From positions 92,688,802-92,752,801 of the forward strand of contig NC_089581.1 in the NCBI RefSeq assembly GCF_019320115.1: a DNA stretch of 64,000 bases, written 5' to 3'. The translations under genes and the position numbers were made by a program. The stretch comes from Miscanthus floridulus. Lineage: Eukaryota > Streptophyta > Magnoliopsida > Poales > Poaceae. The notes under the pieces are model-generated. The model was not told the DNA's origin. It searched no databases and was given only the letters and a program-made list of their open reading frames with translations. Shown in pieces: positions 1 to 64,000 of the stretch (positions within the stretch are counted from its first letter, which is position 1; each line of letters begins with the position of its first letter).

Positions 1-498
1 AGAGCCCCACGTCTAGTCTCAGAGATGATTGAGTGCGTGCTCCTCGCTTGAATGCTCTGAAGTTCTTACAATGGGGGGTGCAAGAATGGTGGAAGAGGTA
101 GTAGATCTAGAGCTAGGAGACGGGCTGCCCGAAGGGAAGCTTTAGGAGCCCTTCTACGGTGTAAGAATGAATGAATGAGAGTTGGGATCGAATGGTTCCG
201 GATCCTCAAGATGGGTGCCCTGACTACCCTTATATAGAGTTTGGGGCTAGGGCATGTACAAAGAAGAAGGTTCTCCCGACCGAAGTGTCGTATGCTTGAG
301 GGAGGTCCTAGCTAACTTGGCTTGCAAGCTACGCCGTCTTGTAGAGTATGTCTAGGCATGATTGTCGTCATGGTCTTATGGCCACGTCGCAACATAGTAT
401 GACCTGGTGCTACTGTGCCAGCCGTGGCGGCACTGTAGGAACAGTGGTGGTACGCCAGCCATCCTGTACAACGTGGTCTCCGTCGTGGTCGTCGTTAT
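1..498. other. Unassigned repeat-like DNA left of F1
   Basis: No coding potential that I can recognise. A TATA-like string (ttatatag, about 226-235) lies about 265 bp before the start of the F1 LTR, and the block has the mixed GC composition of an LTR U3/R segment. It may be the end of another LTR cut by the window edge. I see no partner copy of it elsewhere in the window. Confidence 0.3.
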
Positions 499-2540
499 TG
501 TAACAACCTAGGTTTTCCAATAACCAAAAAATCTGAATTCAAATTTTTTTCTAACAAAACCCATGTATGGTGAGTGTGCACACTAGGAAACCATCCATGT
601 AGTTGCACAAGTAGAACTCAAGTTAGCATGGTTTTATGTGATGTAATAAAATCAAATCAAAATTCATAAAATAACTAGTTGTGTGAGTTGCTAACCATTG
701 GCTTGGACCCTAAGACCCTAGTGGACCCCATAATGGTGTGTACGTGCTTGGCGACACATGTATACACACATAGAAGTCCAAGGTATAGCATAGAATGGGA
801 AATAGAAATAGAAAAAGAAATTAGAATTAAAGAAGAATTAGAAAAGGCCAAAGCAGCCAGCAGCCGCTGCCGGCCTAGCTAACGCGGCCCAATGCAGCCA
901 CGCGCGTGCCTCCGTGCGCGCCTCACTGAGACTGGCCTAGCACCGCGGCCCAGCTCCCTCCTGCGCCTGTGCGTGGCTGAGCCGGCCCAACAGGCAGCCC
1001 ACGCTGCGCCCCGCGTCACGACGAGCCGCTGCTGTCTCCTCCCGCTGCCGCTATCAGGTGGGCCTGCTTTGTCATCCCCTTCCTCGCGGCCCTCTGCTTT
1101 TGCGCCGGAACAGAGCAAAGGTGTTGGGGAAGAATCTTCTCTGCTGACCATATGTAGCAAGGTCGTTGGACAAGGATGCGTGGATGGGCACCACGTCCAC
1201 GATCCACGGCTTCCGTGCCCGCCCCCAGTCTGCACCATACCATGTCGCGCACCCGCTGTGGCCCCAACCAGTGATGCCACCCTGTCCTTCCCTTGACCAC
1301 CGGCACGTTCGAATTGGGAGCACCAGCGGGCGCGCAACCACCCCGCACGCCCCAAAACCCTAGCTAGGCGCCTTGATCACCCTTCACGTACCCCTTCACC
1401 TCCATCCACCATCTATCGCTCGCCATGGCCGTGACCTCCCTATAAGAGGGCACCCCTGGTGCCCTAGCACCTCACCCTCACCCTGTCGCCACCTGGTGGC
1501 AACCCACGACCATCATAGCGCCCTAGAGGAGGAGAAGGAGAGAGGGAAGGAGCCCAGCTCGTCGGAGTTGACCGAGCTCATTAGAGAAGAAGACAATGAC
1601 CAGATCATTTTCCTTTCCATAGCGGTTTGGCACTGCACTGCTACCTCTTGCCATAGCCTTGACTCACCACCACATCACCATCCTACCTACCCTGCCACCA
1701 CGGTGAGCCCCCGACGTTGCTTTCCCATGCTCGCCACCATGGACAAGCCATGGCCACGCCGCCATGTTCTCCCCGTTGGGAGGGCCAAAGGACAACATTT
1801 TTGTCGTCGTGATGCACCGCACACATGTACACACGCACATGAGCTATGAGCTAGCCTTGCTGAGCCACTAGTGCTTGGGAACGTGAGCGCCTACATGTTG
1901 CACCCACCGTGGTCGCCATGGCCGGTGTCCACCGCATCGCCACCCCATTCTAGCCACCTCGAGCCGGTAGAGGTAAAATGACCACCTAGCAAGATTTGCC
2001 TCACCGAGGGACATGTAATGCACTAGGTAGAAAGGGAAGGAGACCCCTAGGAGCCACTAGCCATGTTCTGGCTCGCTGAAGCCGCATGCCTCCCATGCCG
2101 CCGCCATGTTCTCACTGATCCCGGCTACCTCGCGACGCGAGGAGGGGCCGATGATGTCCACCATCACCCTATGAACATAGCCGTGTAGGTGGATGCACCT
2201 AGGGCCTACCCTACCCCTACATGCCTTGGAGCCGAGAACTCATCGGAGCTCCGCCGTGTCTGCCACCTCGCTATGGACTCCGCTGTGGACTCTGGTCACC
2301 GGCACTGCCTCCTACAGCACCCCGGTGACCCCAATTAGGTAAAAGGCCACCCCTTTTAACCCCCATTGGCCAATTTGGCTGGACCTCACGTGCCGCCCCT
2401 GCCGCCATCGTGGCCGACATCGCAGAGATCGTAGCTGCCGCCTGAGCCCCATTTGACCCCACTAGAGACCCCACGGAGCCCATGGAAACACCCAACAGCT
2501 ATGCTAGCCAAGGCGGCACCTTGGCCCTATGGTTTAGTCC
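499..2540 (+). mobile_element. F1: LTR of a Tekay/Del-like gypsy element, plus orientation
   Basis: The block begins with TGTAACAACC, as F2 does at 61740. It then has an AT-rich part (500-840) and a long GC-rich part (840-2500). F2 shares the same order of segments, including an A/G-rich stretch just before the GC-rich part, although the sequences are strongly diverged. Read in reverse, the E LTR also begins TGTAACACC and has the same AT-rich then GC-rich layout, which supports the Tekay/Del assignment. Open frames up to about 158 codons occur in the GC-rich part on both strands, but none has a recognisable domain and I treat them as chance. The right end is imprecise: it meets B1, in the opposite orientation, near 2540. 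Confidence 0.5.
1441..1447 (+). promoter_or_regulatory. Candidate TATA box of the F1 LTR
   Basis: TATAAGA sits in a GC-rich context inside the LTR. The related F2 LTR has TATAAAG in an equivalent place. It would drive plus-strand transcription of the element. Confidence 0.4.
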
Positions 2541-3020
2541 TCATCCACGACAGGATGAAGGCAGTTCTTATAGTACCCATGATACATCATATCATCTACA
2601 ACAAGATTGAATAAACCCTGAGTATGAGAATGTACTCAACTAGACTTACCCGTTGTAAACCATAAAAAAATATGACACCAAGGAGTATGCAAGGCTTTAT
2701 CGGTGGAGTTAGCTTGATAATATTTTGCATAAAAGCTTAAGTAACATAACTTGGACATTTAATATCTTTAGCATCAAATTGAATACCTATTCAATTAAGC
2801 ATCTCTAGATTAGCACCTATACTAGAGCAATCACGTGATTAAGCTAACAAGCATTAGTAACCATATCCGGTGTATTAATTTGTGCATCATCATAACCCTC
2901 AAGTTCCATCAATTAATGCTATGTTGTTGCTACTTAGTCAAGTTCTCACTATCCAAGAGAGACAACGACTCGAATTGATTCCAAGTAGCTGGGGAGTTAT
3001 TTCCAACACAAACCCATACT

Positions 3021-3293
3021 AATGAAGACATCCCTAGCATTCACTCATCTCCAATTGAAGCTACACTTGATATAGCTGGTCCAATTACAAGGAGTAGAGC
3101 TAAACAATTGGAGAAGGAAATTCATTCTCAGGTGAACGCTAACCTTGTGCTTAATAATCAGATTACATTGAATGAACCTATGCTTTTGAGTACTTGTTTC
3201 AATGTTCTTAGGAATGATGGAGTGCATGAACAAGCATGGGATGATGATGGATTCTGCCCACCAAATATATGCATGGAACCTGGACGTGCATGA
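3021..3293 (+). pseudogene. C-terminal fragment of a gypsy polyprotein
   Basis: The frame opens directly at the left edge of the inserted block and runs to a stop at 3291-3293. It contains GPITRSRAKQLEKE, the GP-[IM]-TR-[SA]-RA-K motif that is common near the C-terminus of plant gypsy (and some gag-pol) polyproteins just before the 3' LTR. No catalytic domain is present. The lineage cannot be fixed from so short a tail. Confidence 0.55.
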
Positions 3294-3907
3294 GAGAGGA
3301 AAGGCCATTCAGCTACCATGAATATCAGCCGTTGAAGTGCAAGCAAATAATTTGGGAGTTAGGAATGCATGCAACCAGCAACTGGGTTGCTGTCCACACA
3401 CGCTCCAGCATGCATGTAGAGAATACCAACCAGCTAGGCGCCCTACTAGGCTTGGTTATTAATAAAAGTAGTGCTGCAACTTCCCACTACATGTTCTCAA
3501 TTATTTTCCACCAAACTGAAACTCCACTAGTGCTATATATCTCTGTAATGGATGACGTGAACAGGAACTCGTGATTGCAATTTCAGAAATACCAACTCTT
3601 GGAATTCTTGTTCCAGCGTGAGTCTTGAGAGGCTTGCAAACTTGTTCTTTCGATTCCTGAGGGAGTTGTAGAACGCCGAATTGCGGTTCACCCAGTTTGT
3701 GCCTTCATGTCTATACGGCATGATTGCGTGGGCTGTTCGTCGATACGTGGAAGGGTGATTGTCTCGGTAGTTCGTCGCGTGGACAGCCTCGCGGTGCATT
3801 GCCTCTTCACCAGGTCGCGCAACGACAATTTATCAAGTTCGCAGATCCTACGAGAAGATTGGGCCACAACAACTTGCTACACGTGCTGCATAGACGTGTG
3901 CACATCA
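3021..3907 (+). mobile_element. 5'-truncated gypsy 3' end (polyprotein tail plus LTR) inserted in B1
   Basis: Comparison with B2 and B3 shows that this stretch is foreign to the B LTR. The hexamer CATACT occurs immediately left (3015-3020) and immediately right (3908-3913), as a target duplication would. The right edge ends in CA, as LTRs do. The left edge is not TG; it starts inside a coding frame. The block holds about 270 bp encoding a polyprotein C-terminus, followed by about 600 bp that look like an LTR. Confidence 0.5.
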
Positions 3908-4684
3908 CATACTTCCCCATCAGGGTCACATCGGGTCACCTCTGGTACAACTCAGGTACAGTCGCCGGTTCGATCAGCATCGCATCCTCAGGGATACTAC
4001 TAGTCTACTAGGAAGTTTAGGCCAGGCCTGCCCTTGGACTCACGCCACTGGCTCCCCGCACATCCTTACTTCCTCTAGAGTGCGCACTTTCACTTATCGG
4101 GTCCTGGCCTAAGTTGAGCTACTTGGCTTCGTGGTTAGAACGACTTGTCCGGCCAACTACGACAACATGAATACAAGTGTAGCAACACAAGCACAAGATG
4201 ACCCAAGGATTTATCTCGTGGTTCAGCTGGCCAACACGGCTTGCCTAAGTCCATGTTGCTGAGGTATACCACTAAGGCTTTGGGGTTTTGCAACTCTACC
4301 TTATTCTCAAGTCAAGAGAGTGAACTCTTGAGATGAGGGGTGATTTTACTCGCTGCAAGAGGTGGTTACAAACCTTCTGGGGCCGCCACACAAGTTGACA
4401 AGCTCTATGGGCAATGCTCTAGCCGTCTAAGAGCAAAGCTCCAAGAGTAACAAACACAACTGTCGGCTAAGACATGAACCAAGTGCTCTTTAGAGTTTGG
4501 GAATCAATGGAGCTGCTCTCTAATCGAGTTTTGGACCCTTATCCCTCAAGGATTGATGGGGAAATCAAAAGATTTGCTTGGGGGCTTGAGGTCAACAATG
4601 GAGTGAGAGAGAGCTCCTACTCTGTTTTGGGCGTGCTAAAATAGGGAAGAAGAGAGCAGATTACCATTGGGGAGGAAGGGGAAA

Positions 4685-4763
4685 GGTATATATACCCCCT
4701 AGCCCCCAACGGTCATTTAAATCATAGATAGCCGTTGCAGAAGAAAGGGAAAGGCATATATAC
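4685..4763 (-). promoter_or_regulatory. Duplicated TATA-like module
   Basis: The palindrome GGTATATATACC at 4685-4696 and GCATATATAC at 4754-4763 lie in two copies of a ~65-70-bp module. Both modules have a G/A-rich lead (gaaggggaaagg / gaaagggaaagg) and a trailing cctagccc. This is a local duplication of a core-promoter-like segment. Orientation is inferred, because the core motif is palindromic. Confidence 0.35.
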
Positions 4764-4794
4764 CCTAGCCCTCAATGGACACCGCACCCAAGAG

Positions 4795-4986
4795 GTTGGG
4801 TGAGACAAAGCCCACGACCTCAAAGTTAGGCGAGACAGAGACCATGGCCTAGAGGTCAGGCGAGATGGAGCTCGCACCCAAGTAGTCTGGCGAGATGGAG
4901 CTTGCATCCAAGGGGTCGGGCGAGCTGGAGCCCACGACCAAAGGGTCGGGAGGGCCAGAGCCCGCGACAAAGGGGTCAGGCGATCC
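4795..4986. repeat. 30-bp minisatellite, about 6.4 copies
   Basis: Six consecutive 30-bp units start with GTTGGG, GTTAGG, GTCAGG, GTCTGG, GTCGGG and GTCGGG, at 4795, 4825, 4855, 4885, 4915 and 4945. A 12-bp partial unit follows from 4975. Units share GTCGGGCGAGATGGAGCCC-like cores. Because 30 is a multiple of 3, open frames through it on the minus strand are decapeptide repeats; I do not regard these as a protein. Confidence 0.85.
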
Positions 4987-5404
4987 TCTCTTCAAGTGCA
5001 GCAGTGCCGCACCATGCAAGGTAGCAAGGGTAATAGTGAAGTATAGACTGTCTTGGCTATGAACCTGAGGATGCATGTGGTTGTTTGAGCACTTGGTAGC
5101 ACATATTAGCTTAAGCATTGTGCCCCCCTTTAAAGTATGGCTTTTCCTATACTCAAATTCAATATATAAAAGAATTTAAACCTCCTTTGAGTTTGAAGCC
5201 ATCTACATTTATAATTGGGGGCTCCTCCGTTTCATGTAGCATCCTCGAATATAAATTCCCTGCTTGTCATCTCGATAAATCTCATTAGTTCTCTAATTGC
5301 ATGGTCATTATCACCAAAACACATAATTAAGGCTTGATTGCACTTTCACTCTTGCCAAACATACTCTTTTTCTCCTTCATCACGACCGACCCAGTTCCAT
5401 TTAT

Positions 5405-8152
5405 TGTAGCAGAACCATCCAATTTATAAAAGCACAAGTACAATAGTAGCCCGCAAGCGGTCGCACTATCATACTTGAGCCCATATAAACCCGGTAGTCC
5501 GTCGAGTACCACGAAGGGTCTCGATTCAACCAACATACAACCAAGATCATACATGATTCAACATACATGTCACATGTTACATAAAGTTCACAAATACAGT
5601 TCCATACATCAGATTACGATAAAAAGTTATTACAAACCAAGTTCAGGTAAAATAGTAGCGGAAGCAATTAAAGTTTGAAACCAACATCTCCATCGTTGTT
5701 CAAATATTGTGCCATCTCATGATCACAATCCCACAAAAGCATAAGAGAGGGATTAACAAGAAATGCCTTGCCCAGGGCCCTACTCCTCGTCCACGATGGG
5801 ACAGAAGCAGTTGTTACAGTAGCCATGATACATCGTATTGTCTGCAACAATGGGAAATAAACCCTAAGTACAAGAAGGTACTCAGCTAGACTTACTCATC
5901 ATAAACAAAAAGAAAGGGACTCCAAGGATCATGCAAGGCTTTATAAGTGGTGCTAGCTTGACCACATTTTGCATAAAAAGCTTACCAATTCAAGTATATA
6001 GTTATAATTCGGTCATCAAGTTAATTATAGCTATTCACCTCTAGATTAGCAACTAACCAGTGCCAAACAAGCGGTATATCATTTAGTAGCATAACAATAA
6101 TAACCATAGCCGGTGTAGTAATTCCATGTTCTTCATAACCATCATTCCATAATACACTCACTACGATGTTGGAGCTAGCCTAGTTTCTCACTGTCCGGTA
6201 GAGACGGTGATTCGAATCTATTTCAACCAGCTGGGAATTTATTCCTAACACAAACCCAAGCAGACCAGATCAACAGTCACCTTAGGTCACCTTTGGTACA
6301 ACTCAGGTCCACATTTCGTGGGTTCGACTAGCGCCACACAATCAGGAACAACTAGCTACCAGGATGTTAAGGCCTTGGCCTACCCTTGGGCTCACATCTG
6401 GCTCCCCGCACATCCTTACTATCATCTAGAGTGTGCACTTTTATAGAACAGGGCCTGGCCTGAGTTAAGCTACTCGGCTTCATGGTTGAAACAAGTTATC
6501 CGACTAGCTAAGTGAGAGGCATGCGTTCAATCTCGACAGAAGTGCTAACAACGATATGGTCCTTAACTGGCATAGACGAAATCACATGAGTCAACCTACA
6601 CATAGACTCCACCTAGTCTCCAGTTACATTACCCCATGGTTCTGTTCCACGATAGCAAATATAGCTAACCATGCTTCGGTATCCACCTATATCCCGCAGG
6701 TGATAGGAAATCACCTGACTTCTATTGGTCTAAGCATGGCTAAGAATATATTCGATCCTGGACCTATACAGGGTTAAAGGTATATTTATCTAGACAAGGT
6801 AGTTCTATGCATCAAGTGTTTCCAATTCAACTCTTATAACCTAATGCATCAAACATAAAGGACTCAAGTGATATTTTATAAAACATGGAAGGCTTAAAAT
6901 GCTCTGGGGCTTACCTTTGATAAAGGAAGTTGGCCTGTGATCTGGGCACTCGGGTAAGTCTTCAAGAGTTTGCTCCTCTCCTTCTAGATCTATGGCCTAA
7001 GGTGCCTCCTGTTGTTTCTCCGGCTCTTCTTCAAACTCCAACAGAGTTATGCCTTCGAACGATCCTATATGCATGAGCACGGAATAAGATATCATGGATG
7101 CATATATAATGACAAGTAGCATAGGATATAGTGTGATGAAATGGATCCTCCTAAGCATTCTCAATAGAATTGCCTTAAGGTGATAACAAGTTACATTTTC
7201 TTTTACTGAGTAGGTGCATATCTCTTCTCTAGTAACTTAAACAAACACTTATGTAAATTATTTTCTGGACTACAAGACAACAACCAATTATTTTGACCAT
7301 AACTAGAGTTATGCACATCAAAATAATATGGTTGTGGACATTCTAGAAATCTTAAGAAATTGGCTACAACTTTCTTTGAATCATCTTAATGTGATTCAGC
7401 AGTTATCTAGGTCAAACAATTCAATCTTTCAGATATGTCCAGAGAGCAAGCATTTCTGATAGTAGACTTCTAACAGCCATAATTCTTAAACCATAAGACC
7501 TATGACTATGAAAATTTAATACCAGGTAGATAAGTAAGTTATCTACAACTTTGTTATTAACAAGTTTTATAGAAAAGATCATTATCATTATGAAATCATC
7601 ACCACAACAGAAACTACACATGTAGTTATCTAGTTGAATTATAAAGCAATAATTAACTAGTTGCCTATAAACAAATACTTCTAAGCCTCACTAATAGTAT
7701 CAATAGATTATATGCATCACACACACACCACAGAAAACATCATGGTTAAGCCTAACTAATTTATTTATATTCATTTATTAATTTCCTTAGATAATAAGGT
7801 GATTTACAGAGTAAATATTTTCAGTGCTCAATAAATTCCAAAAAAATTACAGTAGCTACACATGACCCTAATAGTCTACTGTACAAATTTTATGCCATTA
7901 GGATAAGTATATCTACCTCTACAAAAATGACAAGTTACATATGCTTATTTTAGCAAAAATAGTTTAGCATAGTGAAAAGTGTCAAACAACAGATTTAATA
8001 TTTTTCTTACTTTCCTCCTAGCATGAGAATACTGTGTAAAAATTTGTATGATCATATGTTATTTATTTTTACCTCATTTATTTTCACTAAAAACTAGCAA
8101 TTAATTAAGATTAAATAGGAAGACCATATTTGAAGTATGCTTACTATAGGTT
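5405..8152 (-). mobile_element. B2 (first part): long Tekay/Del-like LTR, minus orientation
   Basis: The start TGTAGCAGAACC resembles the printed start of the E LTR (TGTGGCAGAACC). The block aligns along its length with B3 from 25881, including the motif catacttgagcccatataaac, the aaccctaagtacaagaaggtactcagctagac segment, and the AT-rich segment near 7300-8150. It is interrupted at 8152 by element A and resumes at 19490. No internal coding region flanks it, so it is probably a solo or truncated LTR of close to 4 kb. Confidence 0.65.
8148..8152. repeat. Target-site duplication of A, left copy (AGGTT)
   Basis: AGGTT precedes the first TG of the 5' LTR and recurs at 19490-19494 directly after the final CA of the 3' LTR. 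The B3 LTR has a single AGGTT at the homologous position. Confidence 0.9.
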
Positions 8153-8454
8153 TGTTTACACCAAAATTTGGAAGAAGAGTCACAGGGACTCAAAAACTCC
8201 CAAGATCATGTCATTAAGAAACCAATTGCGTGCAGATCGGAACTACTAACTCGAATGCAAAACTGGAATCGACTTTCTTCAGATAGTGCCAGCGGATAAC
8301 GACAAAGGCTATGATCGACGCTAGTATGAGACATGTTGGACTCTACAAAAAGGGAAAGATTAGACTCCAAGTTATCTTACATTAGGAATGTTTTCTCTAA
8401 GGTCAAGAATTGTGATGAGTCGTGCTTAGACAGGAGTCATGCGTAGGTCCTGAG

Positions 8455-8461
8455 TATAAAT
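8455..8461 (+). promoter_or_regulatory. TATA box of the A 5' LTR
   Basis: TATAAAT in the context gagTATAAATatcgaacc. The same motif is at 18005-18011 in the 3' LTR and, on the minus strand, at about 23997-24004 in the A2 LTR. Conservation in three copies supports a real core promoter. Confidence 0.65.
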
Positions 8462-8569
8462 ATCGAACCCCGGCTATTATAAAGGACACACAATCAATTA
8501 AATACCAGTTATTTACTTGTTTCGGCTTCGGCCACCCCTTAGGAGTAGGAGTAGAGTTGATCTCAGCGA

Positions 8570-8765
8570 GTTCTTCAGCAAGTACGGCTGCATTGATCCG
8601 ATCAGCCTCCACTGCTTGTCTGTCAGTACCGTCATGGCTTATACCTCTGTTCATATGGCTGCATCGATCCGGTCGACCTCCACTGCGACTCTGGTATAAG
8701 TTAGTTATCGACTCTTGTCTAGTTCAAGTACGGCTGCATCGATCCGATCGACCTCCACTACTCGA
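8570..8765 (+). repeat. Repeated GGCTGCATCGATC module in the A LTR
   Basis: Three copies of a ~30-bp module (GGCTGCAT-[TC]-GATCCG-[AG]-TC-x-[GA]CCTCCACT) occur about 75 bp apart at roughly 8586, 8658 and 8731. The 3' LTR has the same three near 18136, 18198 and 18270. The reverse complement of the module is also repeated several times in the A2 LTR. Confidence 0.75.
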
Positions 8766-9101
8766 ACTAGATTAATGTCAAGTTATCGGCTCTATCTAAG
8801 GGTGGCGTTCCTCCGGATAGATTCATTAAGTTACCGATATTGCTTATTGCTTCCATTATTTATTCAATTAGAGTAATATCACTTCACCCGATTGAGATTG
8901 ATCTAGATCGGCCTTATATCTTGTTTAACCCATCGTTTGTTATTCTAAATTTGATCTGATCTGCACTTAAATCGGTGAGTTATGTTTTATCAACTATTTT
9001 ACATCAATCTTGATTGTGCATAGCGTGCTATTAAGGCATGTTTGATCTTGAGTAGATCTATTGGCTAGCGAAAACTGTTCCATGGCCCGTTATCACGGCC
9101 T

Positions 9102-9120
9102 GTGTGATTCTGCCTCACAC
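9102..9120 (+). other. Hairpin repeat in the A 5' LTR (copy 1)
   Basis: GTGTGA-TTCTGCC-TCACAC can form a perfect 6-bp stem with a 7-base loop. The 3' LTR has this copy plus two more with a different but still perfectly paired stem. In the 5' LTR the other two are reduced by deletion to one hybrid, with only three matching stem positions. Confidence 0.6.
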
Positions 9121-9696
9121 CCCACTGTTAGCACCATGGAGTGATTCTGCCTCATGCCCCACTAGTCATAGCGATAGATGAGATCTAATATGTTTATTAG
9201 ATTTATCTCTATTAAATGGTTGAATGATGATGAGCTATTTCTTTTACATAAAAGGGGTTCGGTTACTTATAGTCATTGGCTTAGCATGAACTAATTACTG
9301 TTGATATCCTTTTGTCAGTGACCAATATTTGTCTAAACAATGATATTCATCCAGGGTGATAACCGACGCTTCTTACACAACCCCATAAGCTTTAATCGAT
9401 TTATTCTTATGAATATGCTGGAATCAACTATTTAGTCGATCTCCTTTCATATCGGCTCTCAGAGCAGCACATTCAGGACTGTTTGGCAACACCAGCATGT
9501 TCCCCCTTAATTACTAATAAACTTTCTCTCCTTGTCAATTGTTGGGTCAAATTGACTGGCACGTCTTGGGAGGAGTGCATAGGATCGACCATCCCTGTGC
9601 TGAAGCTAGGCGGATCTCTAGCTCCATCGAGCAGACCCTTCTGGCTTGCTCGTGTGTCCTCGGCACGGGGCAAAATTCTGTGTCGACACATATTTC

Positions 9697-9715
9697 TGGC
9701 ACGCCCAGTGGGACC
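9697..9715 (+). promoter_or_regulatory. Primer-binding-site candidate of element A
   Basis: TGGCACGCCCAGTGGGACC lies 8 bp after the 5' LTR end. The related A2 copy has the near-identical sequence on the minus strand at 22405-22422, again just inside the LTR. I cannot name the primer tRNA with confidence. Confidence 0.7.
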
Positions 9716-9726
9716 CCACAATTATC

Positions 9727-12390
9727 ATGGCGGTTCACAACAACAATGACATCCTTATGATACATTGTGAAGATCTACCGGATGGAGATAAAGGTGTCAT
9801 CAGCAAAGCTATAGAAGAGTTTTAGGGCAAATGTTTGTTGTCCTACACCAAAACACATGACAACACAATTATTTAGAAATTTCCACTACCAAGAGTTCTA
9901 TTACACGGGCAGATAGATACAACTAAAGCTGAAGACAGGCGTTTCTTTATGGAGGTTGTAGATAAATCTATTCGTGATGCCATATCAAGCCAAAAAGAAG
10001 CTTTCTTGAACACATTCCACAACGCCATGAAAGAAGTGATTCATGGATTTCTAGTTGGTCAAGTTGGGCTGACTCATTACAACATTCTAGATCCGTCGAT
10101 TCTAGGGACTAATCAAGTCAGTACCAGCCATCAAAAAGCAGCACTAGCTGGTAATGGTGATGTCTAGGTAGTTTAGGGTCCATCTGAATGAGCTCAAGGT
10201 ACTACTACAAATCAAATATAGTATAATCCTAGACCGTCAGTACAACATGTGCAACAGCCGGTGGGGCAAGGTTAGAATCAGGTGATCAATTTTGGCACAT
10301 CAGGCCACATACCATCATCGGCTCAAAAAATAGCACCATCAATTCAAAAGATCTGTAGAGATATAGATCCTTATGTCTATAATTAGAGACTTCAAGCAGC
10401 AAGCCAGCAGAGAACCCAGCAGATGTAAGCTCCATAGGGTTATCACTACGGCATAGATTATAACACCCTTCACATGATTCCAAATCTAGGGTATCAAGGT
10501 ACATGGGATTTCCATCTACAGATGGGTCAGTAGGTGTAGAGAAATCCAAATTCAAATGCTGATGAGTTGCTGTTGAGGGTGACCGAGATGATGAAAAATC
10601 AGTTCGATCTGAAGCCAAAAGGGTTGACCTTCTCGTACAAACTCCCCTATCTAGAATGGTATGATTTGGTCGCTCTTCCCACAAATTACAGGCTCTCAGA
10701 GTTTGATAAGTTCACTGGCCAAGACAGTACAAGCACAATAGAACATGTCAGTCGGTATCATACACAATTGGGCGAAGCATCAGTTGAGGATGCCCATTGA
10801 GTTCGTTTCTTCTCCTTGTCCCTATCAGGGTCGGCCTTCACTTGGTTTTCATCATTGCTAGTCAATTTCATTGCCAATTGTGCTGACCTAGAGAAGAAAT
10901 TTCATACATATTTTTACATTGGGACTATAGAAAAGAAAATTACCGATCTAACAACTATAAGGCAGAAGACTAATGAATCAGGCACTAAGTTTCTTTAGAG
11001 GTTCCGAGAGACTAGGAACTTGTGCTTCTCATTAAACTTGGCTGATGATCAACTAGCTGCTTTAGCTATTGAAGGAATGTAGCCAATGTGGAAAGAAAAG
11101 CTTCTGGGACAAGAATTTGACAACTTGGGTCAATTGGCTCAACGACTGGTAGCGCTCAATAGCTAATTCCAGATTATGCATAGAGATACCCAATTTTAGA
11201 AGAGTATCACAGTAGCTGAAGCTTATGATCCATACTCAGTCGATGATGACTATAAAGATGAAGAAGAAGAGGTTGTTGCAGCTGAATAGAATTAGGTCAA
11301 GAAGATAGTAATGGTGCCAAATCCTTGGGGAAGAGGAGTCGAGGAGAGCTATGACTTTGATTTCACCAAATCAGATAAGCTCTTTGATTTCTTGCTTGAG
11401 AAGGGGCAGATCAAGTTGCCCAATGGTCATGTTATGTTGCCCCCTGATCAATTGAAGAATAAGAAGTTCTGCAAGTTCCATAATGCTACTTCTCATTCTA
11501 CTAATGAATGCAGAATCTTCCGGCAGCATATACAGAGGGCTATTCAGCAAGGGAGGCTCAAATTTGACACATCTCGGAAAATGAAAGTTGATGATAATCC
11601 TTTCCCAGGAGATCACAATATGGTTGATGCTGGACAACTCAAAGGAAAGATTAACGTCCTAAAATCAGCCAAATCAAGAGAAACTGAAAGAGTCGATCCC
11701 AAGATGTAAATATCGGCTGACGAGTATAGAGAAATTAGAAGACGTCGCGATAAGCAAAAGAGCCAATATGAGCAGGGGGAAACATCAAAAGATGGGGCGA
11801 CAAAGCCGCAAGTTACATCTCGGATCCTGTTGAATAAGTGGCAGCGGCAGAAGAAAAAGGATTATCAGCGTTGGTTAAAGGATCAAGAATACCAGCATCA
11901 ACTAGAAAAAGAGAGGTACGAAAGGAAGCAAACCGAATCACATTGGAATTGTCCTTTCTTCAGACATTGCTGGAATGAATGTTTGAAGTTGCCTACCAGA
12001 CATGACTATCCAGAATGCAGCAATCAGTATTGGGAGTTTAGGCAATCTCAAACCAACCGCCAGTCTATCCATGCTCAAGATGCATATCATCATAATAACA
12101 TGGATCGGCGCTTAAAAAATAAAAGTGTTCATGATCGGCTTGAAAAGCGAATTATTGACCAAGACTGGGCTAATCATGGAGAAGAAGGCAACGAAAGAAA
12201 ATATGTTTGGCAGGAAGGCCAATGTTGTCCAGGAGGTTTAACAAGAAGCCAGAAGAGAAGGGTGCAATGCCTAAGGAATAAAGAGATGGAATAGGCTCAG
12301 GCATCCGGTAAACCTCAAGTGTGGCATACTATGCAAACAGCCGATAGAAAGCAACCATTGGCTAATATCCAAATGGTTTTTCTGTTGCTA
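9727..12390 (+). pseudogene. gag of element A (stop-riddled)
   Basis: A single reading frame can be followed from the ATG at 9727 for about 880 codons with no frameshift, but it is broken by about 21 stops. Sixteen of these are TAG (for example at 10165, 10174, 11287 and 12292), three TAA and two TGA. Recognisable parts are a retrotransposon gag core around 10650-11200 (codons reading LEWYDLVALPTNYRLSEFDKF and later FTWFSSL, FRETRNLC) and a segment KFCKFHNATSHSTNECRIFR near 11466-11525, followed by a highly charged tail. The N-terminus matches the A2 gag. The product would have been the capsid protein that packages the element's RNA. Non-functional in this copy. Confidence 0.8.
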
Positions 12391-12452
12391 TCATAATTCA
12401 GAGTCAATGGTGAAAGCCAACAACCGATTCAAGCAGTCGGCTTTGGAAATTT

Positions 12453-15400
12453 GTGTTAATGGATAATCCAATAGATGGTACGAATGGCAAACTAGGACAT
12501 GGCTTCACGTCGGCCGATGAATTGGAAGAAGTAGATATTGGTCCTAGAGATAGACCAAGGCCGTCGTACGTAAGTGCTAAGTTGGATCCAGAGTATAAGC
12601 GGGAATTAATTGATTTATCAAAGGAATTTAAAGACTGATTTGCTTGGGAATACTATGAGATGCCCAGTTTAGACTGGTCAATTGTTGAACATTAGTTGCC
12701 AATCAAACCTGGATACCAGCCGTTTAAACAAGCTCCAAGGAGGTTCAACCCAAACATGCTCGATGATATCAAAAAGGAGAATGAAAGGTTACTGGAAGCA
12801 GAATTTATCCGACTGTGCCGATATGTAGAGTGGATATAGAATGTTGTCCCTGTATATAAGAAGAATGAAAAATTAAGAGCTTGCATTGATTTTAGGGATA
12901 TGAATAAAGCCACACCCATGGATGGTTATCCGATGCCGGTAGCTGATATGTTTGTTGATGCAGTAGCCGGGCACAAGGTTATTAGCTTCATGGACGGTAA
13001 TGCAGGATACAACCAAATTTGCTGAGGAAGACATAGCAAAGACCGCTTTTAGGTGCCCTGGCGCAATCCATCTATTCGAGTGGGTTGTGATGACCTTTGG
13101 TCTGAAGAATGCCGGTGCAACTTATCAAAGGGTGATTAATGACATTTTCCATAAGTTGATCGACAGGATTGTTGAAATCTACATCAATGATGTGATAATA
13201 AAATCCAAAGGGTACAATGAGCACCTGGCTAACTTACGAGAGACTCTGGAATGCATAAGAAAACATGGTTTAAAGATGAATCCTAATAAGTGTGCGTTTG
13301 CAGTGTCAGCTGGACAATTCTTGGGATTCATGGTCCACGAGAGAGGAATCGAAGTTGGTCAGAAAAACGTAAAAGCAATTGATGAGGCAGTTCCCTCGAC
13401 TACCAAAATAGAGTTGCAATCTCTACTTGGTAAGATGAATTTCATCAGAAGATTCATTTCAAATTTGTCAAAAAGGATCCTGCCATTTTCTCTTTTGTTC
13501 AAGTTGAAGATTGATCAAGAATTCAAATGGGGTGACATACAACAAAAGGTGTTTGAAGAGATAAAAGAATACATGAAGCGTCCACCTGTGTTGGTCCCTC
13601 CTCAGCAAGGTAAGCCAATTGGATCGGCTACCAAAATAGAGTTGTACATATCGGCTGAGGACAAGACAATTGGATCGGCCTTGATGCAAGAATTTGAAGG
13701 AAAAGAGAGAGTTGTTTTCTATCCGAGTAGAAGACTACTTGATCTAGAGACAAGATATTCTCCCACCAAAAAGTTATGCTTGTGCTTATATTTCTCTTAC
13801 ACTAAGTTGCGACACTACTTATTATTGGCCGAGTGTACAGTTGTTTCCAAGGCCGATGTGGTTAAGCACATGTTGTCAATGCCAATACTGAATGGAAGAG
13901 TGGGAAAGTGGATTCTTGCGTTATCAGAATTTGACATAAAATATGAATCGGCTAAAGCAGTCAAAGGACAAATAATGACTGATTTTGTCACCCAGCATCA
14001 TAAGCCAAGCATTGGTCATGTAGAGCCGATGCCTTGGACATTATTCTTTGATGGGTCATCATGCAAGCAGGGTAGTGGCATTGGTATTGTTATTATTTCG
14101 CCTCAGGGGGCAAGTTTTGAGTTTGCTCTTCCAACTAAACCAATGATTAGTAACAATCAAGCGGAGTATGAAGCTGTTCTTAAGGGACTTCAACTTCTTC
14201 ATGAAGTAAAGGATGAAGCAATTGAAGTATTTGGAGATTCATAGTTAATTATTAATCAGTTGATCGGCCTATATGAGTGCAAAGAAGAGATTCTAAAAGG
14301 ATACTATGATGAATGCCAAAAGTTGCTCAAGGAGTTCTTCATATCTCTTTCCAACATATTCCAAGAGCACAAAACCAAGAGGCTAATCATCTAGCTCAAA
14401 GTGCATTAGGATATCGAGTGTTTCAACGAGTCTTGAGTAGTGAAACCTCAAGTGATGATTGGAGAGTTGAAATAGCCGATTACCTTAGAGATCCATCGTA
14501 GAAAGTTACTAGAAAGCTAAGGTATAAATCAGCTAAGTATGTTTTATTAGATGATCAGTTATATGATAAAATAGTCGATGGGGTGTTGCTCAAATGCTTG
14601 AACTAAGAAGAAGCTAAGGTGTTGATGGGTGAGGTGCATGAAGGGATATGTGGAGCTCATCAATCGACTTATAAGATGAAATGGATTATTCGTAGAACTG
14701 GATATTTCTGGCCAATGATACTGGAAGATTGTTTTTAATATTACAAGGGATGCTAGGACTGTCAACATTTTGGTAATGTCCAGAGATCGCCTGCATCGGC
14801 CATGAATCCAATAATCAAACTATGGCCGTTTCGAGGTTGGGGAATTGATTTAATTGGCTAGATTTTTCTGCCTTCAAGCAAAGGACATAAGTTCATATTG
14901 GTAGCAACAAATTACTTCAATAAATGGGTTGAGGCAATTCCTTTGAAGACGGTAACCTCAAAGAACATGATTGGTTTTGTTAGGGAGCACATTGTGTTTT
15001 GTTTTGGGATTCCTCAAACTATAACTACCGATCAAGGGACAATGTTCACATCAGAAGAGTTCAGGGATTTTGCTGCCAGTATGGGAATCAAGCTATTGAA
15101 TTCCTCTCCTTACTATGCTCAGGCTAATGGCCAGGCAGAGGCATCCAACCAGATTATGATTAAGTTGATCAAGAAAAAGATTGAGGGATAGCCAAGGAAG
15201 TGGCATTCGACACTAAATGAGGCACTGTGGGCCTATAGGATGGCCTATCATGGATCAATTAAAATGTCACCTTACGAAGTTGTGTATGGCCATAATGCAG
15301 TTCTTCCTTGGGAAGTTCGGATTGGATCAAGGCATGTTACACCATAGAATGATTTGTCAGCCAAAGTCTACAAGAATCTTATGATTGACAATTTGGAGGA

Positions 15401-15718
15401 CTTGAGTTGCCTTTGGCCACGTGCTCTTGAAAATATTGAAGCCAATAAACTGAGGGTTGCAAAATATTACAATAAAAAGGTCAAGATTAAGCAATTCTCT
15501 GAAGGAGACTTGGTCTGGAAGGTGAAATTGCCGATCAGGTCGAAGGACAATAAATTCGGCAAATGGTCACCTAACTAGGAAGGACCTTATCAGATCAAAC
15601 GTTGTGCGCCTGGTAATGCTTATATTTTGGAAACACTAAACAGAGAGGAAGAATTTGGCCAAGCAATCAATGGGAAATATCTAAAGAAATATTACCCTAG
15701 CATTTGGATTAATACTTA
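12453..15718 (+). pseudogene. pol of element A: RT, RNase H, second RNase H, integrase
   Basis: Order of domains: RT (about 12600-13350, with the FGLKNAGATYQR motif), RT-linked RNase H (about 13560-13990), a second archaeal-type RNase H (about 14030-14260, with FFDGSS, NNQAEYEAV and FGDS), and the integrase core (about 14890-15190), then a C-terminal segment to 15718. A frameshift lies near 13015 and another after 14260. Many stops are TAG. The RT catalytic box reads YINDV instead of Y-x-DD, and the first integrase aspartate is Asn (VATNYF), so the enzymes would be dead even with an open frame. A second RNase H is a Tat-lineage character. No D-[ST/G]-G protease box is visible upstream, so protease seems to be deleted. 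Confidence 0.85.
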
Positions 15719-16536
15719 ATAACTAATTTGTTCGATCGTCAGCTCTGATAGCCGATATCAGAAAGGTATCGCCTCTAGTGCAAAAGTAAGCCTGAAGGGG
15801 TAAAAGCCGGTACAATGTGTATCGCCTATCGAAGCAAAGCAAACATGGACAAAGAAATGTGTAGGAAGTATGAGACAAAGGAAAATCACTCAAGACAAAA
15901 AGGTTGTTTGCTGAATATCACCTATTACAAGCTACATGCCAAAAAACACTTTGCTTACTATATCATCAGCCAAGGTGTTGAAGGCTACAGAGTTGGAGGC
16001 ACTAGAAAAGTCCTCAACTAAATGCTCATGCTCCCCGGGGTGTGCCATGTTTGGAAAACCATGGGGAAGAAGACGAAGATTGTGGCCAGAACGGGCTTGT
16101 GCAGCCGCAAACGCCATGGCAGCACCATGACGAACACCATGAAGAGGTACCTCCCTGACATAGTTTAGGATGTCATGCAAGCAAACCACCAAAATGGCGC
16201 CCATAACATTAACAAATCCCATCGCGTGATCCATAGCTGATCGAAGAGTCTCCGAATGAGCAGTTAGATCTAAAAGATTTAAGGAAAGAATGATCAGAAA
16301 TCTTGATGGAAAAATTAAGAAGATAGAAAGATTGTGGTGGATGTCTCACCCATGATTCTGGCTTCAGCTCTGGCCAACCTTTCCCCCACTGGGATGGCCT
16401 CAAGGGATGATCAGCCTTGAATCATGGCCAAAGCTAACTTTGTAAGGGAAAGGCAGCTAGCTAGGTTCGGGTTAGTCCGATCGATGGAGGCCAGTAGATC
16501 ATCATTGCTGATCTGCCTCCTTGGGTAGTGGGGGAG
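15719..16536. other. Region between pol and antisense ORF start in A
   Basis: No plus-strand coding beyond pol. On the minus strand, open stretches of up to about 100 codons (15932-16234) continue the direction of the antisense ORF that starts at 16704, so this is probably its degraded body. No domain was recognised. Confidence 0.45.
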
Positions 16537-16704
16537 CTAGCGGTGAATTAGTGCTAAAGGTGACCCCAATGGCTGAATAGAGTCAGTCCTCTGCTCCAGA
16601 ACGATGGGAGCAGCCTGAGTTGCACCCTCTTGGCGATGAAGGCGCTGGCGCGATGATGCAGATCCGTTGAGGGCCTCCTCGGTAGATCTCTTGCTGTTCT
16701 CCAT
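16537..16704 (-). pseudogene. Antisense ORF of element A (5' part)
   Basis: Starts at ATG 16704-16702 (MENSKRSTEEALNGS...) and stops after 55 codons at 16539-16537, again with TAG. It lies antisense between pol and the 3' LTR, the place where Tat-lineage elements are known to carry an antisense ORF (aORF). A TATA-like box on the same strand lies about 92-102 bp upstream. Function of aORF proteins is not established. The stop may be secondary, as for the gag stops. Confidence 0.5.
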
Positions 16705-16795
16705 GATCTCAAACCTATAGAAAAAGTAGGAACTATACTAAGGATACAGAAGGTTTGAGATGAAGCGGGTTGTTGTTTGATCCACGGTTGTGGCC

Positions 16796-16806
16796 CATAT
16801 ATATAG
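16796..16806 (-). promoter_or_regulatory. Candidate TATA box for the antisense ORF of A
   Basis: Minus strand CTATATATATG, about 92 bp upstream of the antisense ATG at 16704. That leaves room for a start site ~30 bp downstream and a ~60-base leader. Confidence 0.45.
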
Positions 16807-17702
16807 CCCAAGAAGATGAGAAGATAAATTTCGCCGGGGGTGTGAAATTGGAATCAGAAATGAAAGCGGATCGACACTCCAAGAATTCAGGGGACAGATT
16901 CGAACTTATTGCTTCCCCAAATTACAAAATATCATGGGACGGATATGAAGAATTTACATTGACTAGAGATCAACCTATCAAGGCTTCTTTGGATTGAAGG
17001 GAGTCTAGGTCCTCACAAGGCCGAAGGTCATCGTGAACTGAATCAACATCGGCTCATTGATAAAATTGTGCAAGAGAAGAGGAAAGGTCACCCGCCTAAC
17101 ATATGCTCAGCCAATTTCTCGATAAATTGAGAACTATGGCAAAAAAGCCCGTGGCTTTCTCGATGGGCGTTTGGAGGAGCAAACAAGGTGAAGGTGTCCA
17201 CACATTTTAGACATCGTAAACACTAAAACAACTTTGCAAGCATGGAGAGAAGACTCAGGTGATATCACAAGAATTCTTCTAATCGCAATAGCTGGTCTTC
17301 TTGCTCAATGAGGCGCTAGAATGAGCGACACAATTACCCTATACACAAGAATTCTTCTAACCGCTCAAGATCTTCATAGCAAAAGGATAGACCATGGAGG
17401 ATCTAGTGGCATCAGGAGCACTCGAGGAGGCAGATAGAAAAGAAACATGGTTGAATTGTTGAGTTGCTCTAGCCAGGGTCAGATAGACATTTTATAGCTG
17501 GCCTGGAAGGATGAATCCAAATGCTCGTGAAGCAATGATGCTCTCATAAAAGTTTTGAAGCATGGGCTCATGAGCTGATATAGACGACGACAAATAGTAG
17601 ACCCCAGATCAAGATTCTTTATCCATGACTGCGGACCTATCGGGGGCATAGACGTGATAATTTTGGAATAAAATTACTTTTATCTGAAAATTGGAGGGCA
17701 TG
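16807..17702. other. 3' untranslated region and polypurine tract of element A
   Basis: No coding potential recognised over about 900 bp. The purine run TTGGAGGG (17691-17698), just before the 3' LTR, is the likely polypurine tract for plus-strand priming. Confidence 0.6.
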
Positions 17703-19489
17703 TGTTTACACCAAAATTTGGAAGAAGAGTCACAGGGACTCGAAAACTCCCAAGATCATGTCATCAAGGAACCAATTGCGGGCAGATCAGAACCAGCTGA
17801 TTCGAATGCAAAAATGGAATCGACTTTCTTCAGATAGTGCCAGCGGATAACGACAAAGGCTATGATTGGCGCTAGGATGATACATGTTGGACTCTATAAA
17901 AAGGAAAAGATTAGAGTCTAAGTTATCTTAAATTAGGAATGTTTTTCTAGGGTTAAGAATTGTGATGAGTCATGCTTAGACAGGAGTCATGCGTAGGTCT
18001 CGGGTATAAATATCGAACCCCAGCTATTGTAAAGGACACACAATCAATCAAATACCAGTTATTTACTTTTTTTCAGCTCCGGCCATCCCTTAGGAGTAGG
18101 AGTAGAGTAGATCTTAGCAAGTTCTTCAGCAAGTATGGCTGCATCGATCTGGTCGACCTCCACTGCTTATCATGGCTTATACCTCTATTCATACAACTGC
18201 ATCAATCTGATCGACCTCCACTACGACTCTGGTATAAGTTAGTTATCGACTCTTGTCTAGTTCAAGTACGGCTGCATCGATCCGGTCGACATCCACTGCT
18301 TGAACTAGATTAAGGTCAAGTTATCGGCTCTATCTAACGGTGGCATTCCTTCGGATAGATTCATTAAGTTATCGATATTGCTTATTGCTTCCATTATTTA
18401 TTCAATTACAGCAATATCACTTTGCCCAATTGAGATTGATCTAGATCGGCCTGATATCTTGTTTAACCCATCATTTGTTATTCTAAATTTGATCTAATCT
18501 ACACTTTAAACGATGAGTTATGTTTTATCGGTTGTTTTACATCAATCTTGATCATGCATAGCGTGCGGTTAAGGCATGTTTGATCTTGAGTAGATCTATT
18601 GCTAGCGAAAACTGTTCCATGGCCCGTTATCACGGCCTGTGTGATTCTGCCTCACACCCCACTGTTAGCACCATGGAGTGAGGATCGTTATTTGGTAGAT
18701 CTGTTCCTGAGAGGACATGACCTTAACTGTGCGCTATGCCTAAATCGACTGGTTTAGCCGATATCGAGTGCTTTCACAAATAGTTCGCATCACAAGATCA
18801 TTGAAGTAGCGATAGGTTGAAAGATATGTTAGCCCCATGATCTTATTATTGTATTATGGCCTGCATGATTCTGCCTCATGCCCCACTGATATTAGTAATA
18901 AGTTAGGGTCGTCGAGTCTATTGTTGTTTCTACGGCCTGCATGATTCTGCCTCATGCCCCACTAGTCATAGCGATAGATGAGATCTAATATGTTTATTAG
19001 ATTTATCTCTATTAAATGGTTGAATGATGATGAGCTATTTCTTTTACATAAAAGGGGTTCGGTTACTTATTGTCATTGGCTTAGCATGAACTAATTACTG
19101 TTGATATCCTTTTATCAGTGACCAATATTTGTCTAAACAATGATATTCATCCAGGGTGATAACCGACGCTTCTTACACAACCCCATAAGCTTTAATCGAT
19201 TTATTCTTATGAATATGCTGGAATCAACTATTTAGTCGATCTCCTTTCATATCGGCTCTCAGAGCCGCACATTCAGGACTATCTAGAAACACAGGCACGT
19301 TCCACCCTTAATTGCTAATAAACTTTCTCTCCTTGTTAATTGTAGGGTCAAATTGACTGGCATGTCTCAGGAGGAGTGCACAGGATCGACCATCCCTGTG
19401 CTGAAGCTAGGTGGATCTCCAGCTCCATCGAGCAGACCCTTCTGTCTTGCTCGTGTGTCCTCGGCACAGGACGAAATTCCATGTTGACA
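17703..19489 (+). repeat. 3' LTR of element A
   Basis: Begins TGTTTACACC and ends TTGACA; 1,787 bp. It has the TATA box at 18005-18011, the GGCTGCAT-type repeats, and three hairpin repeats. It retains the ~263-bp stretch (18679-18941) that the 5' LTR has lost. Confidence 0.9.
18639..18957 (+). other. Three covarying hairpin repeats in the A 3' LTR
   Basis: Copy 1 (18639-18657): GTGTGA-TTCTGCC-TCACAC. Copies 2 (18863-18881) and 3 (18939-18957): GCATGA-TTCTGCC-TCATGC. The loop is constant and the stem differs at two positions, on both arms, so pairing is kept. The repeats are 630-950 bp downstream of the TATA box, in the part that should be transcribed (R/U5). Confidence 0.6.
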
Positions 19490-20664
19490 AGGTTTAATAT
19501 TTTTCCTAGCTAGAGCATGTCAACACAAGACCAGAAAAATTGGAATCACAATTTTATCACCTTCCTAGCTCAAGTTATGCAATTTACAAGCTATAAACTA
19601 TTTTAAAAGCACTTATCTTGCTCAATTTAATTCTCCTTGAAAAATACACTAAATAGTAGATTTCATTTTTTTATCAAATAGTACTCTTCATGATGAATCT
19701 AACAAAATTTGGTTCACCCCATTTGGATACTCCTAGCTCTAGATATGAATTTTTGAAGTTTGTATTCAAATATGTGAAATTAATTCAAAAACAACTAAAC
19801 CCTAAATGCTAGGTGCACCCGGTCTATACACCCCACTGTGACAGACGCGTGGGCCCAGGAAGTCAATGCGGCCCCACATGATAGTGAGATAGAGGCAGGG
19901 CATCGGCTTTGATAGGCAAGAACTCGCCGTCGGTGAGGTCCCGATGAGGTCACCACCGACGTGTTTCCCTCCTCATTCCACACCTTGTGAGCTAAGTGGG
20001 TGAACCCCTAATGGTGGTTGGCTATGGTGATGGCGCTAATGGCAGACGGTGGCGGCGCTACAGTGGTGCACCCATCGTTTCTAGCCATGGCAAGCTCTAA
20101 TGAGCACGGCTATGGCTTCCTAGTGTCGTAGCAGAGATCTTGGGTTAAGTTGGGGCTTTGATGGAGCGGTGGCGAAGCTTGGCCACGTGCGTGGCGGCAT
20201 GGTGGCATGAGCCATGTTCCGGCACTGGTGTGTCGGCATTGGCTCAATGGCCAGCAATGTGAGTAGGACATGACCCTATGCTAACCCTAATAAGGGAAGA
20301 GAGTGAGTGAGATGGCTTGGTGGAGCACGACCATGGCGAGCTCAAACTCGGCGGTGCTCTGGCGATGTCACGGCGATGGCGAACTCGAATTGTGGCCTCA
20401 CCTAAGCTTGGATGGTGGCACAGACGGTTTGGGGAGGTGGAGGAGATGATGGCAGAGCTGTGGGTGAGATGTAGTGGATGGTGGTGCGGTGGTGGCAGTG
20501 AGCGAGCGTGGCAGAGCTCGGCGATAATGGCGACGGCGCTCGGTTTCGCTCTGGCACGGCGAGAGCTAGGCAGAGAGAGTGAGCATGAGTGAGAGAGAGC
20601 AGCGGTGTCACATGGTTTTGCTGCCTGCCCTAGCTTGACAAGATATGGGAGCCATGCCCTATGT
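19490..20664 (-). mobile_element. B2 (second part): continuation of the Tekay-like LTR
   Basis: Resumes after the AGGTT duplication with TTTAATATTTTTCCTAGCTAG, matching B3 at about 28616. It passes from AT-rich to the GC-rich segment (from about 19800) that B3 also has (28930-29185 and 60940 onward, for example gcatggctatggcttcc). Open frames of up to 145 codons on both strands in the GC-rich part show no domain and are probably chance. The right boundary with A2 is near 20664. Confidence 0.65.
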
Positions 20665-22392
20665 CCACTTGGTGGTTGCAACTTCTAGATTGTCTCCATC
20701 AGAGTCTGCATCATATGAATCAGACATAGCGGCAGTACCCTTCAAATACTTCTCTTTGCGCATGGTCTGATGTGGGCTCTCCAAAGCAGACACCCTCTAA
20801 ACTAGGTGGGCCAGACTTGCAAATTCTTGGCCATCAAACTTCTCTCTTAGCATTGGGGACATCCCTTGAAGGGTCAATTCACCCAATTTGCCATGAAATA
20901 GATTTAGTGAGTAGCAATGACTCCTTACTTCTCTGAACCTTTGAATGAATTTGGAGCCTGACTCATTATTCCTCTGCTTATGCTTGTTAAATATGTGATC
21001 TTCTCTCCCGTCCCATTGTAGAAGTATGCATGGAACTTATTCTCTGGATTGGCCCATCTAGTAATCGAGTTTGGGTCAAGTAATGAAAACTAACTAAAGA
21101 CCGGTCCGGATAGGGACAAGGGAAAGAATCGAACTTTATGTGCCTCCTCAACAAATGCATCTCCAAGCTAAATGAGATAGCAGCTGATATGCTCCATGGT
21201 TGACATCTCATCTATCCCTATGAATTTGGAGAAATCAAGGACTCTATAGCATTGTGGAAGCTGCACAATATCATACCCGGCCAGATACAGACACTAGTAG
21301 GAGTCAATCTAATTCTTAGGCTTCAACCCAAACTGGCTCTGCATCATAGCTGTTATCCTATTGACTAACTCATCAGTGTTCATGCCAGCAACTTATTGCC
21401 TCGGTTGTCCTTGGATTTGAGCCTGAGAGTCTTGTACTTGAAGCTACTGACCCTGAGCTTGAGGTTGTTGCACTTGAACCTGAGATTATTGTCCTTGGGC
21501 CTGAAGTTGCTGAAGCTATTGTGAATTATAATTATAAGGATTCTGGTACCTAGGATGTATAAAAAGCTCATATGTGCTAGCATCAGAAACCAAATAATAT
21601 GCCTCCGGGTAGTCGATCTGAGCATTGTGAGTTGCATAGCCCTACAATTGACTATTGTAGCAATTTGGATCAACATTCTTGATGATCCTTTGCATTGATG
21701 GCACAATTCTATGGGCCAACTGAAGCATCTAATAGGAAGTGCTGAATCTCCCCTAAGCCGGCCATTGCACAACCTACTGAGTAGCTAGTGAGGTAGGCTA
21801 CTAGACTGAATATGCTTGGTTCTATAAAGTAGGAGGCTGATTCATCTGCGTGATAGGGGCATTTAGTGACTGCTGAGCTAGTGGTTGCCCCCCTATCATT
21901 TGACTATGCCCCTACTGATGGCAGGGCTTGAAGATCTTGAGCTTGTCCTTCTAGAAGCTGCTATATTGGTGGCTATTGGAACTGTCCACCATTCGACTAC
22001 TGACTAGAACTAGGCACACTGTTTTCCATAGCTGAAGGATTATAGCCATTGAAATATGATGTTCCCACTTGATCAACCGGTGCTCTAAAGAAAACTTCTT
22101 TCATAACATTGCCAATTGTATTGGCTAACACCTGATTGTAATTTGTAAAGGCTTCATGAACAGTCTTGTGGACCATTTGGGCAGCAATCCTAGCTTTAGC
22201 TTCCTCGTTTGAATCATTCTGTCCATGCAGGAGAACTATTGGCAATGGGGTCTTCTAAACTACTGAATCGTGTGTCCTACTATAAGATAGTAGACACTTC
22301 TCTCAAAACTCTTCCATGGCCTTGTCGATGAGAGCCCTATGATCGTTAGGCAAGTCTTCAAGGATGACCTTGAAGATCATCAGGTTATCCAT
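20665..22392 (-). pseudogene. gag of A2, a minus-strand relative of element A
   Basis: From the ATG at 22392-22390 the frame matches the element A gag N-terminus codon for codon over the first ~100 codons. Shared landmarks are ILEDLP/HCEDLP, the KCLLSY motif, and the segment LLHGQ. It has stops at the same two early codons as A: after EEF (TAG in A, TGA here) and before K-[TF]-PLP (TAG in both). It continues to an acidic segment near 20670-20740 matching A at about 11215-11280, and ends there. No pol is present, so A2 is truncated. Confidence 0.75.
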
Positions 22393-22404
22393 GTTGACAA
22401 TTGT

Positions 22405-22422
22405 GGTCCCACTAGGCGTGCC
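22405..22422 (-). promoter_or_regulatory. Primer-binding-site candidate of A2
   Basis: The minus strand reads TGGCACGCCTAGTGGGAC, almost identical to the site in element A, located just inside the A2 LTR. Confidence 0.65.
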
Positions 22423-22430
22423 AAAGAGTG

Positions 22431-24095
22431 TGTCGATGGCGAAAAGTAGCAGGCCGATCCTTGCCGATGGGACAGATAGCAAGCCAGGAGAAACCGCGTG
22501 GAGTAGATCCCGAGCTCTCCCTAGGCTTAGGGAAACACCAAACCTGATGGCTGTGACCTAGGGCATGCTAGTCAATTTGACCCTACAATTGACAAGGAGA
22601 GAAAATTGATCAGTAATTTAAGGTGAAACATGCCAGTGTTATTCTAGATAGTTCCAAATGTGCGGCTAAGTAGCCGATGAGATAAGGCTATCGATTAAAG
22701 AGTCAATATCCAGCATGTTCATGATACAAAGCGAATAAAATAAGCATGTCGGCAAGTATCAGATATTCAAATGTATAGATCTTAACAGCCGATGATCATG
22801 GGAGCATGTAAAGGTGTGATGAGTAAACATGAAAGCATTTGTATTAATTGAAAAACATACTAGCTTTGACCAAGATAAGGACAAGTACAACCACATGAAT
22901 AGCCAATATATTCCCAAAAAGCAGGCTATCGGCTAAAATAGCCGATTCTAGTGAAAGGAGGCTCATAACATGCAAACATTCAGCCATTAAACATGGACGA
23001 AACCATAAGCCTGTCAGATCTAACCTATTATCACTAACAGTGGGGTTCAACTGGATTGATGGCAGCCATAATAAAGATAACAGATTAAACCTTCAAAGAA
23101 TATGAATCTATTCACAGTTAACAGAATTATGAAAACATGTTACGATTGTGAAAGCGCAGGCGATCGGCTAAATAGCTGATGCGAACATAGCATGCAGCCA
23201 GAGGCTATGTTTGGCCATAAGCAAGACTTACTACTTGATAATTTCCAATCTATAGTGCTAACAGTGGGGGTCGACCGGATCGATGGCAGCCATAATAGCA
23301 GTTCTAGACCAGATCTCATCAATTAGCAAGCTTACTTAAGGTCAAACATGCCCTGACCACATGCTATCTTCAATCAAGATTGAGACAAAATGACTGATCT
23401 AGCTGGAACCATCGTCAAAGTGAGATCTAAGCAGGAAAAAGCAACAAGACGATGATTTAAAGGGATACAAAGCTGATTCGTTTCAATCTTAATTGGGTAA
23501 TGGGTGATGTTGTTACAAATAGTAAGAGTACTAATTATAACAAGATTGATAACTAGCAAACCTATTAAAAATAGTAAGGAAACCCTACCAATCTTAATAG
23601 GTTTAATCAATAACTAATCCGTATCAAAATTTGTATGAGATCGAGCCGGGCCGATGCAACCTTACAAATTTTGATAAGAATCAAAGGGTAACTTGTATCA
23701 GGAATTGTAAGAGATCGAGCCAGACTGATGCAACCTTAAAATTACTAATGATAACTAACTTATACAAAGCTTGCAAGAGGTCAGACCTAACCAATGCAGC
23801 CTTACAGGCAAGGTATAAGTCATGATGGATACTCACAAACAAACCAGAGGTTGGACCTAACTAATGCAACCCTGCTTGCCCAAAACTCATCAAAATCTAT
23901 TCTACGCCTACTCCTAAGGGGTGGTGTAAGCCAAAAAGTAAAGGTACTAGTTTGATTGATCGATGAGAGATGTCTATTATAATAGCTGGGGTTCAATATT
24001 TATACCTGAGGCTTGACTACGAATCCTGGTTGAACACGATCGGTTATGAAACCTTAGAAAAACAAAAACAAAATAGCCTAAATTAAGATAACAAC
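22431..24095 (-). repeat. LTR of A2 (truncated at its U3 end)
   Basis: In minus orientation it ends at TGTCGA (22431 side) next to the PBS. It contains a TATA box (about 23997-24004 on the minus strand). Alignment to the A LTR stops near 24095, about 240 bp short of the expected LTR start. It carries repeated reverse-complement modules (GGATCGATGGCAGCC twice, and four GATGCAACC-type units between 23628 and 23880). Confidence 0.7.
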
Positions 24096-24345
24096 TATTA
24101 TAAACTATCAATATAACATGCATAAGGGCATAAATATGATCACCAACAAAGGTCTAGGGGTTTAAAGTAACAAATTCCACGAGTTTTGTTGAATCTGTAT
24201 TTTCTGAAGGGTTTATCTAGAAAACCATCAAGGTGGACTAAGATGTCAGATTTAATCACGTTTATCTGTAGTGAAACGGACCCCAGAAGGTTCCAGAAGA
24301 CTCGAGAGGACTCCATACCAAAGCAGAGGGCGAAAACTTCTCCTT
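24096..24345. repeat. Direct repeat copy a (~250 bp)
   Basis: The stretch from about AACTATTATAAACTATC to ACCAAAGCAGAGGGCGA is repeated at 24990-25245, with roughly one difference in ten. It abuts the broken end of the A2 LTR and then runs directly into the protease relic. Confidence 0.8.
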
Positions 24346-24985
24346 TTTATCCTTGATTGTGAAACAGATCTTGGCACTATCCGCGTACATGATTTCTTTT
24401 GTGGTTCTTAGGAAAGGTCAGCCCAAAATAATGGGTGCCCTTACATCTCCACCTGTTTCTAAAATCACAAAGTCTATAGGAACATATGATTGTCCCACTC
24501 AAACAATGGCATCTTCAAGAACTCCCTTAGGGTAACAGAGTGACTGATCTACAAGTTGCAAATGCATGTTTGTATACAACAAAGTATCTCCATTAATTTT
24601 ATCATAGATTACCTTAGTCATAATGTTGACACTTGCTCTGAAGTCACAGATAGCTTCTTGGAAAATGTGAGGTCCAATGGTGATGGGGATGATAGGTCTT
24701 CCTAGATTGTTGTCCTTTTTAGGCAAGGTATAGTCTATCCACCTTCCTATCGATGGTTGTCTACAGTAGTATGCTGCATTGTGAATATCGATAAGATTTG
24801 CAGTTTCTAGATCTTCCGATTGCCCTAGAATCTTACGTTTATTGGTCGGAGGAGCAACAACAGCCAACTAAGCTATTTGTGATTCTATCATTTTATTAAA
24901 GCTATGCTGGTTCCTAATGGCAGAAGCAAAGCTATCCATTCTGTTATTTATGTTATCTAGAATTCTATCATTGGTAGCTATTGAT
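24346..24985 (-). pseudogene. gag C-terminus and protease fragment of an Athila-like gypsy element
   Basis: Minus strand. A short gag tail (NQHSFNKMIESQIA then TAG) leads into an aspartic-protease-like segment with IPITIGPHIFQEAICDF, NIMTKVIYDKI, LQLVDQS, YPKGVLED and, after a TGA/TAG-disturbed point, APIILGRPFL. The order matches Athila-like polyproteins. The active-site region reads DFRASVN, where relatives have a Gly in place of Arg. About 210 codons remain; RT and later domains are absent. It is flanked on both sides by the 250-bp direct repeat. Confidence 0.6.
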
Positions 24986-24989
24986 GATA

Positions 24990-25245
24990 GTTAACAACCA
25001 TTATAAACTATCAATATAACATGTATAAGGGCATAAATATAATCATCAATGAGGGTTTAGGGGTTTAAACTAAAAAAATTCCATGAGTTTTGGTGAATCT
25101 GTATTTTCTGCAGGGTTTATTCAGAAAACCATCAATGTGGACCTACATGTCAGATTTAATTGCGCTTACCCACAGTGAAACAAACACCAAAAAGTTCTAG
25201 AAGACTCAAGAGGACTCCATACCAAAGCAGAGGGCGAGAGGATGC
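24990..25245. repeat. Direct repeat copy b (~250 bp)
   Basis: Second copy of the 24096-24345 repeat. It continues rightward into an LTR-like segment, whereas copy a does not. Confidence 0.8.
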
Positions 25246-25880
25246 CAAGTAGGGCCGCCTAGCCCCACCTATAGGCCGCCTGACCCCTAAGGCCCACTGT
25301 CAGCATCCGCATCACAATGTCGGTTCTCCACCGCCTCTTAGGTTGCATCTACGCTATACTTTAAGTCAGTTTGATCCAAGGACTCAAGATTAATGCTCTG
25401 GCCTATATATATCAACCCCTACCTGCCTCCCTTAGCATTGCATAAGTCATTTGAGAAGACAGAAACCCTAATCATCCTCAGAGCTCCACCATATTCTAGG
25501 GCATAGCTAGCTAGGCTAGGTCTAAAGGGAGACAAGCAGGCTTCGCTTGGATTCCTGATATTTTCAAGAGCGTGGTTTGGTATAATCTTTGTGCCCCCTC
25601 TCTTTTGTATCTCCATTACTTTTATATGTTTGCTACAATTGTTATGACAACATTGGTATTCACAATATTCATGTTGTTAGTTATGATGTTCATCGTCTAC
25701 TTTGATTATATACTTAGTATAGCTAGTTTATCAATATGTTTATGCATAAGTTCATATAGCACTCGCTCGGGTGTACATGGGGTGAGTGGTCGACATTGTG
25801 TAAGCGTGGTGCTTATATGTTGTTTACCTAAGGATACACCGTATATTTTGGGTCATGTGGTAGATCGCGGATGTGACACT
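25246..25880 (+). mobile_element. LTR-like block right of copy b
   Basis: A GC-rich segment, then TATATATA at 25404-25411, then a C/T-rich leader ending in gaaaccctaatc, then an AT-rich stretch up to 25880. This is the usual order of U3, TATA and R/U5 in grass LTRs, so 24990-25880 may be one plus-strand LTR. No PBS follows it; B3 begins at once. Confidence 0.4.
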
Positions 25881-28800
25881 TGTGACAGAATCGACCAATT
25901 TATAAGCGCACAAGTACAATGGCAACCACCGCAACGATCGCACTATCATACTTGAGCCCATATAAACCCGGTAGTCCGTTGAGTATCACGAAGGATCTCA
26001 AATAATCCAACTCACAACCAAGATCGTACATGATTCAACATACATGCCACATGTTACATAAGTTCACAAGTAATTTAGCATACATCGGAGTACAAAAAGA
26101 GTTATTACAGTACCAAGTTCAAATACAGTAGTAGCGGAAGTAAAGATAGTTTTTAAACTAACATCTCACACCATTGTTCAAATACATGCCAATTTATGAT
26201 CACATTCCACAAAAGCATCATAGATTAGATATATAGAAGCGCCTTGCCCATGGCCTACTCCTCGTCCATAGCGGGACAGAAGCAGTTCTTACAATATCCA
26301 TCATAGATCGTGTTATCTGCAATAAGTGGAAATAAACCCTAAGTACAAGAAGGTACTCAGCTAGACTTATCCATCATAAACAAAAAATAAAGTGATTCCA
26401 AGGATCATGCAAATCTTTATAAGTGGAGCTAGCTTGACAACATTTTGCATAAAAAGCCACTAGTTGAGTTATACATTTTATAATTCGATTTCAAGTTAAT
26501 TGTAGCTATTCATCTCTATATTAGCATCTAACCTATGCCAAACATATGATGTATGATAATGTAGCATAACAATAATAAAGATAGATGGTGTAACATTCCC
26601 ATGTTCATTATAACCATCAAATTCCATAGTTCAATTACTACGATGTTGGGACTAGTCGCGTTTCTCACTATATGAGAGAGACAGTGATTCGAATTGGTTG
26701 CAACTAGCTAGGCAGTTATTCCTAACACAAGCCCACACAACCCCCGTCGGGGTCACGTCCGGTCACCTTTGGTACAACTCAGGTACACATTTCGCGGGTT
26801 CGATCAGTGCTGCACCCTCAGGGACACTACTGAATGCCAGGTTGATCAGAACTCCAACCTGCCCTTGGCCTCATACCAGCTCCCCACATATCCTTACTAC
26901 CTCTAGTGTGTGCACTCTAACAGAACGAGGCCTAGCCTAAGTTGAGCTACTTGGCTTCACGGTCAGAATGAGTTATCCGGCCAGCTAAGTTAGAGGCATG
27001 CGTTCAATCTCAGCAAAAGCTTCAACAACGGCACAATCCTTAATTAACACAGGAGGAATCACATGAGTCAACCTACACATAGACTTTACCTGGCCTCTAG
27101 TTACATTATCCCATGGTACTTTTCCACGATAACAAATATAGCCAACCGCGCTCCGGTATCCACCTATATCTTGCAGGTGACAGGAAATCACCTGACTTCT
27201 ACCGAGCTAAGCACGGCTAAGCATATACTTGATCCTGGACCTACACAGGGTTTAAGGTATATTTCTAGACAAGGAAGTTATATGCATCAAGTGTTTCCAA
27301 TCAACTCCTATAACCAAATGCATCAAACATAAAGGACTCAAGTTGATATTTGTAAACCATTGGAGGCTTAGAATGCTCCAGGGCTTGCATTTTAGAAAAG
27401 AGGTGGGCTTATGATCTGGGCACTCCAATAACTCTTCTAGGGCCTACTCTTCACCTTCTGGACCTCCTTGCTGCGGTGCCTCCTGGTCCTCTTGGTCCAC
27501 AGCCTCAAATTCCAGTAGCGTGATTCGTTCCAGCGATCCTATATGCATGAGCGCAAAAATAAGATACAAGAATTCATAGGTAGTGATATGAATGATATGG
27601 TATAATGCATAAACATAATTGTCCTTAACAATCAAGGTACTAAGGTGATAGCAAAATTAATTATATTTTACTGAGTAGGTGCATATCTCTTCTCTAGTAA
27701 CTAATCAAACATCCATTTAAAGCATTTTCTAGACTACAAGACAACAACCACTTGCTTTGACCATAACTAGAGTTTTCCACATTCAAATAATATGATCTTG
27801 GACTTTCTAAATATCTTATAAAATTATTTACAACTTTATTATAATCATCATAAGGTGATTCAATAGTTAACCAGGTCAAACAATTCAATCTTTCAGATCT
27901 GTCTAGAGAATAAGCAACTTTGCTAGCAGACTTCTAGAAGCTATAACTCTCAAACCCTTTAGCCTATAACTATGAAATTTTAGGAAAATACAGATGCATA
28001 AGTTATCTTCAACTTTGTTATTAATGAGTTTTATAGAAGAGATCATTATCATCACAAAATTGTCACCACAATAGAAACTACACATGCAGCCATCTAGTTG
28101 AATTATAGAGCAATAATTAACTAGCTGCCTATAACCAATTAACTTTGAGCATAATTACCAATACCAACAGACCTTATGCATTACAAGCACTATAGAAAGC
28201 ATCAAGGTTAAGACCAATAACTTATTTACACGCATTTATTAATTTCCTTATATAATAGGGTGATTTAAAGGGTAAATATTTCCATTGCTCAATAATTTGT
28301 GAGAAATAAGAGTAGCTTGCACATGACCCCATTAGTCTACTGTATAAATTTCATTTCATTTGGATATGTATAGTCACCTCTACAAAAATGACAAGTTGTA
28401 TAGGCTTATTTTAGCAAAAATAGTTTAGCCTAGTGAAAAGTGTCAAACAATAGATTTCATATTTTTTTACTTTCCTTTTAGCACAAGAACACTATGTAAA
28501 AAAATTTGCATGATCACAATTTATGTATATTTACCCCAATTAATTTCACCAGAAACTAACAATTAATCTAGGTTAAATAGTAAGACCATATTTCAAGTAT
28601 GCCTACTATAGGTTTAGTATTTTTCCTAGCTAGATCATGTCAACACAAGACCAACAAAATTGGAATCATGTATTTAGCACTTCCCTAGCTCAAGTTATGC
28701 ATTTTATAAGATATAAACTATTTTAAAAGCACTTAACAAGCTTAATTTAATTCCCCCATAAAAATACCCCAAATAGTAGGTTTCATATTTTTATCAAATA

Positions 28801-29185
28801 GTACACTTCATGATGAATCCAACATAATTTGGTTCACTCAATTTAGACATTCCTAGCTCTAGTTATGAATTTTTTAAATTTGCAACAAAATCTGTGAAAA
28901 TAAATAAAGAAAAACATTAAAAAATACACTACATGCACCTGGTCCAGTGCACCCACTGTGACCGATAGAGGGACCCCATGGGTCAATTGACCCCACACGA
29001 CAGACACATAGAGCAGGGCATAGCGGTTGACTGGCCATAGCTCGTCGACGGCGAGCTCACCGACAGCGAGGTCACAAGCGTCGTGTTCCCCACTCTCTCA
29101 CGCATCTACTAGTACCTTCGGTTGGCTCAGTGGATCACTGGAGCTACCTTGCCGGTGACCATGGCGGCTCAGCGGCGGCACGCGA
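25881..29185 (-). mobile_element. B3 (first part): long Tekay/Del-like LTR, minus orientation
   Basis: Begins TGTGACAGAATCGACC and aligns with B2 (5405 onward) throughout, including the AT-rich part at 27660-28920. It supplies the uninterrupted sequence at the site where element A entered B2. Interrupted at 29185 by element C and resumes at 60940. Confidence 0.65.
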
Positions 29186-30663
29186 TGTAAGGAAAATGGA
29201 CCCTATGCCTATTTACTTTGGATTTTGGTGTTTGATGACCAACACAACCAAATTGGACTAATAAATTTGCAAGTTATTATTTTGTAGTCCAATAGGGTGC
29301 AAGAAGTGACTTGGAAGAAGGCGATGTGATAATCTGATGATCAACACCATAAGCAAGACCCTAGAAGCATAAGAGAAGTCCCAAGATATCAAGCAAAGTC
29401 CAAGCACGAAGATAGGAACCAAGTCGAACGCAAGATCACGAAGAAACAAGCTCACAGAGGTGACCGGACGCAGCACCGGACATTGGCGGCATAGCAACCG
29501 AACACTCCAATCAAGAGGCTTGGCAATAGTAGGCATCAGCAGCAGTGACCGGACGCTAAGGACTGAAAGTGACTGGACGCACCGATGGCACTGTTCATCA
29601 TCTCGGCAACACACTCAGCACTAACCAGACGTTGGCGGCTAATCGACTGGACATAGGAACTACAACATCCGATCGAGTATAGAGACGTTCCAGAGTGGCG
29701 AAGTTGCGACCGGACATGTCCGGTGGCATGTGATCAGACGCCATCAGCATCCGATCTATTGATCGCATGCTCTAACGGTCAGGACGACCGGACGCGTCCA
29801 ATCAGGACAAAAGCAGTGTCCGGTCAGTAGCAGAAAAGTGGGATTTTGTCCCAACAGCTACTTTCTCAGTGGGGCTTATAAATAGACCCCCAACTAGCCA
29901 TTTGATAGGTGTGGAGCTGAGGAAACATACCAAGGGTGTTGATACACCATTTTAGTGATCTCTACTTGCATAGTGCTTAGTGATTCATTAGGTGATTAGC
30001 GTAGGTGCTTTGCGAAGTACTTAGGTTGATTAGACCACCGCTTATGTGCTTGCTCCATGTTTAGGCCTAGTGTTTAGTGAGGTTTGCATACCTCTTATCT
30101 CTCGGTGCTTGCGCGCACCATTGTTGTACATTGAAGGGGCTTGTAGTCTTGTGGGATCACACCAACCATGTTTGTGGTGTGGTCGCCACCGTGTACCAAA
30201 GGGAACAAGGCCCACGGCAGTTTGGCCAGAAGCTTGATAGTGAAGACGACGGGGAGTGGTCTGGGAGAGGCACACTGGATATCCACTTCTGCGTGGGGAA
30301 GGCCTAGGGCTATCCATGGAGTCACCTAACCGAGAGCTTGGTCCTTGCAAGGGATTCCCTGCAAGGGGCTCCAACGAGGACTAGGGGGAAGCTTGCATGC
30401 TTCTCGATATCTCGGTAAAAATACCAGAGTCGTCGATGGGAGTTTGCATATCTCTCCCTTGCTCTTTAGCTTTTGCATTTACGTTGTTTATATTACTCCT
30501 TTTTGCAGTAGAGATAGCAACACACTAGTAAAATCATAGTTACACATTTAGATAGTTTATCTTTTGCATATGTTTTGCTAAGAATAGAAAAAGGGGCCAT
30601 AGTTTAGAGTTAGAATTTTCAGTTGCCTAATTTACCCCCTCTTAGGCGTCACGGTCCTCTACA
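29186..30663 (+). repeat. 5' LTR of element C
   Basis: Begins TGTAAGGAAAATGG and ends CCTCTACA; 1,478 bp. It shows 12 differences from the 3' copy in the first ~163 bp and more in the middle. TATAAATA at 29877-29884. Confidence 0.85.
29877..29884 (+). promoter_or_regulatory. TATA box of the C 5' LTR
   Basis: TATAAATA in gggcTTATAAATAGAccc; conserved at 60151-60158 in the 3' LTR. Confidence 0.65.
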
Positions 30664-30665
30664 AG

Positions 30666-30680
30666 TGGTATCAGAGCTGG
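30666..30680 (+). promoter_or_regulatory. Primer-binding site of element C (initiator Met-tRNA)
   Basis: TGGTATCAGAGCTGG starts 2 bp after the 5' LTR. TGGTATCAGAGC is the standard complement of the 3' end of plant initiator tRNA-Met used by Copia elements. Confidence 0.9.
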
Positions 30681-30742
30681 TTGGCTCAATTTGGACCTTT
30701 GGCTTCACCGCCATTGAGCCGATGCTATTTAGAGTGGTTGGG

Positions 30743-31391
30743 ATGGATACCTTTAGGCCTCCGCACTGTGACGGCACTAACTTCCCTTACTATAAAGCTA
30801 GAATGGCTTGTCACCTTGAGGTAGTAGATTTGGGTGTTTGGAGAGTCATTAGTGATGGGATGAAACCCATTAAGATTGTCTAGCTAAACAAAATTATGAT
30901 TCCTTTAAAATGAATGATGATTAGCTTGTTCATGATATGTATTCTCGTTTGAATCTAATTATCAATGAGCTCCATTCAATCAGATTAACAAAGCTAGATG
31001 ATGCGGACATCATGAGGAAGATCATCTTTGTGCTACCACAATAGAAATATGCAAGCATCATTACCATCCTTCACAACATGGAGGACTTGAGCACCATGAC
31101 CCCGGCCATTGTCATTGGCAAGATAGTGGCATTTGAAATGTCATGCAAGATGGGTCAAGAAGAAGCCTCTTCATCAAGCAAAGGCAAAGCTCTCGCATGT
31201 AGTGAGAAAAAGAAGATGAAGGGCAAGTGAGTCAAGACAAGCTCCTCCACCTCTGACCTTGATGAAGATTCAATCAAACTTATCAACAAGGTGGAGAAGA
31301 TGATCCAAAGGCTCAACGTCAAGGGTGTGCCCATCCAAATTCAAGATTTCATCTTCACCAATCAAAGAAATGAGCAAAGAAAGAAAGGATG
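30743..31391 (+). pseudogene. gag of element C, part 1
   Basis: From ATG 30743 the frame encodes the Copia gag start (FDGTNF-type motif here as CDGTNFPYYKARM, then VWRVISDG). Near 30883 it stops and the frame shifts, with part of the central gag apparently missing. The later frame has DMYSRLNLIINEL, RKIIFVLP, FEMSCKMG, and a lysine-rich linker ending at KKGCYV. Element D is inserted at 31392-31396, inside the first CCHC zinc knuckle; the rest lies from 44155. Several in-frame stops are present. The product would be the nucleocapsid/capsid protein. Confidence 0.75.
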
Positions 31392-31396
31392 CTATG
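31392..31396. repeat. Target-site duplication of D, left copy (CTATG)
   Basis: CTATG before the 5' LTR; the second copy is at 44155-44159. It interrupts codons of the C gag zinc knuckle. Confidence 0.9.
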
Positions 31397-31869
31397 TGTG
31401 GGGGGTATGACACCAGATACCCATGGTAGACCACATGGGCTGTGCTCTAAAGGGTGGCCCAGCCTACAAGACGAAGCCTTATGGGGCATGACTCTGCTCA
31501 GCGCCTCTCGCAAGACATCTAGAAGACATCCTGAAGATACTACGAGATCTGTTAGGATATGTATGATTCCATGATTCCTATAATCAATTATTACTTTTCG
31601 GTTATCTCTCAGATCTAACCAACTTGTAACCCTATGCCTCGGACTATATAAGGTGGGCAGGGACCCCCTCCAAACTCATGCAATATCATACGATAGCTAA
31701 TACAAACCAACAGACCATAGGAGTAGGGTATTACGTCATACTGATGGCCTAAACCTATCTACCTCGTGTGTCTCTGTTGCCTTATTGTTCTTGGTCTCAT
31801 GCTCCTCTACTGATCAATCTACCTTCGTAGGATACCCCTCGGAGGACTGCTGATGATATTCTGTCAACA
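31397..31869 (+). repeat. 5' LTR of element D
   Basis: Begins TGTGGGGGG and ends CTGTCAACA; 473 bp. TATATAA at 31645-31651 is the candidate TATA box. Confidence 0.9.
31645..31651 (+). promoter_or_regulatory. TATA box of the D 5' LTR
   Basis: TATATAA in ggacTATATAAggtggg; the 3' LTR has it at 43929-43935. Confidence 0.65.
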
Positions 31870-31870
31870 G

Positions 31871-31889
31871 TTGGTGTGCTAGGTAGGGG
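31871..31889 (+). promoter_or_regulatory. Primer-binding-site candidate of element D
   Basis: TTGGTGTGCTAGGTAGGGG directly follows the LTR, resembling the TTGGCGCGCCAGGTAGGGG found after the LTRs of other plant gypsy elements. The tRNA is not assigned. Confidence 0.6.
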
Positions 31890-31917
31890 TTTGCATGTTG
31901 TTTCCCTATCAAACAAG

Positions 31918-34135
31918 ATGGCTTTTTCTATAGGCTCTTCTTCCCTCCCGTAGCCCGACCAGATCTTCATGGTTGGATCGATCTCGTGGGTCATCAACGC
32001 CGACGCAGTCGGAGAGCTCCTTGAGCTGGCATAGATCAATTCTGCGCCAATCACTCCCGCACCTGCGATAGTAGATCTAACCTCGGAACCACCTTCTAGG
32101 TTGCCTTCATCAATGACTCGCTGCTCGCTTCCTCGCTACCAGAGGAGGCATATTAACAATGATGATCTGATCGCATCTATCGATCGGGTTGGTCTGAAGC
32201 TCGTCGATTGCCTCTCCATCGCCGAATCGGCTCTGGACACTCTTGTCCAACACTGACCACCCACCGATCTAGATCTGTTAGAGGCTGCTCGAAAGACTCT
32301 AGGAGTTATGGCTCTGCCCTTCGGGCTCACCAACATTGCCGCCACCTTCCAAGATGCCCTAAGGGGCAAATTCGCCGACCAGGTGGGAGACATCCATCCT
32401 CTCACCGACCAGATTGCCGACTAGCCTCCACTGGCCATCAACATGCTCCACATCAGCCAACGCTCTGGAGCGTCCCTCCAGACCATCCTGGAGGAGAATC
32501 TAGACTCTGAGTCCCAAGGCTCTATGGAGACCCTCGTCAAAACCTTCACCGAGCAACCTCCTCTCCCTCCTTTCTAGGGTGGCGCAATCTTCAATGTCAG
32601 CATCGACAGCCCCCTCAGAACGGCGAGACCGAGAAGGAAGGCGTTGCTCGTGAGAACCGGAACGTCAACCACGTACAACGTAGAGCAATTGAGAATGTCC
32701 TTGCAAGGGCCAAGGAGCAGCTTGACTCGCTAGGAGTACCACTCTAATGCAACCTCAATGAAGAGTTTCTTTGCATTGAGGGCCACGACGTCTTCAAGAC
32801 TCCAAGCGCCAATTTGGCAGTGGCCGCCAATGAGCTTGCCCGCCTCTCGCAGACGCCCAAGCTCACCAAGGTCACCGCCATGCTTAAAGCAGCGCACTGC
32901 CAGGTCAATGAGATCCGCTAGGATCAGAGACCTTCATACTCTACCACTTCGATTCACTGATCAGTCGCTACAAGAACTGATCGTCGTCAAAGTCGCTTCA
33001 CCGACCAGCACCGCGACGATAGGTAACCCCTCTAGGATGGAGCTAGGGGCAACCGCGCCGAACATCACCACCAACACGACTAGGAGGTCGACCAGGATGT
33101 CTGGGTGCACCTCAACAATCTCCAAGATGCGCAATGATGTATTGACAAACGCCACTTTAGTTGCCATGAAGACGAAGTACACCACCGCTAGGAGTACGAG
33201 CAAGAGTATGGTTACCCGGACTCAGCTCTTGAGCAACTTGCTAGTGGCAATGCTGCAGACGATGGCACCAACAACCCCGAGGGGCCCCCGACATTCACAA
33301 GGGTGCTCCGAACACTTTAGTGGCCCTATGGTTTCAAAATCACTAGGGTCGAGAACTAGGAGGGAAGGATGAATCCAGCACAGTGGTTACATGCTTACAC
33401 CATTGCTATTCGCGTCGCTAGAGGAGACACTAGTGTCATGGCGAACTATCTTCCCATCATGCTCACACCAACCGTCATGAACTGGTTTACTAGCCTTGCC
33501 CCAGACTCCATCGGATCCTGGGAAGAGATAAAAAAGTCTTCACTAACAATTATATGGCTACGTGTATGCGACTGGGAACCAAGCATGATCTCAACCGCAT
33601 CAACCAGAAGCCATCCGAGCTCCTCCATAGCTACATCTGATGCTTTTCCGAGATGAAGAATTCTATTCCAAACATGATGGAAGCTGAGGTCATCACCGCC
33701 TTCATCCGAGGACTCCATCACCACGAGCTTCACTCCAAGTTCAACCACAAGCCACCCACTGGGATTGGCGAGATGATCACAACCACCAACTAGTATGTCA
33801 ACACTGAGGAAGCTGGGGTGCGCTTCAATGAGGATGTGGGCACTCATCTCCCAACACGCCGCTACGACGACCACCCTGATGACCGCCACCACAATGACCA
33901 TGGCCACGACGACCGTAGTTACCATCGTGACAGCGGCTATGATCGGCCAGAAGGACCCAAGACTGGTCAAAATCATCGCCACTGGCCAGACCACATCATC
34001 GCTGCCATCAATGAACCTCACGCCAAGCGCAACTACGACGAGCAGTACAAGAAGATCCTTGACGGCCCGTGCCCTCTCCATAAGAACACCAAGCACAAGA
34101 TGAAGAACTGCCTCAGTTTGGCTAAGGAGTTCTAG
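31918..34135 (+). pseudogene. gag of element D
   Basis: The first ATG after the PBS is at 31918. The frame can be followed piecewise with stops and frameshifts to 34135. The best-preserved part is the capsid core at about 33290-33810 (RMNPAQWLHAYTIA, VMNWFTSLAPDSIGSWEEI, ELLHSYI, and FIRGLHHHEL), followed by a His/Asp-rich tail (DDHPDDRHHNDHGHDD) and KMKNCLSLAKEF. Many stops are TAG. Domain order and the tail are of Tat type. The product would form the particle core. Confidence 0.7.
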
Positions 34136-34968
34136 GACAAAAAGCTAGACGATGATGCCAACGATGGAGCCAGAGGTCACCGACCACCTAGGGGCAATGA
34201 CAATGCCTTGTAGGACCATGACAAGGTGGTCACCACCATCTTCGGGGGCCTTGCCTCCACCAAGAGCAGAAGAGAATGGAAGCTCGCTGCACATCGGGTG
34301 CTCACCGTCATTACGGAGGATGCCGCCGCCAACCCTAGCTATCGCCCATGGTTCGAGGTCCCCATCACCTTCAGTAGGGCCAAATAGTGGGTGGACATTC
34401 CCTACATAGGGTGTTTCCCCCTTGTCCTCGACGCAACCGTCTAGAAGGTGCTTTTTAGAAAAGTGCTCGTCGACGGTGGGAGCACTCTGAATCTCCTCTA
34501 CGCTAGAGCCCTAAAGGAGCTAGGCCTCGGATTAGCAGATCTCACACCCTCTGAATCCTCCTTTTGGGGTGTGGTACCTGGTAGGGCCACCAAACCGCTT
34601 GGAGAGATCACCCTACCAGTATAGTTCGGCATGGCAAGCAACTACCTCGTCGAGCACATCAACTTCTATGTCTCCAATTTCAACACCACTTACCACACCA
34701 TTCTTGGTCGACCAGCTCTAGCCAAGTTCATGGTTGTACTGCACTATGTGTATCTGGTGCTGAAGATGTCTTTGCCTATAGGAGTTCTGGCCCTGTGGGC
34801 CAACCTCTCCATCGCCTATGCCTACGAGACAGAGAGTCTCGCCCTCGCCAAAGCCACCAACCTCTCCATCCAGATCACCAGCGTGGTCACTAAAGCCAAG
34901 ATGTTGCCCGCCGATGACATGGAGATCCTAGAGCTAGAGCCTCCCCGCGCCTTCGCCAAGTCCAAGTA
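34136..34968 (+). pseudogene. Protease region of element D
   Basis: An aspartic-protease-like segment with VDGGSTLNLLYA (active-site Asp at about 34472) and, near 34705, ILGRPALAKFM. Stops TAG at 34387, 34441 and 34622 sit where Gln is plausible. DGG-S in place of the usual D-[ST]-G is common in Tat-lineage proteases. It would have cut the polyprotein. Confidence 0.65.
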
Positions 34969-35041
34969 AATAAAGGAGGTCGGCCTCGGCCTCGACGACC
35001 CCTCCAAGACCATGAAGATTAGGGCTCACCTTGACCCCAAA

Positions 35042-36800
35042 TAGGAAAGCACGCTCGTCTCCTTCCTACGTGCCAATGTCGATGTTTTTGCTTGGACACC
35101 TATAGACATGCCAGGGGTACCACGGGAGAAGATCGAGCACTCCTTAGATGTCTCGCCGATCGCCAAAACGATCAAGCAGAAACTCCGCCGATTAGCGCCA
35201 GATAAGAAGAAGGCTATTAGGGTAGAAATAAAGCGGCTCTTAGCTATCGGATTTATAAAAGAAGTGTATCATCCTAAGTGGTTAGCAAACCCTATTCTCG
35301 TTCAAAAAAGAATAAATAATGGAGAATGTGCATTGATTACACTAATCTTAACAAACACTGCCCTAAAGACCCCTTTGGTTTGCCTCGGATAGACGAGGTT
35401 GCAGACTCCATCGCCGGCTATGAACTGCTCTCCTTCCTAACTGTTACTCCAGCTATCACTAGATCTTCCTCAAGGAAGAAGACCAGATCAAGACGTCTTT
35501 CATCACGCCCTTCAGTGCGTATTGCTACACTACCATGTCCTTCGGACTCAAGAACGCCAGGGTGACTTATCAAAGGGATATCTAGATGTGCCTCAATCAA
35601 TAGATTGGCCGCAACGTTCAAAGCTTACATCGATGATGTGGTCATTAAGTCCAAGACCACCGATGATCTTATCGCTGACCTCGAAATAATGTTCGCCAAC
35701 CTAAAAAGGTACCGATGGAAGCTGAACCTTTCAAAGTGCATCTTTGGAGTTCCATCTGGTATACTCCTAGGCTACATTGTTAGTGCACGAGGCATCGAGG
35801 CCAATCCTGACAAGGTCTTCGCCATCACCAACATAAAATGGCCAACATGCATCAAGGATATACAGAAGCTTATAGGCTGCATGGCTACATTAAGCTGCTT
35901 CATATCACGCCTCAGCGAAAAAGGGCTACCTTTCTTCAAACTCCTCAAGGCATCCGAGCACTTTTCCTAGTTAGAGGAGGTAGACACAGCTTTTGAGCAA
36001 CTCAAGTCATTCCTAACAAAGCCTCCAATCATGATGGTGCCATGGCTAGATGAAACCCTCCTGCTCTATATCGCCGCTACTTCTCGTGTCATCAGCATAG
36101 CCATTGTGGTCGAACGTGAGGAGGCCGAGTATGCCTATAAGGTGCAATGTCTGGTATATTTCATCAGCGAGGTTCTTAACAAGCCTATGACTCATTATCC
36201 TTAGGTCCAGAAGCTACTGTATGTCATCTTGATCACGTCGCGCAAGCTCCATCACTACTTCGAGTATTACAAGATCGCCGTGGTCACTGAGTTCCCTCTA
36301 AGTTTCATCCTCCACAACAAAGAGGCCAACGGCCATATCATCAAGTGGGCTATCGAGCTCGGCACTTACTCCATTGAATTCAGAAGCAGGCCTACCATCA
36401 AGTCTTAGGCGCTCACTGATTTCATCGCCGAATGGATCGAGATCCAAGAGCCCATCGCCGCCACCTACCTCGAGCACTGGGTGATGTACTTCGACGACAC
36501 CCTTAACATAAACGGTGTTGGTGTGGGCATCCTGTTCATTACGCTGACCAAGGATAAACTCCGATACATTCTCTGGATACACTTTCTAGCCTCCAACAAT
36601 GCCGCCGAATACGAAGCATGTCTCCACGGACTCCGTGTAGCCATTGAGCTCGGTGTCAAATGCCTCATGGTATATGGGGACTCCACGCTGGTCATCAACC
36701 AGCTAAACAAAGACTAGTCTTGCTTCAGTGAGAAGATGGATGCATATTGCGCCAAAATCAGGAAGCTTGAAGGAAGTTCTACGGTATCGAGTACCACCAC
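35042..36800 (+). pseudogene. RT, RNase H and second RNase H of element D
   Basis: The RT N-terminus begins near 35108. A frameshift near 35310 moves the reading to another frame, which carries MCIDYTNLNKHCPKDPFGLPRID; a further break follows between 35440 and 35600. The catalytic box YIDDVVIKSK at about 35620 is intact. RT-linked RNase H covers about 35990-36290, and the second, archaeal-type RNase H about 36480-36715 (MYFDD, NNAAEYEACL, GDSTLVINQL). Stops at 35970, 36203, 36406 and 36715 are TAG. Two RNase H domains mark the Tat lineage. Confidence 0.8.
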
Positions 36801-38153
36801 GTGGTACGCGATCAAAATCAGCTCGTCGATCACTTGTCCAAGTTAGGCTCCTCTCGCGCTGTGATTCCACCGGGAGTCTTCATTCAAGATCTTCTAGCGC
36901 CATCCATTAAGGAAGAAAAGGAAATTCAAGAAGCTCCCCCCGCCGAGCAGCTGGTACTTACGATACCTTTGCTAGCCGCCGATTGGAGGGAACAGTTCAT
37001 CAAGTACCTCTCCAGCGCCGAAGTACCCACCGATAAGACTAAAACTAAATGCCTAATCTGTTGAAGCAAACATTACATGATGGTGGACGACAACTTGATG
37101 ATGAAAAGTGCTAAGGAAGGGATTCTGCAAAAATGCATCACCCAAGAAGACGAAGTGAAGCAACTTCTCAAAATTCACTCTGGTTCCTGCGGCAACCATG
37201 CGGCCTCAGGAACACTAGTCGGCAAAGCTTTTTGAGCTAGTTTTTAGTGGCCCACGGCCATCTCCAATGCAGAAGACCTCATTCGATGTTGTGAAGGATG
37301 CCAATTTTTCGCCAAGCAAATACACGTGCTGGCACAAGAGCTGCAGACCATTCTAGCTTCTTGGCCCTTCACATGCTGGGGACTGAACATGATTGGCCCT
37401 TTTAAGCCAGTGCTAGGTGGCTTCTGGTATGTATATGTCGCCATTGATAAGTTCTCCAAGTGGATCGAGTATAAACCTCTCGTCTTGGCTACTGCAAAGA
37501 AAGTAGTCGAGCTCTTTGAAGACATCATCCACAGATTTGGTCTCCCAAATAGCATCATCACCGACCTCGGAACTACATTTACCGGCCATCACTTTTGGGA
37601 CTTCTGCGATGACTGGTGTATCTCCATCAAATATGTCTCTGTTGCCCATCCTAGAGCCAATGGACAGGTCGAACGGGCGAACGGCATGATCCTTGATGCC
37701 CTCAAAAAGAGGCCATATCAGAAAGAAGAAAAGCACTCGGGCAGATGGCTCAAGGAGCTACCAGCTGTAGTATAGGGACTATGCACTCAAGTCAGTCACA
37801 GCATCGGTGTGTCTCCATACTTCTTGGTCTATGGCTCAAAAGCCATACTTCCAGCAGATATTGCCTTCCGAGCACCTAGGGTGGTGAATTATGATGAAGA
37901 GCAAGCCACAGCTGTTCGGATAGAGGACGTCGACAGGGCTGAGGAAGAATGCCTAATCACTTGTGTCTGCATAGCCAAGTATCTAGAAGGCTTGCAGAGG
38001 TACTACAACCGCAACATCAAAGGTCGTTCATTTGCTATCGGTGACCTAGGAAACAAAAAACCGAAGGGATGCACAAGCTCTCGTCCCCCTAGGAAGGGCC
38101 TTACATCATCAAAGAGGTTACCTGACCAGGGTCTTGTCGCCTATGTGACTTAG
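36801..38153 (+). pseudogene. Integrase of element D
   Basis: In a third frame: an N-terminal zinc-binding remnant (HSGSCGNH around 37180 and CEGCQFFAKQIH near 37290), then the catalytic core with AIDKFSKWIE (first Asp present), TDLGTTF (second Asp present) and NGQVERANG (Glu present) at 37437-37690. A C-terminal segment follows. TAG stops are at 37237, 37773 and 38151. The three core acidic residues appear intact, in contrast to A and E. Confidence 0.8.
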
Positions 38154-38374
38154 ACGGAATTGATGTTCCCAACTCTTGGCACATCAAGCACCTGATACGT
38201 TTCTATCCTTGAAATGCCCCAGATATGTACTCTCCACTTTATGACGAATAAAGTTTTGGTCTCCATATTTTGTCTCCATTTTTTCTCAATTATGCTTTAA
38301 ATCTCCACTTACAGTCACCGAGCTCTATGCCACTCCATGACGAACTCCAAAACAAAATCGCCATAACTGCGCCG

Positions 38375-38635
38375 ACCACTTTTCTCCAAATCTCCAACAT
38401 TTTCTCCGAATGAGTTTCTCCAAATTGCCGAACACATTTTCTCCAAATCGCCGAACATGTTTTCTCCAAATTATCGAACATGTTTTCTCCAAATCACCAA
38501 ACACGTTTTCTCCAAATCACCAAAAACGTTTTCTCCAAATCGCCGAGCATGTTTTCTCTAAATCGCCAACGTATTTCGCCACGTGTTTCTCCAAATTGCT
38601 GAAGATTTTTCTCCAAATCTCCAAGATATTTGCCT
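38375..38635. repeat. 23-bp minisatellite in the D 3' region
   Basis: Consecutive units of TTTTCTCCAAATCGCCGAACATG type occur. About six are close to consensus from 38433, with looser ones on both sides. They lie directly downstream of pol, a common place for tandem repeats in Tat-lineage elements. Confidence 0.8.
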
Positions 38636-38639
38636 AATC

Positions 38640-39150
38640 AGCAAGCAGCATACGTTCACTTCTGTTCTCTATGGAAAAGACCCAGTCTCCGATCTCTCCC
38701 TACACGTGCTATGGGCTTCGCGCTCTGTGTTATGGGTGGTCGGTTGTGGTTCCTTGGTCATGCCTATTCCTCCTACACATGCACGGGCTTCGCACTCGAC
38801 GTTATGGACTATGGGCTAGCCAAGGCTAAGAGCTCAGTAAAGAACTAACCGCTCGGATGCCACTTATACTACGTCTATTTCCAAATTATTTCGCCAGCCG
38901 CTGAGCAGCACATGTTTTGCTCTATGCTCTATGGAGAAGACCTAGTCTATGATCTCTCCCTACATGTGCTATGGGCTCTACGCTCTACATTATAGGTGGT
39001 CGGCTGCGGTTCCTTGGTCACGCATGTTCCTCCTACACATCCACGGGCTCTGTGCTCGACGTTATGGACTATGGGCTAGCCGAGGCCATAGGGCTTAGTA
39101 ACGAACTAACTGCTCGGATGCTACTTATACTACGTATAATTGCATTAGGG
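38640..39150. repeat. Tandem duplication of ~258 bp in the D 3' region
   Basis: The stretch around CTCTATGGAAAAGACC (38669) to ACTTATACTACGT (about 38877) recurs from 38927 to about 39137. Landmarks such as GACGTTATGGACTATGGGC and CTCGGATGC are at constant spacing. Identity is about 85% by eye. Confidence 0.8.
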
Positions 39151-39300
39151 CTATTACTACAATGATTTTTTTGACACAAATACAGTCAAACTGCATCACG
39201 TGCACTTTATAACATTTATACACATACATAAATGTTATTTGCGCTCTCGCACATCCTAACTACCGTCTAAAGATGTTACAGACAATACCCTCCAAGCAGA

Positions 39301-42300
39301 TCATTGTGCTCCACCATCACCGTCCATCTTGCCGAAGAAGTCTATATCATTGGCCAGCTTCTTCGCTGCGTCCTCCACCTCATCCTCTAGCTGCTGGGTT
39401 TCCGCCTCGCTCAGCCCTTCGATGAACCTGCCCCCTATTGCCTTGCTAGGTAGTGGGACCGAACCACCGCAAGGGCATGAGTAGCGATGGTCACAATGGC
39501 ATCACGGTTGAAGATCTTGAAGTTCTCCCATGCCGCTCTGCACCTCTAGATGATGGTGTCCGAACGTTGCCGCCTACCGATGGGCTGAGGATCCGGTTCT
39601 AGGTCGACGCAGTCGAGTACTGGTTTAATTGCGGCGACTACAGCGTTGAAGTTATCCATTTGGGTGCTCGCCTCCTGCACCAGCACATCAAACTATGCCT
39701 TGGCTTTATGACGGTAGCCTGCAAGCATTACAATGTTCCATCATAAAAGGAAATTACTTCAACAGTAACTCCAATCAGGAGGTATTCACCTTTCAGCTCC
39801 TTGGCTAGTTTGGCTGCTCGGTCTGACTCCTTTGCCTTCTCTTGTCGGAGTTGTTCGACGGCTCGGTGGAGTTGGCCGAGCTCCACGTCTTGCTCTACAA
39901 GCACAATAGTTATCACAAAAAATATGGCTATTCAGCAATACAAAGTACATTTGCCGATATACAGTACCGGCTTTCTGCTTGGATACACTTCTGAGCTGTT
40001 CGGATTCCTATTCCAACTGCTCGAAGGAACCCCTCAGTTGTTCGGAGAGAGTGACCAGCTGTTTGAACTTGCTCCATAGCTGCTCGGGCGTAGCCGCCAG
40101 CTGCTCGGACAGGACCCCCTCTGATATTCTAGGTCCCACATGTTGGACTCTGCAAGGTCTCATTCGCACTGGGCCCTCTAGATGTTTCTCTCTGAGAGGT
40201 TCATCGCCTCCCTAAGTTTCTCGTTCTCCTCAGCGAGGGGCTCCATCCTCTTTATCAGCTAGTGCTGTTGCTCGGCAGTCTGAGTTATCCCCTACAAATG
40301 TACAATGCTAATGATGAACTCCGATCTCCAACATCATAGATGAGCATTCTAGATGCAGTACTAACCTCGATTTGTTTCAATACTCCAGCAATGGTGGATT
40401 TTAGTCTCTTCATCTCCCTGGTGGTGTCTTCCTCCTCGATAACCACCACCTCGTTGCCGCGCTTGCGGAGGATTCGGATGGATTGGAGTTGAGGTTCAAC
40501 ACGCTCGATCTCTTCCACCTTGTCCTCTTCCACCGTAGCTCGAGGCAACATCGGGGGGCTCCATGGCTAGACAGCAGGTCCGACCATCCTCGACGTCGCC
40601 TTAGGGGGCGCCGTTTGCTCCTTGGCCACCACCGGCTTCACCGCCCTAGACTCTAGTGCATTGCCGGCAACTCCAGCTTTTGCTCCCAAAGACCCGACGG
40701 TTCCCGTCATTGCCTTGGGTATCATCACCGACTCGTTTGCTACTGGTGCCAATTGTTCACTGCCGCTAAGTTCGCCAGCGGCGGCGGTTGACTCCTCCTC
40801 CGGCTGTCGAGCACTCAGGGACTCCGTGACAGGAGCCACCAGTGTTGCCTCCACCCCAGGTTCAACTCTCGGCTATTCGATAGTCTAGACTGGCGGGGTC
40901 AGATCCTTCGTACAATTTGCACTGCATCAGATCGGCTCGTCAGTCACCAGAAAAGTTAATAGACTAGAGCAAAGTAACTCCAAGACAAGGGTATTTATGG
41001 TTTGGTCTACCAATTCAATTTCTTGAACCAGCAGTGCCTGCCCGAGCCCCTAGGCGCAGTCTTGGGGTCAACTCCCATGCTCTAGGGGGAGGTCCTGCCT
41101 CCTCAACAGTCAACCTCTGTTCTGCCTACCACTCTAGGACCTTCTCCGCCTGCTGCTCTAGGTTTACCACCGCCTGTTGCTCGAGGACTTCCGTCGCTTG
41201 CCCTATAGGGACTCCCGTCATCTGCTATGCAGGGACTTCCCTCATCTACTGCTTAGGGACTTCTTCGCTTCCCCTTGATTGATCATCCGCGTGCATGCTA
41301 CGTGGAGGCTCCTTCGTGCTCGGTGGAGGAGCCATCGGAACTTTGTCGTCATCAGACCAATCAAACACAGTGGTCCTTCGCATTTGAGTGGTCTGATCAT
41401 CGCCAAGTGAGATGCCACCTAGTTTGAGGGGAGCAGCAGCCACCATTTTCCTCTTCTTCTAGGCCGACTCATCTGCCGTTGCCCTCTTCCCACAGGCTTT
41501 CTCCGACATCGAGGGAGGACTCTCTGTCTGACTAGCATGCGTACCTCTAGACTCTAAAGAGACGCCAATGGTACTTTCTTTAGGTTGAGCTAGTGGTCAT
41601 GTATCCACAGCTGGTGCCCAATCACCCCTCGGCACACCTAAAAAGTACACCACCCTATCCTACGAGTGGATCTTCGCATAAGTGAATCAGTCCACTGCTC
41701 AGCAATGACAAAGGATAAAAAGCATCAGGAATACACAACTGAGATATTTACCTAAGGAGGTAGATTTTTGCAGCTCAAGGGCTTCATATACCCTGACATG
41801 TTGAATGAGGCAAATAGAGCGAATAGCTCTACAGCCTACTCTTCAACAACGTCCCTCGATAGCATCTCTGGCCTCTCCCGAGTACCGTCGGTCTCCCCCT
41901 TGAACTCGAAGGCTGAGTGCGCCCTCTCCTTATAGGGCTGCACATAGCGTACTTAAAGCTCGCCGCTACCAATCCGCCATTGGTACTCACACCCCTTATT
42001 AAGGCAAGGAGCTCCCTCACTTGCTCCATATCAGCGCTGCTTGGTGTCTCCGACCAGCTCCCCTAGCTCTCCGAGATGTGGTCAGCGTCGCAATGGATGG
42101 CTGGGTGGCTCTATTTCATGTAGAACCACCTGGTGTTCCACCCCTTCACTGATGTGTTTAGCGGCATAGTAAGGTACTCGCTCGCCATCCCATCATGCAG
42201 CTGAAGGTACACCCCACCGACCACCTTGGAACCACCTCCGCCTCTCTTCTTCAACCAGAACAGGAGACAAAAAGAGGTTGAAGTGGGGAAGGATTCTGAG

Positions 42301-42666
42301 ATATGCCTCATAGAAATGGATGAAGATTGGGATATGTAGAATGGTATTAGGATGGAGGTTGCACAGATTAACCACCTAGAGCACCAATAGATCCCTCAGG
42401 AATGGATGAATAGGAAATCCCAACCCACGCCAGAAATAATCCTCGAATACCACCACTTCATCAGTATGAGGTGTTGGGAAGGACACACTGAGGGCCGGCC
42501 GCCATCCGGTGGTAGCATGGTCAGGAAGAACGCCAGCCTCCACCAATCTGTTAAGCTCTGCCTCTCCTATTCGTGACGGCACCCACTCTTGGTCACACTA
42601 GGCACCGGCGTTCACCTTCTTGGGGCTTGTCTTCTTCGATTTGGCAGTTCCCTTCTTCGGCACCAT
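39301..42666 (-). pseudogene. Antisense gene of element D (aORF, Transposase_28-type), with introns
   Basis: ATG at 42666-42664 and final TGA at 39303-39301. The N-terminal part is basic (MVPKKGTAKSKK). It is followed by the 'putative gypsy type transposon' domain, seen as LVEAGVLPDH, VVVFEDYFWRGLGFPIHPFL and LHPNTILHIPIFIHF (42560-42250), with a later frame having WNTRWFYMK and PSSADMEQVRELLALI. The middle is low-complexity. The C-terminal third is coiled-coil-like (QLHRAVEQLRQEKAKESDRAAKLAKELKG) and ends in a conserved-looking ADD/FFGKMDG tail. At least three 71-74-bp GT-AG introns fit the frame. Stops (TAG at about 42604 and 42385) and one frameshift near 42200 break it. Protein function is unknown. 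Confidence 0.7.
39719..40365 (-). other. Three predicted GT-AG introns in the D antisense gene
   Basis: On the minus strand: 40365-40292 (74 bp, GTTAGTACTG...TTTGTAG), 39967-39895 (73 bp, GTACTGTATA...GCTTGTAG) and 39789-39719 (71 bp, GTGAATACC...GCTTGCAG). All have plant-like AT-rich bodies and T-rich acceptors and separate coiled-coil coding exons. A fourth candidate is 41751-41660 (GTAAATATC...CTCGTAG). Confidence 0.6.
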
Positions 42667-42792
42667 CTCTCAGATGTGATTGGGGTTTGGCGGCGGAAGC
42701 AAATGTGTATGTGACTCTAGAAACACGAGGGCTAAGGATGAAGATGAAATGGCAAAGTGGCAAAGGTGGGAACGCAGGATGCGGCGGCGCAG

Positions 42793-42799
42793 TTATAAA
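42793..42799 (-). promoter_or_regulatory. Candidate TATA box for the D antisense gene
   Basis: Minus strand TTTATAA, about 127 bp upstream of the antisense ATG at 42666, in a GC-rich setting. Confidence 0.4.
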
Positions 42800-43680
42800 G
42801 TGCTTTCCCCACCCTTTTGCATTCGAGTGTTTTTGGGAAACCGTTATCGTGATTTGTGCCCCTCTGAATTCTTCGACGTAGTTTAATGGGCCGTAACTTG
42901 GGCTTTCACACAACCACAACCCATGTCGCTCATTTATCACCATCGTTGGTTATCACTCACCGAATAATCGCCAACTTCTCTGCCATTTATTGAGGCTCAA
43001 TAACAGTTACTGTACAACCATTACTCTAGTTTTTTCTCCACGGTTGGATTTTTTAGATATCTCTGCTAAAAGCTCGGGACTGGCTGTCTGCTTGGCTAGT
43101 CTTTTTACTATTTTTCTATTTCTGACCCTGGCACCACGTGACTACGCCACCTACTGTCAGGCTTAGGGACTAAGTGGGAACACTTCACCTTGCGGTGAAT
43201 GTGCTCTTTCTCATTTCAGGGCTACGCCTAGGGACTGGCTGCCTGCTCGACCTGTCTTTTACTGTTCTTCTACTTTGGACCCTGGCACGAAATGACTATG
43301 TCATCTATTGTTAGGCTCGGGGACTAAGTGGGCACACTTCACTTAGTGGTGAGTGTTTGCTTAAATCTAGAAGACTCCATGCCTCTTGAAGCTAAAGAAG
43401 ACTATCTCCTTTTCTCATGGTCGAACTCTAAGTGGGCACATTTGGTCCACTACTGAAGAAATCTTCGATTCTGAACTTGAGCTCCTTACACCCTTATGGC
43501 AAGCCGTACTTGGGTTATGCTGCTCGGCTATGGTTCACGCTGCTAGGCAACTGCTTACAACTACTCAGCAACTCATCATGGTGGTCAAACCATGAGTTTA
43601 ACTGCTCGGTTTTGTTCGCACCTACTCGGACAAGCTCAAGATGGCATTACACAACGGGTACCTGATGCTCGAGGACTAGC
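42800..43680. other. 3' untranslated region of element D
   Basis: No coding domain recognised. Two loosely similar segments carry TTAGGGACTAAGTGGG / TCGGGGACTAAGTGGG (43162 and 43318) and CTTTTACT-rich stretches, suggesting a ~156-bp duplication. Likely purine tract for plus-strand priming is not clear-cut. Confidence 0.5.
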
Positions 43681-44154
43681 TATGGGAGGTACGACCCTGG
43701 ATACCCACAATAGACCACATGAGCTATGCCCCCAGGGGAGGCCTAGCCTACAAGACGAAGCCTTGCGGGGCACGACTCTGCTCGACGCCTCTCGCAAGAC
43801 ATCTAGAAGATATCCTAAAGATACTATGAGATCTATTAGGATATATATGATTCCAAGATTCCTGTAATCAGTTATTACTTTCTGGTTATCTCTCAGATCT
43901 AACCGACTTGTAACCCTACTCCCCGGACTATATAAGATGGGTAGGGACCCCCTCCTGAACTCACACAATATCATACGATAGCTAATACAAACCAATAGAC
44001 CATAGGAGTAGGGTATTATGTCATACTGATGGCCTAAACCTGTCTAACTCGTGTGTCTCTGTTGCCTTCTTATTCTTGATCTCATGCTCCTCAGCCGATC
44101 AATCTACCTTCGTGGGATACCTCTCGGAGGACTGCCGACGATATTCTGTCGACA
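43681..44154 (+). repeat. 3' LTR of element D
   Basis: Begins TATGGGAGG (the first TG mutated to TA) and ends CTGTCGACA; 474 bp. It pairs with 31397-31869. Confidence 0.9.
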
Positions 44155-45465
44155 CTATGGATGCGACGAGTTGGGGCACTTTGTGAAAGTTTGTCCAAAC
44201 AAGCCCACACCCAAGACAAAGAAGAAGGCATGCAAGGACAAAGCCCTCACATCAATAAGGTCATGGGATGATTCTTCAAGTGAGGAAGAAGACCATCACA
44301 AGAGACGAGGGCACAAGCACTCATCATCAAGGACCTCACATGTATGCCTTATGGCACGAGGTAACAAAAAGTCTATCCCTAGTGATAGTGACAATAATAG
44401 TGATAGTGATGATGAGCTACCTTCTTATGATGAAATTGTGCAAGAAAATCTTAACTTTGCTAAAGTTTGCACTAGTCAACAAAAGAAGCTTGAAAAATTA
44501 AAAGAAAAACTAGATAGCTCACAACAAGCTTATGCTACTTTGCTTGAACAATATGAAACTTTTGCCAATCTTAATATGGAGCTATCTACTAAAATTGAGC
44601 AACTTGAGACTAGTGCAAACACAAATAATTGCACATTCAATGATGAGCAACTTGTAAAGAAAAATGAAAAATTAAAGAAAAAATTAGCTAGCTCACAAGA
44701 TGGTTATAAATGCTTGCTTACTAAAATGGAAACTATGTGCAAACATTGTGATGAGCTAACTAATAAAGTTGCTAATCTTGAAGCCATTGGTACAACCCCC
44801 ACCAAGGCACCTAAAAGAAAGGTTTAATTTTTGACATGACTAAAAATGATGCCTCTACTTCTTGCAATGATTTATGTTTAGACTCACCCTTGTGCAACCA
44901 AATTTGTGTTGAGAAAGTTGTTGTAGATATATGCACACAAGAGGTTGCAATGGAGATTGAGGAACTCAAGCAAGAAGTGGCTTGCCTCACCAAGGACTTG
45001 ACTCAAGTGAAAGGCAAGACAAAGCAAGCCCAACTTCATCAAGATAGCACTATCAAGGGAGTGAAGAAGCTTGATGAAGGACAAATCGTGGTTTGCTACA
45101 TATGCCACAAAGGAAGGCCACAAGTCCTATGAGTGCAAGGTGAATTATGGGGGAGGAGCAAAGAAGAAAGAGAAAAAGCAAACAAGCAAGCTCTCCAATA
45201 CCTACATAAACAAGGTGGACAAGAAGGCCTCCATGCTTTATCTCTTGAAAAAGAAGAAAAAATACAAGGTGGTGGCCATCAAGGTGAACAAGCAAGTCAA
45301 CAATGGGGTCAAACGCTTTTGGGTGCCAAAGGAAATCATTTCAAATATGAAGAGCAGCAAGAAGGTTTGGATCCTGAAAGGGAAGTGAGAAGTCTAATGG
45401 ACTTTAGGGAATTTAGAGACTTGGCAAAGTATGGGTGCATTTCATGGGGTGCATCACATTGAATC
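44155..45465 (+). pseudogene. gag of element C, part 2
   Basis: Resumes after D with the remainder of a CCHC zinc knuckle (DELGHFVKVC). It continues through a Lys/Ser-rich linker, a long coiled coil (QKKLEKLKEKLDSSQQAY... and DEQLVKKNEKLKKKLASSQ, 44480-44790), and a stop at 44827 with a frame change. A second coiled-coil part follows (EIEELKQEVACLTKDL, 44950). A second zinc knuckle (CYIC, 45095) is broken by a single-base frameshift before its His and last Cys. The end carries FWVPKEI and KKVWILKGK, then a stop. No protease follows. The layout is that of SIRE/Maximus-type Copia gag. Confidence 0.75.
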
Positions 45466-46109
45466 ATGTCAATTGCCAAGTGGGTTAGAGAACACTATGG
45501 ACCCAAATTCCTCTCCCCATGTTAGGTAACTAGATTTAATTTCTTGAAATTTCAATTAGCATCTAGTTCCTTTTCATGCCTAGGTTTGCATTTGCATGTT
45601 TAATCCTTTCAATTGGTATGCATACACTAGGTATATCTTATGGTAGGCTTGCTCAGTTTCATTCTTAACCCTTGGAGCAAGCCTACATAGTTTAAATTGT
45701 TTAGGAACACAACATATAGCTTATTTTACAATTGTTCATCTAATATGTGCCAAAGTCCAAATTGTAGATAATTTATCCTGAATATTACTTTTGAAAATGA
45801 TTCTCACATTCATGTGATGTCATCTTTCCAGTGGTATTCTTGATTCTAAAATCAATGTGCATGTCTCCTACAAGTATTCCATACTTGTGTGCACAAATTT
45901 AGGGAGATGTTACTCTACAAGTTGGATTCTTTGAGACTAACACCTTTTCAAGCTTATCATGTGTGTAGTAGTCTCATTACAAGGAAAATGGAGTCCCCAG
46001 AGTTAAGCATCATACTTCAAATATCCACCACCTATTGCAAGTGGTAGAAATCAAATTGGTTTCCACATGTGGTATTTCTAAACTGATATCATCATGTTGA
46101 CTTCACATT
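45466..46109. other. Non-coding internal region of C, left of E
   Basis: AT-rich with no recognisable coding. Autonomous relatives would have protease and integrase here; neither is seen. The last bases GGTAT (46110-46114) are the left target duplication of E. Confidence 0.6.
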
Positions 46110-46114
46110 GGTAT
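46110..46114. repeat. Target-site duplication of E, left copy (GGTAT)
   Basis: GGTAT precedes the left LTR; its partner at 58891-58895 follows the right LTR, where element C sequence resumes. Confidence 0.92.
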
Positions 46115-49100
46115 TGTGGCAGAACCTCCTGAGAAATTGGGCCCACGTGCATCTATCATTGTCTCAACAGACCTTTGATAGCGTACACGAGTTCCCAACA
46201 ACTTAATAGATCTATCGGGTGTCCTCGGGAAACTCGAATCATCCACGATTCTTTTTCGAATAGGATCCCAATCACAGACATTGCAGATTACAACAGTTTA
46301 TTCAAATATATATATCAGAGTAAAAGATAGCAGAAGTCTTAAGATAACATAGTTTACAAACTAGTTGTTTTCAAACTTACAATACCATAAGTGTCATACA
46401 ACCATAGTAGCGGGATAATATTACATTAACATTATTTATTATACAAACTAGTGCCTTGTCCAAAGGCCATTCATCATTCCTCATCGTCATTGACTTCAAA
46501 CACAGACATGCAGCAGGGACCAAAACAAGCCTGCGCATGCGACTCACCTGCAACAAGGGTTAACAAACCCTGAGTACAAAAGTACTCAACAAGACTGACC
46601 CGATGAAAAAGGAGTTGAAGGACTTTTGAGATGCAGGTGTTGGGTCAAGGTAAGGATGTAGCAAGATTCAAAAGTTCTTTGCCAAAAGCTTACAATTCTT
46701 GATTCTATTTTCAAGTTTTACCCCTAAGTACTTTAGTTCATTATCTCAAACTAAGTGTCCATATCCCATATTCTAATCCTTCTCATTCCATTCCTTTTCT
46801 CAAATTTTAGTAATTCACTAGTCCTGCATTGCTTCTGTAATGAATCGAGTCTCCATATCCATGGAGCACCGGCAATTCGAATTGATTCAAGTCCTAGCTA
46901 GGGATTCCTTATCACACGACATATTTAGAACTTAATCTTGCATATATCAACCTTGCTACCGGATCCTCCTATACTAAGCCGTCTCCACACCACCCGAGAG
47001 CACAGCACACCTCAAATTCGGCCACATTCTAGCCACGAGGGTACATGCTACTCCTACCATCTCTCCACTCCTAGTATGTGGGCATTCGTCTTAGTATTGG
47101 ATTAGCCGAAGTAGGCTTACCAGAGTATGTGACCAGTACTACAAAGTGTCTCGTTCAGAAGATCCACAATGAGTGGCCTTTAAGCGACATAGTCGGCAAC
47201 ATTACCCAACATTCAAGATAAGTCACCCAACTAGTCTCTAGTTCATTCTACCTTCTTTCTTTCTTTGGCCAGCATGCCATCTTTGATTGTATCGAAACTT
47301 TTACTTTGAAAGCCTACCATAAAGCATACTAAGCATTCTATGCCTTTGTAAATGAAAACATCTTCAAGGATGGTAAACAATTAACAAGGTAGGCAATGTA
47401 TCAAGTAGGTAACATTTGAATTAATCAACTCAATGCAATAAGTAACATAGGTGATAAACTTTTCAAAGTAAATAAGGTAATGGTTTAATGCATAAACCGG
47501 GGCTTGCCTTTGTTGACGATCTTGGGTTCCGGATCAGTACCACAATTATTGAATCTCGAGGCAACCGGGGATCCTTCAACAACTTGCTCAACTAGGACCG
47601 ATTCACTCTCGGATTCTACATGAAATGATAATATATGCTTCAACATGATGATAATGTAAACATGATGCTTTCATGGTACATGAAATATAACAACACCTCG
47701 AATACAACTGTCTTTCACGGTACAGTTGCAAGCCAACAAAACTAACTTGCAATTCTACCATCAAGGACCACACATGTGACTTGACCAAACTGATCTTGAA
47801 ACCCTACTAGCCACAAAACATGACCAAAACAAGATCAAACACTAACCTAACACTTAGGGTTTGCTTTTATCCATTTTTGAATTAATTTGGAAATAAGCCC
47901 AAAATTGAACTTGTTCCAAATGACCTCAAAATTTTATGTAAGCTTCCTCATGACAAATTAGTGTACCAAAACAAATTTCATAATTTTTGAAGTTATACAG
48001 TGGCCTACAAAAATCATGGAAATCACATTCATCAATTAATTAACTAAATTTTTGAACATTAAAAATTTATTCAAATTTCAAGTTTCATATTTTTAAACCA
48101 TACTATAACATGTACAGAAGCTACACACAAATTTTCAGAATTTTTGGATCTATGATTATTTTCCTATAAATTCCCAAAGTTTCAGCACTATTCAAAATTC
48201 AAAAATAACCAAATCTCACTATTCTCTCTCTCTCACTGACAACCGGTCCCGCTCGTCAGTGACACAACACAGAGCATACGGCGGCGCTATCAGCTCTGGC
48301 CAGCAAAACGCGTCGGCGGTGAGGTTCCAACAAGACGGACTGCACCAGCACGACCTATGCCACCCCGCGAATCCATCCTAGCCCTCAGAACGGCAGCAGG
48401 CGCACCGGAGGGAGCTTCATGCCGGCCATGGCGGTGCGGGCATGACGGCGCATGACGTAACCACGACTATGATGAGTAGAGGCTAAAGCAAAGCAAGCAT
48501 CACGCTTAGGAGCTCACCACGATCACGCCAGTGTGCTTGGTGAAGACGGAGACGGGCTGGAACGACGTGGCCACGGTGAGGTCGATGGTGGCGGAGCTCC
48601 GGCTGGTCACGGGGAAGAACGCGTTGCGCCGAGCAATTCTGGCCAACCCAAGCGACGCGAGCAAGCCGAAAAGGAGCGCAAAGTCGAGGCGATCACACTG
48701 GTGTAGCTAGGCATGATGGATGTGGTTCGACGGCAGCTACGGCAAGCGGCGGAGCTGATCAGTGGCAGAACAGAGCAGAGGGGAAAATGGAGGACGACGG
48801 TGGCGGTGCTCCTATTTATAGCAGGGAAGAACGCACCCGGCGTCGACAGCTCATGCACGAGCTCGCCACGGAGCCTGCTGCGTGTCACCGTGTGAGAAAG
48901 TGGCGAAAATCGATCGGCGGCGGCAGCTGCGTGGCGCCGACGGCAAGCAGGGAGGTGGCGCTCGGCTGTCAACGAAAATTTTGAATTATTTATAGAATTG
49001 CCACTATGTTTATTTTGCAAATTACTCACAATTTTTGTAAAGAAGTTGAAAATCTCCAAAAATGAAAGTTGCTCAACTTTTCAAACTCTACAACTTTGCT

Positions 49101-49631
49101 TCAAGGAATATTTTCAAATTCTGCCTCCATTTTGAAATTTGAATTTGGGGTGCATTTGAACATTTGAATCATTTCAAAATTACTCCAAATTTTATATGTA
49201 AACTTTAAAAACTTTGAATACCAAAGTTGATCCTTATAAAATAAGCTTCAACTTTGCTTTTTGTCACAACCCCAAATTCCAAATGGATTTTGAATTAGAC
49301 AAAAGGGGCAAAAAGGACTTTTATGGTTTGAATTTGAATTCAAATTTGATTTGTATACCTTTTTACTTAACTTTGGTTTTTGACCAGTAACATGGCCCAT
49401 TAGGGTTACTTGAGTCAATTGACACATGGTCTCACATGATCACATGAAATTTGACCCTTGTGGTCATGATCTTTATTTAGAGTTTTGAATCACATCACAT
49501 AAAATAACAACATTATGAAATAAAGCTTATTTAGTGAATGCATTCAAAATTTTCTACTTTATGAATGCTTTGCAATGAATATGATGACATGTCAAGTTTT
49601 AGTGCTAGGTCAAAACACCAAAGGTGTTACA
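46115..49631 (-). repeat. 3' LTR of element E (left-hand copy)
   Basis: Printed from TGTGGCAGAACC to GGTGTTACA, 3,517 bp. It has AT-rich U3 (48960-49631), a GC-rich centre (about 48240-48960) with TATA, and long R/U5. An open stretch of 150 codons at 48607-49059 (minus) has no known domain. Confidence 0.92.
48812..48821 (-). promoter_or_regulatory. TATA box of the left E LTR
   Basis: Minus strand CTATAAATAG; identical at 58071-58080 in the other LTR. Confidence 0.7.
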
Positions 49632-49634
49632 ACA

Positions 49635-49644
49635 CTTCCCCCTT
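49635..49644 (-). promoter_or_regulatory. Polypurine tract of element E
   Basis: Minus strand AAGGGGGAAG, 3 bp from the inner edge of the left LTR. It is the plus-strand primer site of the element. Confidence 0.75.
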
Positions 49645-49735
49645 AAAGAAATCTTGTCCCGAGATTTAAAACCTAAGGCTAAGTAATGGAAAAGGAAATG
49701 TGTCAAGCTAACACATCAAAACTTTATTCAAAAAG

Positions 49736-52700
49736 CTAGTGAGGGGGTTTTCCATTCTTTTGACAAATGAGACAAGTTACAATATAGACAAGGTATTGCA
49801 AGTAGATAGAAGCGAAGAAGTCAGGAAAGTTTTCTTCTAAGTAATCCTCGGACTCCCAAGTAGCTTCATCTTCAGTGTGTTGATTCCATTGTACTTTGTA
49901 GAACTTGATTGTGCGTCTTTGCGTGACTCAATCTTTCTGATCTAAGACTCTAATGGGGTACTCGGCATAAGTCAAATCAAGTTCTAGTTCTACATCACCA
50001 AAGTCGATCACTTGGTCAGGTACTTGAAGACACTTCTTTAACTGAGATACATGGAAGATATCATGCACAGCTGACATGTGATCTCGTAGCTTGACGCGAT
50101 AGGCGACTAGTCCACATTGTTGTTGGATTTGAAAAGGACCGACATAACGGGGTGCCAACTTTCCCCAAATCCCAAATCGGTGAACTCCTTTCATCAGCGA
50201 CACCTTGAGGTAGACATGATCTCCCACTTTGAATTCTAGCGGTCGTCTCCTCTTATTAGCATAGCTTTTCTGCCAGGATTGAGCTACCTTCATATTGGCT
50301 TGTATGAGTTTAACTTTCTCTTCAGCTTCCTTGACCACATCTGGTCCAAAGAACCAATGTTCTCCAGCTTCTGACCAATTTAAAGGTGTCAGGCATCTAT
50401 GGCCATATAATGCTTCAAATGGTGCCATTTTAATGCTCTCTTAATGGCTATTGTTATATGAGAATTTAGCTAAGGGAAGGCATTCATCCCATTTAGCACC
50501 ATAGGAAAGGACACATGCTCTTAACATATCTTCAAGAATTTGATTTACCCTTTTAGTCTGTCCATCCATTTGCGGATGATAAGCAAAACTACAGATAAGT
50601 TTAGTTCCTAAAGACTCATGTAGACTTTTCTAAAACTTGGATATGAACAATGACCCTCTATCAGAGACAATGGTCTTGGGTGCTCCATGCAAACTGAAGA
50701 TTTTATCAAGATAAAGCTTTGCATACTGTTCCGCTTGATATTTATCTCTGACTGGTAGGAAGTGAGCTATCTTGGTTAGACGATCAACAATAACCCATAT
50801 TGAATTGTAGCCTGCAGGTGTCCTGGGCAATCCCACGATGAAGTCCACACAGATATCTTCCCACTTCCAAGATGGAACTAGCAATGAATGTAATGGACCT
50901 ATAGTCTTCATATGAACCGCTTTGACTCTCTGACAAATATCACACTTGGCCACATATTGAGCTATTTCTATTTTCATTTTGGTCCACCAATATCTCTTTC
51001 TCAGATCATGATACATTTTGTTGCTACCCGGATGAATGGAGTATCTTGTAGAATGAGCTTCATCAAGAATCTGCTTTCATAGCTCTGGACTTTTGGGTAC
51101 TACCAATCTATCCTTGAACCATACGACATCAGATTCATCAATATTGAAACATGTTGGTTTTCCAGATCTGACTTTATCTTTGATATGGGCTATACCCTTA
51201 CTTTTCTGTTGAGCAGCAATGATCTGATCTTTAATAGTGGACTCAACTGCAATATTGGACAAGGAACCTTGTTCTATGATTTGTAAATTCAGATGCTCCA
51301 TCTCTTGACACAATATTCGTTGCATAGGTTCTACAGTCAGACAATGGCAATGACTCTTGCAACTCAGGGCATTGGCAACCACATTAGCCTTGCCCGGATG
51401 ATAATGCACTTCTAAGTCATAATCTTTGTTAAGTTCTAACCATCTTCTTTGCCTCATATTCAACTCTAACTGAGTGAAGATGTATTTCAAACTTTTGTGA
51501 TCCGTATAGATATGACAGATATTGCCCAATAAATAATGTCGCCAAACCTTGAGTGCATGAACAATAGTAGCTAATTCAAGGTCATGGGTGGGATAATGTT
51601 CTTCATGCTTCTTGAGTTGTTTGGAAGCGTACGCTATGACCCTGCCTTCTAGCATAAGAACACAGCCAATACCAATTCCAGATGCATCATAATAGATATC
51701 AAACGGCCTCTCGATATCAGGTTGTGCTAATACTGGTGCAGTTGTTAGCAACTTCTTTAATGTTTGAAAGGCCTTCTCACATTCTGTTGACCATACAAAC
51801 TTAGTTTGATTTTTCAGTAGTCCAGTAATTGGCTTCGTAATTCTAGAGAAGTCAGGGATGAACCGACGATAATACCCTGCCAACCCTAGAAAGCTACGAA
51901 CTTGATGAACAGTGGTAGGTGCTTTCCAGTTAAGGACTTCTTCTACCTTGCTCGGATCAATAGCTATTCCTTCAGCAGATAACACATGACCCAAAAATTG
52001 TACTTCCTCTAACTAGAATGCACATTTACTGAATTTGGCATATAGTTGGTGGTCTCTTAATCTTTGTAGAACAATGCAGAGATGTTCCGCATGTTCCTCT
52101 TTGCTCTTAGAATAGATACGAATGTCATCAATGAACACCACTACAACCTTATCCAACTCGGGCATGAAAACTGAGTTCATCAGGTACATGAAATGAGCCA
52201 GGGCATTGGTCAGCCCAAAAGACATGACTAAATACTCATATAGACCATATCGGGTAGTAAACGCTGTCTTTGGCACATCTTCTCGTCTGATCTTAATCTA
52301 GTGATAGCTTGATCTCAAGTCTATCTTTGAGAACACCTTAGCTCCTGCAAGTTGATCAAAAAGCAAATCAATTCGGGGTAAGGGGTATTTGTTCTTTATG
52401 GTGACTTCATTTAATGGCCGATAGTCAACACATAACCTTAAGATTTGGTCCTTCTTCTTCACGAAGATAGCAGGGCATCCCCAAGGTGATGAACTGGGTT
52501 GAATGAAACCCTTGTCTAACAACTCTTGTAGTTGGATCTTTAATTCTGCTAATTCTTTGGGTGGCATCCTATATGCTCTTCTGGACATAGGTGCCATTCC
52601 TGGTTTTAGATCAATTATAAACTCTACATCTCGGTCTGGTGGCAGACTATGTAGATCATCGGGGAAGACATTCGTAAATTCACATACCACTAAAATTTTC

Positions 52701-54298
52701 TCGGCTTCTTCAACAGAAGTTGCATAGACTGTTTCAACCATACTCTTAGGAAAGGGAAGTTGGATGAGAAGTTGGGTTTTGCTATCAGGTGCATTTACCA
52801 TTATGGTTCTATGCAGGACATCTATGATAGCCCCATGTTGGGTTAACCAGTTCATACCAAGGATCACATTTATATCTTGATCCTTTAATATCAGCATATT
52901 GGTAGGGAACTCATAACCTCCCAAATCAATAGGTACATGCTAAACTACCTCCCTGATATAGATTCATCCCCCGAGCGACTGTATATGATATGGTTCTTTT
53001 GTTTCCTCAATAGTTATCCCATGCTTCATAACAAATGTACGATTGATGAATGTATGGGATGCACCAGAATCAAATAAGGTAATTGCAGGATGCTTAGCAA
53101 TGGGAAACATACCCATCATTACTAGTTCTCCTTCTAGAATAGCTTCCACCTGAGTATAGAAGACCCTTCCAGTTTTCTTCTTAGCCTGACCCTTCTAACC
53201 GTTCTGAGTATTGCCCTTGTACTGATTCTAAGCTTGAGGAATAGGGGCTTTAGGTGCATCAGGATTATTCTTCCTAGGATACGGACATTCTCAGGAAAAG
53301 TGTCCGGGTTTACCACAATTATAACATGGATAATTGTGATTTTGGGGAGTAGCATTGTGGTTTGCATTATTTGTATTATTTTGCTGCTATGGTGCTTGAT
53401 GAGGATAAGGCGTATTAGTTGTAGGGTGAATAAAAATTTGCTACCTGCTTTGGCTTTGTTGTGGGCGGAATGGCGCACGGCCATGATTCTAAGGATGGTA
53501 GACTATCTTTTGATGCTTTCCACTCGACGATCCAGAAGCAGATATTCTCTTTTTCTTCGCCTCCTTGTGTCGGCGGTAATTCTCCTCTGAAGCGATAGCA
53601 ATGTTGACTGTCTCATGATAAGTTGCATTGCCACAAGTTGCCATCATGGTCTGAAGTTTAGTGTTTAGGCCTCTAAGAAAATGATTCTTCTTCTTCTTGT
53701 TAGTATTCACATACTCTATAGCATACTGTGGTAGGTGGTTGAAACGCCCAACATAGTGCATCACCGGATGCTCCCCTTGCTTAAGAGCCAAGAACTCTTC
53801 TAACTTTATGGTCATCACACCATCTGGAATATAGTGTGCCCTGAAGGCATCCTTAAACTCCATCCAGGTGATTTGGTGACTAGCGGGCTATATAGCTACC
53901 AAATTTGCCCACTAGGCACCAGCAGCTCCTCGGAGTTGCTGTGCCGCAAACCTTGGTTTCTGAATCTCGGTACAGTGAATTAGCTCAAACTTTTGCTCTA
54001 TTGTCCTAAGCCAATCATCAGCTTCTAAAGGCTCTTCTGCCTTAGAGAACACATGCGGACGTGTGTCAGTAAAATCAACATAGGTTGACTCATCATTTCC
54101 ATTATTACAGTGGCCACGATTAGGGTGGGGTGCTTATTGATTCTGAGCCAATTCCCTTAACAACCTAGCATTCTCTGCCGTTGCGTTGATGAGTGCGGCT
54201 ATGGCATCTGCCATAGTCGAAGGCATTGGTGGAGGATTTGGGATATCATCATTGTCATGCGAGCAACTAGCACTAGCTCGGGTGATAGGACGAGGCAT
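49736..54298 (-). pseudogene. gag-pol of element E: one frame, about 17 stops
   Basis: From ATG 54298-54296 one frame of 1,521 codons runs to 49736 with no frameshift. Gag core: 53863-53500. Zinc knuckle: about 53330-53285 (CYNCGKPGHF, then a TGA inside the motif). Protease: FDSGASHTFI near 53070. RT: about 52550-52010, with [21 protein letters not shown] and the FIDDI box. RNase H: 51800-51450, with [11 protein letters not shown]. Integrase: 51010-50500, with a CX2C zinc end, then VDRLTK and SDRGSLF. The expected catalytic Glu is Lys (DGQTKRVN, about 50556). The integrase end (SAVHDIFHVSQLKKCL) is followed by a TGA and then a chromodomain (49925-49820). About 11 of 17 stops are TAG. The predicted polyprotein builds and integrates the element; inactive here. 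Confidence 0.88.
49805..49930 (-). pseudogene. Chromodomain at the C-terminus of E pol, cut off by a stop
   Basis: After the TGA at about 49928, the same frame continues with RTIKFYKVQWNQHTEDEATW and ESEDYLEENFPDFF. This is the chromodomain pattern (aromatic K-V-x-W near the start, then EATWE). In chromoviruses this module directs integration by binding chromatin marks. In this copy the stop separates it from integrase. Confidence 0.75.
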
Positions 54299-54459
54299 CT
54301 GTTAGAGAGACACGTTGATTTACATTATTATTTATTGAAAGCAGTTAAAAGGTTTCATGCTACAAAGGGTTACTTATTTAAATTACATGTCTTGTATCCC
54401 ACAAGACAACCCTAGGTTTACTAGGAAAGCAGTAAAGGAACTATTACTACTCCGAGCTC

Positions 54460-54997
54460 TCAGTCATCGGTGTCCGTGCCCATACCGGACAAAACCTCAT
54501 CTGCATCTGAGAAGTACACTAACTCCTTAGGATCCTCCTCCTCTTCTTCATTCTCGACTTCTCCTGGATCTACAATCATTTCTTCATCTGTAACTTCACC
54601 ATCCCCATGAGAAGGATGAAGTTGAGCGTACAACATGTGGACATTCTCATGAAGAATGGCATTGTCCATCTCCAGGTCTTCTACGTAGAACTCCAACTCA
54701 TGGACGTGTTCATTGGCCGCATCCTCTCGTGTCTAGGCTTCATTCCGTAGCTCCATGGTCATGGTGATGCCCCTTTGCATTTCTGCCAGCTCCTCTTGAT
54801 CTTTGGCATGAGCTCGACGAAGAAGTGTTGAGCTCCTTAGTAAGGTTCTCGATGTTGGTGGGATTGCTTGAAGATCCTTCATCTCCTTGAGTCTTGGAAC
54901 TTCCTTCACCAAGCTCATGGTTTCGTGGTGCCAACTGGTGATGAGGGACTCCGTGAGGTCCGGTGGACTTGCGTGTGGTTATCTTGGTCTTTGCCAT
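54460..54997 (-). pseudogene. ORF0 of element E: extra ORF upstream of gag, histone H3-tail-like N-terminus
   Basis: ATG at 54997-54995; end at 54460; about 178 codons across one frameshift (between about 54830 and 54780) and one TAG (54733-54735). The N-terminus is M-AKTKITTRKSTG, identical to the histone H3 tail at A1, T3, K4, T6, R8, K9, S10, T11 and G12, with QLA displaced by one. Then come a Ser-rich linker, a short coiled-coil-like part (KDQEELAEMQRGITMTMELRNEA) and a strongly acidic C-terminus (ENEEEEEDPKE). It lies between the PBS and gag, in the same direction as gag and separated from it by about 160 bp. Function unknown; see findings. Confidence 0.6.
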
Positions 54998-55382
54998 AGC
55001 CTATAGAAGTTAGGGTAGGACTATAAGAATAGCGCGAGAATAATGGAGGTTAGCAAGAATGGGATTGACATTACTTACCCAACCATTATTAAGGGGAATT
55101 ATTATGCAAGGTGTTCAAGCATGATGCATGAATCGATCTTATGAATCTAGGTACAAAAGATTTATATAATCAAAAGTACTAGATTTTTAGTACATAGGAC
55201 AAACCTAATCATATTATCCACCATGAACTTTCAAATAAGATAGGATTGAGTCTAGATCAAAGGTAAGAAGAAAGAAATTTGAACTCTAAAATATCGAGTT
55301 TACTTTCTTTGATCCAAATCAATTTGAAGGTTTTTCTAAGTAACCTACAATGATCTTAGATAGGAACCACTCTGATACCAGC
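54998..55382 (-). promoter_or_regulatory. Leader and Met-tRNA primer-binding site of element E
   Basis: The minus strand reads TGGTATCAGAGTGG (55380-55367), 2 bp from the LTR edge at 55383. It matches the initiator Met-tRNA complement for its first 11 bases. The rest of the leader up to ORF0 has no coding signal. Confidence 0.8.
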
Positions 55383-58300
55383 TGTGGCAGAACCTCCTGA
55401 GAAATCAGGCCCACGTGCATCTATCGTTGTCTCAACAGACCTTTGATAGCGTACACGAGTTCCCAACAACTTAATAGGTCTGTCGGGTGTCCTCGGGAAA
55501 CCCGAATCATCCACGATTCTTTTTCGAACAGCATCCCAATCACAGACATTGCAGATTACAACAGTTTATTCAAATATATATATCAGAGTAAAAGATAGCG
55601 GAAGTCTTAAGATAACATAGTTTACAAACTAGTTGTTTTCAAACTTACAATACCATAAGTGTCATACAACCATAGTAGCGGCATAATATTACATTAACAT
55701 TATTTATCATACAAACTAGTGCCTTATCCAAAGGCCATTCATCATTCCTCATCGTCATTGACTTCAAACACAGACATGCAGCAGGGACCAAAACAAGCCT
55801 ATGCATGTGACTCACCTGCAACAAGGGTTAACAAACCCTGAGTATAAAAGTACTCAACAAGACTGACCCGATGAAAAAGGGGTTGAAGGACTTTTGAGAT
55901 GCAGGTGTTGGGTCAAGGTAAGGATGTAGCAAGATGCAAAAGTTCTTTATCAAAAGCTTACTATTCTTGATTCTATTTTCAAGTTTTACCCCTAAGTACT
56001 TTAGTTCATTATCTCAAACTAAGTGTTCATATCCCATATTCTAATCCTTCTCATTCCATTCCTTTTCTCAAATTTTAGTAATTCATCAGTCCTGCATTGC
56101 TTCTGTAGTGAATCGAGTCTCCATATCCGTGGAGCACCGGCAATTCAAATTGATTCAAGTCCTAGCTGAGGATTCCTTATCACACGACATATGTAAAACT
56201 TAATCTTGCATATATCAACCTTGCTACCAGATCCTCCTATACTAAGCCATCTCCACGCCACCCAAGAGCACAGCACACCTCAAATCCAGCCACATTCTAG
56301 GCACGAGGGTACACGCTACTCCTACCATCTCTCCACTCCCAGTGCGTGGGCATTCATCTTAGTATCGGATTAGCCGATGTAGGCTTACTGGAGTATGTGA
56401 CCAGTACTACAAAGTGTCTCGTTCAGAAGATCCACAATGAGTGGCCTTTAAGCGACATAGTCGACAACATTACCCGACATTCAAGATAAGTCACCTGACT
56501 AGTCTCTAGTTCATTCTACCTTTTTTGTTTCTTTGGCCAGTATGCCATCATTGATTGTATCGAAACTTTTACTTTGAAAGCCTACCATAAAGCATACTAA
56601 GCATTCTACGCCTTTGTAAATGAAAACATCTTCAAGGATGGTAAACAATTAACAAGGTAGGCAATGTATCAAGTAGGTAACATTTGAATTAATCAACTTA
56701 ATGCAATAAGTAACATAGGTGATAAACTTTTCAAAGTAAACAAGGTACTGGTTTAATGCATAAACCGGGGCTTGCCTTCGTTGACGATCTCGGGTTCCGG
56801 ATCAGTACCACAATTATCGAATCCCAAGGCAACCGAGGATCCTTCAACAACTTGCTCAACTAGGATCGGTTCACTCTCGGATTCTACACGAAATGATAAC
56901 ATATGCTTCAACATGATGATAATGTAAACATGATGCTTTCATGGTACATGAAATATAACAACACCTCGAATACAACTGTCTTTCACGGTATAGTTGCAAG
57001 CCAACAAAACCAACTTGCAATTCTACCATCAAGGACCACACATGTGACTTGATCAAACTGATCTTGAAACCCTACTGGCCACAAAACATGACCAAAACAA
57101 GATCAAACACTAACCTAACACTTAGGGTTTGCTTTTATCCATTTTTGAATTAATTTGGAAATAAGCCCAAAAATGAACTTGTTCCAAATGACCTCAAAAT
57201 TTTATGTAAGCTTCCTCATGACAAAGTAGTGTAGTAAAACAAATTTCATAATTTTTGAAGTTATACAGTGGCCTACAAAAATCATGGAAATCACATTTAT
57301 CAATTAATTAACTAAATTTTTGAACATTAAAAATCTATTCAAATTTCAAGTTTCATATTTTTAAACCATACTAGAACATGTACAGAAGCTACACACAAAT
57401 TTTCAGAATTTTTGGAGCTATGATTATTTTCCTATAAATTCCCAAACTTTCAGCACTATTCAAAATTCAGAAATAACCAAATCTCACTATTCTCTCTCTC
57501 TCTCTCACACTAACAACCGGCCCCGCTCGTCAGTGACACAACACAGAGCATACGGCGGCGCTGTCAGCTCCGGCCAGCAAAATGCGTCGGCGGTGAGGTT
57601 CCGACAAGACGGACTGCACTAGCACGACCTATGCCACCCCGCGAATCCATCCCAACCCTCAGAACGGCAGCAGGCGCACCGAAGGGAGCTTCACGCCGGC
57701 CATGGCGGTGTGGGCACGACGGCGCACGGCGTAACCACGGCTACGATGCAGTAGAGGCTAAAGTGAAGCGAGCATCACGCTCAGGAGCTCACCACGATCA
57801 CGCCGGTGTGCTTGGTGAAGACGGAGATGGGCTAGAACGACGTGGCCACGGTGAGGTTGATGGTGGAGCTCCGGCCGGTCACGGCGAAGAACGCGTTGCG
57901 CTGGGCGATTCCGGCCAACCCAAGCGACGTGAGCAAGCCAAAGAGGAGCGCAAAGTTGAGGCGATCATGCTGGTGTAGCTAGGCACGATGGACGCAGTTC
58001 GACGGCGGCTACGACGAGCGGTGGCGGAACAGAGCAGAGGGGAAAACGGAGGACGACGGCGGCGGTGCTCCTATTTATAGCAGGGAAGAATGCACCCAGC
58101 GTCGACAGCTCACGCACGAGCTCGCCACGGAGCCTGCTGCGTGTCACCGCACGAGAAAGCAGTGAAAATCGATCAGCGGTGGCAGCTGCGTGGCACCGGC
58201 AGCAAGCAGGGAGGTGGCGCTCGACTGTCAACGAAAATTTTGAATTATTTATGGAATTGCCACTGCATTTATTTTGCAAATTACTCACAATTTTTGTAAA

Positions 58301-58890
58301 GAAGTTGAAAATCTCCAAAAATGAAAGTTGCTCAACTTTTCAAACTCTACAACTTTGCTTCAAGGAATATTTTCAAATTCTACCTCCATTTTGAAATTTG
58401 AATTTGGGGTGCATTTGAGCATTTGAATCATTTCAAAATTACTCCAAATTTTATATGTAAACTTTAAAAACTTTGAATACCAAAGTTGATCCTTATAAAA
58501 TAAGCTTCAACTTTGCTTTTTGTCACAACCCCAAATTCCAAATGGATTTTGAATTAGACAAAAGGAGCAAAAAGGACTTTTATGGTTTGAATTTGAATTC
58601 AAATTTGATTTGTATACCTTTTTACTTAACTTTGATTTTTGACCAGTAACATGGCCCATTAGGGTTACTTGAGTCAATTGACACATGGTCTCACATGATC
58701 ACATGAAATTTGACCCTTGTGGTCATGATCTTTATTTAGAGTTTTGAATCACATCACATAAAATAACAACATTATGAAATAAGGCTTATTTAGTGAATGC
58801 ATTCAAAATTTTCTACTTTATGAATGCTTTGCAATGAATATGATGACATGTCAAGTTTTAGTGCTAGGTCAAAACACCAGAGGTGTTACA
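55383..58890 (-). repeat. 5' LTR of element E (right-hand copy)
   Basis: Printed from TGTGGCAGAACC to GGTGTTACA, 3,508 bp, with 8 differences from the left copy in its first 163 bp, mostly transitions. TATA CTATAAATAG on the minus strand at 58071-58080. Confidence 0.92.
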
Positions 58891-58895
58891 GGTAT

Positions 58896-59457
58896 TTATA
58901 TGCTTTCTCCATGCATTATATAGATTAAACTCCCTTGTGCATTAATTTGCCAATTATGCATAAACTACATTCTCCATCATACGTATGCATATATTTAGGG
59001 GGAGCTTAGTCTATGTAATGTGAGAGTCAAACTTTGTGACCTATTCCACTCCACATACAAAGGATCACAAACTTGACCCTCCCTTGTGCTACTAATGTCT
59101 TCCTTTTTGGTGTTTGATTCCAAAGGGGGAGAATTTGTAGGACCAAAAGCAAGCCTTATTATAATAATTTACAAGTGGTAATGGTTCGAGAAAGGGAGGA
59201 TAGTAGATTATGGATTAGTCTATGTAATGGGGAGAATTTGTAGGACAAAAAGCGAGGCTTAAATCCATAATGTCACATGGGGACATTTGCAAGGGCAAGA
59301 TAAGTTTCCAAAGATGTTTACATATGGTATCTTTTAGAGTCATATAACCTTGCCCTTTGCCATTGCATCCTAGCAAGTAGTTAGTTTTTAAATTCCAAAA
59401 TTTCTATTATTTGCTTGCTTTGGTCGTGTTGTCATCAATCACCAAAAAGGGGGAGAT
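58896..59457. other. Non-coding 3' internal region and polypurine tract of C
   Basis: Continues element C after E. AT-rich, with two copies of a short GGGGAGAATTTGTAGGAC segment (about 59127 and 59230). It ends in AAAAAGGGGGAGAT (59445-59457), a typical Copia polypurine tract next to the LTR. No coding domain. Confidence 0.7.
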
Positions 59458-60939
59458 TGTAAGGAAAATGGACCCTAGGCCCATTTCCTTTGGATTTTGG
59501 TGTTTGATGACCAACACAACCAAATTGGACTAATGAATTTGCAAGTGATTGTTTTGTAGTCCAATAGGGTGCAAGACATGACTTGGACGAAGGCGACGTG
59601 ATGATCCGATGATCAACACCATAACCAAGACCCTAGAAGTAGAAGAGAAGACCTAAGATATCAAGCAAAGTCCAAGCACGAAGATAGGAACCAAGCTGGA
59701 CACAAGATCGGGAAGAAACGAGCTCACAGAGGTGACTGGACGCAACTCTAGACACTGGCGGCATAGCAACCGAATGCTTCGATCAAGAGGCTCGGCAACA
59801 GCAGGCATCAGCAGCAATGATCTAACGTGGAGGACTAAAAGTGACTAGGCGCACCAATGGCGTTGTTCATCCTATCGGCAACACACTCAGCACTGACTGA
59901 ACGCTGGTGGCTAATTGACCGGACATAGGAACTACAACGTCCGATTGAGTATAGAGAGGTTCTAGAGCGGTGAAGTTATGACCGAACGTGTCCGGTGGCA
60001 TGTGACCCAACGCCATCAGCGTCCGATCAGTTGATCGCACACTCTAATGGTCGGGACAACCGGACGCATTCAATCAGGACGAAAGCAACAGTTCGGTCAG
60101 TAGCAGAAAAGCAGGATTTCATCCCCAATGGCTACTTTCTCAGTGGGGCTTATAAATAGATCCCCTAACCAGCCATTTGATAGGTGTGGAGCTAAGGAAA
60201 CATACCAAGGGTGTTGATACACCATTTTAGTGATCTCCACCTGCATAGTGCTTAGTGATTCATTAGGTGATTAGTGTAGGTGCTTTGCGAAGTACTTAGG
60301 TTGATTAGACCACCGCTTATGCGCTTGCTCTAGGTTTAGGCCTAGTGTTTGGTGAGGTTTGTATACCTCTTATCTCTTAGTGATGTGCGCACCATTGTTG
60401 TACATTAGAGGGGCTTGTAGTCTTGTGGGATCACACCAACCGCGTTTGTGGTGTGGCTGCCATCATGTACCAAAAGGGAACAAGGCCCACGGCGGTTTGG
60501 TCGGAAGCTTGATAGTGAAGACGGTGGGGAGCAGTATGGGAGAGGAACACCGGAGACCCACTTCCACATGGGAAGGCCTGGGGCTATCCATGGAGTCACC
60601 TAACAGGGAGCTTGGCGCTTGCGAGGGATTCCTTGCTAGGGGCTCCAACCAAGACTAGGGGGAAGCTTGTGCACTTCTTGATACCTCGATAAAAATACCA
60701 GAGTCTTTGATGGGAGTTTGCATATCTCTACCTTGCTCTTTAGCTTCCGCATTTATGTTGTTTGTATTACTCCTTTTTGTGGTAGAGATAGCAACACATT
60801 AGCAAAACCATAGTTGCACATTTATATAGATTATCTTTTGCATAGGTTTTGCTGAGAATAGAAAAAGAGGCCATAGTTTAGAGTTAGAATTTGAAGTTGC
60901 CTAATTCACCCTGCCTCTTAGGCATCGTGGTCCTCTACA
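59458..60939 (+). repeat. 3' LTR of element C
   Basis: Begins TGTAAGGAAAATGG and ends CCTCTACA; 1,482 bp; TATA TATAAATA at 60151-60158. It is followed by the continuation of B3. Confidence 0.88.
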
Positions 60940-61739
60940 CGTGGTGGTGGACTCGCCATCTCCGGTGATGATGTGCCCAAGTAAGCATGGCTATGGCTTC
61001 CACATACTCTAGTAGAGCTCTAGGTCTAGGTCTGAGCTACGGTGAAGCAGCGGTGAGCAACGGCCACGATCATGGCAGCACGATGGCACGAGCGCACGAT
61101 GGCAGCACCTCCCATTTCGATGAGACGGCTGCTGAAGGCAAGTCTCCATCTTTGGGGAAGGTGCTAAAGCTCTAGGCGACATGGTAATAGTCACTAGAGG
61201 GAGCTAAGGGTGGCCGATTGAGGTCGGCGGCGGCGAGCTCATGCTTGTGGCTATGGCGGACGCGCATGGCACGGTCATGCGTTCTAGCATGATAATGGCG
61301 GTAGTGGTTAAACCAGCGGCGGTTGTAGTATCTATGACCTACGGCGAGGACGGACAAATGAGAGGAAGGTAGGAGGAGAGTGGTGATGGCTAGCCACAGG
61401 CGAGCTTGAGCTCTACGGCGCACCACAGCCATGGCGGTGATGGTGACACGCAATGTGGCCTCACCTAGGCTCAAACGGCTACAATGGCAGGTCAAGGAGG
61501 TAGAGGAGATGGTGTCGGAGCTGTGGGTGAGAGGGATTGGTCAGAGGTGTGGTGGTGGTGGCGCGTGAGCACGACTGAGGCGCATGGCGATGGCGACGGC
61601 GACGCACGTTGCTGTTGCTGCTGTGGGTGGGAGAGCTAAGGGACGAAGGGTGCAAATGAGCTAGGGAGAGGCAGTAGCACCTTGTCTTCGCCCTTGGGGG
61701 CGCTAGCGTGATGGCTATGGGGGCAGTCATGGAACATGC
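60940..61739 (-). mobile_element. B3 (second part): GC-rich end of the Tekay-like LTR
   Basis: Aligns with B2 around 20085-20600 (for example atggctatggcttcc near 60989, and later gagctcatg and ggcggtgatg segments). It stops at 61739, where F2 begins in the other orientation, so the expected AT-rich U3 end of B3 is missing. Confidence 0.6.
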
Positions 61740-62488
61740 TGTAACAACCCAAAAAAAATCCACACACCAAAAATACCAACAACAAAATTTTTCTTAAAAC
61801 TCCCATGTGTTGATGAGTGTCATGTATAGAAACCCAACCTAAGAGATGCATTAGGTCTAACCCCAACCCAAGTTAACACATAAGCATGGCATGTCATTAG
61901 TTAATTGTGTTTATTTAAATTCTAACAAATAAAGTGTTGCATACATTGATTATTCAAAATATGATTTGGATTTCCATTTGAGTTATGATATGCTTAACAA
62001 CTCCAATGAATATGGTGCACCAATTTGGAATCCAAATTTAAAAATCAAATTTGAATTCAAATCAAGGAAGTAGAAAAAGAAAACAGAAAAGAAAAGAAAA
62101 GAAAAGAGGAGAAGGCCTCGTAGCCTAGGCCTGCTCGGCCTACGCCAACCAGCCAGCCCAACCAGCCTACCAACTCCCTTCCCGTCTTCCCAGCACGCGA
62201 GCTCAGTCCACGAGCCAGCCCAGCAAGCCCGCGCGCCCTCCGCTCGCCTGCTGCCGCTGCCATGCGGGCCCCGCATGTCAGCCCTCCTGTTCATCTTCTC
62301 CATGCCACGCTCAACCACCCGCGCGACCAAGAGCCAACCGCGGTGGCAGGGGTGGGCCAGGGGGTCACGCCCAAGGCATGACCCTGTCCCCCTTGCGCCA
62401 CGCCCACGCAACCCCACACCACCGTCTGATGCGGTGCACACGCCTCCACCGCACGATGCCAGCCGCCATGGGAGGCATGGTGCTCGGC

Positions 62489-62495
62489 TATAAAG
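62489..62495 (+). promoter_or_regulatory. Candidate TATA box of the F2 LTR
   Basis: TATAAAG in ctcggcTATAAAGccagcc, within the GC-rich part. F1 has TATAAGA at the corresponding position. Confidence 0.5.
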
Positions 62496-63018
62496 CCAGC
62501 CCACACGCCGCTCACGCTCGGTGCCTTAGCCTCTCCCTCAGCCTCCACCGCCGCTTGGTGGCCCAGCAGCCACACCGCACCGAGAGTAGAGGGCCGAGAA
62601 GGAGATTGTGAGAGGAGGATCGGAGCCCCCACGCGCTACCAAAGTCGCCGGAGCCGAGGGTGACGCCGTCGTCGTCATCACGGTCGTGGGTCGGCACTGC
62701 ATGGCTTTCGGAGCTACACGGCTGCAACTCGTCATTGCACCGCCATCCCCTCTTCCACAACACCTATAGTGAGCCCCCGGTTCATCCCTTGCTCACCACT
62801 GGACCTTGCTACTCCAGCCATGGTGCTCCATGCCGTGAGTGCGTAGGTCAAGGCCATCTCCGGTCTCTAGGCACACAAGCACAGCACACTCATGCGCACA
62901 CCGCGACCACCTCCGAGCGCTTGGATGTTGTAGACCCTCCAAGCCCCATGGACGCCGAAGCAGAGCACTCGCTCACCACGCTCGCAACGCCACCGTCGTG
63001 GCATGGCCACCACTGGCG

Positions 63019-63210
63019 CACCAGACCACCGGCTAGAGCACCATAGTCCCATGGCCAGAGCACCAGACCACCGGCCAGAGCACTGCCACCACCGGATAGA
63101 GCACCAAACCACCAGCCAGAGCACCGCCACCACCGGCCAGAGCACTAGACTACCTGCCAGAGCACCGCCACCACCGGCCAGAGCACCAGACCACCGTGGC
63201 CGATACCACT
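63019..63210. repeat. Minisatellite of alternating 20- and 21-bp units in F2
   Basis: Units of type GCACCAGACCACCGGCCAGA and GCACCGCCACCACCGGCCAGA alternate, so the higher-order repeat is about 41 bp. About nine units, imperfect at both ends. Confidence 0.8.
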
Positions 63211-64000
63211 GGGAGCGCTTGGCGCCTCCTTGACTCGCCTGCCCTATTCGTTGGAGCCACAGGAAAACACCTGCGACCATGCCGTGACCACCCCGCAGGA
63301 GCCCCGTAGTTCACTGTGCGCCTCGCCATCGACACCATGTCGCCGTGGCCGCCGGGGAGCCTCTACCGGCCACCTGGAAGCACGAAGCCCCGCCTTGAGC
63401 CCTAGATGCCCACGCCGCATCCCCGTGGAGCCATAGAAGCTTACATGCCCCATTAGGGTGCTTCACTGTGGCAGTAGCCACCTCACTGGTGCCACCGTCG
63501 TGCCTGAAAGGCTGCCGCCGTGGCTGGCACACCATGGGACCCCACACGTCGTGGTAACCCCACCAATGAAGACGCCGAGGCTCGGTGGAGCCTCCACCCA
63601 CGTCAATTGCACACCAGCGCCGCCACGGAGGCTCACCAGCGAGCATGCCGCCGGCGGGAGCATAGTCGCGGGAAAAATAGGGGAGACTCCCCTCGCCGGC
63701 CGTCCATGCCTGCACTCGGTGCACGTGAGCCGAGCCGAGAGAAAAGATGGTGGACTCAGTCCACCAAGGACCCTATCTTAGGTCCATGGATCGTGAACCT
63801 GCGTCCACCATGAACCACACACCGTGAGCCAGCACTATGGACGAAGCCCAGTAGAAGCCCACGGCTACGACGTGGCAGCATCACAGCTTGCCACGTGGTG
63901 GGCCAAGCCCAGCCCGAATCCAGCCCTGTCCAGGCCCAGTTGAGACCCGGCCCGTATTGACCATTGACTGGTCGACGTTGACCATTGACCTAGCCCCACA

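What the first reader, a model, noticed from the sequence alone, without database searches (positions are those of the whole stretch)
54740..54997. Histone H3-tail-like N-terminus in a retrotransposon ORF upstream of gag
Seen: the ORF0 product of chromovirus E begins AKTKITTRKSTG after the initiator Met. Against the plant H3 tail (ARTKQTARKSTG) it is identical at 9 of 12 positions (1, 3, 4, 6 and 8-12), so K4, the R8-K9-S10-T11 block and G12 are all there; QLA recurs one residue later than in H3. The rest is Ser-rich, coiled-coil-like and acidic, quite unlike a histone fold. Known: chromoviruses carry a chromodomain that reads chromatin marks, and the same element encodes one at its pol end. 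Inference: the ORF0 tail could act as a substrate or decoy for H3K4/K9 writers or readers, or could bind the element's own chromodomain. The short match could also be convergence of a basic leader.
Basis: partly seen in the sequence, partly recalled or inferred. Interest (0 to 1): 0.88.

Follow-up and report, generated by a model that had tools for sequence, protein, structure and literature searches.

The report
Retrotransposon protein with a histone-H3 tail
A very abundant family of grass jumping genes encodes a small extra protein whose first 25 residues look like a borrowed piece of the plant's own histone H3.3, kept while the rest of the protein diverged, which suggests it imitates or engages the machinery that reads or marks chromatin.

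Summary
ORF0 lies on the minus strand of a Tekay/Del-type chromovirus. The window copy is damaged (a 1-bp frameshift, a nonsense codon). Intact relatives in the same genome encode 176-178 aa (family 1) or 187-193 aa (family 2): a probably disordered tail, one long helix, an acidic end. Divergent ORF0s (about 30-55% identical) keep the tail; one begins ARTKQTARK, exactly as H3. A tail profile searched against solved structures returns histone H3 first (E=7.5e-7). With one inserted residue, the H3-like stretch equals the first coding exon of the nine H3.3-type genes read. Family-2 codons match H3.3 (P=0.0016), not H3.1; the window's family only weakly (P=0.11). I conclude descent from a captured H3.3 exon; function is inferred. 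K9 is kept in 195 of 195 proteins that could be aligned there (260 held); K4 is lost in a third family; K18 is replaced. Splice-site-like sequences flank ORF0, so ORF0 and gag-pol may be alternative splice products. ORF0 of such elements is known (Retrosat2/RIRE3/RIRE8, Gao 2012, modelled as enzymes); nine paper searches listed no report of the histone link.

The parts
54923..54997 (-). H3-like tail of ORF0, 25 codons (Met + 24), corresponding to H3.3 coding exon 1 with one inserted codon
54460..54997 (-). full ORF0 remnant (intact family-1 relatives 176-178 aa): tail, Ser-rich linker, long helix, acidic end; one frameshift and one nonsense codon in this copy
55001..55078 (-). putative leader intron: GTAAGT donor and TATAG acceptor ending 3 nt before the ORF0 ATG
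   Evidence: GTAAGT in 38 of 40, YAG acceptor in 38 of 40 family-1 copies
54299..54309 (-). putative second splice acceptor CTCTCTAACAG directly before the gag ATG
   Evidence: site found in 39 of 40 family-1 copies; 35 of 39 keep YAG|ATG
54331..54336 (-). AATAAA poly(A)-signal-like hexamer between ORF0 stop and gag start
53489..54298 (-). gag, starts MPRPITRASAS, damaged; capsid part hits PF03732
55370..55380 (-). primer binding site TGGTATCAGAG (iMet-type, recalled), beginning 383 nt upstream of the ORF0 ATG
55383..58890 (-). 5' LTR
46115..49631 (-). 3' LTR; target-site duplication ATACC at 46110-46114 and 58891-58895
49928..52924 (-). pol remnants: protease, RT, RNase H, integrase pieces, several frame breaks
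49748..49927 (-). chromodomain piece at the integrase C-terminus, behind an in-frame stop
   Evidence: PF00385, E 1.2e-5, 25.5 bits against a cut-off of 25.1

Best explanation
ORF0 is an accessory gene of a grass Tekay/Del chromovirus lineage (probably the Retrosat2/RIRE3/RIRE8 kind). Its first 25 codons descend from the first coding exon of a host H3.3 gene, taken up together with, or placed behind, a splice acceptor and joined to a coiled-coil and an acidic end (descent: supported; route of capture: inferred). ORF0 and gag-pol are probably made by alternative splicing from one leader donor (splice-site-like sequences seen, splicing not shown). The protein is probably a coiled-coil oligomer (inferred) displaying several H3-like tails in which R8-K9 and R17 mostly stay H3-like while K18 has become His and K23 mostly Arg. 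The most likely function (inferred) is histone mimicry: the tails engage a host factor of the H3K9 writer/reader axis, either to tether the retrotransposon complex to that chromatin or to compete with silencing.
For: H3 is the top hit by blind sequence search. Same start and same extent as H3.3 exon 1 (24 codons, then GT) in 9 of 9 gene copies read; T31/Y41 in those 9 and A31/F41 in the 8 H3.1 copies. Family-2 commonest codons match H3.3 (seven copies, L085-L091) at 11 of 16 vs 6.2 expected (P 0.0016), H3.1 3 of 16 vs 3.5. Tail is the most conserved block between families: pN 0.19 vs 0.58, 0.35, 0.42, dN/dS 0.17; 10 of 11 invariant columns among 21 diverse ORF0s lie in residues 10-24. K9 195 of 195 and R8 176 of 195, aligned by a downstream anchor. 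Low-confidence tail (1-37), one helix 38-133, low-confidence acidic end. Splice-site-like sequences. Purifying selection on ORF0 as a whole, dN/dS 0.31.
Against: No binding, methylation, transcript or protein data. K4 is lost in family 3 (104 of 107 Arg), whose tail also starts one residue earlier (MPPRT); R2 is Lys in the window's family; A7 is Pro in family 2, which should hurt canonical chromodomain binding (recalled). Within families, residues 2-13 are not specially constrained (dN/dS 0.86 and 0.80, few codons, wide interval). Family-1 codons match H3.3 only weakly (8 of 15 vs 5.5, P 0.11), and the codon test was devised after seeing the data and left out two GC-rich H3.3 copies (L092, L093). 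Residues 13-25 are as conserved as the H3-like core yet partly un-H3-like (P13, inserted G, H18, P22); in a 29-sequence set that includes truncated members the invariant columns are G16-V17-P18-H20-Q21-L22-A23 and L133, without K9. Three listed proteins (P0102, P0113, P0117) lack the first ten residues as called, and P0114 and P0260 the first few. The window ORF alone does not reach H3 in the PDB.
Confidence: 0.55

Rival explanations
1. The tail is H3-derived but serves as a nuclear import signal: H3 tails bind importins (recalled), and ORF0 would carry the retrotransposon complex into the nucleus, without engaging chromatin marks.
For: The tail stays basic in the families read; H3 tails act as import signals (recalled). 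Loss of K14, K18 and K23 need not matter if Arg or His keep charge.
Against: A plain import signal would not need K9 at 195 of 195, nor the near-invariant GVPRHQLAP.
Confidence: 0.2
2. The tail was captured from H3.3 but has been re-purposed for an element-internal job (binding gag, RNA or the integrase chromodomain); its H3 likeness is now only ancestry.
For: Residues 13-25 with P13, G, H18, P22 are as invariant as the H3-like part; A7P and K4R occur; the element has a chromodomain piece and the partner of type II chromodomains is unidentified in the passages read.
Against: R8-K9 with T6 and G12 are among the features best kept.
Confidence: 0.17
3. Chance or convergence of a short basic leader.
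For: The window ORF alone has no PDB hit at E<=10; its best shuffle scores 51 against 54; family-1 codon agreement is weak.
Against: Blind searches with other families give H3 first at E 0.0026 and 7.5e-7; exon-bounded match; codon match in family 2.
Confidence: 0.05
4. ORF0 encodes a metabolic enzyme or transporter (hydrolase, acyltransferase, glycerol-phosphate antiporter), as modelled for Retrosat2 relatives.
For: Published homology models (PMC3485330, sections 9, 10 and 14 read).
Against: No Pfam match above its curated cut-off in the window ORF, P0116, P0108 or P0134; the predicted structure is one long helix between low-confidence ends.
Confidence: 0.01

Closest known systems
ORF0 of Retrosat2, RIRE3, RIRE8, SorSat2, ZmSat2 (Gao et al. 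2012, PMC3485330; abstract and sections 9, 10, 14 read)
   Same: Grass elements with LTRs of about 3 kb and an extra ORF besides the gag-pol ORF; Retrosat-2 is filed under Tekay/Del (PMC6317226 passage). Very likely the same gene family.
   Different: The word histone does not occur in that text and ORF0 is modelled as enzymes.
PAF15 H3-mimic and LIG1 K9-mimic (UHRF1/DNMT1 pathway; PMC8594673 passages)
   Same: Non-histone proteins with an H3-tail-like segment used by H3 readers or writers.
   Different: Host proteins, not mobile elements; the interaction is reported there and only inferred here.
Viral H3 mimics: influenza NS1, SARS-CoV-2 ORF8 (recalled; an ORF8 paper is in the listing)
   Same: A parasite protein with an ARKS/ARSK-like motif.
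   Different: Motifs of a few residues (recalled); here about 24 residues from the N-terminus, probably by descent from the host exon.
Additional ORFs (aORFs) of plant LTR retrotransposons (Vicient and Casacuberta 2020, PMC7264820, passages read)
   Same: Extra conserved ORFs of unknown role.
   Different: Those discussed in the passages lie mainly between pol and the 3' LTR; 'Retrosat2', 'ORF0', 'Tekay' and 'histone' do not occur in that text.

Membership tests
Tekay/Del chromovirus (Ty3/gypsy) | LTRs, iMet-type PBS, gag-pol with integrase before a C-terminal chromodomain | tested here: met
   LTR pair, TSD, PBS; gag, RT-RNase H, integrase and chromo Pfam hits
Tekay/Del chromovirus (Ty3/gypsy) | RT phylogeny inside Tekay | not tested
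   No RT tree built; clade assigned from the chromodomain, long LTRs and ORF0
Retrosat2/RIRE3/RIRE8 ORF0 group | Grass element, LTR about 3 kb or more, ORF0 upstream of gag-pol | tested here: met
   3.5-kb LTRs, ORF0 before gag; that the host is a grass is inference
Retrosat2/RIRE3/RIRE8 ORF0 group | Sequence homology to their ORF0 | not testable with these tools
   No plant sequence collection at hand; no ORF0 sequence in the sections read
Histone H3 | Histone fold domain | tested here: not met
   Only tail-like residues 1-25, then a long helix and acidic end; no Pfam histone hit
H3-tail mimic | Sequence resemblance to the H3 tail beyond chance | tested here: met
H3-tail mimic | Bound or modified by H3-tail factors | not testable with these tools
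   needs peptide assays
Captured host exon | Nucleotide-level relation to the host gene and exon-bounded extent, family 2 | tested here: met
   Family 2 codons P 0.0016; extent = exon 1; post hoc test
Captured host exon | The same codon relation in the window's own family 1 | tested here: inconclusive
   8 of 15 vs 5.5 expected, P 0.11

The most novel reading that the evidence does not exclude
A lineage of grass retrotransposons captured the first coding exon of H3.3 and turned it into a multivalent soluble H3K9-tail mimic that is methylated by the host's own H3K9 methyltransferase and then bound by the element's own type II chromodomain, giving that orphan chromodomain a partner encoded in cis, or that titrates host silencing factors.
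Probability: 0.15. Interest if true: 0.96.

Novelty: new variant of a known kind. Interest (0 to 1): 0.86.

Why it matters
ORF0 of these abundant grass elements has had no accepted function in the literature I could read. If it carries a captured H3.3 exon, it would be, to my knowledge, the first histone-tail mimic encoded by a retrotransposon, and it makes two open questions testable with short peptides: what type II chromodomains of plant chromoviruses bind, and how such elements deal with H3K9-based silencing. It would also replace a published enzymatic annotation.

Tried and rejected
Two scans of viral contigs confirmed no relatives. Pfam and PDB searches with the damaged window ORF gave nothing. 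The 85-aa frameshifted form does not look like a shared subfamily: in the copies read the shifts lie at different places, and such copies were enriched because the query itself was frameshifted. My first count of K9 in family 3 (98 of 98) was circular because the pattern demanded K there; one search replaced it, using only a downstream anchor (residues 17-24). In one search, 62 of 260 proteins were dropped for lack of the anchor within the first 60 residues (38 of 99, 24 of 53, 0 of 108); the 24 I read start downstream of the tail or are frameshifted there, the 38 I did not inspect one by one. Of the 198 kept, 195 reach back to the K9 position. P0108- and P0134-type ORF0s were sought in the genome: the best of 150 scored places each reached 52% and 43% identity, at places that include known family-1 and family-2 copies, so I saw no member of those types; lower-ranked candidates were not scored. 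The enzyme reading of ORF0 was rejected on the fold. I did not test transcripts, a chromodomain-tail complex, or an RT tree.

Full report
What is there. The element is on the minus strand, bounded by LTRs at 46115-49631 and 55383-58890 (95.0% identical; K2P 0.046 over 3501 sites, about 1.8 My at 1.3e-8 per site per year, a recalled rate), with a 5-bp duplication ATACC at both ends, an iMet-type PBS and a purine tract (read). Pol pieces hit protease, RT, RNase H and integrase models, and the integrase end carries a chromodomain piece (PF00385, E 1.2e-5, 25.5 bits against a cut-off of 25.1) behind an in-frame stop. The copy is broken in gag, pol and ORF0.

ORF0. It starts at 54997, 383 nt after the start of the PBS. 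In the window it has a +1 shift near residue 58 and a nonsense codon further on; the remnant ends at 54460. The host assembly is held as G000 (2.68 Gb; 19 chromosome-size contigs by the lengths and numbers seen; a Miscanthus-like grass is my inference). Its first-look list for this ORF had 5,495 candidates, of which 150 were scored and all 150 matched at E <= 0.001. I took 40 copies, open ones first and all with the match starting at residue 1; 26 are intact at 176-178 aa. Over these 26, dN/dS is 0.31 (column bootstrap 5-95%: 0.25-0.42) for the whole ORF, and 0.31 (0.15-0.81) for residues 2-25, so ORF0 as a whole is a maintained gene; picking open copies favours that result somewhat.

Relatives. 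A protein search with the window ORF found 44 close relatives. A profile of the 26 intact copies found 220 proteins at E <= 0.01, 120 listed, including families about 37-47% identical over most of their length. One such kind is a second family in the same genome (query P0116: 12,210 first-look candidates, 150 scored, 38-46% identical); 28 of its copies were read, 22 of them open at 187-193 aa. Its gag start reads like that of the window element (by eye). A third family (P0134 type) filled most of the list of a further search (1,981 proteins at E <= 0.01, 120 listed); in this genome the best of 150 scored places reached only 43% to it. Its host is unknown to me.

The tail against H3. Identity to H3 residues 1-23, with one inserted residue after K14: window 13, family-1 copy L009 15, family-2 copies L055 and L058 15, P0106 16, P0116 17. 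P0116 begins ARTKQTARK, as H3 does. Searching 177,635 distinct PDB sequences with the first 39 residues of P0106 gave 126 hits at E <= 10; the 60 shown are all H3 or H3 variants, best 0.0026. The full P0116 protein gave 163 hits, the 60 shown being H3 or H3-tailed chimeras mixed with a coiled-coil of PI3-kinase; the best, an H3-tailed chimera, has E 0.0062. A ten-sequence profile, leaving P0116 out, gave 143 hits, best 7.5e-7, the 60 shown being H3 or H3-tailed chimeras. The window ORF alone gave none.

H3.3 exon 1. I searched G000 with H3 (97 matches among 150 scored) and read 17 gene copies. Nine have introns and T31 and Y41, the H3.3 residues (recalled); eight have A31 and F41, as H3.1. In all nine the first coding exon, inferred from the end of homology and a GT, is ATG plus 23 codons, ending AAG|GT; in five of the nine AG directly precedes the ATG, most clearly the TGCAG of L087-L089, so an upstream intron is likely there. 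The ORF0 similarity covers this exon plus one codon. Over positions with the same residue, family 2's commonest codons equal the commonest codon of seven H3.3 copies (L085-L091) at 11 of 16 (6.2 expected from ORF0's own codon use; P 0.0016) but the H3.1 codon at 3 of 16 (3.5 expected). Family 1 gives 8 of 15 for H3.3 (5.5 expected, P 0.11) and 4 of 15 for H3.1 (3.3 expected). The two GC-rich H3.3 copies L092 and L093 were left out of that test; over all nine, mean codon identity is 0.54 (family 2) and 0.51 (family 1), against 0.29 for both with H3.1. Eleven of 28 family-2 copies open ATGGCTCGTACCAAG, base for base as in H3.3 copies L087-L089. This favours descent from H3.3 over convergence, though the test is small and was thought of after seeing the data.

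What is conserved. Between families 1 and 2, pN is 0.19 in residues 2-25 against 0.58, 0.35 and 0.42 in the other three stretches; dN/dS of the tail is 0.17. Among 21 diverse ORF0s, 10 of 11 invariant columns lie in residues 10-24; in 29, including truncated members, 7 of 8 lie in residues 16-23 and K9 is not among them. With an anchor that says nothing about residues 1-13, K9 is kept in 61 of 61, 26 of 26 and 108 of 108 proteins; R8 in 52 of 61, 22 of 26, 102 of 108; K4 in 61 of 61, 18 of 25, but only 3 of 107 of the third family, where it is Arg in 104; K18 is His in 59 of 61, 29 of 29, 107 of 108 (62 of 260 proteins had no anchor and were dropped). Family 2 has Pro at A7 in 26 of 28 copies and Ala at T3 in 10 of 28. 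Within families, residues 2-13 are not unusually constrained (dN/dS 0.86 and 0.80).

Shape. AlphaFold on 29 sequences gives low confidence for residues 1-37 (block means 56-69), one helix at 38-133 (block means 93-98 over residues 41-130) and low confidence for the acidic end, with pTM 0.43; I read the ends as disordered and the helix as a coiled coil. The acidic end carries hydrophobic-acidic runs (VVVIDDD, VINISDDEEVIYISDD, ELVMIDESD, ELVYFSDEDE) that resemble SUMO-interacting motifs; that resemblance is recalled, not tested.

Expression anatomy. In family 1 a GTAAGT donor (38 of 40; the other two GTAAGA) and a YAG three bases before the ORF0 ATG (38 of 40) frame a stretch of 78 nt in the window; a second acceptor-like YAG sits directly before the gag ATG in 35 of the 39 copies where the site was found. 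In family 2 a YAG lies one base before the ORF0 ATG in 27 of 28; a GTGAGT or GTGAGA lies 91-92 nt upstream in the five copies examined, beside other possible donors; and the gag ATG follows an AG in five of the six copies printed, L057 having CGG. An AATAAA lies between ORF0 and gag in 25 of 26 and 27 of 28 copies, against 0.18 and 0.10 in shuffles; relatedness of copies inflates such counts. I infer that ORF0 and gag-pol are alternative splice products. No transcript was seen.

What is known. Gao et al. 2012 (PMC3485330; abstract and sections 9, 10, 14 read) describe ORF0 in Retrosat2, RIRE3, RIRE8 and maize, sorghum and Brachypodium relatives, find it only in grasses, suggest a frameshift or capture of unrelated DNA as origin, and model it as hydrolases and others. 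The word histone does not occur in the text. Nine paper searches (listings), with passages or sections of PMC3485330, PMC7264820, PMC6317226, PMC3350952, PMC8594673 and PMC11963269, showed no report of an H3-like ORF0. The library lacks most subscription papers, among them probably the original RIRE3/RIRE8 papers (recalled), so absence from print is not proven. The partner of type II chromodomains is described as unidentified (passages).

Verdict. Descent of the tail from an H3.3 exon I hold at about 0.8; present use as an H3 mimic in some sense at about 0.55; the element-internal loop with its own chromodomain, or a decoy role shown to matter, at about 0.15.

Noticed in passing
G000 contig C2259, ORF0 matches at 43858, 49922, 55986 (+) and 56860 (-): Three ORF0 copies spaced exactly 6064 bp apart, then one inverted: perhaps a tandem array made from part of this retrotransposon; the spacing is shorter than the 9.27-kb LTR spacing of the window element.
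   Followed up: no
P0044, P0020: ORF0 N-termini fused in frame to sequence that also occurs in the window element's pol frames: internal deletions between ORF0 and pol in some copies.
   Followed up: no
ORF0 C-terminus, e.g. L009, L055, P0116, P0108: Hydrophobic-acidic runs that resemble SUMO-interacting motifs in several divergent families (recalled resemblance).
   Followed up: no
window 54299-54460 (-) and family-2 loci between ORF0 and gag: The region between ORF0 and gag looks like a plant gene 3' end (TGTAA, AATAAA), so ORF0 may have its own poly(A) site inside the element.
   Followed up: partly
window 44051-44827 (+): An ORF with a zinc-knuckle-like run (CRHYGCDELGHFVKVCPNK) and coiled-coil-like sequence, perhaps gag of another retroelement.
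   Followed up: no
P0102, P0113, P0117: ORF0-like proteins called from an internal Met at the GPKGVP block (GTKGVP in P0117), lacking the H3-like first half as called; may be a truncated subfamily or a gene-calling artefact.
   Followed up: no
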